From Paludibacteraceae bacterium (GTDB lineage: Bacteria; Bacteroidota; Bacteroidia; Bacteroidales; Paludibacteraceae), in NCBI GenBank assembly GCA_017450435.1, contig JAFSTO010000007.1, positions 1-39,305 on the forward strand: a stretch of 39,305 bases of DNA, in the 5' to 3' direction. Both the position numbers and the translations under genes were made by a program. The stretch's first letter is position 1. Each line of letters begins with the position of its first letter. The notes below the pieces were generated by a model. It made no database searches. It saw only the letters and a list, made by a program, of their open reading frames with translations, and was not told where the DNA came from. Positions 1-39,305 of the stretch are shown here, one piece after another.

Positions 1-28
1 AAAAAAAGAAAGCGCAGATAGACATAGG

Positions 29-119
29 AGAGACGGTAAGCGCCACCCAAAACAAAACCACCCTAATTACCGTCTGACACCCCACTTCACGATGTTCGCG
101 GGGACCCCGTTGTCTCTAC
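29..119 (-). repeat. REP palindrome 1 (interrupted), GTAG on the minus strand
   Basis: The left arm AGAGACGGTAA is at 29-39. The right arm starts at 67 (TTACCGTCT), is broken after 75 by an inserted block, and resumes with CTAC at 116-119, which is GTAG on the minus strand. The same arms, uninterrupted, occur at 952-1002. A GTAG tetranucleotide next to a palindrome is the hallmark of REP elements recognised by RAYT transposases in other bacteria. Applying that rule here is inference. Confidence 0.75.
72..115. other. 36-nt insertion with flanking GTCT duplication inside REP 1
   Basis: Compared with the intact copy at 991-1002, this copy carries 36 extra nt (76-111) flanked by GTCT at 72-75 and 112-115. 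The insert has a short GC-rich inverted repeat, CGGGG and CCCCG around 99-109. This could be a small insertion with target duplication, or an ancestral segment deleted between the two GTCT repeats in the other copy. The sequence alone cannot separate the two. Confidence 0.6.
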
Positions 120-187
120 ACGCGGACGGACAACGAAACAAGTGGATTAGGATAGAAACACTTTATATAAATCTGATTTGAACAAAC

Positions 188-850
188 ATGGATTTTAACC
201 CGCAATTATATAACGAGAAATACAGAATACCAACCACAAGACGACAAAACAAGAATTATAGCAAAGGACATTATCATGTAGTGGTATGTACAAAAAACAA
301 GAAATGTTATTTCGGAGAAATATATAACGACGAAATACACTATACTCCAATAGGAGAATATGCCAAGCAATGTATTGAAAACCTGACACATTTCTACCCG
401 TATGCAGAGGTACAAACATACCAAGTAATGCCTAACCACATACACCTTCTCATATCACTTTCGGAAGAAGCCCCTTGCGCAGCACACCCTACACACATAG
501 AGACACAAGACGACAAAGAACAATGTAAAAGGGAATTTTCGACACAAAACATTAGACAACAACACGAAGAGGTATGTCAGATGGTAATTGGAGAGACACA
601 GGGCGATATACCTACCAAATCTCACAACAGAAAAGGAGGATTGTCAATTTTAATAGGAGGATTGAAAAGGGCAATAACAAAATGGACAAAAAAACACGAT
701 ATTGATTTTGCTTGGCAGGAGAGGTTTTATGATACCATCATACGCGATGCAACACAATATAGTGAAACAGTGTATTACATTAATAGCAATGTTGCCAAAT
801 GGTCAGATGATGACATGAACGTGTCCGCCACACGTAGCACAACGATTTGA
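188..850 (+). CDS. REP-associated tyrosine transposase (RAYT, IS200/IS605 TnpA-like)
   Basis: Predicted single-strand DNA endonuclease/transposase of the Y1 HUH superfamily (Transposase_17/Y1_Tnp). The HUH metal-binding motif is clear: residues 82-88 read PNHIHLL, with His84 and His86. A family-like block GLSILIGGLKRAITKW follows at 151-166, then WQERFYDTIIRD at 176-187. Candidate catalytic tyrosines are Tyr191, Tyr196 and Tyr197 in the last helix, before a characteristic Trp205. The region between the HUH motif and the C-terminal block (about 93-150) is long, polar and variable. No tnpB or second transposase gene is present. The gene is flanked by direct repeats containing GTAG-headed palindromes, the arrangement expected of RAYTs, which are domesticated relatives of IS200/IS605 thought to act on REP elements. 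The ATG at 188 is the natural start. The reading frame is intact, so the enzyme may be active. An ordinary IS200-like transposase is the alternative, but the REP context favours RAYT. Confidence 0.85.
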   Translation: MDFNPQLYNEKYRIPTTRRQNKNYSKGHYHVVVCTKNKKCYFGEIYNDEIHYTPIGEYAKQCIENLTHFYPYAEVQTYQVMPNHIHLLISLSEEAPCAAHPTHIETQDDKEQCKREFSTQNIRQQHEEVCQMVIGETQGDIPTKSHNRKGGLSILIGGLKRAITKWTKKHDIDFAWQERFYDTIIRDATQYSETVYYINSNVAKWSDDDMNVSATRSTTI

Positions 851-860
851 AACACCACCG

Positions 861-888
861 ACAACGACGCACCGACAACGACGCACCG
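861..888. repeat. 14-bp tandem duplication after the RAYT stop codon
   Basis: ACAACGACGCACCG occurs twice head to tail (861-874 and 875-888), 10 nt after the stop codon, and runs straight into REP 2. It is one of several short tandem repeats at gene ends in this window. Confidence 0.85.
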
Positions 889-894
889 CAACGT

Positions 895-922
895 GTAGAG
901 ACGGTATTATTTTACCGTCTCT
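895..922 (+). repeat. REP palindrome 2, GTAG on the plus strand
   Basis: GTAG at 895-898 overlaps a perfect 10-bp inverted repeat: AGAGACGGTA at 897-906 and TACCGTCTCT at 913-922, with a 6-nt loop. A C and an A-tract follow. The same hairpin in reverse orientation, with the A-tract conserved, lies at 19531-19558. With REP 3 it forms an inverted pair (BIME-like). Confidence 0.85.
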
Positions 923-923
923 C

Positions 924-1024
924 AAAAAAAGAAAGCGCAGATAGACATAGGAGAGACGGTAAGCGCCACCCAAAACAAAACCACCCTAATTACCGTCTCT
1001 ACACGCGGACGGACAACGAAACAA
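924..1024. repeat. Long direct repeat, right copy, flanking the RAYT gene
   Basis: This 101-nt copy corresponds to 1-141 without the 40-nt block. It contains REP 3 and ends in the same segment (CGCGGACGGACAACGAAACAA split over 1004-1024). The 5' flank of the following secreted-protein gene (start at 1082) therefore lies directly next to the mobile unit. Confidence 0.9.
952..1002 (-). repeat. REP palindrome 3, long-loop, GTAG on the minus strand
   Basis: Perfect 11-bp arms AGAGACGGTAA (952-962) and TTACCGTCTCT (990-1000) enclose a 27-nt loop. CTAC at 999-1002 gives GTAG on the minus strand, so REP 2 and REP 3 face each other. Confidence 0.8.
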
Positions 1025-1081
1025 CCACCAACGTAACAACCACCACCATCAAATACCATAAACGAATAAAACACCAAAGAT

Positions 1082-4000
1082 ATGAAATACTTACATTTAT
1101 CTACCATCAGAAGTATTTTTAACAATGTCATTAAGACTAACTATCGCCAGTCCGTGCTATGCGCCGCCACTACGCTTATGCTCCTATGCTTCGGAGCGGG
1201 TGAGATGTGGGGATATACATTTTACCTTTATACGGGTCAAATAAGCGGATGGGATTCTAGTTGTAATATTCGTGTATGGGATGGAAACAGCAATCTATCA
1301 CCCACAAATTTGGGTAGCAACTGGTACTCGTTCACAACGACTAACGAGGGAACATTCTACTTTAAACGAGTTGATCCAACTAACGAAAATAACACTTACG
1401 ATGAATTTTCATGCACTATTAACTCCACATATAATTGTGCAATCGTTGTTGATTGGAAAAAAGGAGGTTATCCATGTATTGTGGGAGAAAGTTGGACAGG
1501 ATGGAGCAGTAGCGCAGCTTTGGGATGGGATGATTATAACCCGATGACTTTTAATTCATCCACCAAAACATTTACTCTTACATCACCATACACTAGCGGC
1601 ACACCTAAAATAAAAGTAAAAATTGGTAGAGGTAATGCGGATTGGACAGGGGCAACAGGAACCTATTCGGCTGTAACACAAGCGAATGTTGTCAGCAATT
1701 CAAACGATGGAGATGGTAATTTAGTTTTTACCCCTGCCAAAGCAGGTAATATAACCATTTCTTATAGTCCTTCAACAAATAAAATTAGTCTCACATGTGC
1801 AGCTCCGACTATTACATTAAATGACGAAGGTGGGAGTGGCGGCTCCGGTACGCAAAATACTTACTACGGCGAGAGTTCGGTAAATGTATCTATACCGACA
1901 AAAACAGGATATAATTTTGCCGGTTACTATACAGCCGCCAGCGGTGGGACGCAGATTATCAATGCTTCCGGTGCTTGGTTGGCAAGCAAATCCGGCTATA
2001 CCTCAAGCGCAACTAAATGGGAAGTTCGTGCAGATGCTGAACTTCATGCTCAATGGACAGAAAAAACCTACAATGTGACAGTCGCATCCAATAACTACTC
2101 CTATGGTACTATCATGAGCGGTCAGACTACCAATCAAACGGTTAGTGCCAAGCATTTTACCTCCGACTGCTCCATTACGGCAGAGGCGAAAACGGGCTAT
2201 CGTTTCACGGGTTGGACTTATTCGGGGAGCGTGGTCATTGCCGATGCAACTGCTACCTCGACAACCATTAAAGCCACAGCTACCGGTGCTACGGTTACCG
2301 CTAACTTTGAGGCTATACCTGCCGGACAATTGGATATAGTGGCAGGCGCTAACGGACAGGTGAAGAAAGCATCCGGCTCTTGGGGAAGTTCAGCAAGTTA
2401 TACCGACATCACCGCTGCCGGAAACTATAATATCTATGCGCAAGCGAATGCCGGCTACCATTTTGTCAACTGGACGAAATCAGGTGATGGTTCTATTACC
2501 ACCAATGCAGCAAACGGTGTTTACGCCATGACTGCTAACGGAACAGCTACCGTTACTGCCAATTTCGCAGAGGACCTTAGAACCCTGACACCGACCGTAA
2601 GTTACGACCATGGTTCATCAACTTATACAGCAACCAGTGCTAATCAGTTAGGTGTAGCAACCACTTCGGTTCTGACGGCTTCTGCTCCTAATGCGGCGCA
2701 CTACACCTTTGCCGGCTGGGAGCTGACCAACCTGACTGTTACCAACGGAACAGCTGCTACAGATTTGTCCATTACCGTGAAGGTGACCGACCCCGCACAA
2801 ACCTGCTCGGCTGTAGCTAAATACAACGAGGTACTGACCACACCGTGGACAATCAAAGGCGGAACTGGCTTGACGGAGAATGACTGGACTACTGCATATA
2901 ACATGGTTAAAAAAACTGGGTATTCCACGGAGAGTGTAGCATATTATACATTCCATGTAAGTGCCACCAACACAGGGGACAGTCAAAAGGATAGTTATGG
3001 ATTCAAACTACTACAAGGTGAGACTTGGTATGGAGCTTCTGCTGATGGCGATTCTTATTGGGTTAGTGCCACAACATCTAATATAGAAATAAGTTCATCA
3101 TATGATAAGAACATCCAGATTCGAGCCAATGTAGCAGGCGATTATGAGATAAAGGTTGATTATACCACCCCTGCCTCGCCGAAAGTTTCCGTCACCTTCC
3201 CAACCTCCTACACCGTGAACTATGGTGTGTCGCCGGCAGGGGCTGCCGATGCTCCTACTAACGACAAGTCACTGAGCAACGGCGCGTTGGTACTCAGCGG
3301 CACAAGCGTTACCTTCACCAAAGACGCAACGCCGAACCCCGGCTACACATGGGGCCACTGGGAGAAAGGCGGCGCGAATGTGGGTACAAGCAACACCTAT
3401 ACCACCACCATTGACGCGGCTACCACCATAACTGCCGTTTATACGGAAGACATGCACACTGTAACACTTGCCGCAGATGATGCTTTCGGAACTGCCCACG
3501 TAACAGGAGGTGCCGCCACAAGCGGCGAGGCTGGTATAGCAACGGCTTTGAATATCACAGCCGAACCCACAGCCGGCAACCGCTTCATCCGTTGGACGAA
3601 AACCGGCGGAACAGGTACAGCCACCTTTGGTGACGATCGCTCAGCAAACACTACTGTCACCGTTACCGACGGCGATGTGACTATCACAGCAGAAATGGGC
3701 TCCAACTGGGTTATTGGAGGTGATGCTTCAATCTTCGGCAATTGGGACATGGGGCTTGCTCATAGTTTTGGTAACTTCGCCACGATAGGCGGAGATAACG
3801 TCGGATACGTGGATATTGCCCTTCCGGCTAATACCACCTACGAGGTGAAGGTCTATAACCACGAAGGTAGCAAGTGGTGGGGTTATACTACAGAAAGCGT
3901 GCAGACAGTGAACTACACTACCCACAATAACGAAGCACTTGTCTTTGGTATGGGTGACGACTATAAAAACCTCCAAATCATTACCGCCGGAGCCGGCACC

Positions 4001-7000
4001 TATAGATTCACTTGGAACGAGACAGAAAAGGCACTCACGGTTACCTTCCCGACCTCCTACACCGTTACGTTCGGTTCGAGCACGGGAGGCACAGAGGTAA
4101 CAGCGAGTGGCAGCACATCCGGCAGTATCACCACAGGTCAGTACGTGGCAGCCGGCGAGGACGTGACATTCACGCAAACCCCTGCTACCGGTTATACCTT
4201 CTCCGAGTGGAACACGGCTTCGGTTGGCAGCGGCTCTCAGTTGAGTACTGAAACATCTTACACGCTGAGTGGTATTAGTGCTGATAAAACCGTCTATGCG
4301 AAATATAATACTATCCCCTACACCGTCTCTATAGAATATAAGTGCGGCGGGACGACCCTACAGACAAGCAGAACTATCTACAATGCTAACGTAGAGGGTG
4401 TGGACCTTGCGGCGCCCGACATCATCGGTTATTCGTTCACCGGCTGGACAGCTGCAGACGGCATACGATATGGTGCAAGCTACGCTGGCGGAACAACAAC
4501 CAGCAGCGAAGCCGCCACCACTCTCTACGCCACACAAAACGCAGCTATCACAGCTAACTACGCCGAGCATAAGGCAGTGTATTTCAAGAACACCCTCGGC
4601 TGGAGCGAAGTGTATGTGACGTATGATGCGTATTGGGATGCGAATTTAGGTACCGGAAATAACGACAAAGTTTACCACAAGATGACACGCATCGGCGAAA
4701 CGGATATCTACTACGACTATATACCTTCAGGTTATCTTGCTGATATCGAGGCATGGAAATATTACATTGCATTTAACAGCGAGCAGTTAGGCAACCTGAG
4801 CGAATCTGATGGTAACTACAACAATTTCGACAAAGGTCAGGTCATCTTCCGTAAGGACTTTGACAGCAACGCCACGATGTTCGTCCCGCGTACAGAAGGC
4901 TCGTCATATACTAAGAATGGTGCCACCTACGTGTGCTCGAACTACACAACGGTAGATACGGACTCACGCTACGCAGATAGCTACTGGATGGTGTATAACT
5001 CCACCGAGTCGGGTTATAAACTGAGTATCAACAAAACAACAGACCCATGGACTGGCGTTAACTTCGACGCCACCACAGCCGGAATGTCGGAGTTTACTGC
5101 CACTATTGAACTCGCTGCAGGTCAGACTTACTCTTTCTGTGTTGACAAAGTTACTTCAGTTAACACCAACAACCATTGGTTTGCCAATAACATTACTGTC
5201 ACTAAAGACAACTGCACCAACGTGGAGATGTACTCCAACCCGAGCGATAACTGTCATATCGCAACCACTGCAGCCGGCGACTACACGTTCACCCTCACCT
5301 GCGGCAACGGCCGCCTGTTCCTCAGCGTTGACTACCCGCTGTCGGTTGGCGACTACCGTCTTGTCTATACCCACGATGGCAAGAGCAAGCCGTCAGACGT
5401 CATCCGCGCTAACCCCGGAACGGAGAGCATTGTGTCGTTCTATATAAAGAAGTGGTATGATAAAAGCACCAGCAGCGGCGCATACACCGACCAGAGTCTG
5501 AAGCTGCAACGCTGTACCGCTGTCAGTCCGGAGTCATGGGGCGGAACAAGTAATGAGTGGGATGTAACGTCCTTGCTCAACAACGAAACCCTTCAAGACA
5601 CCTCGGGTGTGTATAACTTCAAAGTGACGCAACCTGCAGGCGGCGGTACGCCTACCGTCACCTACGAAGGCGGCTACACCGGCAACTTCTATATCCGCAC
5701 CGACGCTGCCGACGGAGGCTGGAACGCCTATAAGGACTTTGCAGACAATAGGATGACCTACTCGGAGTACTCAGAGAAGAACAGCAACTATTCGCATTAC
5801 TTCATGAAGTACGTGACAGCGGGAAAGAACATCAAGTTCTGCATCGCCAACGACTACAGCCAGTGTATCTCCGACACTCTGGAGGGCGACACCTACACCG
5901 GCGATTCACAGACTCTGCCTGTCAATGCCAACATCCGCTACACATGGAACCACGAGACGAACGCCATCACTCGTGCATACATCGGAGCCTCCGCAGCAAG
6001 CGACTTCCTCCGTCTGCACGGCAACGCAAGCAACAAGCTTTACACCGCCGCAACGGGTGACACCTACAACACCGCTGTGAAGTTCGCCGATGATGAGAAC
6101 TGGATTTACCACGTTGACGTGTTTGCCGTGCCCAACACCCGCATCAAACTGACGGCGAACTGGAACGGTCACACGCAGTACTTCAAAGGCGCGGCGCCTA
6201 TTGACGACTTCGACGATGCAGACGATGATGTTCTTAACGCTCTCGCCCCCTACCTCATCGGTGGCTCAGGCTCTACCCGCTTTAAGATGCGCGTCATTTA
6301 CGACTTCAAGACCAACCGTCTGACCACAGCATGGTTGCCTGACGGCGAGAACATAACCACGGATACCGAAGTCAGCGCCGACCTGCTCGTCATACGTGAC
6401 GCCGACTCAAAGAACGCACCGAGCCTCTTCACACTGTCGGCAAGCGGTAAGGTTAGCCTGATAGGACATATAGTGTTCGCCCTTGAAATGAATCCCGCCA
6501 GCATCTTCGACGACTCCCACACCACCTACCGCAACGGCTTGCGCAGTCAGCTCTTCCAGATTTGTCTGCCGTATGACGTAAACGTGAACGACATCTACGG
6601 TCTGCCGGGCTACGGCACAAAGTGGGTGATACAGACCTACTCCGGCGAGATGCGCGCCAAGCTGAGCTGGACACCGTATATCAAAGATTTCTGGGGCACC
6701 GTTCGTCTCTCCGACGGCGGTATCATCAAAGCCGGCACGGGCTTCGTCATCTCGCATAACCTGCAGTATGAGGACTTCCGCAACGCCGGAGGAACAATAG
6801 ACAAGCTATACCTCTACTTCCCGTCAGTGGACAAAGACGGCGGTTACACCATCAACCAGCCCGCTGCCTACGGCACAACGACATACGACGAGCTCAAGTG
6901 CAACCACACCGGTCGCGAGAGTATCGACTCCGACTGGCGTCTGACAGGTCTGCCGGGGTTCTATCCCGCTGTGGTATCAACAGCCGACCCCGCAAGCGGC

Positions 7001-7939
7001 GTACAAGGCGTGCGCGATGGAGAAGGGATAGAGTATAACCACGTCACCAACGGAACCACCCTCAACTGGCTATACGAGTGGGGCGGCGCGGCAGGTAACT
7101 ACATAGTGAAGAACCCGAAGAGCTACGCCCTCAACCCGACCAGCGCGTACTTCATACAGTATCATGGCAGTGTGACATGGGTGAGCGGTTCGTATACTTA
7201 CAGCACTACCCCTGCCAGCGTAGCGGCACATCGTGCACCGCTGTCGGACTACACCAACGCACAAGGCGAATACATATATAGCAACGAGTATGTACTGACG
7301 ATGAGCGACGAGGACGGCAAACTGACCGACCAGGCATACGTAGTGGTGGAGCCTGATGCTACACAGGGTTACACCCGCAACGAGGATCTTGGCAAGTCGT
7401 TCGCACAGAACGCTGCACAGATATACACCCTCTCTGAGGGCTACCAACTGGCAGCTAACACCCTGCCCGACACGGTGACGGCAGTGAAGGTTTGCTTAGA
7501 CATGCCGTCTGAAGGCGAATACACCATCCGTCTGGAGAAAGGCGGTCAGTTCAACCACGCTGTGTTAGAGGACCTCTACACTATGACGAGCACTAACCTC
7601 AACACGTCCGAGGGCTACACCTTCGCGGCAGAAGCCGGCAGGACAGAAGACCGCTTTGTGCTCCGCTTCGCTCCACAACAGCCCGGCACGGCAACCGACA
7701 CAGAAACGGCCACGGCAGGCACGCTGCGCGTGACGGTAATAGACGGACAGATAATAGTGGAGAACGGCGCTAAGACAGGCAACACCGCCGGCGACATGGT
7801 TTATCTGTACGACGCCGCAGGCAAGGCTATCTACTCTACCCCGTTCCGCGAGGGCATGACCTTACCTGCCCCGTCGGCAGCAGGAGTATATCTCGTCCGC
7901 CTCGGCTCCGAGAGCAGGAGAATAGTAGTGGGGAAATAA
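1082..7939 (+). CDS. Large secreted InlB-repeat multidomain protein with type IX-like C-terminal end
   Basis: A 2285-residue predicted secreted protein, probably cell-surface or released. Residues 1-44 look like a signal peptide with a long n-region and a hydrophobic core around 25-40. Residues ~255-325 contain a Listeria-Bacteroides (InlB B) repeat (GYNFAGYYTAASGG, then AQWTEK). Several divergent InlB-type repeats follow to ~1160, recognisable by GYxFxxWxxxG and TVTANF or AVYTE endings at ~330-410, 415-497, 700-790, 793-872, 985-1075 and 1080-1160. Between them are beta-rich modules of unknown type (e.g. ~872-990). Residues ~1164-1260 (VYFKNTLGWSEVYVTYDAYW) resemble a starch-binding CBM26-like module, which is an inference. 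The last ~75 residues end in a beta-sandwich tail with VYLYDAAGKAIY and GVYLVRLG, then a basic end, as in type IX secretion sorting domains. No catalytic domain is evident, so adhesin or glycan binding is the best guess. It is flanked upstream by the RAYT/REP unit and downstream by a terminator. I see no promoter matching the Bacteroidota consensus in the short leader. Confidence 0.8.
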   Translation: MKYLHLSTIRSIFNNVIKTNYRQSVLCAATTLMLLCFGAGEMWGYTFYLYTGQISGWDSSCNIRVWDGNSNLSPTNLGSNWYSFTTTNEGTFYFKRVDPTNENNTYDEFSCTINSTYNCAIVVDWKKGGYPCIVGESWTGWSSSAALGWDDYNPMTFNSSTKTFTLTSPYTSGTPKIKVKIGRGNADWTGATGTYSAVTQANVVSNSNDGDGNLVFTPAKAGNITISYSPSTNKISLTCAAPTITLNDEGGSGGSGTQNTYYGESSVNVSIPTKTGYNFAGYYTAASGGTQIINASGAWLASKSGYTSSATKWEVRADAELHAQWTEKTYNVTVASNNYSYGTIMSGQTTNQTVSAKHFTSDCSITAEAKTGYRFTGWTYSGSVVIADATATSTTIKATATGATVTANFEAIPAGQLDIVAGANGQVKKASGSWGSSASYTDITAAGNYNIYAQANAGYHFVNWTKSGDGSITTNAANGVYAMTANGTATVTANFAEDLRTLTPTVSYDHGSSTYTATSANQLGVATTSVLTASAPNAAHYTFAGWELTNLTVTNGTAATDLSITVKVTDPAQTCSAVAKYNEVLTTPWTIKGGTGLTENDWTTAYNMVKKTGYSTESVAYYTFHVSATNTGDSQKDSYGFKLLQGETWYGASADGDSYWVSATTSNIEISSSYDKNIQIRANVAGDYEIKVDYTTPASPKVSVTFPTSYTVNYGVSPAGAADAPTNDKSLSNGALVLSGTSVTFTKDATPNPGYTWGHWEKGGANVGTSNTYTTTIDAATTITAVYTEDMHTVTLAADDAFGTAHVTGGAATSGEAGIATALNITAEPTAGNRFIRWTKTGGTGTATFGDDRSANTTVTVTDGDVTITAEMGSNWVIGGDASIFGNWDMGLAHSFGNFATIGGDNVGYVDIALPANTTYEVKVYNHEGSKWWGYTTESVQTVNYTTHNNEALVFGMGDDYKNLQIITAGAGTYRFTWNETEKALTVTFPTSYTVTFGSSTGGTEVTASGSTSGSITTGQYVAAGEDVTFTQTPATGYTFSEWNTASVGSGSQLSTETSYTLSGISADKTVYAKYNTIPYTVSIEYKCGGTTLQTSRTIYNANVEGVDLAAPDIIGYSFTGWTAADGIRYGASYAGGTTTSSEAATTLYATQNAAITANYAEHKAVYFKNTLGWSEVYVTYDAYWDANLGTGNNDKVYHKMTRIGETDIYYDYIPSGYLADIEAWKYYIAFNSEQLGNLSESDGNYNNFDKGQVIFRKDFDSNATMFVPRTEGSSYTKNGATYVCSNYTTVDTDSRYADSYWMVYNSTESGYKLSINKTTDPWTGVNFDATTAGMSEFTATIELAAGQTYSFCVDKVTSVNTNNHWFANNITVTKDNCTNVEMYSNPSDNCHIATTAAGDYTFTLTCGNGRLFLSVDYPLSVGDYRLVYTHDGKSKPSDVIRANPGTESIVSFYIKKWYDKSTSSGAYTDQSLKLQRCTAVSPESWGGTSNEWDVTSLLNNETLQDTSGVYNFKVTQPAGGGTPTVTYEGGYTGNFYIRTDAADGGWNAYKDFADNRMTYSEYSEKNSNYSHYFMKYVTAGKNIKFCIANDYSQCISDTLEGDTYTGDSQTLPVNANIRYTWNHETNAITRAYIGASAASDFLRLHGNASNKLYTAATGDTYNTAVKFADDENWIYHVDVFAVPNTRIKLTANWNGHTQYFKGAAPIDDFDDADDDVLNALAPYLIGGSGSTRFKMRVIYDFKTNRLTTAWLPDGENITTDTEVSADLLVIRDADSKNAPSLFTLSASGKVSLIGHIVFALEMNPASIFDDSHTTYRNGLRSQLFQICLPYDVNVNDIYGLPGYGTKWVIQTYSGEMRAKLSWTPYIKDFWGTVRLSDGGIIKAGTGFVISHNLQYEDFRNAGGTIDKLYLYFPSVDKDGGYTINQPAAYGTTTYDELKCNHTGRESIDSDWRLTGLPGFYPAVVSTADPASGVQGVRDGEGIEYNHVTNGTTLNWLYEWGGAAGNYIVKNPKSYALNPTSAYFIQYHGSVTWVSGSYTYSTTPASVAAHRAPLSDYTNAQGEYIYSNEYVLTMSDEDGKLTDQAYVVVEPDATQGYTRNEDLGKSFAQNAAQIYTLSEGYQLAANTLPDTVTAVKVCLDMPSEGEYTIRLEKGGQFNHAVLEDLYTMTSTNLNTSEGYTFAAEAGRTEDRFVLRFAPQQPGTATDTETATAGTLRVTVIDGQIIVENGAKTGNTAGDMVYLYDAAGKAIYSTPFREGMTLPAPSAAGVYLVRLGSESRRIVVGK

Positions 7940-7943
7940 GATG

Positions 7944-7980
7944 ATGACGGAATGACGAAATGACGGAATGACGGAATGAC
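7944..7980. repeat. 8-bp tandem repeat after the secreted-protein stop codon
   Basis: Four complete units ATGACGGA or ATGACGAA (7944-7975) plus a partial fifth lie four bases after the stop codon and just before the terminator hairpin. Confidence 0.85.
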
Positions 7981-7981
7981 A

Positions 7982-8029
7982 AAAAAACAACCGCCGAGTG
8001 AGGGGGACCTCACAAGGCGGTTGTTTTTT
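7982..8029. terminator. Bidirectional intrinsic terminator between convergent genes
   Basis: Outer arms 7982-7995 (A-run plus CAACCGCC) and 8016-8029 (GGCGGTTG plus T-run) pair fully. An inner stem GTGAGG (7998-8003) with CCTCAC (8008-8013) extends the hairpin. A T-run is present in either direction, so it can end both the secreted-protein transcript (+) and the RNase G transcript (-), whose stop codon is only a few bases away. Confidence 0.9.
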
Positions 8030-8033
8030 GTAA

Positions 8034-10379
8034 CTACAACTCGGCGGGAGTAGCAGGTTTGTCTGCTTTTTTCCTTGCCGGTCGCTTCTTCTTAGCTTTC
8101 ACGGGGACTTCTGCCGAAACAGCTTCACTAACGGCTATATCCTCATTAGAAGCCGGCATGACAGCTTTCTTTGCATTCTTTGGAGCGCGGGACTTTGAGG
8201 GTTTAGGGGCTTTAGGGGCTTTAGGGTCCTTAGGGTCTTTAGAGTCCTTAGGGTCTTTAGAGGCTTTAGAGGCTTTAGAGTCCTTAGGGTCTTTAGGGGC
8301 CTTAGGGGCCTTAGGGTCTTTAGAGTCCTTAGGGTCTTTAGGGGCCTTAGGGGCCTTAGGGTCTTTAGAGTCCTTAGGGTCTTTAGAGTCCTTAGGGTCC
8401 TTAGGGTCTTTAGAGTCCTTAGAGTCCTTAGAGTCCTTAGAGTCCTTAGAGTCCTTAGGGTCTTTAGAGTCCTTAGAGTCCTTAGAGTCCTTAGGGTCTT
8501 TAGAGTCCTTAGAGTCCTTAGAGTCCTTAGAGGCTTTAGGGTCCTTAGGGTCCTTAGGGTCCTTAGGGTCCTTAGAGTCCTTAGGGTCCTTAGAGTCCTT
8601 AGGGGCTTTAGAGTCCTTAGGGGCTTTAGAGTCCTTAGGGGCTTTAGGGTCCTTAGGGGCTTTAGGGTCTTTAAGGTCCTTAGGGTCCTTCTCAACCTTC
8701 TTCTCGGTTTGTTGGGCAGGAGCAGGTGTTGCCTTCGGCAGTTTGACCTCGGGTTTCTCTTCTATGGGTCGTTTGGTATAGAGCATCGCCTTTGCTTCCG
8801 CCTTTGCCTCTACCGACGCCGTCTCTTCCTTCGGCAGAACAACCTCCTTGCCGTCAGCATTGATGAAACGGTAACCTAATAACGGGAGCGACTCGTCAGA
8901 GAACAGACTGATACCGAACCGGCGTTTCCATTGCGCCTTTTTGTTGGTCAGGAAAAACCCTTGCGCCAGATAGGCATACACAAACGGGTGAAGATAAAGC
9001 TTCTGCTTCCTTCCAAAACGCTCGACGGAGCGCTCTGCCAGTTCTTCCAAAGTCTCAACGAAGAGCAACGACGGCTGAATCTTGCCATGCGTGCCGCACA
9101 CGGGGCACTCCTCTTCCACATCGATTTCCACTACCGGCCTTACCCTCTGGCGGGTGATCTGCATCAAACCGAACTTACTAAGCTGCAGCACGTTGTGCTT
9201 GGCACGGTCGCGCTTGAGCAGCTGTTTCATGTGTTCGTAGAGCAACTGACGGTGTTCGGCTGAATCCATGTCGATAAAATCGACGATGATAATGCCGCCT
9301 ATATCCCTTAGTCTGAGCTGGTGGTATATCTCGTCCGCTGCCAGCATGTTACACTTGAAGGCGTTGTCTTCCTGGTCGTCGCCGAGTTTCTTCGAACCGC
9401 TGTTCACGTCGATGGAGTACAGTGCTTCGGTGCGTTCCATGATGAGGTAGCCGCCGTTCTTAAAACCGACCGTTCGTCCAAGTCCCGTCTTCATCTGACG
9501 GGTGATCTGAAAACTATCGAAGATAGGCTGGTCCTTGTCGTAGAGTTTGACAATCTTCTCCGCCTCGGGCGCAATCATCGCCACGTACTGTCTCACGTCC
9601 TGATAGATATCCTTGTCGTTGACGTATATTGACTGGAAATCGGTGGTGAACACGTCTCTTATCACCCCTATCGTCCGCCCTATCTCCTCGTTGACGAGCG
9701 AGACCGGCGTTGCTTTTTGCAGTCGAGCCACTGTCTCTTCCCAACGGCTGATAAGCAGCTTGAGCTCAGCGTCCAGTTCCGCAGCTTTCTTTCCTTCTGC
9801 TACAGTGCGCACAATCACTCCGTAGTGAGCGGGTTTGATGGCCTGAACGAGCTGCCTTAGGCGGCTGCGCTCTGCCTCGCTTTTAATCTTTGAGGATACC
9901 ATCACCTTTTCCCCGAAGGGAATAAGAACGATGTTGCGCCCTGCAAAAGATATCTCTCCTGATAGTCGTGGACCTTTGGTGTTGATGGGTTCCTTCGTCA
10001 CCTGTACGAGGATATTCTGCCCCACCTGACACACGTCTGCCACGTTTCCGTCTTTGCCCACCTCCGGCTGTTTCTCCACGTTGTCCATCGCCGGTATGCG
10101 TCGCTTGTCGAGCATGGCCTGACCAACGTATGCACCGAGGGTGCGGAAGGCTGAACCTAAATCCAAATAATGCAAAAAAGCGTCCTTCTCGTGACCTACG
10201 TCCACAAACACCGCATTCAGCGCCGGCATCACCTTCTTCACCCTGCCGTAATAGATGTTTCCCACGGCAAAAGTGTTGTGGTCGCGGCTCTCACGACTAA
10301 TCTCCATCAGACGGTCGTCTTCGGTGAAAGCAATAGTGATTTCTTGCGGCTGGACGTCCACAATCAATTCGCTTTTCAT
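8034..10379 (-). CDS. rng: Ribonuclease E/G family endoribonuclease with long repeat tail
   Basis: A 781-residue RNase E/G-type endoribonuclease for mRNA decay and rRNA maturation. An S1 RNA-binding region is near the N-terminus (~38-130: GNIYYGRVKKVMPALNAVFVDVG). The catalytic DNase I-like domain has the metal-binding aspartates in SIDVNSG (Asp324) and IIIVDFIDM (Asp367). The Zn-link CPVCG (Cys425, Cys428) supports dimerisation of catalytic units. The core ends near 510. The rest is a lysine-rich extension, of which ~564-727 is a run of Lys-(Asp/Ala)-(Ser/Pro) tripeptides, followed by a basic AKKKRPARKK end. A tail of this kind is not part of the catalytic fold; in E. coli RNase E the disordered C-terminal half scaffolds the degradosome, but this tail is not homologous by eye. 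The gene lies 165 bp downstream of the tiny ribosomal-type protein gene and HU. The leader contains a large imperfect hairpin. The start at 10379 agrees with the family N-terminus. Confidence 0.95.
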   Translation of the reverse strand: MKSELIVDVQPQEITIAFTEDDRLMEISRESRDHNTFAVGNIYYGRVKKVMPALNAVFVDVGHEKDAFLHYLDLGSAFRTLGAYVGQAMLDKRRIPAMDNVEKQPEVGKDGNVADVCQVGQNILVQVTKEPINTKGPRLSGEISFAGRNIVLIPFGEKVMVSSKIKSEAERSRLRQLVQAIKPAHYGVIVRTVAEGKKAAELDAELKLLISRWEETVARLQKATPVSLVNEEIGRTIGVIRDVFTTDFQSIYVNDKDIYQDVRQYVAMIAPEAEKIVKLYDKDQPIFDSFQITRQMKTGLGRTVGFKNGGYLIMERTEALYSIDVNSGSKKLGDDQEDNAFKCNMLAADEIYHQLRLRDIGGIIIVDFIDMDSAEHRQLLYEHMKQLLKRDRAKHNVLQLSKFGLMQITRQRVRPVVEIDVEEECPVCGTHGKIQPSLLFVETLEELAERSVERFGRKQKLYLHPFVYAYLAQGFFLTNKKAQWKRRFGISLFSDESLPLLGYRFINADGKEVVLPKEETASVEAKAEAKAMLYTKRPIEEKPEVKLPKATPAPAQQTEKKVEKDPKDLKDPKAPKDPKAPKDSKAPKDSKAPKDSKDPKDSKDPKDPKDPKDPKASKDSKDSKDSKDPKDSKDSKDSKDPKDSKDSKDSKDSKDSKDPKDPKDSKDPKDSKDPKAPKAPKDPKDSKDPKAPKAPKDPKDSKASKASKDPKDSKDPKDPKAPKAPKPSKSRAPKNAKKAVMPASNEDIAVSEAVSAEVPVKAKKKRPARKKADKPATPAEL
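8201..8690 (-). repeat. 9-bp coding minisatellite in the RNase G tail
   Basis: About 54 tandem 9-nt units, each encoding Lys-Asp-Ser, Lys-Asp-Pro, Lys-Ala-Pro or close variants (codons AAG-GAC-TCT, AAA-GAC-CCT and similar on the minus strand). Units differ mainly at the third residue and wobble bases. This looks like slippage or unequal recombination, and copy number is likely to vary between strains. The opposite strand also stays open (8059-8781), a by-product of the repeat. Confidence 0.95.
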
Positions 10380-10398
10380 AATAAAACAAATAAATTAG

Positions 10399-10448
10399 CA
10401 ACACTGCATCCCTCTTTTCACCAAAAGAAGGGTATGACAGCAGCGTTG
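10399..10448 (-). promoter_or_regulatory. Hairpin in the leader of the RNase G gene
   Basis: Two nested stems: CAACACTGC (10399-10407) with GCAGCGTTG (10440-10448, one mismatch), and CCCTCTTTT (10410-10418) with AAAAGAAGGG (10423-10432, one bulge). The structure sits 20 nt upstream of the rng start on the transcribed strand. E. coli rne is autoregulated through 5'-leader hairpins; the same role here is a guess. Confidence 0.45.
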
Positions 10449-10465
10449 TGGTTAGTAAAGAAAAG

Positions 10466-10502
10466 CAAACTTGTATCTCCCTATAGAGGAGACACAAGTT
10501 TG
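10466..10502 (-). terminator. Terminator-like hairpin after HU and the small basic protein
   Basis: 15-nt arms 10466-10480 and 10488-10502 pair with one mismatch around a 7-nt loop. On the minus strand a U-rich stretch (GCTTTTCTTT) follows. It lies 42 nt past the stop of the 29-residue gene, so it probably ends or attenuates that transcript before rng. I found no consensus promoter between it and rng, so partial read-through is possible. Confidence 0.6.
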
Positions 10503-10544
10503 TTCTTATCGTTTGATAAATGTCATCAAGCTACGAAGATAATC

Positions 10545-10634
10545 TTACTTATGCTTATGACGATTCTTACGCAGACGTTTTTTACGCTTGTGCGTTGACA
10601 TCTTGTGTCTCTTATGTTTCTTTCCGTTTGGCAT
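10545..10634 (-). CDS. 29-residue AURKAIP1/COX24-like (DUF1713) basic protein
   Basis: A tiny, extremely basic protein that starts MPNGKKHKRHKM, continues STHKRKKRLRKN and ends RHKHK; 18 of its 29 residues are Lys, Arg or His. This matches the short Bacteroidota proteins annotated as AURKAIP1/COX24 domain proteins, whose mitochondrial relative (mS38) belongs to the small ribosomal subunit. That assignment is from memory of the family; a role on the ribosome is an inference supported by composition and by its neighbours. The start codon is 8 nt after the HU stop, so the two are co-transcribed, and RNase G follows. The HU, small protein and RNase G order is, as far as I recall, common in Bacteroidales. 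Confidence 0.85.
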   Translation of the reverse strand: MPNGKKHKRHKMSTHKRKKRLRKNRHKHK

Positions 10635-10642
10635 AGTCTCAA

Positions 10643-10918
10643 TTATTTAATATATTTACCGGAGAAATCTTTTGATGCTTTGAAAGCAGGAATTTTGTGC
10701 TCAGGCACGATGATAGAAGTCTGCTGCTTGATGTTGCGAGCTATTTTCTGACGACGGGTCTTGTTGATGAACGAACCGAAGCCACGGAGATAAACGTTCT
10801 CACCACCGAGCATAGTAGCCTTAATAACGTCCATAGATGTTTCCACTACAGCCATAACGTCTTTTCTTGTGAAGCCTGTTTTGATAGCCACCTCACTAAC
10901 TAATTCAGCTTTTGTCAT
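10643..10918 (-). CDS. HU-family DNA-binding protein
   Basis: A 91-residue histone-like nucleoid protein, usual HU/IHF length, expected to act as a dimer that bends DNA non-specifically. The sequence follows the fold: helical N-terminus MTKAELVSEVAIKTGFTRKD, GFGSF at the start of the arm (~46-50) and PAFKASKDF near the C-terminus. The arm tip reads RNIKQQT instead of the RNPxTG of E. coli HU, so the intercalating proline is replaced by isoleucine; I recall this form from other Bacteroidota HU proteins. It is the first gene of a short minus-strand operon with the 29-residue basic protein, driven by the promoter at 10998-11029, which leaves a leader of about 75 nt. Confidence 0.95.
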   Translation of the reverse strand: MTKAELVSEVAIKTGFTRKDVMAVVETSMDVIKATMLGGENVYLRGFGSFINKTRRQKIARNIKQQTSIIVPEHKIPAFKASKDFSGKYIK

Positions 10919-10997
10919 ATTAGTAAAATTTTTAAAAAGTTATATAAATAGTCATGTTTTTGCTCCGACAAACATGTCGTTTGTCGCAAAAGCGTTG

Positions 10998-11029
10998 CAA
11001 AGGTACTAAATATAATTGACTTACACAAG
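10998..11029 (-). promoter_or_regulatory. Bacteroidota-type promoter for HU
   Basis: On the minus strand: CTTG (-33, 11026-11029), 20-nt spacer, TACCTTTG (-7, 10998-11005). This fits the TTTG / TAnnTTTG consensus of the Bacteroidota primary sigma factor, with one mismatch in the -33 box. Confidence 0.75.
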
Positions 11030-11083
11030 CATAATCGTAAAAAAAAACAAAAAACAACAAATCAAGGACAAATTATTCACTAC

Positions 11084-11099
11084 ATTACGACATTACGAC
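11084..11099. repeat. 8-bp tandem repeat overlapping the pnuC stop codon
   Basis: ATTACGAC occurs twice (11084-11091 and 11092-11099). The second copy contains the pnuC stop (TTA on the plus strand, 11093-11095). Confidence 0.7.
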
Positions 11100-11788
11100 A
11101 CGAAATTGTTATGCTGTTCTGTTTTCTTCCAGTTGTAATATCCGTAAACGCAGTTGCAGCACCAGAAGGCGTAAAGCACCGCCATAGACATGTTGTCCGC
11201 GATGCACCACATCCATATTGCCAGCATATCTACCACAATCCACAGCATCCACTGTTCGCGGTAGCGGTTAATCATCAGCAGTTGTGCCACAATAGACGGC
11301 ACTGTAGTGAATGCGTCCAACCACGGCTGCGAGTCGTCGGTGAATCGTTCTAAAGCCAGCGCAGCGAGCACACTGCCTGCCACTGCCACCACCGCCAACA
11401 CCACGCGCCACACAGCGGACAGACGACGGGTGAGAAGGGTATTGGCTTCACTGCTTTCCGACACCACATAACGACGGCGCCAAGAGAACACCCCGTAAAT
11501 CATAGAAAAGAAGTAGAAGCCGTTGAGCGCCACCTCGGCGTACAGCCGCTCCTCAAAACAGATAAATATATAGGTTACAACCTGTATAAAACCGAACAAG
11601 TAAGCAGAAATCCTCCCTTGTGAGGTCAGAACAACGGAGAACACCCCTGCCAAGCCGCTGACAATAAGCACCGGCGAAGCCGGCTGCAACACATACACAA
11701 CAACCTGCAACAGCACTCCGACGGCAAGAAAACAATGGTCAAACCAAGTCTTGCCGGCAATAAACTCCCTCTTTAAAAATGATAACAC
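11093..11788 (-). CDS. pnuC: PnuC-family nicotinamide riboside transporter
   Basis: A 231-residue polytopic inner-membrane protein, expected to move nicotinamide riboside or a related vitamin by facilitated diffusion to feed NAD synthesis. About seven hydrophobic segments are visible, beginning near residue 20. The C-terminal half carries family-like features: INRYREQWMLWIVVDMLAIW (about 173-192) followed by a last helix ending VYGYYNWKK. PnuC relatives can also carry thiamine or riboflavin; substrate cannot be set from sequence here, and I saw no obvious riboswitch in the 47-nt gap upstream. It is the last gene of the minus-strand run after the Ig-like lipoprotein. An A-rich spacer separates its end from the HU promoter, and I saw no clear terminator. 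Confidence 0.85.
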   Translation of the reverse strand: MLSFLKREFIAGKTWFDHCFLAVGVLLQVVVYVLQPASPVLIVSGLAGVFSVVLTSQGRISAYLFGFIQVVTYIFICFEERLYAEVALNGFYFFSMIYGVFSWRRRYVVSESSEANTLLTRRLSAVWRVVLAVVAVAGSVLAALALERFTDDSQPWLDAFTTVPSIVAQLLMINRYREQWMLWIVVDMLAIWMWCIADNMSMAVLYAFWCCNCVYGYYNWKKTEQHNNFVS

Positions 11789-11807
11789 AAATAACGATTT
11801 TTTTTAA

Positions 11808-11825
11808 ACCGGACAGACCGGACAG
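11808..11825. repeat. 9-bp tandem repeat between lipoprotein and pnuC
   Basis: ACCGGACAG twice (11808-11816 and 11817-11825), then a degenerate third unit. It lies about 10 nt beyond the lipoprotein stop codon. Confidence 0.7.
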
Positions 11826-11835
11826 ACTGTAAATC

Positions 11836-13773
11836 TTACTTCTTCTTGCCGGCGTCTTTTTTCAGTTCAGCCGGTTTCTGTTCAAGCAACGCTTTTTCCT
11901 GCCAAAGGAAAGTCTCTTCAAAGTCCCAGTTCGCCCGCAGTGACTGTTTTTTACCCGAATAATACACCGGTTCGGGTTGGCGTTTCATCTCCCAGTCGCC
12001 TGTTGTCCATACCGAATCACCGTTAAGATCCTCGAAAGCACGTATATAATAGGTCTGCGGCTTAAGATACTCAAATCGTGTACCGTCTTCCGTTGCCGGC
12101 AGAGTATGCACCACCACGTCCTTGTCGGTCAGCACCTGCAACATCAGCCTCGGGTTGAACGGTTCCACCTTCATTATCAGCGTGGCGTACTCGTCGAGCG
12201 AGCGAATCTTCCAGCGCAGGCTTTGCCTGTCAGAAGACAGATGATACACATCAGTGAACGCTGCCGAGTCAATTTCCAGTTCGTACTCGCGCTCCGGCTG
12301 CCAGTCGTGCATAAGAAGGAGTTTCATATTGGTGCTGTCCGCCTTGATTATGGTGAAAGGCAAGGGACGGCGCACGGTATCAACCTTCTCGTAGAAATGC
12401 AGGCTGTCAGGCTGCCATGACTTGAGAGGTGTAGCGAAGGTGAGCGTCAGAGGCTGGTAGATATCGAAAGTGGTGGAAGTATTCGACTTCAGCTCGAGTT
12501 TCTGCTCACGGCGTTTCTTCTCCAGTGCCTCTCTTGCCTTGTCGCTCATCCTCGGTTCGCGATAGACGGCTTCGATGGTATCTGTTTGAGGCACAAGGTT
12601 AAAAGTACTATCGGTAAACATATACGTCATCAGCAGCGACAGCGTATCTTGCCGGATGAGGAGCGAGTCGGTGAGCCAGATGTTTATCGTATCGAACTTA
12701 TGAGACGGTTGCACCACCAACATAGTGTCGCTGACCTGTATGGTATCGGTGTGCCCAAGACTGTCGGTAGTGTGTATCGGCAGCCATTGCAGCCCCGGCA
12801 TCGAGTCCTGCGGAGCTGCGAACAGCAATGTCAGCAGATGACGCTCGTCACGCAGCGGACGCTGGAAATAGCGGCGTTGCTTGTTCTCCGAGAACAGGCG
12901 AAGCAAGATATCCTGCGGCTCATAACGCAGCTTGGTACTACGATTTGGTCCAATGCTGTCAGAGAATGTCAGATTTGGTCCGATGCTGTCAGAGAGTGTC
13001 AGATTTGGTCCGATAGTGTCAGAGAGTGTCAGATTTGGTCCGATGCTGTCAGAGAGTGTCAGATTTGGTCCGATAGTGTCCTGCTCCTCGGTCACTATTG
13101 GTGAGAAAACCGTATCAAGGAAAGCGAGAGCCTCGCTCGGCTGGTAGATATAGTCTTTGGAGATATCGTTAAGGGCATAGATACGATACCTACCCTCTTT
13201 CACGTTTTTCACGCAGAACGCACCTTTCTCATCAGTGCGGGCGATATACGCAAACGGCATAGAGTTGAACGCCGAGTCGTGAAGCACATAGTGCAGACCG
13301 ATGGTTATACCCGACACGGGGTTCAGGTCTTCGGCATTGATAAGCGTGCCGCTCAGTTGAAGAGTGTCGATGACCGGTCCGGTGGAGAATGAGAACGAGT
13401 AGTTCTTCATAGGGTTACGCTCATTGTAGTCGCAGATGGCACTGCCGAAGTCGATGTTATAGGTAGTGGAGTCGCGTAGCGGTTCCTCGAAAGTGACAAT
13501 CACTCTCTTGCCTACACCTTTTACTATCGGTTGCTTCTGCGAAGGCGGCGAGATGATAACCTGATTAGCCACGTCGTTGAGTTGTATATACTCGTTGCAA
13601 TAGAGCACCACCTCTTGTCCGTGAAAGTCGGTGGAGCCGTTGAACGGCACCTCCTTCAGTATCTCCGGCGGCGTCTCATCCTTCGGCCCGCCCTGCGGAC
13701 CCATACCGCGGTTGGCACAAGCCGAGAGGAGTACGAGAGAAACGAGAAATATTGTATGTCTGAGACAGTTCAT
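11836..13773 (-). CDS. Ig-like domain lipoprotein with an internal 10-residue repeat
   Basis: A 645-residue predicted lipoprotein. The signal peptide ends in a lipobox, LLSAC, with Cys19 as the lipidation site. Residues ~30-130 (GPKDETPPEILKEVPFNGSTDF ... FSFSTGP, quoted in part) match the SbsA/Big_5 Ig-like domain typical of Bacteroidota envelope lipoproteins. Residues ~135-225 look like a carboxypeptidase-regulatory-type beta-sandwich (SGTLINAEDLNPVSGITIGL, then GRYRIYALND). A repeat of DSIGPNLTLS units occupies ~233-277. The rest has further beta-rich segments, and the C-terminus is lysine-rich (LKKDAGKKK). No enzyme motif is seen; a structural role at the outer membrane is likely but unproven. 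The gene sits 31 nt after DUF2851 and 47 nt before pnuC, so co-transcription is likely. Confidence 0.85.
   Translation of the reverse strand: MNCLRHTIFLVSLVLLSACANRGMGPQGGPKDETPPEILKEVPFNGSTDFHGQEVVLYCNEYIQLNDVANQVIISPPSQKQPIVKGVGKRVIVTFEEPLRDSTTYNIDFGSAICDYNERNPMKNYSFSFSTGPVIDTLQLSGTLINAEDLNPVSGITIGLHYVLHDSAFNSMPFAYIARTDEKGAFCVKNVKEGRYRIYALNDISKDYIYQPSEALAFLDTVFSPIVTEEQDTIGPNLTLSDSIGPNLTLSDTIGPNLTLSDSIGPNLTFSDSIGPNRSTKLRYEPQDILLRLFSENKQRRYFQRPLRDERHLLTLLFAAPQDSMPGLQWLPIHTTDSLGHTDTIQVSDTMLVVQPSHKFDTINIWLTDSLLIRQDTLSLLMTYMFTDSTFNLVPQTDTIEAVYREPRMSDKAREALEKKRREQKLELKSNTSTTFDIYQPLTLTFATPLKSWQPDSLHFYEKVDTVRRPLPFTIIKADSTNMKLLLMHDWQPEREYELEIDSAAFTDVYHLSSDRQSLRWKIRSLDEYATLIMKVEPFNPRLMLQVLTDKDVVVHTLPATEDGTRFEYLKPQTYYIRAFEDLNGDSVWTTGDWEMKRQPEPVYYSGKKQSLRANWDFEETFLWQEKALLEQKPAELKKDAGKKK
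12942..13080 (-). repeat. 30-bp coding tandem repeat in the lipoprotein gene
   Basis: Four full 30-nt units and a partial fifth, each starting GATTTGGTCC on the plus strand, encode the decapeptide DSIGPNLTLS with Ser/Thr and Leu/Phe variants. Units are nearly identical, which points to recent expansion, and the length stays in frame. Confidence 0.95.
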
Positions 13774-13804
13774 TTGTTAGTAAATTCGGATTGAGTCGGA
13801 GTTA

Positions 13805-15019
13805 TCAGAGGTCTGAGGTTATTTGGTAGCCGATGTTACAGTCCCTGCAGCGGTGACGCTGACAGTATTCCTGATGCAGTTGCAGCAGCGCCTGCGTATC
13901 GGCGGCACTATGCGGAGCGATGCCCAGCATCTTCCACTGCTTGATGATATTATTGCTCTCCGGCGGAATGTGGCTGAGCAGTGTCAGAGCGTTCTCACGC
14001 ATGGAAAAGTCGTTGTGGGCAGCTCCCCACGCATAGCGATACGGAACGACGCTATTGATAAGCAGTATGTCCACCGACGCCGTACCAAGCACCGGTGATG
14101 AGGCAACGCGAAAGATGTCGCGAAGCTGCTGCAGTCCTTGCGTCTCAAGACAAGTACGCAACAGCATCTCACGCTCGTGCAGCAGGGTGGCGAACTGGCG
14201 GATACGCACCTCCGGAAAACTCTGCGGACGCATACGCAGCCGTTTCCATAAGGCTGCCGACAGAGGTTGCAGCGCGAATTTCTTTTGCAAAAACAGGTAT
14301 TCTTTCAGCAGTTTTTTATCCTCGTCGGTGCGAGCAGTGTCTGCATTGAGCAGCCCTGACTGTCCGAGCAGCATCGCCTTCAATTGGAAAAGCGAATTAC
14401 GATGTTTGAGCAGATAGGATAACGGCGTCTGCTTAGCCAGCATCTCAAAGGGTACGCCGTTGGTGTGAAAGCCGAAGTTGTGCGCAAGAGTGATATAAAA
14501 CGCTTCTTCCCAGTTACCATGCAGCATATCCAAGAGCTGCCGTATAGCGTCCGTCTTCCGTTGCAGCCGCTCGTTAGTAAGCGTGCGTAGCCAATCGGCT
14601 GTGAGCATTGCCGGTTTCTCCTGAAGGCGGAACTCACACAAAGCGTTGGTGTCGGACAGCATCTTAGCCAGACACTCCGGCTCATAGGGGTACTGCAACT
14701 CGCACTGCGGTATCAACTCGCCACGACTGTTGCGCACCTCCTTATCCGCTTTCTTCACCACGTGCAGCACCACCGTATCGTACGCCTTGTCAGTGTCGTG
14801 ACCATGACGATACCAATCGGAGGCAAGCACGTGCAACTCTACATTGCCCACCCACTGCATGCCGTCAATACGGATAGTGGCGGCAAAGAAGTCAGGACCG
14901 GCATCCGTGTTATGCCTACCTACATCAAGCACCTCCACCCGACGGCCGTCGGTGGTCTGTTGAGCAAGAGGCTGAAAGAGCCTACGCTGCCAGATATAAT
15001 GCAAAAACAGTTCAGGCAT
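13805..15019 (-). CDS. DUF2851 family protein
   Basis: A conserved Bacteroidota protein of unknown function, 404 residues from the start chosen here. The frame is open 87 nt further upstream, but those codons overlap the deacetylase gene; the family N-terminus MPELFLHYIWQRRLF begins at 15019. Characteristic segments are LDVGRHNTDAGPDFFAATIRIDG and WVGNVELHVLASDWYRHGH (each quoted in part), a pattern that has suggested a nuclease-like core to some annotators; I do not assert this. The C-terminus has a cysteine and histidine cluster (EYCQRHRCRDCNIG) that might bind a metal. It lies 43 nt after the deacetylase and 31 nt before the lipoprotein, in the same operon-like run. Confidence 0.85.
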   Translation of the reverse strand: MPELFLHYIWQRRLFQPLAQQTTDGRRVEVLDVGRHNTDAGPDFFAATIRIDGMQWVGNVELHVLASDWYRHGHDTDKAYDTVVLHVVKKADKEVRNSRGELIPQCELQYPYEPECLAKMLSDTNALCEFRLQEKPAMLTADWLRTLTNERLQRKTDAIRQLLDMLHGNWEEAFYITLAHNFGFHTNGVPFEMLAKQTPLSYLLKHRNSLFQLKAMLLGQSGLLNADTARTDEDKKLLKEYLFLQKKFALQPLSAALWKRLRMRPQSFPEVRIRQFATLLHEREMLLRTCLETQGLQQLRDIFRVASSPVLGTASVDILLINSVVPYRYAWGAAHNDFSMRENALTLLSHIPPESNNIIKQWKMLGIAPHSAADTQALLQLHQEYCQRHRCRDCNIGYQITSDL

Positions 15020-15062
15020 GACTGATGATTGAGGAATGATGCGCTGCGCTATGGATGAATTA

Positions 15063-15698
15063 TCACAAAGTATCAAAAATATATCCTTGAGCACGAAGGT
15101 AGTCAATGACCTTGGGCAGGGTGGCGAGCATCCTGTCGCCTGACTTGAGGCTGTCGTGAAAGACGATGATTGAGCCCGGTCGCGTATAACGCTTGACTAT
15201 ATCGAGCATCAACTCAGGTGTATAACTCTTGTTGTAGTCGTGCGTAAGTACATCCCACAGCACCAGCTTGTATCCCCGCCGCAGGAGTCTTACTTTCTGC
15301 GATGTACGAATCCTGCCGTATGGCGGGCGGAACAACGGCGGTTTGCCGGCTCCGTAGCCCAACACCTTGTTGCAATGCTCCACATCAGCAAGGTAAGCAT
15401 CAGTGCCGGTGCGCCAACCTTTGATATGGTGAAAAGTGTGATTACCGACACGGTGACCGGACGTAAGGATTCTCTGATACAGGTGAGGGTACTTAGCCAC
15501 ATTATCACCTACGAGAAAGAACGTGGCATGCACGTTCTTTTCTCGCAGAATATCCAATATACGCGGCGTCACCTCAGGTATCGGTCCGTCGTCAAAAGTG
15601 ATGTACACGATTGGCGTGGCAGCCTCACCGCGCCACATCACTCCACGGTAGAACCACTGCAGCCACGCGGGAATCTGATATAGCAGACGTTTGAACAA
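15063..15698 (-). CDS. Polysaccharide deacetylase (NodB/CE4 family)
   Basis: A 211-residue protein with all main NodB motifs: TFDDGP (34-39, catalytic base Asp36 and metal Asp37), HTFHH (87-91, metal ligands His87 and His91), RPPYG (123-127) and IVFHDS (177-182). Metal-dependent removal of acetyl groups from a GlcNAc-containing polymer such as peptidoglycan or an exopolysaccharide is expected. The N-terminus is hydrophobic and aromatic (LLYQIPAWLQWFYRGVMW) without a clear cleavage site, so it may be membrane-associated. The substrate is unknown. It lies 31 nt after the ROK kinase. Confidence 0.9.
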   Translation of the reverse strand: MFKRLLYQIPAWLQWFYRGVMWRGEAATPIVYITFDDGPIPEVTPRILDILREKNVHATFFLVGDNVAKYPHLYQRILTSGHRVGNHTFHHIKGWRTGTDAYLADVEHCNKVLGYGAGKPPLFRPPYGRIRTSQKVRLLRRGYKLVLWDVLTHDYNKSYTPELMLDIVKRYTRPGSIIVFHDSLKSGDRMLATLPKVIDYLRAQGYIFDTL

Positions 15699-15700
15699 GC

Positions 15701-15724
15701 GATAAGTTATGAGTGATAAGTTAT
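15701..15724. repeat. 14-bp spaced direct repeat between ROK kinase and deacetylase
   Basis: GATAAGTTAT at 15701-15710 and again at 15715-15724, separated by GAGT. It fills most of the 31-nt gap after the ROK stop codon. Confidence 0.7.
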
Positions 15725-15729
15725 ACCGT

Positions 15730-16713
15730 TTATTTACTCATCGGTGCTTGTGCATCCACGTCCCAGACGAGTGCTGAAGCGCCGAGGATAGCAGCGTCAG
15801 AGTCCTTGAGAGTAGAGAACAGCACCTTGATTTTGTTCTTCCAGAGCGGCATCACATTCTCATTGAGGGCTTTGACGACCGGCTCCATCAGTATATCCCC
15901 GGCCTTGGTCAGTCCGCCGAAGAGTACGATAGCCTCCGGTGCGGAGAACGCTACGAAGTCGGCAAGTTTGGTGCCAAGCAGTCTGCCGGTATATTCGAAA
16001 ATCTCCTTCGCCATGTCATCGCCTTGCATAGCAGCATCGAACACGTCCTTTGATGTTATCTCTTCCGCCGGCAGTTGCCTCAACAGCGATGCTCTGTCGG
16101 TCTTTGCGAGCCACTCCTTAGCGGTGCGTGCCACACCGTTGGCTGAAGCATACGCCTCAATGCAACCTTTCTGTCCGCATCCGCACAGACGTGCCGACTC
16201 GCCACGCTCAATCTTGGTGTGACCCAGCTCACCGGCGAAACCGTCGTGACCATACACCACTTTTCCGTCAATGACGATACCCGAACCAACGCCTGTTCCG
16301 AGGGTAATCATGATAAAGTTCTTCATTCCCTTAGCCACGCCGTATGTCATCTCGCCCATAGCCGCAGCATTAGCATCGTTAGTGATACGGCAGGGTACGT
16401 GCATGCGCTCGGCTATAAGCTCAGCAAACGGCACTATTCCCTTCCACGGGAGATTGGGTGCAAACTCAATATTTCCTGTATAGTAGTTGCCGTTAGGTGC
16501 GCCGGCACCTACGCCGCGAACCAGCTCAATGCCGCCTGCTGCGTCAACCAGTTTCATCATCTCTGCGCACAGCACATCGCAATACTCGTTGATGTCGGTG
16601 TAAAGCTGTGTCTTGATAGAAGATGAGTTAATCACATTTCCACGGGCATCCACGATGCCGAACTTTGTGTTGGTACCGCCCATGTCGATACCCAGTACAT
16701 ACGGTTTTTCCAT
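15730..16713 (-). CDS. ROK-family sugar kinase (glucokinase-like)
   Basis: A 327-residue cytoplasmic kinase of the ROK family, phosphorylating glucose or a related hexose with ATP. The N-terminal phosphate loop reads GIDMGGTNTKFG (8-19). NDANAAAMGE (112-121) supplies the catalytic Asp113. ITLGTGVGSGIV (136-147) is the second phosphate segment. GELGH (161-165) gives Glu162 and His165 for sugar binding. The ROK zinc signature CGCGQKGCIE (177-186) has Cys177, Cys179 and Cys184, with His165 as the usual fourth ligand. Length is normal. Glucokinase, N-acetylglucosamine kinase and N-acetylmannosamine kinase cannot be separated by eye. It lies 66 nt downstream of dnaB. Confidence 0.92.
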   Translation of the reverse strand: MEKPYVLGIDMGGTNTKFGIVDARGNVINSSSIKTQLYTDINEYCDVLCAEMMKLVDAAGGIELVRGVGAGAPNGNYYTGNIEFAPNLPWKGIVPFAELIAERMHVPCRITNDANAAAMGEMTYGVAKGMKNFIMITLGTGVGSGIVIDGKVVYGHDGFAGELGHTKIERGESARLCGCGQKGCIEAYASANGVARTAKEWLAKTDRASLLRQLPAEEITSKDVFDAAMQGDDMAKEIFEYTGRLLGTKLADFVAFSAPEAIVLFGGLTKAGDILMEPVVKALNENVMPLWKNKIKVLFSTLKDSDAAILGASALVWDVDAQAPMSK

Positions 16714-16740
16714 GATAGTTGTATTTTAGATGTTTTAGAT

Positions 16741-16785
16741 TGACTATAGAGACTATTGAGTTTAGTGAGACTATAGAGACTAAAA
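16741..16785. repeat. 9-bp degenerate tandem repeat at the dnaB 3' end
   Basis: Five 9-nt units of the AGACTATAG type (two perfect, three degenerate). The last unit includes the dnaB stop codon (16780-16782). The unit is closely related to the AGAGACTAG array at 33382-33552. Confidence 0.75.
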
Positions 16786-18390
16786 CGGTGTTCCGTTGCT
16801 GCCGTCATCTACTGACATGCTGTCTTGCTGTTGTCCCAGTCCGCTCAGGTTCCACTGTCTTGGCTGGCCATAAGCAGGTTCGGAGTCGCTGACGAAGTCG
16901 GGCGTTGCCACCGTCTGCTGTGGTGCGGTGACAGCATCCTGCACGCCGGGAAGGACCTCCGTGTTGCTGTTGTTCTCAAACTTAGCATATTCGCCGCGGA
17001 AGCGCAGGTTAACAGTCTTGGTAGCGCCGTTACGATGCTTGGCGATGATAATCTGCGCCTGACCGACCAGACTCTGGTCGTAGCTCTCTGATTTGGAGCC
17101 GCTGCGAAAATAATACTCAGGGCGGTGGATAAAAATAACCATATCCGCGTCCTGCTCTATAGCTCCTGACTCACGTAGGTCGCTCAGCTGCGGTTCTTTT
17201 CCTTCCACTCCCGTACCGCGTTGCTCTACCGAACGGTTGAGCTGCGAGAGCGCGATGATAGGTATATCCAGCTCCTTGGCCAGTCCTTTGAGCGAGCGCG
17301 ATATCATCGACACCTCCTGTTCACGCGAACCCGGGTTCATGCCGGCAGCGGTCATCAGCTGCAGGTAGTCGATGATAAGGCAGGATATGTTATATTGTTG
17401 CTTTAGTCGCCGTGCTTTCGAGCGCAGTTCGAAGACAGACAGTCCGGGCGTATCATCCACGTAGATAGGTGCGCCGAGCAGTGCATTGACCTTATGGTGC
17501 AGCCTGTCCCAATCGCTTTGCGAGAGGCTGCCGTTGCGTATCTTCGAACCTTCTATCTCGCATACGTTCATCATCAGACGGTTGACGAGCTGACGATTGG
17601 ACATCTCCAACGAGAACATCGCCACCGGTTGCCTGAAGTCAACGGCTATCTGCTTAGCCATTGAGAGCACAAAGGCCGTCTTACCCATCGCCGGACGGGC
17701 AGCAATGATGATAAGGTCAGACTTCTGCCAACCCGAAGTGACGGCGTCAAGGTCGGTGAAGCCAGTTCTGACACCGGTCACTGAGTCTTTGTTCTTAGAC
17801 GCTTCCCTCATCACCTTCAGAGCCTCGTCAATGACGGGATCAATCTGCGTGACGTCCTTCTTCTGTGTCTGTTTGGAAATCTCGAACAGACTGCCTTCTG
17901 CCGACTGCAGCAGTTCGTTCACATCCATCTCCTCGGAGTACGCCTTATCCTCCACATCGGCTGCAAAACGGATGAGGTCTCTTGCCAAGGCTTTCTGCGC
18001 GAGTATCTGCGCATGCCGATAGAGGTGTGCCGCCGACGCTACGCGCAACGTGAGGTCGGATATATACGCTGCCCCACCCGCTTGCTCAAGGGTGTTCATT
18101 CTCTTGAGCTGCTCCACCACGGTGAGCGCATCAATAGGCTCGTCAGCCGCGGCTATCGACTGAATAGCCTGGTAGATATAGAAGTGATGATTGTCGTAGA
18201 ACGAGTTAGGCGTAAGAATCTCACTGACCGTGCCGAAGGCATCCTTCTGTATCATTATAGCCCCCAGCACCGCCTGCTCCAGTTCGAGCGACTGCGGTGG
18301 AAGCTTGCCTATCTCGTTCGGACCGATAGTGACCGGTCCTTGCGGTCCTGTGGACCGCCTGCTTCTGTTTCCTATTGTTGTTGCCGGCAT
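16780..18390 (-). CDS. dnaB: Replicative DNA helicase DnaB
   Basis: A 536-residue hexameric helicase that unwinds DNA at the replication fork. The N-terminal domain (about 30-140) begins PPQSLELEQAVLGAIM. The RecA-like motor has Walker A ARPAMGKT (231-238), Walker B CLIIDYLQLM (337-346) and the DLRESGAIEQDAD motif (404-416) near the arginine finger. The last ~65 residues are Pro, Gln and Ser rich and probably disordered. No intein is present. The first 19 nt overlap the end of meaB, so the two are translated from one message. dnaA and dnaX lie on the other strand, about 7 kb away. Confidence 0.97.
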   Translation of the reverse strand: MPATTIGNRSRRSTGPQGPVTIGPNEIGKLPPQSLELEQAVLGAIMIQKDAFGTVSEILTPNSFYDNHHFYIYQAIQSIAAADEPIDALTVVEQLKRMNTLEQAGGAAYISDLTLRVASAAHLYRHAQILAQKALARDLIRFAADVEDKAYSEEMDVNELLQSAEGSLFEISKQTQKKDVTQIDPVIDEALKVMREASKNKDSVTGVRTGFTDLDAVTSGWQKSDLIIIAARPAMGKTAFVLSMAKQIAVDFRQPVAMFSLEMSNRQLVNRLMMNVCEIEGSKIRNGSLSQSDWDRLHHKVNALLGAPIYVDDTPGLSVFELRSKARRLKQQYNISCLIIDYLQLMTAAGMNPGSREQEVSMISRSLKGLAKELDIPIIALSQLNRSVEQRGTGVEGKEPQLSDLRESGAIEQDADMVIFIHRPEYYFRSGSKSESYDQSLVGQAQIIIAKHRNGATKTVNLRFRGEYAKFENNSNTEVLPGVQDAVTAPQQTVATPDFVSDSEPAYGQPRQWNLSGLGQQQDSMSVDDGSNGTPF

Positions 18391-19472
18391 AATGTGCTAT
18401 ATTTATCAAGCAGCTCATGTGCTGCCACGAACGATGACACTTTGTTGCCAAGCACCTGTCTCTCCGCCTCTTCTATTTCCTCTTCCATCGTCTCGTTATG
18501 ATAGAACGAGTCGAGCAGGTGCTGATTGATAGTCTCGTACATCCAGTACTTGGCCTGCCTGGTGCGGTTGCGTGTGAAGAACGTGTTTTTCTTCGTAAAC
18601 TCGATATACTTCTCCACCATGTTCCACACGTCCATCACTCCTGTATGCTCGACAGCGGAGCATGTCACGGCGTAAGGTTTCCAGCCGGACTCGGTAGGCG
18701 GGAAGAGCGCGAGTGCGTTCTTGAACTGCGTTCGTGCCACCTGCGCCTTTTCCACGTTGCTGCCGTCACACTTGTTGATGGCTATACCGTCAGCCATCTC
18801 CATTATTCCGCGTTTTATACCCTGCAGTTCGTCGCCGGTGCCTGTCACCTGCAGCAGCAGAAAGAAATCCACCATCGAGTGAGCGGCGGTTTCGGACTGC
18901 CCTACCCCCACCGTCTCCACTAAGACAGTGTTGTATCCTGCGGCCTCGCACAGCACTATCGTCTCTCTGGTCTTTCTCGCCACGCCTCCCAGTGAGCCGG
19001 CGGACGGACTGGGTCGGATGAAAGCGCCGTCAGTGGCGGAGAGCTCCTGCATACGTGTCTTGTCGCCGAGTATGGAGCCGCGCGAGCGTTCCGATGACGG
19101 GTCGATAGCCAGCACCGCTAATTTTTGTCCCGCCTTGCAAAGCTCGGTGCCAAGCGCTTCGATAAAAGTGCTCTTTCCGGCGCCGGGCACGCCGGTAATG
19201 CCCACTCGAACCGAGTTGCCCGAGTGAGGCAGACACTGCTCTATCACCTTCTGTGCTATAAGCTGGTCGGCAGGCAGGTTGCTCTCCACGAGAGTGACCG
19301 CCTGAGCCAGTATAGTCATATCACCACGCAAAATGCCGGCTACATAATAGTCGGCATCTCTGCGCGGAGTGCGTTTCTTGGGTTTGAAATACGGATTGAC
19401 CGTCGGCAGACGGTCAACACCGGCATTCACCGTCAAACCCTCATATTGTTCATCATTCTCAGGATGTTGCAT
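18372..19472 (-). CDS. meaB: Methylmalonyl-CoA mutase-associated GTPase MeaB
   Basis: A 366-residue G3E-type P-loop GTPase that protects and loads the B12 cofactor of methylmalonyl-CoA mutase in the propionate/succinate pathway. Walker A is GVPGAGKS (94-101), followed by AIDPSSERSRGSILGDKTRM (122-141), ETVGVGQSE (about 186-194) and the guanine-specificity motif NKCD (233-236). The open frame extends upstream to 19619, but those codons cover the REP at 19531-19558 and the end of the DUF1573 gene; MQHPENDEQYEG at 19472 is the likely start. The mutase genes are not in this window. The stop overlaps the dnaB start. Confidence 0.93.
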   Translation of the reverse strand: MQHPENDEQYEGLTVNAGVDRLPTVNPYFKPKKRTPRRDADYYVAGILRGDMTILAQAVTLVESNLPADQLIAQKVIEQCLPHSGNSVRVGITGVPGAGKSTFIEALGTELCKAGQKLAVLAIDPSSERSRGSILGDKTRMQELSATDGAFIRPSPSAGSLGGVARKTRETIVLCEAAGYNTVLVETVGVGQSETAAHSMVDFFLLLQVTGTGDELQGIKRGIMEMADGIAINKCDGSNVEKAQVARTQFKNALALFPPTESGWKPYAVTCSAVEHTGVMDVWNMVEKYIEFTKKNTFFTRNRTRQAKYWMYETINQHLLDSFYHNETMEEEIEEAERQVLGNKVSSFVAAHELLDKYSTLCRQQQ

Positions 19473-19530
19473 TGTTGAGAAAAGGATGCTTTTATTGTCG
19501 TTGTTTGGGGACCTCAGGTGCTTTTTTTTG

Positions 19531-19558
19531 AGAGACGGTAAAGTAATACCGTCTCTAC
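19531..19558 (-). repeat. REP palindrome 4, upstream of meaB
   Basis: AGAGACGGTA (19531-19540) and TACCGTCTCT (19547-19556) form a perfect 10-bp stem with a 6-nt loop. CTAC at 19555-19558 is GTAG on the minus strand. Read on the minus strand it matches REP 2 including the following A-tract. It lies between the DUF1573 stop and the meaB start. Confidence 0.85.
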
Positions 19559-19600
19559 CCGTAGCGGGGCATCGCGGGCAGAGAGGTTGGCCTTCCTGTC

Positions 19601-20698
19601 TTACTCGGCGATGGTCCAATTGACGTGAATCAGCTTCTTCGGGTTCTTCGGGTCGTTGGTAATAAGGGTTATAGAGCGGTGATATGCGCCTGCCTTCAAC
19701 GGGTTGCCGTTCAGCTTACCGTCCATCTCAATAACCAACGCGCCCTTCTTTCCTGATTTGAGCGACTGTTTGTTTGCAGAAACGCGGAAGAATTCAGTGG
19801 CATTATTCACCACGGCACGAACCAGAAGCGGGTCAGCCCCCACGTTGGCGAAGCTGATGTTGTGTTTCGCCTTCTTGCCGGGCACAATAGTGCCCAGGTC
19901 CACGGTCTCAGCCACCTCCACTATAGGAGCGTTCTGACGCTGCTCAGGAGTGAGAGCAGAGAAGTCTTCATCCACATTGGCGGAGATAGTGAGCTTGAAC
20001 TCGTCAGTGAGCTGACGCTTGCCGTTGACGATGACGTATGCCTCGTACTGCAACGGACCATACTGCTTAGGTCCTTCAGCCGACAGATAAACCTCTATCT
20101 GACCTGTCTCACCTTTCTTCAGAGTAGGCAGCGACACACGCACCAGAATCGGGTCTTCCTCATTGCGCACAACATCAACGGTTACATCACCATCGGTGAG
20201 GTTGGCATACTCAATGGTCTTCACTTGCTGCTTGCCATGCATCACATGACCGAAGTTGACGGAGTGTGAGGCGATAGAAAGGTCACCCATCTTGACCGGA
20301 TATTTAGCTACGGGCTTAGCCTGCTTAGGAATAACCTCACCCTTGATAAACACCTTCTTCGTAGGCTCGGTGGCATTGGAAGTGATGGTTATCGTCTTCT
20401 GGAAACGCCCCGGACGTCCGTTGGGGTTATAGGTGACGGTGATGTTTCCCGTCTGCCCCGGCTCCACCGGAGTCTTGGTCCATGTAGGAGTGGTGCAACC
20501 GCAGGAGGCACGCACGTTGGTCAGTACCAGCGGCTCCATACCTTCGTTCTTGAATTCAAAGACGGTAGATACGCGGCCGTCAGCTTCATTGATTTTACCA
20601 AAATCATGCTCAGTCTTTGTGAAGGTTATCACCGGCTGCTGAGCAAACACTGCACAAGTCATTGCGAGCAGTGCGCCGAGAAAGAGATTACGTTTCAT
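19601..20698 (-). CDS. Secreted DUF1573 domain protein
   Basis: A 365-residue exported protein. The signal peptide runs to about residue 19 (CAVFA, then QQPV). A first DUF1573/ASH-like beta domain covers ~21-115, with HDFGKINEADG, VRASCGCTTP (Cys66 and Cys68) and VTYNPNGRPGRF. Two more similar beta domains follow (~135-235: SHSVNFGHVMHGKQQVKTI; ~255-365: VDLGTIVPGKKAKHNISF), each with the 'FG.. G' spacing. DUF1573 proteins are common in Bacteroidota; function is unknown, and protein binding in the periplasm is plausible. The gene is 137 nt downstream of rel. A TATCTTTT at 20777-20784 on the minus strand is only a weak -7 candidate and lacks a -33 partner. Confidence 0.85.
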   Translation of the reverse strand: MKRNLFLGALLAMTCAVFAQQPVITFTKTEHDFGKINEADGRVSTVFEFKNEGMEPLVLTNVRASCGCTTPTWTKTPVEPGQTGNITVTYNPNGRPGRFQKTITITSNATEPTKKVFIKGEVIPKQAKPVAKYPVKMGDLSIASHSVNFGHVMHGKQQVKTIEYANLTDGDVTVDVVRNEEDPILVRVSLPTLKKGETGQIEVYLSAEGPKQYGPLQYEAYVIVNGKRQLTDEFKLTISANVDEDFSALTPEQRQNAPIVEVAETVDLGTIVPGKKAKHNISFANVGADPLLVRAVVNNATEFFRVSANKQSLKSGKKGALVIEMDGKLNGNPLKAGAYHRSITLITNDPKNPKKLIHVNWTIAE

Positions 20699-20835
20699 CG
20701 TTATGTATAAAAAATTATTGATTTGATATATCTGTCGGGAAGACCCTACTTCGTATGTCGTGCAAACTCTGTGCCAAAAAGATAACGATACTTATAAAAA
20801 TCAGCTTAACGCACGTTTTATAGGAAACAGTCCGA

Positions 20836-22836
20836 TTAATTAACGCGCTCAATATTCTTTATTTCTTTAATATTTCCGAGTTGTCGGAACAATGTATCCA
20901 GTTCCATCACCCCGTGCACCTGCAATTCGAGCGTGCCGGAGAACAATCCGTCCTTGGCGGTAACGTGTATGTCTGTGATGTTGATATGGAAACTCTCCGT
21001 AATGGTATAAAGCATCTGTATCACGACGCCTATCTTGTCTATACCTTCCAGTTTGATTGTCTGTGCATAGGTGTTGGCACCTGCCGTATCCCACGTGACG
21101 GCAATCAGTCCTTTGCCGTAGTGCGTCTTTTGCAACTTGGCTTCGGGGCAGTCAATCTTATGCACCATAATACGCCCTGAGTCATCGCGATATGCCAACA
21201 CCTCGTCGCCCGGTATAGGATGGCAACATGGGGCGAGGTGGTAAAGCACGTTGATATTGTCGTCGGTGAGGGTGATGTTCTTCTGCTTGGCAGCCAGCTC
21301 CGTCTTTCTATCCATCTCCACCTCGGCTATCTCGTCTGATAGGACGCCTTGCTTCTTCAGGTACTTCTTCACCTTGTCCTGCGCTTTGGCTGTGGTGAGC
21401 CACTCAAGCCACTGAAGCGTAGGGTGCTGGGTGTGCGAAGTAAGTATCTCCACTTGGTCGCCGCCACAGAGCTGGTAGTTAAGCGGTTGCAGACGGTGGT
21501 TGACCTTGGCACCGATGCAGTGCTCACCCAGTTCGGAGTGAAGCAGATAGGCAAAATCCAGCACCGTAGCCCCTTGTGGCATGGTCTTAATGTCGCCCTG
21601 CGGAGTAAAGACAAACACCTCGTCAGCGAAGAGGTTGAGCTTGAACGTATCAAGGAAATCAATAGCGTTAGGCGAAGGGTTCTGCAGCGTCTCGCGGATA
21701 GTGCGAATCCACTTGTCGAGCTCCGTCTCGTCGTCCTCCATGCCGGTCTTGTACCTCCAGTGCGCCGCCAGACCTTTCTCCGCTATCTCGTGCATACGTC
21801 TTGTGCGAATCTGCACCTCAATCCACTGTCCCTCATTGCCCATCACTGTGACGTGCAGAGCCTCGTAGCCGTTCGCTTTCGGAGTGGATATCCAGTCACG
21901 AATACGCTCAGGGTGAGGCTTATACATCTCCGTCAGCGCCGAGTAAATCATCCAGCATTGGTCCTTCTCGGATATATCCATCTTCGGGTCGAAGATAATA
22001 CGGACTGCCAGCAGGTCATACACTTCCTCGAAAGGTACATGTTTGGTGGTCATCTTCTTCCAGATGGAATAAACCGACTTGATACGGGCGTGAATGTCGA
22101 ATGTATATCCCATCATCTCAAGTTTGTCGCGTATAGGTGCCGCGAACTGTTCGAAGATTTGCATCTGGTCCTCGCGTACCTTGCTCAGCTTGAGCGATAT
22201 GTCTCGATAGGTATCGGGGTGCTCATACTTGAATGAGAGGTCTTCCAGCTCGGTCTTGATAGGGAACAGTCCGAGGCGGTGAGCCAAAGGTGCGTATATA
22301 TACTGCGTCTCTCCGGCAATCTTATACTGTTTCTCAGGCGGTTGCGCTTGCAGCGTACGCATGTTGTGCAGCCTGTCGGCAATCTTTATAAGCACCACTC
22401 TCACGTCCTCCGACATGGTAAGCAGCAGTTTGCGGAAATTCTCCGCCTGCAGCGAAGCCTGCTGTCCGAACACTCCGCCGCTGATTTTCGTCAGGCCGTC
22501 AACGATAGAAGCAATCTTATGTCCGAAGCGCGCTTCTATATCCTCCACAGTGTAATCGGTATCTTCCACCACATCATGCAGCAGTGCAGCACATATCGAA
22601 GTCGAACCCAGCCCAATCTCTCCCACTACTATACGTGCCACAGCAAGAGGGTGCATGATATACGGCTCGCCGGAACGGCGGCGGATACCGGCATGGGCAG
22701 CCTTGGCAAACTCGAAAGCTTGCGTGATAAGCTCCACCTTCTGGCGGTGGGGTGTCTTACGATAATCGTCCAACAAGCGTTCGAACTCCGCTTGTATCAT
22801 CTCGTCTTCTTTCTGGTTGATGTTTTCCGGTTGCAC
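20836..22836 (-). CDS. rel: RelA/SpoT-type (p)ppGpp synthetase/hydrolase
   Basis: A 666-residue bifunctional stringent-response enzyme. The HD hydrolase is intact: His62 in MHPLAVAR, LLHDVVEDT (86-94) with the His87-Asp88 pair, and ADRLHNMRTL (153-162). The synthetase domain follows (about 240-365), with ARIKSVYSIWKKM, DLLAVRIIF and EVQIRT (340-345), so both activities are expected. TGS is at ~405-466, the conserved-cysteine region HLAPCCHPIPGDEV at 533-546, and the ACT/RRM region at ~590-666. Length is slightly short for the family, but no domain is missing. Its promoter at 23037-23068 implies a leader of ~190 nt that contains the heptamer array and REP 5. It is the first gene of the long minus-strand run. 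Confidence 0.96.
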   Translation of the reverse strand: MQPENINQKEDEMIQAEFERLLDDYRKTPHRQKVELITQAFEFAKAAHAGIRRRSGEPYIMHPLAVARIVVGEIGLGSTSICAALLHDVVEDTDYTVEDIEARFGHKIASIVDGLTKISGGVFGQQASLQAENFRKLLLTMSEDVRVVLIKIADRLHNMRTLQAQPPEKQYKIAGETQYIYAPLAHRLGLFPIKTELEDLSFKYEHPDTYRDISLKLSKVREDQMQIFEQFAAPIRDKLEMMGYTFDIHARIKSVYSIWKKMTTKHVPFEEVYDLLAVRIIFDPKMDISEKDQCWMIYSALTEMYKPHPERIRDWISTPKANGYEALHVTVMGNEGQWIEVQIRTRRMHEIAEKGLAAHWRYKTGMEDDETELDKWIRTIRETLQNPSPNAIDFLDTFKLNLFADEVFVFTPQGDIKTMPQGATVLDFAYLLHSELGEHCIGAKVNHRLQPLNYQLCGGDQVEILTSHTQHPTLQWLEWLTTAKAQDKVKKYLKKQGVLSDEIAEVEMDRKTELAAKQKNITLTDDNINVLYHLAPCCHPIPGDEVLAYRDDSGRIMVHKIDCPEAKLQKTHYGKGLIAVTWDTAGANTYAQTIKLEGIDKIGVVIQMLYTITESFHINITDIHVTAKDGLFSGTLELQVHGVMELDTLFRQLGNIKEIKNIERVN

Positions 22837-22887
22837 GGTTCTATATCGTTGTTTTTTGATTGTCTTAAGTTGATTGTCTTAAGTTTG

Positions 22888-22914
22888 AGAGACGGTAAAA
22901 AATACCGTCTCTAC
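22888..22914 (-). repeat. REP palindrome 5, in the rel leader
   Basis: AGAGACGGTA (22888-22897) and TACCGTCTCT (22903-22912) form a perfect 10-bp stem with a 5-nt loop; CTAC at 22911-22914 is GTAG on the minus strand. It lies about 50 nt upstream of the rel start codon. Confidence 0.85.
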
Positions 22915-22928
22915 ACTTGGGCGATAAC

Positions 22929-23006
22929 GTACTTGGTACATGGTACTTGGTACATGGTACTTGGTACATGGTACTTGGTACTTGGTACTTGGTCACTTGG
23001 TACTTA
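22929..23006. repeat. Heptamer tandem repeat in the rel leader
   Basis: About 11 units of 7 nt: GTACTTG alternating with GTACATG three times, then GTACTTG three times, one 8-nt unit with an added C, and a final GTACTTA. GTAC is self-complementary, so the transcript could fold in several registers. It lies between the rel promoter and REP 5. The whole gap 22837-23160 holds, in order, REP 5, this array and two divergent promoters; I see no gene in it. Confidence 0.95.
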
Positions 23007-23036
23007 CGGCAGGCACATTCTGCGGCAAATAGCGCA

Positions 23037-23068
23037 CAAAGATAGTTATTTTTTCTTAGCCTGACAAA
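23037..23068 (-). promoter_or_regulatory. Bacteroidota-type promoter for rel
   Basis: On the minus strand: TTTG (-33, 23065-23068), 20-nt spacer, TATCTTTG (-7, 23037-23044). A full match to the consensus. Confidence 0.8.
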
Positions 23069-23103
23069 AACAATCGTTTTTTTTATAAATAAAAAAGAAA
23101 ATC

Positions 23104-23135
23104 CTTGCATACATAAAAAAAATTAGTTACTTTTG
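23104..23135 (+). promoter_or_regulatory. Bacteroidota-type promoter for the amidase-dnaA-dnaX run
   Basis: On the plus strand: CTTG (-33, 23104-23107), 20-nt spacer of mostly A/T, TACTTTTG (-7, 23128-23135). The start codon at 23161 is close behind, giving a very short leader. Back to back with the rel promoter. Confidence 0.8.
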
Positions 23136-23160
23136 CACACTAAACTTATCATGGCAAGAT

Positions 23161-24405
23161 ATGCGAAAATTCATCAACTCCATCATTTGCGTATTCAGCA
23201 GTGTAATGTTGCTCTTTCCTTTGTCAGCATCGGCTTGGCAGTCCGGTGCGGGCAAAAGTGTCGCCAAACCCTTCACGGTGGTTATTGACGCAGGTCACGG
23301 CGGTCATGATGCCGGTGCGGTGGGAAAGATTGCCAAAGAGAAAGACCTTAATCTGGCCGTGTCGAAACTGGTAGGCGAACTGATAGCCACGGGGCACCCC
23401 GACGTAAAGGTCGTTTACACACGCAAGACCGATGTGTTTCTCACATTGCAGCAGCGTGCCGACATCGTCAACAAGAACAACGCCGACCTCTTCATCTGCA
23501 TCCACACCAACGCCGCGGAGAACCGCAACGTATCCGGCGCAGAGACGTTTGTGTTAGGTATAGACAAGATGCAATCAAACCTTGACGTGGCGATGCGCGA
23601 GAACGCCGTCATCATGATGGAGGACAACTATGAGACCACATACGAGGGTTTTGACCCCACATCGGTTGACTCGTACATAATGTTCGAACTGATGCAGGAC
23701 CAGTATATCGACCGCAGTCTGCAGTTCGCCACCCTTGTCCAGCAGGAGTTTTCCGGCAGTTTGCAGCGTGCCGACCGCGGGGTGAGACAAGCAGGGTTCT
23801 GGGTGTTGCACAAGTCCGCCTGTCCGAGCGTACTGATAGAGATGGGCTTCATCTCCAACCGCGAAGAGGAGCGTTATCTCGCCTCGCAGAAAGGCAAGGA
23901 CGACATAGCCAACGCAATCTACGACGCTTTCACATCCTACAAAGCAGCATACGACAAGCGACACGGCAAAGAGGTGACCGCAGCAGAACGGCCAAAACGC
24001 AAAGCGGCTGACGAACAAGAGCTGACGCAAACGCCGCAAAGAGAAGAGACACCTACTCCGGCTGTACAACCTGCAAAAAAGACACAAACGGCACAAACCG
24101 ACAAAAAGACCACTCCTGCACAGACCGACAAAAAGACACAAGCAGCTAAACCTGTATATCGGATTCAGATATTCACCACAACAACCGAGCTCAAGAAGAA
24201 CGACCCTACCTTCAAAGGGCTGAAAAACTGCCGCTACACCAAAGACGGCAAGTATTATAAATACACCTACGGCGAAGAGACTGACTACCAAACCATAGCC
24301 GACATACAGAAGCAACTCAAAGCAAAGTTCAAAGATTGCTTCATAGTGGCGTTCCTGAACGGAAAACAAATAACAGTGAAGGAAGCAAGGCAATTGACGA
24401 AGTGA
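23161..24405 (+). CDS. N-acetylmuramoyl-L-alanine amidase (Amidase_3) with SPOR-like C-terminus
   Basis: A 414-residue exported peptidoglycan amidase that cleaves the MurNAc to L-Ala bond, for example during cell separation. The signal peptide covers about 1-25 (ends SASAW). The Amidase_3 domain (~37-262) has the zinc ligands in VIDAGHGGHD (His46), KEKDLNL (Glu60) and FICIHTNAA (His115), and the catalytic Glu227 in VLIEMGFISN. A Thr/Gln/Lys-rich linker (~265-332) contains repeated AQTDKK. The C-terminal 333-410 (VYRIQIFTTTTELKKND, then KYTYGE) looks like a SPOR domain, which binds denuded glycan at the septum. The start at 23161 is preferred to the out-of-frame ATG at 23151. It is the first gene of a seven-gene plus-strand run. 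Confidence 0.93.
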   Translation: MRKFINSIICVFSSVMLLFPLSASAWQSGAGKSVAKPFTVVIDAGHGGHDAGAVGKIAKEKDLNLAVSKLVGELIATGHPDVKVVYTRKTDVFLTLQQRADIVNKNNADLFICIHTNAAENRNVSGAETFVLGIDKMQSNLDVAMRENAVIMMEDNYETTYEGFDPTSVDSYIMFELMQDQYIDRSLQFATLVQQEFSGSLQRADRGVRQAGFWVLHKSACPSVLIEMGFISNREEERYLASQKGKDDIANAIYDAFTSYKAAYDKRHGKEVTAAERPKRKAADEQELTQTPQREETPTPAVQPAKKTQTAQTDKKTTPAQTDKKTQAAKPVYRIQIFTTTTELKKNDPTFKGLKNCRYTKDGKYYKYTYGEETDYQTIADIQKQLKAKFKDCFIVAFLNGKQITVKEARQLTK

Positions 24406-24445
24406 GTACTAAGTACAAAGGGACTAAGCGAAATAATTTAAGACA

Positions 24446-25345
24446 ATGAAACATACAAAAGAAATCAGAGTGGCGGTACTCGCCATATTAGCATTATTCA
24501 TTCTTTATTTTGGTTTTAATTATCTCAAGGGAATCAATATCTTCCACAAGACTCAGACTTTTGTGGTCTGCTTTCCGAAGATGAACGGTTTGGTAGAGCA
24601 GAGCCCTGTCTATATCCGGGGTTACAAGGTGGGCATGGTGGATGAGATTGATTACGACTTCAGCAAAGCTGACGCATTTTGCGTCACGTTCTCCATCAAC
24701 CATGATATTGCGGTAGGTGAAGGCAGTGTGGTTGCACTGGTTCCCGATGGTCTGATTAGCGGCGAGGCACTTGACCTGCGTCTTGCCTTAGGCGAGCAGG
24801 AGAAACGTCACGTCTCCGGCGACACCTTACCCACCCTCATCGAGCCCGACCTGATAACAAGTGTCAGCACAGCCTTGTCTGACAGGTTAGACCCCGTGAT
24901 ACACAACCTTGACAGCATCACAGCCGCACTGAAGAGCAGCCTTGACAGACAGAAACTGCAGTCGATAGTGGACAACGCCAACGGCACTATGCACAATGTG
25001 AACGACATCACACTGAAAGTCAATGGCATGTTAGAGAAGGAGTTTCCGATGCTGCTTGACACCGTACAACTCGTGCTGAACGACCTGCATCAGATATCCA
25101 CTGACGTCAAGGACGCCAATCTCAAAGGCATCATCATGCGTGTGGATACGGCTGTGACGGGCGTCAATGAGTTCATTGCCGGACTCAACTCCACCGAAGG
25201 CACCGTGGGAATGCTGATGAACGACAAGGAGCTATACGTCAACCTGAATAACACCGTCACCTCTGCTGACAGCCTGATAAACGACCTGAAAGCGCACCCT
25301 AAACGGTATGTGCATTTCTCACTATTCGGAAAGAAAGACAAATAA
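24446..25345 (+). CDS. MCE/MlaD-family lipid-transport protein
   Basis: A 299-residue protein with one N-terminal membrane helix (~8-27) and a single MCE domain (~35-112: VVCFPKMNGLVEQSPVYIRGYKVGMVDEI), as in MlaD. Such proteins form hexameric rings in the inner membrane and pass phospholipids between membranes with an ABC transporter. The region after ~130 is predicted helical with many Asp, Asn and Leu residues (ITLKVNGMLEKEFPMLL), as in other MCE proteins. No ABC ATPase or permease gene is next to it. It sits 40 nt after the amidase and 75 nt before dnaA. Confidence 0.9.
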   Translation: MKHTKEIRVAVLAILALFILYFGFNYLKGINIFHKTQTFVVCFPKMNGLVEQSPVYIRGYKVGMVDEIDYDFSKADAFCVTFSINHDIAVGEGSVVALVPDGLISGEALDLRLALGEQEKRHVSGDTLPTLIEPDLITSVSTALSDRLDPVIHNLDSITAALKSSLDRQKLQSIVDNANGTMHNVNDITLKVNGMLEKEFPMLLDTVQLVLNDLHQISTDVKDANLKGIIMRVDTAVTGVNEFIAGLNSTEGTVGMLMNDKELYVNLNNTVTSADSLINDLKAHPKRYVHFSLFGKKDK

Positions 25346-25420
25346 CTGTTTGGAAAGAAAGATAGATAGACAAAGCAAGAAAGCAGGAGAAGAATAACCT
25401 TCTAACCTTCTATTATCCCA

Positions 25421-26833
25421 ATGAGCAAAAGTGTACAAGAATACTGGAACGAATGTATGTCTCTGCTTCAGCGCCAGCTGACTGAATCGGCTTTCCGTAT
25501 GTGGTTCGTACCCATACAGCCTGTCAGTTTCAGCAACGGCAAGCTGGTATTGCAGTTACAGAGTTATGCCGTGGCGGACTATATAGAGGAGAACTATATC
25601 AAGCAGTTCTCGTCAGCAATCTTCAGCGTCTTCGGGACCGGCACCAATGTGGAATACCGTATCCTTATTGATAGTCACTCAGGCGCAGACGCGCGCGTAG
25701 TGAGCGACAAGGTTCAGCAAGAGCAGACCCGCAACGAGGTGTTAGGCGGCAAACCCCAGGCGGCATACACACCGCCGAGAGAACACATACAGCAGCCGGC
25801 GCTGCAAAGCAGGCTCAACCCCAACTACACCTTCGAGAGTTTCGTGCCGGGAGAGTGCAACAAACTGGTGCGCTCGGTGAGTTTGGCAGCCGCCAAGTTG
25901 CCCGGCAACAACTCGTTCAACCCGCTCTTTATCTACGGCGGCAGCGGCGTGGGCAAAACGCACCTGCTGAACGCCATTGGCAACCAAGTGAAGCAACTAT
26001 ACCCCCAGAAGAGGGTGCTGTACGTCTCTGCCAACGAGTTCAAGACGCAATACATGAACGCCGGACAGACGGGCAGAGTGGCTGACTTCCTGCAGTTCTA
26101 CCAGACGATAGACGTGCTGCTGATTGACGACATACAGTTCCTTGCCGGCACCTCACAGCAGAAGACTCAGGAGCAGTTCTTCCATATCTTCAACTACCTG
26201 CACCAGTCGAACAAACAGATAGTGATGACCTCTGACCGTCCGCCGCTTGACATCAAGGACATAGAGGACCGTCTGCTTACACGTTTCAAATGGGGTTTTC
26301 AGGGCGAGATGGGCAGACCCGACTATATGCTCAGGCGCGATATCCTTAGGAACAAGATGCTGCGCGACGGCATAGACCTGCCCGACGAGGTAATCTCGTT
26401 CATAGCCGAGAACGTGCGTGACAACGTGCGTGACCTTGAAGGAGTGCTCGTCTCGCTCCTCGCCTACTCCACCATCATGGACTCGCAAATAGACATCAAG
26501 CTGGCAGAGAAAGTGGTGGGCAACGTGGTGGAGGTCGGAGAGAAAGAGTTCGGGCTGGAAGACATCCTTGACGTGGTAAGCACCGAGTACGGCGTTGAGC
26601 GGCAAGTGCTGTTAGGCACCTCGCGGCAGAAAGAGATAAGCATGGCACGCCAAGTGGCGATGTTCTTCTCAAAGAAACTGACCAACCACTCGCTGCAAGA
26701 GATTGGTGACTTCTACGGCCATCGTACTCACGCCACGGTACTGCACTCGTGCACCACCATCAAAGAGCAGGCGGAGACCAACCCCATGCTGAGAAACAAG
26801 ATGCAGCGAATAGAAAACAAACTACGGAAATAA
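25421..26833 (+). CDS. dnaA: Chromosomal replication initiator DnaA
   Basis: A 470-residue AAA+ initiator that binds oriC and opens the duplex. Domain I (about 1-80) begins SVQEYWNECMSLLQRQL. A short variable linker rich in Gln and Pro (~85-130) is followed by the AAA+ core, starting NYTFESFVPGECNKL. Walker A is GGSGVGKT (173-180), Walker B LLIDDIQFLAG (233-243), and the sensor 2 region is around 335-340 (NVRDLEG). Domain IV is the DNA-binding helix-turn-helix with signature GDFYGHRTHATVLHS (429-443). dnaX follows after 8 nt. I found no cluster of DnaA boxes (TTATNCACA) near the gene, so oriC is probably elsewhere. Confidence 0.98.
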   Translation: MSKSVQEYWNECMSLLQRQLTESAFRMWFVPIQPVSFSNGKLVLQLQSYAVADYIEENYIKQFSSAIFSVFGTGTNVEYRILIDSHSGADARVVSDKVQQEQTRNEVLGGKPQAAYTPPREHIQQPALQSRLNPNYTFESFVPGECNKLVRSVSLAAAKLPGNNSFNPLFIYGGSGVGKTHLLNAIGNQVKQLYPQKRVLYVSANEFKTQYMNAGQTGRVADFLQFYQTIDVLLIDDIQFLAGTSQQKTQEQFFHIFNYLHQSNKQIVMTSDRPPLDIKDIEDRLLTRFKWGFQGEMGRPDYMLRRDILRNKMLRDGIDLPDEVISFIAENVRDNVRDLEGVLVSLLAYSTIMDSQIDIKLAEKVVGNVVEVGEKEFGLEDILDVVSTEYGVERQVLLGTSRQKEISMARQVAMFFSKKLTNHSLQEIGDFYGHRTHATVLHSCTTIKEQAETNPMLRNKMQRIENKLRK

Positions 26834-26841
26834 CAATAACG

Positions 26842-28641
26842 ATGGAACACTATATAGTATCGGCGCGCAAGTACCGCCCTATCACCTTCGAGTCGGTGGT
26901 GGGTCAGCGTTCTCTGACCGACATGCTTCGCAACGCCATCCGCACCAACCACCTTGCTCACGCCTATCTCTTCTGCGGTCCGCGCGGTGTAGGAAAGACC
27001 ACGTGCGCCCGCATCTTCGCCAAGACTATCAACTGCAGCAATCTCACCGCCGACAGCGATGCGTGCAACGAGTGCCCCAGCTGCAGAGCCTTCAATGCAC
27101 AGCAGTCGTTCAACTACCACGAGTTAGATGCCGCCAGCAACAACTCCGTTGACGACATTCGCACCCTGATACAAGAGGTGCAGATACCTCCGCAGGACGG
27201 CAAGTACTCGGTGTTCGTCATCGACGAGGTGCACATGCTCTCCACCGCAGCCTTCAACGCCTTGCTGAAGACATTAGAGGAGCCCCCGGCACACGCCATC
27301 TTCATCATGGCAACGACGGAGAAACACAAGGTGCTACCCACCATCCTTTCGCGATGCCAAGTGTTCGACTTCTCCCGTATCACCGTAGCGGATATCATCT
27401 CTCACCTCGCATACGTGGCCAAGACCGAAGGGTATGAGGCAGACGAGAGTGCGCTTGCCGTAGTGGCACGCAAGGCCGACGGCGGTATGCGCGACGCGCT
27501 GTCTGTGTTCGACCAACTCGCCACATTCTGCACCGACGAACAGGGGCACACGAAGATTACCTACGACAAAGCTATCAACGTACTGAACGTCTTAGATACC
27601 GACTACTATTTCCGCCTTGTTGACATGGCTCTTAATGCCGATGTGAGCAGTGCCTTGCTTCTTCTTAACGAGGTGCTGAACAAAGGTTTCGACGGTGCCA
27701 ACTTCCTTGCCGGTTTCGCCTCTCACCTGCGCGATGTGCTGGTTGCCAAGGATCCTCAGACGATTATCCTTCTTGAGACGAGCGAGTCAATCCGTCGTCA
27801 GTACGCCGGGCAGGCTGCCAAGTGTGCCGCCGTGTGGCTCTTCCGCGTGCTTGACATAGTAGGTTCTACCGAAGCCGCCTACCGCACGGCACGCGACAAA
27901 CGCCTCACACTTGAGCTTATGCTCATCAAGCTATGCCGTCTGCTGGCAAATGACAGCCAGCCTCAGACGGGCAGTCAGCCTCAGACGGTTAACAGACAAC
28001 CTGCAAACGCAGCTACACAGCGGGTAGCAACAGCGGCAAACAGCGCACAGCAAGCAACAAGCGCCACGCCGGCAAGTAGCAAACAGCCGGTAGCAAGTCA
28101 GCCCGCAGCAAGCATCAAACAGCCGGTAGCAAACAACATACAAAGAGCGCCAATGCAGGGAATGTCCGCCATGCCGGGGATACCGACAATACCTATTCCG
28201 GGGGGTCCGGCGCCCACCGCCACACCGCAACCGATGGTGGCACAACAACCTCAACAACAGGAAACACCGCAGAACGCCCCTTTTACGGAAGAGCAAATGG
28301 CTGAGGCTTGGAGACTGATGTGCAAACAACTGTTTGCAGAGGACAAGATAAACCAAGCACTGCTCTCAAACATAGCCATACAGAAGAAAGACGAACTGAC
28401 ATACGAGGTGCAACTTCCTAACAAACTGCTGCAGCAAGAGATTACCAACAACCACCTTGCCAAGATGCACGGCTTTCTCAGGAAGACTCTTCGCAACACA
28501 GGCGTCAATATCATCATCGGATTAGAAGAAGTACAAACCGAACAGGTGGCATACACTGCTGCAGAAAAGATGCAGGTGTTGCTCAAACTAAATCCCGAGC
28601 TGAGTACCCTCACATCCGAACTCGGACTGATAGTACAGTAG
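26842..28641 (+). CDS. dnaX: DNA polymerase III subunits gamma/tau
   Basis: A 599-residue clamp-loader ATPase. The start at 26842 (MEHYIVSARKYRPITF) is chosen because an upstream open extension overlaps dnaA and the family begins here. Walker A is GPRGVGKT (46-53). The zinc module uses Cys65, Cys75, Cys78 and Cys81. Walker B is VFVIDEVHML (124-133), and the SRC box is at ~170-172 (LSRCQVFDF). Domain III follows to ~370. A Gln/Pro/Ala-rich disordered linker spans ~375-510 and a C-terminal globular part (~515-599) may be the tau-specific polymerase-contact region. I saw no A-rich slippery site of the E. coli type, so a gamma form by frameshift is not indicated. 8 nt separate it from dnaA. Confidence 0.97.
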   Translation: MEHYIVSARKYRPITFESVVGQRSLTDMLRNAIRTNHLAHAYLFCGPRGVGKTTCARIFAKTINCSNLTADSDACNECPSCRAFNAQQSFNYHELDAASNNSVDDIRTLIQEVQIPPQDGKYSVFVIDEVHMLSTAAFNALLKTLEEPPAHAIFIMATTEKHKVLPTILSRCQVFDFSRITVADIISHLAYVAKTEGYEADESALAVVARKADGGMRDALSVFDQLATFCTDEQGHTKITYDKAINVLNVLDTDYYFRLVDMALNADVSSALLLLNEVLNKGFDGANFLAGFASHLRDVLVAKDPQTIILLETSESIRRQYAGQAAKCAAVWLFRVLDIVGSTEAAYRTARDKRLTLELMLIKLCRLLANDSQPQTGSQPQTVNRQPANAATQRVATAANSAQQATSATPASSKQPVASQPAASIKQPVANNIQRAPMQGMSAMPGIPTIPIPGGPAPTATPQPMVAQQPQQQETPQNAPFTEEQMAEAWRLMCKQLFAEDKINQALLSNIAIQKKDELTYEVQLPNKLLQQEITNNHLAKMHGFLRKTLRNTGVNIIIGLEEVQTEQVAYTAAEKMQVLLKLNPELSTLTSELGLIVQ

Positions 28642-28669
28642 GCAGTTACCATAAACAACCATATCCACT

Positions 28670-30553
28670 ATGCGGCGCATATTCTCAGTCATCTCGCTTA
28701 TTTTTCTTGCCGCTACATCATCGTATGCTTCATGCGGCTCATCGGTTGTTGCGCCCTTTCGTTTCGCTCTGCTGACCGACATACATATCTCTTCGGTCAA
28801 CCCCACCCCTCTTGAAGACCTGCGTCGTTCGGTTGACGACATCAACGGTCAGGACAGTCTTGCTTTCGTTCTTGTCTCCGGCGACATCACCGAAGCCGGC
28901 GACCTCCGCTCGATGGAGCTTGCCAAGACGGAGCTTGACCGGCTGCATATACCTTACCACATCACCTCCGGCAACCATGAGACCACATGGTCGGAGTCCG
29001 GAATGACCGACTTCAGCCGCGTCTTCGGCAGCGAGAGGTTTTCTTTCTCCCATAACGGCGTCTTTTTCTTCGGTTTCAACACGGGTCCGGTACTGAAGAT
29101 GGCAGACGGTCATGTGTCGCCGCAAGACATCAAGTGGATGCACCGTCTGCTTGACTCCGTCGGGCACCACATGACGGTTATTCCCGTCACCCACTACCCG
29201 TTGCAGACGGGCGATGTGGACAACTGGTTCGAAGTGACCGACCTGCTGCGCCGCTACAACGTGCCGTGTGTGCTTGGCGGGCATTACCACCGCAACCTCA
29301 TCTTTAACTGCGACGGCATCCCCGACATCCTCTGCCGCTCTAATCTGCGCGGCAAAGAGGACACCGGCGGCTACTCCGTCATATCAGTGAGCAGAGACTC
29401 GCTCCGTATTGAGGAGAAACGGCCGGGCAGCCCCGCAGAAGAATGGATAGCTATTCCCCTCACCGACACGAACTACGGCAAACCCGACCGGTCGCTGCGC
29501 CCCGATTACAGCGTCAACAGGCAGTATAGTAACGTCAGAGAACTGTGGCAAGTGCGTTTAGGCGCTGCCGTTTACTCAGCACCGGCGTATGCCGACGGAA
29601 AGGTGTATGTAGGCGATGAGCAGGGTTACTTCTACTGCCTGAGCATACACAGCGGTAAACAACAATGGCGGCGCAAGACCGGCTCACGTATCAACTCGGT
29701 GGCAGCCGTAGCAGAGGGCAAGGTGGTGGTAGGGTCAACCGACGGAAACATCTGCTGCTTCAACGCAGCTGACGGTACCGACGTATGGACTTACGAAACA
29801 GGCAAAGCCGTGATGGGCTGTCCCGTCATCACACGTCTGCCCGGCAACGGAGAACAAGCCGTACTGATTGGCGGTAGCGACGGCTGCTTCAGGGCACTGG
29901 CATTGGCAACAGGGAAACAGATATGGTGCTACAACGGACTGAAAGGCTATGTAGTTACCCGCCCGTGTCTGTATGAGGACAAAGTGTATTTCGGCGCATG
30001 GGACTGCCACTTCTACGCCCTCAACCTCGCCGACGGCTCACTTGCATGGAGCTGGAGCAACGGGCATCCTTCGGACAAATACTCTCCCGCCGCCGTATGG
30101 CCGGTGGCGGCTGACGGGAAGATTTTCATCGTGGCTCCGGACCGAGTATTCACCTCTCTCAACGCAGCAACAGGCGAGGTGGTGTATCGCACCAAGGAAC
30201 ATATAGTACGCGAGAGCATCGGCATCTCAGCCGGCGGCGACACCGTCTATAGCCGCTGTATGTGGGACTCGGTGGTGGCGATGGATGCGCACAGCGACCG
30301 TCCGCACACGCTATGGAAGACATCAGCCGGCTACGGCTACGACCATAACCCCTCAATGATGATATACAACGCCGGCAGACTGCTCTTCGGCACCAAGAAC
30401 GGCTTGCTGCACAGCATCAACGCCGCGACCGGCGAGGTGATGTGGCGGCACAAGATAGGCAACTCAGTGCTGAACACCGTCTGCCCCGTGACAAGCAACA
30501 CCTTACTTGTGTCATCAACAGAAGGAACGGTGACACTGCTGAGCTACAAGTAA
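28670..30553 (+). CDS. Secreted calcineurin-like phosphoesterase fused to PQQ-type beta-propeller
   Basis: A 627-residue exported two-domain protein. The signal peptide covers ~1-20, with Cys22 close by (SYASCGS), so a lipoprotein form is possible but the lipobox is imperfect. The metallophosphoesterase (~30-245) has its metal motifs: LLTDIHI (Asp37, His39), VSGDITE (Asp72), SGNHE (Asn102, His103), VTHYP (His175) and GGHYHRN (His205, His207). From ~290 on, repeated blades of PQQ-like propeller type appear (KVYVGDEQGYFYCLSIHSGK, then GKVVVGSTDGNICCFNAADG), ending near the C-terminus. Such propellers usually do not bind PQQ. Substrate unknown; cell-surface or periplasmic phosphodiester or phosphate ester hydrolysis is likely. 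It starts 28 nt after dnaX. Confidence 0.88.
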   Translation: MRRIFSVISLIFLAATSSYASCGSSVVAPFRFALLTDIHISSVNPTPLEDLRRSVDDINGQDSLAFVLVSGDITEAGDLRSMELAKTELDRLHIPYHITSGNHETTWSESGMTDFSRVFGSERFSFSHNGVFFFGFNTGPVLKMADGHVSPQDIKWMHRLLDSVGHHMTVIPVTHYPLQTGDVDNWFEVTDLLRRYNVPCVLGGHYHRNLIFNCDGIPDILCRSNLRGKEDTGGYSVISVSRDSLRIEEKRPGSPAEEWIAIPLTDTNYGKPDRSLRPDYSVNRQYSNVRELWQVRLGAAVYSAPAYADGKVYVGDEQGYFYCLSIHSGKQQWRRKTGSRINSVAAVAEGKVVVGSTDGNICCFNAADGTDVWTYETGKAVMGCPVITRLPGNGEQAVLIGGSDGCFRALALATGKQIWCYNGLKGYVVTRPCLYEDKVYFGAWDCHFYALNLADGSLAWSWSNGHPSDKYSPAAVWPVAADGKIFIVAPDRVFTSLNAATGEVVYRTKEHIVRESIGISAGGDTVYSRCMWDSVVAMDAHSDRPHTLWKTSAGYGYDHNPSMMIYNAGRLLFGTKNGLLHSINAATGEVMWRHKIGNSVLNTVCPVTSNTLLVSSTEGTVTLLSYK

Positions 30554-30568
30554 AGGGCACTCATAACG

Positions 30569-32413
30569 ATGAACGAATTTCTCCCGACAACGAAAAAAGA
30601 ACTTGAGCAACGCGGCTGGAGCTACGTTGACGTCATTCTATTCTCCGGTGATGCGTATATTGACCACCCGTCGTTCGGTGCGGCAGTCATCGGCAGGACT
30701 CTTGAGTCGGCCGGGTATCGTGTAGCCATCGTTCCCCAGCCTGACTGGCACGGCGACTATCGCGACTTCACCAAGCTCGGCACGCCCCGTCTGTTCTTCG
30801 CCATCACCGCCGGTTCGATGGACTCGATGGTCAACCACTATACCGCCAACCTGCGTCGCCGCAGCGACGACGCCTACACCCCTGACGGTAAGGCCGGTAT
30901 GCGTCCGGACTACTGCACATCGGTGTACGCCCGTATCCTTAAGCACCTCTACCCCGATGTGCCTGTCGTCATTGGCGGCATAGAAGCCTCAATGCGCCGG
31001 CTATGCCATTACGATTATTGGCAGGACCATATCCTCCCCTCGGTGCTCGTCACCTCCGGTGCCGACGTGCTGGTGTACGGCATGGGCGAGAAGGCGATGC
31101 TCACTCTTGCACGCCGTGCCGCCACACTACAACCGCTGCAGGGCGTGGAGCAGACAGCGTATATAGTGCCTCAAAAAGCGTTCAAAGCAGACCAACACGC
31201 CGACGCCATCATGCTGCACACATACGATGACTGCCTCAAGAGCAAGAGGGCTTACGCCGAGAACTTCCGACACATAGAAGAGCAGTCCAACCGCTGGCAA
31301 GGAGACATGCTGATTGAGCCCTTCAGCGATGCAGCCTATAACAACCTTCCCTCTTCTCTTGTTTCGTTGCCACCTCTTCCCGCCGGCAGCGTTCACCGCG
31401 ATGGCGGCTACGTCATAGTGGAGCCGGCTAACCCGCCTATGACGACGGCAGAGGCGGACCGCAGCTACGACCTGCCCTACACCCGGCTGCCGCACCCCAA
31501 ATACGCCGGCAAGTCCATTCCTGCCTTCGACATGATACGGTTCTCCGTGAACATGCACCGCGGGTGCTTCGGCGGCTGCTCGTTCTGCACCATCTCCGCC
31601 CACCAGGGGAAACAGGTGGTGTCGCGCTCGAAGGAGTCGATAATACAAGAAGTGAGAAAAGTGGCGGCGTCGCCCGACTTCAAAGGTTACCTATCGGACC
31701 TCGGCGGTCCGTCTGCGAACATGTACGGCATGCACGGCAAAGACATGAGTCTGTGCAAGCGCTGCAAGCGCCCCACCTGTCTGCAACCCGCTATATGTCC
31801 AAACCTCAATCAGGACTTTGAATCACTGATAGATATATACCGCTCGGTGGACGAACTGCCACAGATAAAAAAGTCGTTCATCGGCTCCGGTATCCGCTAC
31901 GACCTGATGAGCGAACGGTACGCCCGTGAGGTCATCACTCGCCACGTGTCAGGCAGGCTTAAGGTGGCGCCTGAGCACACCGAGGACAGTGTGCTCAGAC
32001 TGATGCGCAAACCTTCATTTGCGCTGTTCGCACGTTTTCGCGACACCTTCATACGTATATGTCGCGAGGCAGGACTCAACCAACAACTCATACCGTACTT
32101 CATATCCTCCCACCCCGGCTGCACAGAGCTGGACATGGCGGAGCTGGCGCTGAAGACTAAATCGATGAACTTCAAGTTAGAGCAGGTGCAGGACTTCACC
32201 CCGACGCCGATGACGCTCGCCACGGTGATGTACTACACCGGCATCAATCCCGAGACGATGCAACCCGTGTATGTGGCACACACCAAAGAGCAGAAACTCA
32301 ATCAGAGAAGGTTCTTCTTTTGGTACAAGAGAGAAGAGCAAGCCACCATACGCAAGATACTGCTAAAACTCAAACGCCCCGATTTGGCACAAAAATTGCT
32401 CAGTAAAAACTGA
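30569..32413 (+). CDS. YgiQ-family radical SAM protein
   Basis: A 614-residue member of the YgiQ family (UPF0313). The radical SAM cluster motif is CFGGCSFC (Cys333, Cys337, Cys340), preceded by MHRG, so a [4Fe-4S] cluster and S-adenosylmethionine are expected. The N-terminal ~290 residues form the usual family extension (GDAYIDHPSFGAAVIGRTLE, GGIEASMRRLCHYDYW). A second cysteine set CKRCKRPTCLQPAICP lies near ~395-410. The reaction is not known for this family. The stop TGA overlaps the start ATG of the M23 gene by one base, so the two are translationally coupled, and the gap after the phosphoesterase is 15 nt. Confidence 0.92.
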   Translation: MNEFLPTTKKELEQRGWSYVDVILFSGDAYIDHPSFGAAVIGRTLESAGYRVAIVPQPDWHGDYRDFTKLGTPRLFFAITAGSMDSMVNHYTANLRRRSDDAYTPDGKAGMRPDYCTSVYARILKHLYPDVPVVIGGIEASMRRLCHYDYWQDHILPSVLVTSGADVLVYGMGEKAMLTLARRAATLQPLQGVEQTAYIVPQKAFKADQHADAIMLHTYDDCLKSKRAYAENFRHIEEQSNRWQGDMLIEPFSDAAYNNLPSSLVSLPPLPAGSVHRDGGYVIVEPANPPMTTAEADRSYDLPYTRLPHPKYAGKSIPAFDMIRFSVNMHRGCFGGCSFCTISAHQGKQVVSRSKESIIQEVRKVAASPDFKGYLSDLGGPSANMYGMHGKDMSLCKRCKRPTCLQPAICPNLNQDFESLIDIYRSVDELPQIKKSFIGSGIRYDLMSERYAREVITRHVSGRLKVAPEHTEDSVLRLMRKPSFALFARFRDTFIRICREAGLNQQLIPYFISSHPGCTELDMAELALKTKSMNFKLEQVQDFTPTPMTLATVMYYTGINPETMQPVYVAHTKEQKLNQRRFFFWYKREEQATIRKILLKLKRPDLAQKLLSKN

Positions 32414-33381
32414 TGGCTAAAAAGCACTACCATATCAACCCCGTCACGCTTGCTATGGAGCAGGTGGAGACCAGTTTCAAGGATATCATCCGCCGCATCA
32501 CATGGCCGATGTTGTTCGGAGTGCTGCTTGGCATAGGACTGTTCATCTTGTTCGTCATCTTCTTCCCTTCTCCACGTGAGAAGCAGATTCAGCAGAAGTA
32601 TGACGCCCTGAAGGCACAGAACAACCTGCTCACCTCACAGGTTGAGCGGATACAAGAGGTAGTGACCGACCTTCAGCAGCGCGACGACAACCTCTATCGT
32701 GCGTTGCTGCAAGCCGAGCCTATACCCATCTCCGCCCGTCTGGGCTCAACGCAACCGCTGTCGTACTACGACTCCATTGCACGCATGACCGACTCGGAGC
32801 TGGCGGCAGACCTCGCGCGGAAAATCGATTTGCTGGAGAACGAGGTTTACTCGCAGATGAAGTCGTATGACGAACTGGTAGAGTACGCCCGCAACCAAGA
32901 GATACGCTTGGATAACCTGCCCGCCATACAGCCCGTTTTGAATAACGACCTGACGCGTTTCGCGTCGGGCTACGGCTGGCGTATTGATCCGGTGTATCAC
33001 ACCCGTCGTTTTCACGCGGGTATCGACTTTGCCGCCCCCACCGGCACCGATGTGTATGCCACGGGCAACGCCAAGGTCATCTTCTGCGGATGGCGACAAG
33101 GCTACGGCAACTGCATAGAGTTGTCGCACGGCTACGACTACGTCACGCTATATGCACACCTGCATAAGATTCTTGTACGGCAAGGTCAGCAAGTGAAGCG
33201 CGGCGACGTAATAGCCCTTGTGGGAAGCACCGGCAAGTCCACCGGCCCGCATTTGCACTATGAGGTGCATCATAAGGGGCAGGCGGTGGACCCGCGTAAC
33301 TTCTACTTCCTCGACCTCAACCCCGAGGAGTACGACCGCATGGTGCAGCTACTAAGCAACGCCGGAAACATGTTAGACTAA
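32413..33381 (+). CDS. M23 (LytM-type) peptidase with N-terminal membrane anchor
   Basis: A 322-residue membrane-anchored peptidoglycan endopeptidase or amidase activator. One transmembrane helix is at ~31-51 (WPMLFGVLLGIGLFILFVIF). A coiled-coil stretch (~55-100, with Leu and Gln periodicity) follows. The M23 domain (~185-300) has the zinc ligands His201 and Asp205 (HAGIDFAAP) and His282 in PHLHYEV (279-285), with His249 in YAHLH as a further active-site residue, so a catalytic enzyme is expected. It is the last gene of the plus-strand run. The final codons, TTA-GAC-TAA, already resemble the 9-bp repeat that follows directly. Confidence 0.93.
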   Translation: MAKKHYHINPVTLAMEQVETSFKDIIRRITWPMLFGVLLGIGLFILFVIFFPSPREKQIQQKYDALKAQNNLLTSQVERIQEVVTDLQQRDDNLYRALLQAEPIPISARLGSTQPLSYYDSIARMTDSELAADLARKIDLLENEVYSQMKSYDELVEYARNQEIRLDNLPAIQPVLNNDLTRFASGYGWRIDPVYHTRRFHAGIDFAAPTGTDVYATGNAKVIFCGWRQGYGNCIELSHGYDYVTLYAHLHKILVRQGQQVKRGDVIALVGSTGKSTGPHLHYEVHHKGQAVDPRNFYFLDLNPEEYDRMVQLLSNAGNMLD

Positions 33382-33552
33382 AGAGACTAGAGAGACCAGA
33401 AAGACTAGAGAGACTAGAAAGACTAGAAAGACTAGAAAGACTAGAGAGACTAGAAAGACTAGAAAGACTAGAAAGACTAGAAAGACTAGAAAGACTAGAG
33501 AGACTAGAAAGACTAGAGAGACTAGAAAGACTAGAGAGACTAGAGAGACTAT
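33382..33552. repeat. 19-unit 9-bp tandem array after the M23 gene
   Basis: 171 nt made of exactly 19 units of 9 nt, mostly AGAGACTAG or AAAGACTAG, starting at the first base after the stop codon. The reverse strand stays open (Phe-Leu-Val, Ser-Leu-Val repeats), a by-product. The array leads into the terminator at 33555-33582. Confidence 0.95.
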
Positions 33553-33554
33553 AA

Positions 33555-33582
33555 AGAGAGGCGGGATTTTTCCCGCCTCTCT
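33555..33582. terminator. Intrinsic terminator between convergent genes
   Basis: A perfect 12-bp stem, AGAGAGGCGGGA (33555-33566) and TCCCGCCTCTCT (33571-33582), with a TTTT loop. On the plus strand TTGGGTTTTT follows. On the minus strand it is followed by a short U/A run, so it may also serve the secreted-protein gene at 33608. Confidence 0.9.
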
Positions 33583-33607
33583 TGGGTTTTTATTGCCTTG
33601 TACGCGC

Positions 33608-34855
33608 TTAACGTACAGCCTGACCGGCAACGTTGTAGCGCACGCCGTTCTTCTCAATGAAAATCTGTCCGTTCTCCACAACCTTGCGCACCCTCTGCTG
33701 AGCCTCCACGCTCTCAAGAGCATTCATAGGAGCCGGCTCTACATTGACACCGAAGATAACGAAACGTAAACCTGCTGTAGCCGAGAAGGTCAGTTCGGTA
33801 GCCTCCACGATGTCTGACAGAGTAAGCTCGAAATAGTAGTCCTCTGACGGCTCGTTGACTAAGATGTAGTTGTTATTTGACCCCTTGATGTTAGCATCAG
33901 CTACCAAGTCAAGCGAAGCCGGGGAGACCGTGGCACCTGTGATTCCAACCGTCACAGTCTCGCCGTTCCATGCAGCGAGGTGCACATGCAGCTTGGTGGA
34001 GCCTGCCGGTACAGTCAGCTTCATTGCGCCGGCTACTGAGCCGGTACCGCACTTGATGGCAGCATACGCAACGTCATCGATATTAACGACAGCCTCAGAA
34101 GCCTTCAGGTCGGCGTTGGCATCAAGTGCTATATTGCTGGTGTAAGTAGTAGCAGGACCGGCAACCACAGCCGCCTTAATAGTGATAGTTGCGGTTTTCT
34201 CTGTAGCGTTATACTCGTCCGCCACAGCCGCTTGCGAGGCTTTCACGACAACAGAGCCGACAGCCACAGGGGTGAGAACAGAGCCGCTGAGAGTAGCCAA
34301 CTCCGAGCCTTCTACAATACTGTAGCTCACAGCACCGGTACTATTAGAGGTGAAGAGAGTTGCAAGGTCAAGAGTGTTACCCATACGCAAGACAGCGTTG
34401 CCAAACGAAGCGACAGGGTCAACCGGACCGCTAACACCGGTTACTGTCACGTCAAAGGCTTGAATACGCCTATTCCCTGAGGTACCGCTGATAGTAAACG
34501 TTACGGCATTAGCCGAGCCGCTCCATGCTCCGTTGCTATAGGTGCCGACATTAGCTGTAATCTCGTTTGAACCATCACCACTACCAAATGTGATAGCCAC
34601 GGCCGTTACCACAGCATTGTTTTTACCGGTAATGGTGAAACTATTTCCGCCATAGCAACGAATTGCCGTACCTGTATTGTAGTACTTCGGTGCATTGTTG
34701 TTGGTACCTTTGTCGAAAGTAACAGTGAACGTCTCACCGGCATAGCTTTCGATAGCTTGACTGTTCTCGAAGTTTTTTTGCGAGAAATCTACAGTCTCAG
34801 CAAAAGCCATCGATGCGGCGCACACAAGCGCCATTAAGAAAGAAAATTTCTTCAT
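33608..34855 (-). CDS. Secreted beta-rich protein, paralogue of the 35145-39305 protein
   Basis: A 415-residue exported protein of unknown function. The signal peptide covers ~1-19 (CAASMAFA, then ETVDF). Residues ~20-140 form a beta-rich domain, ~150-228 an Ig/BIG2-like domain (SFGNAVLRMGNTLDLATLF, then SVVVKASQAA). Residues 237-373 are clearly related to 594-735 of the large neighbour (TSN.., AIK.GTGSV.GA.K.TVPA, WNGE.VT, RF.[IL]FGVN). The last 27 residues (KVVENGQIFIEKNG, then RYNVAGQAVR) resemble the tail of the same neighbour. No catalytic motif is seen, and surface or extracellular location is likely. The 47-residue peptide gene lies upstream. Confidence 0.8.
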   Translation of the reverse strand: MKKFSFLMALVCAASMAFAETVDFSQKNFENSQAIESYAGETFTVTFDKGTNNNAPKYYNTGTAIRCYGGNSFTITGKNNAVVTAVAITFGSGDGSNEITANVGTYSNGAWSGSANAVTFTISGTSGNRRIQAFDVTVTGVSGPVDPVASFGNAVLRMGNTLDLATLFTSNSTGAVSYSIVEGSELATLSGSVLTPVAVGSVVVKASQAAVADEYNATEKTATITIKAAVVAGPATTYTSNIALDANADLKASEAVVNIDDVAYAAIKCGTGSVAGAMKLTVPAGSTKLHVHLAAWNGETVTVGITGATVSPASLDLVADANIKGSNNNYILVNEPSEDYYFELTLSDIVEATELTFSATAGLRFVIFGVNVEPAPMNALESVEAQQRVRKVVENGQIFIEKNGVRYNVAGQAVR

Positions 34856-34911
34856 GATTGTTGTTTGTTTATGTTATGGTTGAAAAAAATTAACATTATG
34901 TTTGACAAACT

Positions 34912-35055
34912 TTAATCTGTACCTATTCCGGGATCGGCAGGAGTATCTCCTATATGGATTATCGGATTTACCGGACTCTCGCCTACCATCATTGGTTGGG
35001 AGATAAACATCACGCTGTTAGCTACAGGGGAGAGATATTGCTTTTTCATATTCAT
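34912..35055 (-). CDS. 47-residue peptide gene of a recurrent Bacteroidales type
   Basis: A short intact ORF. It starts MNMKKQYLSPVANSV, continues MFISQPMMVGESPVNP and ends IGDTPADPGIGTD. A second in-frame ATG (35049) gives 45 residues. The KKxYLxP start and the Pro/Asp-rich VNP..TPADP end are features I associate with small hypothetical proteins often found next to secreted-protein genes in Prevotella and Bacteroides; the recollection cannot be checked here. No signal peptide is visible. It sits between the hairpin at 35098-35128 and the secreted protein at 33608. No consensus promoter was found in front of it, so co-transcription with the upstream gene is possible. Confidence 0.6.
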   Translation of the reverse strand: MNMKKQYLSPVANSVMFISQPMMVGESPVNPIIHIGDTPADPGIGTD

Positions 35056-35097
35056 GCTATTATTCGTTTGAGTTATTCGAAATTGTTTTCGTCTTTG

Positions 35098-35128
35098 GCG
35101 TGGAGAGCAGGTGTATTGCTCTCCACGC
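35098..35128. terminator. Strong hairpin between the large secreted-protein gene and the peptide gene
   Basis: A perfect 12-bp stem, GCGTGGAGAGCA (35098-35109) and TGCTCTCCACGC (35117-35128), with a 7-nt loop; flanking bases extend the pairing (TTT with AAA). It begins 16 nt beyond the stop codon of the large gene. No U-run follows on the minus strand, so it may be a weak terminator or an mRNA-stabilising 3' structure. Confidence 0.6.
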
Positions 35129-35144
35129 TAAAGCCTGTTTAGTA

Positions 35145-38100
35145 TCATCTTATCAACTGTCCTTGTGCATTGTAGGTCTTACCTTCACGGATAATGTACA
35201 CGTGTCCGTCTTCGATTACCTTTGCAGCCTGCAGGTTATTGCCCTGCACGTCCTCACAGCCTGTAGCAGTGTTAGCACTCTGCTGTACCCTAATGACTCT
35301 GCGACGTGGTGAGTCGGCAGGTGTCTGCGATGATGCACTGCCGTAGAGAGGCACTTCCGCCATCTTCAGATAAGCACGATTGGCAGAGAGATTGATAGCC
35401 CCACCCGTGGTCTCGCGTAGCTCGTTGCTTTGCAGCACATAGTAGCCCTCACCGTCAACTGTTGTTCCGTCAATAGTACCGTACAGACCGTTCTCGTTGC
35501 TTGCTTCAGCGGAATGTTCTGTGGAATAAGAGAACTTAATCTCAGTTGTCTTGCTTATGAAGAAATACGGCTTGCCGGCTTCCATGGCATCTACCAGCTC
35601 CAGTATCAGACCATCCTTGCTCAGACTTGAAAAACTGATTACCTTGTAAACCTCAGCATTTTCAATGCAGCCCTCATATACGGGGTTAGCCAAACATATA
35701 GTACCGAAATTACCTGCGGTAACTGTACGCTTGTACTCGCCAAGCTCTTCCCACTGCGCAGTAAGGGTCATATCGGCGTTAACCTGTATCTCTTTGCCGG
35801 CTTTGTAGCTATTGCCACTCTCGTCCTGCCAGCCCATGAAGTAATATCCGGCATAAGCAGGCTTGTCAGCCAGGACAACAGATTGTCCTTCCTCCACATC
35901 CTGAGAAGAGATTGTGCCTTCTCCACCGTTCAGGTCATAGGTGATGGTGTAAGTGGCCGGTCCGGCGGGGACGTATAGAGCAATTGCAGTCTGACCGCTT
36001 GAATAGCAGGAGAATAGACTGCTTGTGCCATTAAACCTCATCAGATGGCGGTTGCTGCTTCCTTCTGCAGATGCTGAGGTTGCTGTAATCTTCCACTTGG
36101 CATTTTCGTCAATATCATCCTGAGTCCTCATATAGTTGTTACCGCTTGAAGCTGCATAGAGGTACTTGCCATTCGAAGTACGGAGTGCAAATGTACCACC
36201 ATCTTGTGCAACAAGCGTGAATGACATTGTTCCCTCGCCAGGTGTCAAAACGCCTTCGCTGACTGTAGCAGCAACAGCTGCACGGTTGTTGTTATTCTGC
36301 TGACCCATTGCATAAGTTACTTCGTCTTTCACACCTGTGATAAGTACTTCAGCGCCATCAACAAGGTCTGCATCTGTTGCTGCAACCCATTTCGAAGTTG
36401 TGCTGACTGCGGTCTCTACATCTTCAACAGAGAGTGAGAGATTAAGAGTTTTAGCCTCTGCAGTCTCAGCATTATCCGAAATAGTTAATTTTGCAGAATA
36501 AGAACCAATGGTGGCAGTGCTTACAACAGATATCTCAATTTGATCTCCGTCAACAAGGGTCGTTTTACTAATGCGGAATGCTTCCGGATTAGTGCCACCC
36601 AGCGTTGCTGTAGCGGCTGCCACGTTGGTGAGCGTTACGGTAATCGTCTGCGCGTCAACACTTGCATTAGGCGCAACCGTACCAAAGTTCACACTCAGTT
36701 TATCCACATAAATCTTAGGATCAGCAGAAGCCACTTCAAGACCGGTGATAGTTTTTTGAGCATGCTTCTCGCCATAAGTAGCAGTAACTGTTACTTCTGT
36801 TTGGTTCTCAACGAGTGCATCATAAGACCACTCAACATCTTCAGTTACGTCAACCGGATCCTGCTCTACTTCATTCAGCGTGTAGATAGCATTTACGGTC
36901 AAACCTTCCATATTAAGGTCATCACCTGCTTTGTAGCCGCTCTTGTTTGTCAAGTCACCGCTAATTTCAATACGATCGAGTACCGGAACGATACCACCCT
37001 CTTGGTTAACACCGAAGAGAATGAAACGTTTGCCGCCGGTAGCTGTGAATGTCAATTCTATTTCCTCTGTATTGCCAGACAGACTTACTGCATAGTAAGC
37101 ATCTGTTTGCGGAGTAGAACCTTCAGCCAGAGTAAACGGAGAATTACTCTTTATACCGCTATTACTTGCAATCGCTTGGGATGCAGGGGTAACAGTTACA
37201 CCAGTAGGAGCTGTAATGTCAAGAGTTACCGCCTCGCCATTCCATCCGTAAGCATGATAGTGTAGCGTTGTGGCTTGAGCTGGTACAGTTATTTTTACAG
37301 CACCAGACACGCTTCCCGTTCCTGCTTTGATAGCATCGTAGCCTCCTTCTGTTTCATCAAATATAACTTTTGCAGCAGATGCGCTTGTACCTCCTTCAGT
37401 GCTCAATGTTACATTGCTTGTGTAAACCGAAGCCCAATGAGAAAGTGGTTTATTAACCTTTATAGTATAGGATACTTCGGTTGCTTTATACAAAGCGTTT
37501 CCTGCGAACGAAGCAGTAATTGTTGCTGTGCCTGTTGCGTTTTCTACAAGCGAAACAATTCCGGCAGAAACAGTTGCCAAGGATGTATTGCTACTCTCAA
37601 TCGAGATTTCTCCGGCTGTTATGCTATTCGGGTTATTCAGTATCGGAGCCGAGAACGCTTCGCCTAGTGTCAATTCGACCGCATCCGTGCTCCATGATAG
37701 GCCTGCAGACGCACGAGTGTCGGTGATATAATTTACTTGGACAGCCGTAAAACCGCAAGTACCGCCAATAACTGCACTGACGGCATTCTCTCCATCTGTC
37801 GGGGTTACCGTAACTGTTGAGCCAACAGCAACTGCAGATGCATTTGTCCATGTGCTATTTGCAAGTGCTGTCGCGTAACTATCAGATGTTGCAGTAAAGA
37901 CGATAGAAGTTATTGTCTTTCCATTAGGAGTAATGGTCAATTTATTACCGCTGTAGAAACGGGTCGACGTTTTTGCAGTTGGAATATAATTGTTTACTGC
38001 TGTTTCCGTTCCTGTGCGCTCATTCTTCATAGACACATATGTTGCTGTCCATTGAATCAAATCTGCAGTAGGCTCCGGATCTGACACGTATGAATCCGTA

Positions 38101-39305
38101 CTCAAATTCCATGTCTTGCGTACTTCTTCATTCTCGGGCAGATTGATTACATATATAGCAGAAGCGATAGAACTTTCTTTCTCGTCCTTGATTGCAATTG
38201 CCTTAATGGTCATATTCTCGCCTACTTCTATCGGAGAAGAATATAATGTAGAGGTGTTATCTGGAGTATCTCCGTTTGTAGTATAGTAAACAGCCGCACC
38301 TTCCGTTGCGCAGCTCAACTCTACACTCTGTACACTTGTATAAGTTCCACCGGCAACAGAGAATGTCGGAGCCTCTGGAGCACCCTCTTCAATAATTTCT
38401 TCAAAAGAAATGGGGTACAACTGATAATTAGTATTATATTTTTGAACAATTCCTACTACCCTGTATGAAATTCCAGATTCTAAAGACTGATTTAGCTTAA
38501 AGGTATTGCGAATAATAAGGGTCATTCCTTTGAAAGTTCCGTCTATATTTGTAACAGAACCAGATAGTGTTGCAGCAGATGCAAAAGTAACATCTTCTAA
38601 TGTTACATATTTATTCAAATCAGCATCTGTCGGATAAGCATTCAACTCCTCCGGGTCAACTGTCAAACCTTCATTTATAGTCGGAGCCTTTGTTACTGTC
38701 GAAACCTCAGGAAGACCATTGTATAATTTTGCTTTACCTTGAAGCCCTTGAAGAATCTTGCCATTTGTCGCTCCACTTATTGAAGAATAAATTAACAAAT
38801 ATCCGGTTGCATCTTTTACATAAACATTGCTGCCATAAGCATAAGTTACAGTCACATCATTCAACAAGAATTCTTCAGTCTCATTTGTCGTTGTCGGTAT
38901 CACTTGTGCAATTGTCTTCGGTAATAAGACAGTATAAGTAGCAGTAGCAACTGTGCTATTATTCAAACCATCTTTTACTGCAATAGCTTTAATTGTTGTA
39001 ACAGCATTAATCGCAATTGGTTGAGCAGTAGCAGAACTTGTTGTAGGATTTGAACCATCTGTCGTGTAGTATATAGTTGCTCCTTCCGTAGCAGAAGTAA
39101 TAGTTACATTCGTCCCACTAACTACTGCACCAGCAGCAGGACTAAATGTTGGCACCGCACAACTGACCGGTTCTCCGGAGCCACTGCCGGATGTAGAATA
39201 GGTCACTGCAACCGATTTGCAGTAGAGAGCTTTCGCTGCGTTGCTTGGTTTCGTAATGGTTACTATAATTTCTCCCGATGCAGAACCGGTAAATGTATAG
39301 TCTGT
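35145..39305 (-). CDS. Large secreted multidomain protein, 5' end beyond the window
   Basis: At least 1386 residues; the frame is open to the window edge, so the start and signal peptide are missing. Numbered from the in-frame GTG at 39206: two chitobiase/hexosaminidase C-terminal-like modules (~17-95, ~277-355: EGATIYYTTDGSNPT, IKAIAVKDG) flank an OB-fold/DUF5689-like region (~98-270). Further modules are beta domain ~365-495, Ig/BIG-like ~500-585, a domain shared with the 33608 protein 594-735, Ig-like ~740-825, ASH/DUF1573-like ~830-930 (SVNFGTVAPNASV), a lectin-like region ~935-1080, and one InlB/Listeria-Bacteroides repeat ~1084-1153. A conserved C-terminal region (~1158-1353) ends KVIEDGHVYIIREGK and GQLIR. 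No catalytic motif. It is probably a surface glycan-binding or adhesive protein. I am sure of the repeat types, not of the function. Confidence 0.8.
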   Translation of the reverse strand, partial: TDYTFTGSASGEIIVTITKPSNAAKALYCKSVAVTYSTSGSGSGEPVSCAVPTFSPAAGAVVSGTNVTITSATEGATIYYTTDGSNPTTSSATAQPIAINAVTTIKAIAVKDGLNNSTVATATYTVLLPKTIAQVIPTTTNETEEFLLNDVTVTYAYGSNVYVKDATGYLLIYSSISGATNGKILQGLQGKAKLYNGLPEVSTVTKAPTINEGLTVDPEELNAYPTDADLNKYVTLEDVTFASAATLSGSVTNIDGTFKGMTLIIRNTFKLNQSLESGISYRVVGIVQKYNTNYQLYPISFEEIIEEGAPEAPTFSVAGGTYTSVQSVELSCATEGAAVYYTTNGDTPDNTSTLYSSPIEVGENMTIKAIAIKDEKESSIASAIYVINLPENEEVRKTWNLSTDSYVSDPEPTADLIQWTATYVSMKNERTGTETAVNNYIPTAKTSTRFYSGNKLTITPNGKTITSIVFTATSDSYATALANSTWTNASAVAVGSTVTVTPTDGENAVSAVIGGTCGFTAVQVNYITDTRASAGLSWSTDAVELTLGEAFSAPILNNPNSITAGEISIESSNTSLATVSAGIVSLVENATGTATITASFAGNALYKATEVSYTIKVNKPLSHWASVYTSNVTLSTEGGTSASAAKVIFDETEGGYDAIKAGTGSVSGAVKITVPAQATTLHYHAYGWNGEAVTLDITAPTGVTVTPASQAIASNSGIKSNSPFTLAEGSTPQTDAYYAVSLSGNTEEIELTFTATGGKRFILFGVNQEGGIVPVLDRIEISGDLTNKSGYKAGDDLNMEGLTVNAIYTLNEVEQDPVDVTEDVEWSYDALVENQTEVTVTATYGEKHAQKTITGLEVASADPKIYVDKLSVNFGTVAPNASVDAQTITVTLTNVAAATATLGGTNPEAFRISKTTLVDGDQIEISVVSTATIGSYSAKLTISDNAETAEAKTLNLSLSVEDVETAVSTTSKWVAATDADLVDGAEVLITGVKDEVTYAMGQQNNNNRAAVAATVSEGVLTPGEGTMSFTLVAQDGGTFALRTSNGKYLYAASSGNNYMRTQDDIDENAKWKITATSASAEGSSNRHLMRFNGTSSLFSCYSSGQTAIALYVPAGPATYTITYDLNGGEGTISSQDVEEGQSVVLADKPAYAGYYFMGWQDESGNSYKAGKEIQVNADMTLTAQWEELGEYKRTVTAGNFGTICLANPVYEGCIENAEVYKVISFSSLSKDGLILELVDAMEAGKPYFFISKTTEIKFSYSTEHSAEASNENGLYGTIDGTTVDGEGYYVLQSNELRETTGGAINLSANRAYLKMAEVPLYGSASSQTPADSPRRRVIRVQQSANTATGCEDVQGNNLQAAKVIEDGHVYIIREGKTYNAQGQLIR

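Follow-up and report, generated by a model that had tools for sequence, protein, structure and literature searches.

Is the transposase gene at the left end of this Paludibacteraceae contig one half of a REP/RAYT pair, with the GTAG-headed palindromes around it as the other half? We addressed this question in the window, by which we mean the whole 39,305-nucleotide stretch of DNA that was analysed (contig C23 of a draft genome of 2.65 Mb in 76 contigs), in the rest of the genome, and in relatives across the genus, family and phylum. In our view the locus is very probably a REPtron, in which a single-copy RAYT would mobilize its own REP family and for which subclass 2.4 of Quentin et al. (2018; PMC6006769) is the best fit.

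The features of the locus are listed in Table 1. The initial annotation described the RAYT gene as bracketed by 101-nt direct repeats. This holds for the downstream copy, which is contiguous (924-1024, 101 nt), but the upstream copy consists of 1-75 and 112-141, split by 36 nt (76-111) from a second repeat module; the paired segments (1-75 = 924-998 and 112-141 = 995-1024) are each 100% identical. Modules related to the second module are present at loci L006, L045 and L052. The contig ends within the repeat, at the start of the window and 187 nt upstream of the RAYT gene, and two other contigs of the same genome, C14 and C45, both terminate in a sequence 100% identical to positions 1-132 of the window, so that the true left neighbour of the RAYT gene is not settled. 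C14, which matches the downstream flank over 125 nt (99.2%), may be that neighbour, or C14, C45 and the window may all hold copies of one inverted-pair element.

Table 1. Features of the RAYT locus and of the dispersed REPs in the window.
Feature	Position	Strand	Details
Linker or flank	1..30		Common to 924-953; upstream copy cut by contig end; 1-75 = 924-998, 100%; copies on C14 and C45
Long-form REP hairpin	31..75	-	Stem AGACGGTAA/TTACCGTCT; 27-nt interior; foot without direct GTAG
Second mosaic module	76..119	-	GTAGAGACAACGGGGTCCCCGCGAACATCGTGAAGTGGGGTGTC on minus strand; GTAG at 116-119; the 76-111 part splits the upstream repeat
RAYT gene (P0001)	188..850	+	TnpA_REP, predicted Y1 HUH transposase; 220 aa; HUH residues 84-86
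Decayed flanking composite	558..589	+	Second-module end and long-REP start within the RAYT gene; frame open
Short-form REP	895..923	+	GTAG 895-898, hairpin 899-920, CTC; left half of downstream inverted pair
Inverted-pair linker	924..953		100% identical to 1-30
Long-form REP	954..1002	-	Hairpin 954-998; minus-strand GTAG at 999-1002; right half of inverted pair
Flank	1003..1024		Recurs at 120-141; right end of direct repeat 112-141 = 995-1024
Dispersed short-form REP	19530..19558	-	Hairpin 19533-19554; between two gene calls
Dispersed short-form REP	22887..22914	-	Hairpin 22890-22910; between a RelA/SpoT-type gene and an amidase gene

The open reading frame of the transposase, P0001, is intact and carries the HUH motif PNHIHLL, as first annotated. 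Both of its histidines (H84 and H86) and a downstream tyrosine, Y197, are kept in 26 of 26 aligned proteins; this alignment was drawn from 38 loci, our own included, and of the 12 loci left out one was a duplicate and the others were truncated, frameshifted or, in some cases, redundant. P0001 matches PF01797 above the cut-off (25.4 versus 23 bits) and is the sole such match in the genome, and a search of the same draft assembly with P0001 likewise gives one match. The best NCBIfam match is NF047646 (REP_Tyr_transpos), with a score of 35.4 bits (E = 9e-9) that lies under the 80-bit cut-off; all 26 aligned proteins match this family at E <= 1e-3. Among solved structures, the 26-protein profile is closest to TnpArep (4er8; E = 2.1e-8), with Y197 aligned to the catalytic tyrosine of that enzyme. 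On its sequence P0001 is thus classed as a predicted RAYT (TnpA_REP), a class 2 Y1 transposase.

The same profile alignment places W94, Q95, E100, H101 and R104 of 4er8, which the text of Quentin et al. (PMC6006769) discusses as the GTAG-recognition region of the E. coli enzyme, opposite W176, Q177, D182, T183 and R186 of P0001. The tryptophan is present in 26 of the 26 proteins, the glutamine in 25, the aspartate in 24 (two have glutamate) and the arginine in 23. The aspartate differs from the glutamate at E. coli position 100 and is the residue stated for subclasses 2.5 and 2.7 in the text of PMC6006769. The stretch between the HUH and tyrosine motifs is long in P0001, at 111 residues compared with 67-69 in three relatives of the same genus, and ranges from 67 to 118 (median 98) over the 26 proteins. 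By sequence alignment, the insertion in P0001 lies between the HUH strand and the LSILIGGLKRAITKW stretch, the latter being read here as the probable helix αC.

The palindrome itself is strongly over-represented: the window has 13 occurrences of AGACGGTA where 1.17 would be expected, and none of 100 shuffles reaches 13. Five complete AGACGGTA...TACCGTCT hairpins were located in the window, as the initial annotation had counted. Genome-wide the hairpin is found at 50 places and the reversed-pattern control at none; a few of these, at the ends of contigs, may be the same place entered twice. With the directional pattern GTAGAGACN{5,35}GTCTCTC there are 49 matches and none for the control. Since the 50 sites are on many contigs, an artefact of contig ends is ruled out as the source of the palindromes. 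From 38 short hairpins with full flanks we derived a REP unit of ~50 nt, consisting of a leader of ~20 nt resembling ACCTTGTTTCGCCCACGT, GTAG, AGACGGTA, a T-rich loop of T(5-6), TACCGTCT and CTCAA. In these hairpins information above background spans about -25 to +7 and is weak toward the ends. In the long form the interior measures 27-29 nt and its edges (GCGCCAC... and ...CCCCAAT) are mostly conserved; the second module ends, beside the hairpin, in GTGTC rather than GTAG. The copies marked by GTAG at 895-898 and by CTAC at 999-1002 are inverted relative to each other, with GTAG on the outer side, which bears out the earlier description of these two copies as BIME-like and resembles a REPIN.

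Inspection of the hairpin feet supports a polarity of the palindrome, but not that GTAG stands at the same side in every copy. In the window GTAG lies directly at the foot of four of the five copies. The exception is hairpin 31-75, which has GGAG on one side and GACACC on the other; on the GACACC side the next GTAG (116-119, minus strand) lies 40 nt beyond the hairpin. Among the 38 short hairpins GTAG is at a foot in 29 (one foot in 27, both feet in two) and at neither in nine. In 26 of the 27 single-foot hairpins the T-rich loop is on the GTAG strand, and in 26 of 27 CT adjoins the stem, continuing as CTCAA in 17. We do note that the conservation of CT may be plain stem conservation, because CT pairs with the AG of GTAG. 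The defining marks of GTAG REPs, GT[AG]G at the 5' foot and many extragenic copies, are both present.

Across the family and beyond, 31 of 35 other RAYT loci have a perfect hairpin, 9 bp or longer, with GT[AG]G at its foot; this set leaves out our own locus, L046 (on the same contig as L136) and L048. Such hairpins were found in only three of 175 control sequences, obtained by shuffling in 2-base blocks, and the 15 loci with weaker Y1 matches, mostly long frames, have none (Fisher p 1.7e-9 for RAYT versus weaker loci). The four RAYT loci with no qualifying hairpin are L105, L110, L123 and L127; at two of the 31, L117 and L119, the sole hairpin is GTAGGGGC and lies more than 1 kb from the gene. 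The exact eight bases GTAGAGAC, comprising the foot and the lower stem, are found at 25 of the 35 loci. GTAG, which the initial annotation took as the shared unit, is too small, the shared block usually being GTAGAGAC. At most of the RAYT loci examined the lower stem AGAC/GTCT is constant and the upper stem varies. Half-stem and protein similarity are weakly correlated (Mantel r 0.26, p 0.03, 23 loci, with half-stems chosen by hand).

The association is also evident from counts in whole genomes. In 150 genomes of the family, our own included, the pattern GTAGAGACN{3,33}GTCTCT gives 1964 matches versus 80 for the control, counted on both strands so that a symmetric palindrome counts twice. All 26 genomes whose closest P0001 relative scores E <= 1e-20 have at least four matches, as do 53 of 68 with any P0001 match at E <= 1e-5 and 20 of 82 with none, and the median counts for these three groups are 24, 11 and 0. 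None of 10,000 within-genus permutations reaches the observed RAYT-linked difference in match counts. Fifteen RAYT-positive genomes of the family have fewer than four matches, and seven of the 150 have at least ten matches and no P0001 match at E <= 1e-5. A profile re-search of these seven genomes for a RAYT found none in G010, G076, G092 and G133, only a 348-aa frame in G091 and G128, and in G135 a 348-aa frame together with a 44-residue RAYT match interrupted by a stop.

Within the genus, five of 178 genomes (our own, G311, G296, G204 and G287) contain a close RAYT, scoring at least 60 bits to P0001. At least ten GTAGAGAC matches are found in four of these five and in four of the other 173 (Fisher p 8e-6); the fifth close-RAYT genome, G311, has GTAGAGCC at its RAYT. 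The remaining four of the eight genomes with at least ten matches (G239, G196, G200 and G298) contain only long-frame Y1 genes of 337-461 aa. The exact AGACGGTA hairpin exceeds two copies only in our own genome (50), G296 (28) and G297 (11), and in the 149 other genomes of the family there is at most one per genome. The RAYT of G296 is 52% identical to P0001, and the stem sequence is common to both. Two or fewer copies are thus present in 175 of 177 other genomes of the genus, but G297 has 11 hairpins and no close RAYT was found in it. Neither absence of the palindrome from the rest of the genome nor equal abundance in relatives lacking the transposase, which the initial annotation had named as observations against the pairing, was encountered: there are 50 sites here and few in relatives. 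The pairing is strongly supported, the RAYT being single, the palindromes dispersed and extragenic, and the stem following the RAYT lineage in the genus with one exception.

The REP-rich genomes in which no close RAYT was detected (G239, G297, G076 and G092) are what one would expect if the REPs had been spread by another Y1 enzyme, or were relics, and the RAYT gene were merely a host for their insertion. We regard this as unlikely. The within-genus RAYT-REP association persists, the stem is common to the RAYT lineage of G296, and a draft assembly can miss a repeat-flanked gene; the contig end just upstream of our own RAYT gene is a case in point. The other Y1 genes were rejected as drivers of the REPs, as no GTRG-footed hairpin was found up to 1.5 kb to either side of the 15 weaker P0001-match loci in the genus (frames of 331-458 aa at 13 loci, 116 aa at L140 and 266 aa at L153).

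A single-copy RAYT with its own REPs remains the preferred reading, and a further trace of the association is found inside the gene. The composite that second module and long REP make up in the 5' flank, read on the reverse strand, aligns to 558-589, between the HUH and tyrosine motifs, with a score reached by none of 1000 dinucleotide shuffles and none of 208 tile-strands of the remaining window, tiles over other REP or AGACGGTA places being excluded; under softer penalties six of 1000 shuffles reach the score. Relatives contain intact in-frame REPs within their RAYT genes, for example at L103, L114 and L121, and the protein segments CRDVARNVST and CRDGVHTVST of relatives are translated REPs, GTAGAGACGTTGCGCGCAACGTCTCTAC and GTAGAGACGGTGTGCACACCGTCTCTAC. 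According to the text of PMC6006769, internal REPs are unique to subclass 2.4, though some 2.8 genes have one. The in-frame REP between the HUH and tyrosine motifs that characterizes subclass 2.4 is thus present, decayed in the P0001 gene and intact in relatives.

Other properties given for subclass 2.4 in the text of PMC6006769 also resemble those observed here: its distribution in Bacteroidetes and Cyanobacteria, GTAG-footed hairpins flanking the gene, the double-foot GTAG...CTAC form (seen in relatives) and a variable HUH-tyrosine insertion. That insertion is described as lying between β3 and αC, and here its placement is by sequence alignment; the HUH-tyrosine distance has a median of 88 in the text for 2.4 and of 98 here. 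There are also differences. Subclass 2.4 is described with three consecutive G-C pairs at the bottom of the stem, whereas the lower stem here is AGAC/GTCT; and its double foot, common at the loci of relatives, is found in only two of 38 hairpins in our genome, where most (27 of 38) are polar with a single foot. Membership of the mostly Bacteroidetes subclass 2.6, with atypical structures, would fit the phylum, and 2.6 genes likewise have genome-dispersed repeats; according to the same text, however, the 2.6 repeats lack GT[AG]G (29 of 38 have GTAG here), the 2.6 insertion lies between αC and β4 (in P0001 it precedes the putative αC), and the region of the guide-reading W, Q and R, which are kept here, is unconserved in 2.6. 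With the GTAG foot present and the insertion placed before αC we rejected this assignment, which we consider very unlikely.

We then considered the position of the palindromes relative to genes, a count for which the initial annotation had called. Of 61 distinct sites, 60 are outside gene calls; for comparison, 1220 positions drawn at random from the same loci are coding in 71% of cases. The gene calls are those of our own codon-usage script, not of a published gene finder. Except in the window, sites no more than 300 nt from a locus end were discarded, and 19 of the 49 directional-pattern sites, for which no separate locus was taken, contribute only in so far as loci of other sites include them. 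Fifty sites have two called neighbours, which are unidirectional at 30, convergent at 13 and divergent at seven. Single strands of the REPs fold as expected, with the exception of the 106-nt composite 20-125, which folds no better than shuffles (z -0.9), and an Rfam search of the window at the gathering threshold gave no match to a known RNA family. On another reading the host would retain the palindromes simply as intrinsic terminators or as hairpins for RNA processing, with the RAYT nearby by chance. This would suit their extragenic, mostly unidirectional or convergent positions and their good folding, but it is extremely improbable given a sequence conserved beyond the structure (with a GTAG foot, and a leader outside the stem), the seven divergent sites, the scarcity of the hairpin in the rest of the genus and the occurrence of the same foot beside 25 of the 35 other RAYT genes but not at the 15 weaker Y1 loci.

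Taking the system as a REPtron, we compared it with those already described. E. coli TnpA_REP and its REP-BIMEs (4er8; group 2) share the HUH-Y1 core, the W/Q/R guide residues, the 5'-foot GTAG and inverted pairs, but here the stem is perfect and without a bulge, its sequence is different and the HUH-tyrosine stretch is long (111 residues). The Group 3 REPtrons of Stenotrophomonas and Marinomonas, as described in the text of Corneloup et al. (2021; PMC8266576), have perfect-palindrome GTAG REPs, as here, and cleavage at CT; their palindrome stands apart from GTAG (by two bases in Marinomonas), whereas here pairing is possible between the AG of GTAG and the CT on the far side of the stem. The inverted doublets, examined here in the RAYT-adjacent pair and in the C14 and C45 copies, and the single-copy RAYT recall the REPINs described in the text of Bertels and Rainey (2011; PMC3116915).

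The initial annotation took GTAG in a Bacteroidales element to suggest a conserved recognition rule. The fact is correct but not new: the text of Quentin et al. (2018; PMC6006769) reports GT[AG]G-footed REPs beside subclass 2.4 genes as abundant in Bacteroidetes and Cyanobacteria. The text of Di Nocera et al. (2013; PMC3733652) gives GTAG repeats for Proteobacteria, Cyanobacteria, Chloroflexi and the PVC group and names Bacteroidetes for CGTC repeats only; nothing on the Bacteroidetes phylum was found in the accessible text of Nunvar et al. (2010; PMC2817692) or of Bertels and Rainey (2011; PMC3116915). REP counts for three Bacteroidota genomes are given in the text of the RepRanger paper (PMC12306157). 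The GTAGAGAC block was not found in the literature text, though it may be visible in figures or supplements; a literature search on GTAGAGAC gave nothing relevant by title among the matches listed, and one on GTAGAGACG with 'cyanobacter' gave no match. GTAG REPs in Bacteroidales are thus already published, and the eight-base GTAGAGAC block is an addition beyond the published text that we found.

The block extends well beyond the family. Among 395 genomes sampled evenly across the phylum, and counted by eye for the REP pattern only, at least ten GTAGAGACN{3,33}GTCTCT matches are found in 29 genomes from 13 families, the top control count being 8. Thirteen plasmid records match the REP of locus L113, two of them over the entire hairpin at 100%; judged by genus name (one lineage was checked), all 13 are cyanobacterial. 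The REP of L122 matches 23 plasmid records from cyanobacterial genera and from Persicobacter and Parabacteroides. Plasmid searches with P0001 and one relative found no cyanobacterial RAYT, so the link to Cyanobacteria is a REP match only. The search with the relative gave three RAYT matches, of which two were opened: the Spirosoma plasmid has one GTAGAGACAAGGCATGCCTTGTCTCTAC palindrome, containing GTAGAGAC, directly after the stop codon of its RAYT, and the Leptolinea (Chloroflexota) plasmid has no GTAGAGAC palindrome at the gene.

For the three enzymes treated in the text of PMC8266576 the hairpin is processed single-stranded, GTAG matters, the cut is made at CT (in one also at CA) beside the structure, and A3G4 of GTAG are proposed to select CT. 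Because most of the residues concerned and the GTAG foot are found here too, we infer the same chemistry. By analogy, P0001 would bind the REP hairpin as a single strand and read the GTAG foot via W176, Q177, D182 and R186, and Y197 would cut at the CT adjoining the stem, as in the E. coli, Stenotrophomonas and Marinomonas enzymes. Cleavage would allow REPs and inverted REP pairs to be copied or moved into intergenic DNA, and so mobilized, while the RAYT gene would stay single and retain a decayed REP between its catalytic motifs. In the Bacteroidota REP the part that is usually constant is GTAGAGAC, the foot with the lower stem, and the upper stem differs by lineage.

A more speculative extension, which we offer as a tentative possibility, is that one Bacteroidota/Cyanobacteria RAYT lineage reads the eight-base GTAGAGAC as a whole, with the scissile CT lying in the stem and pairing with the guide AG and with the upper stem serving as a lineage tag. 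In the E. coli system the REP strand is processed and the inverse strand is not, whereas the double-foot forms here carry guide and CT on both strands, both of which might be substrates. How a RAYT discriminates its own REPs from others is not settled, and this phylum provides a natural experiment, as many of its RAYTs have a common foot and lower stem with differing upper stems, sometimes within one genus. A split of the REP into a constant module for cleavage and a variable one for identity thereby becomes open to direct test in vitro, in a phylum remote from the proteobacterial systems studied to date.

Several stem types occur alongside a single RAYT, the REP-associated Y1 transposase gene, in genome G000, where four sister hairpins carry an identical foot beneath an upper stem that differs. 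The RAYT gene itself contains a decayed REP composite which was absent from the initial annotation, and the REPtron (the RAYT with its REP family) is adjoined downstream by a 2285-residue protein with InlB B-repeat-type domains.

Coordinates and stem sequences of the features described
Feature	Position	Sequence
Sister hairpins, G000	C15:82856; C21:8971; C43:3419; C45:13089	
Sister hairpin stem, example		GTAGAGACGCTC..GAGCGTCTCTC
Sister hairpin stem, other cases		GTAGAGACGGTG..CACCGTCTCTC
Decayed REP composite	window 558-589	
Downstream protein	window 1082-7939	

Upstream of some REPs (loci L062, L012 and L037) the REP leader, near ACCTTGTTTCGCCCACGTGT, is repeated in tandem. Among the loci examined ACCTTGTTTCGCC was found at 13 places, in ten of which GTAGAGAC follows within the next 45 nt. 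A different intergenic repeat, of type CCAAGTACCAAGTGACCAAGT, is present at L002, L006, L039, L045 and L068; across the loci examined, CCAAGTACCAAGT was found at 12 places.

A search for RAYT relatives found no close RAYT in the REP-rich genomes G239 and G297 (same genus) or G076 and G092 (same family). Weaker Y1 matches from the genus (L140-L154), with frames of 331-458 residues in 13 of the 15, had no GTRG-footed hairpins within the stretch examined around each gene, and resemble the REP-free subclasses 2.1/2.3 when compared by description only.

In plasmid records, two Bacteroidota REPs (loci L113 and L122) matched cyanobacterial plasmids at up to 100%, and this sequence agreement suggests a REP family that is common to, or has been exchanged between, the two phyla.
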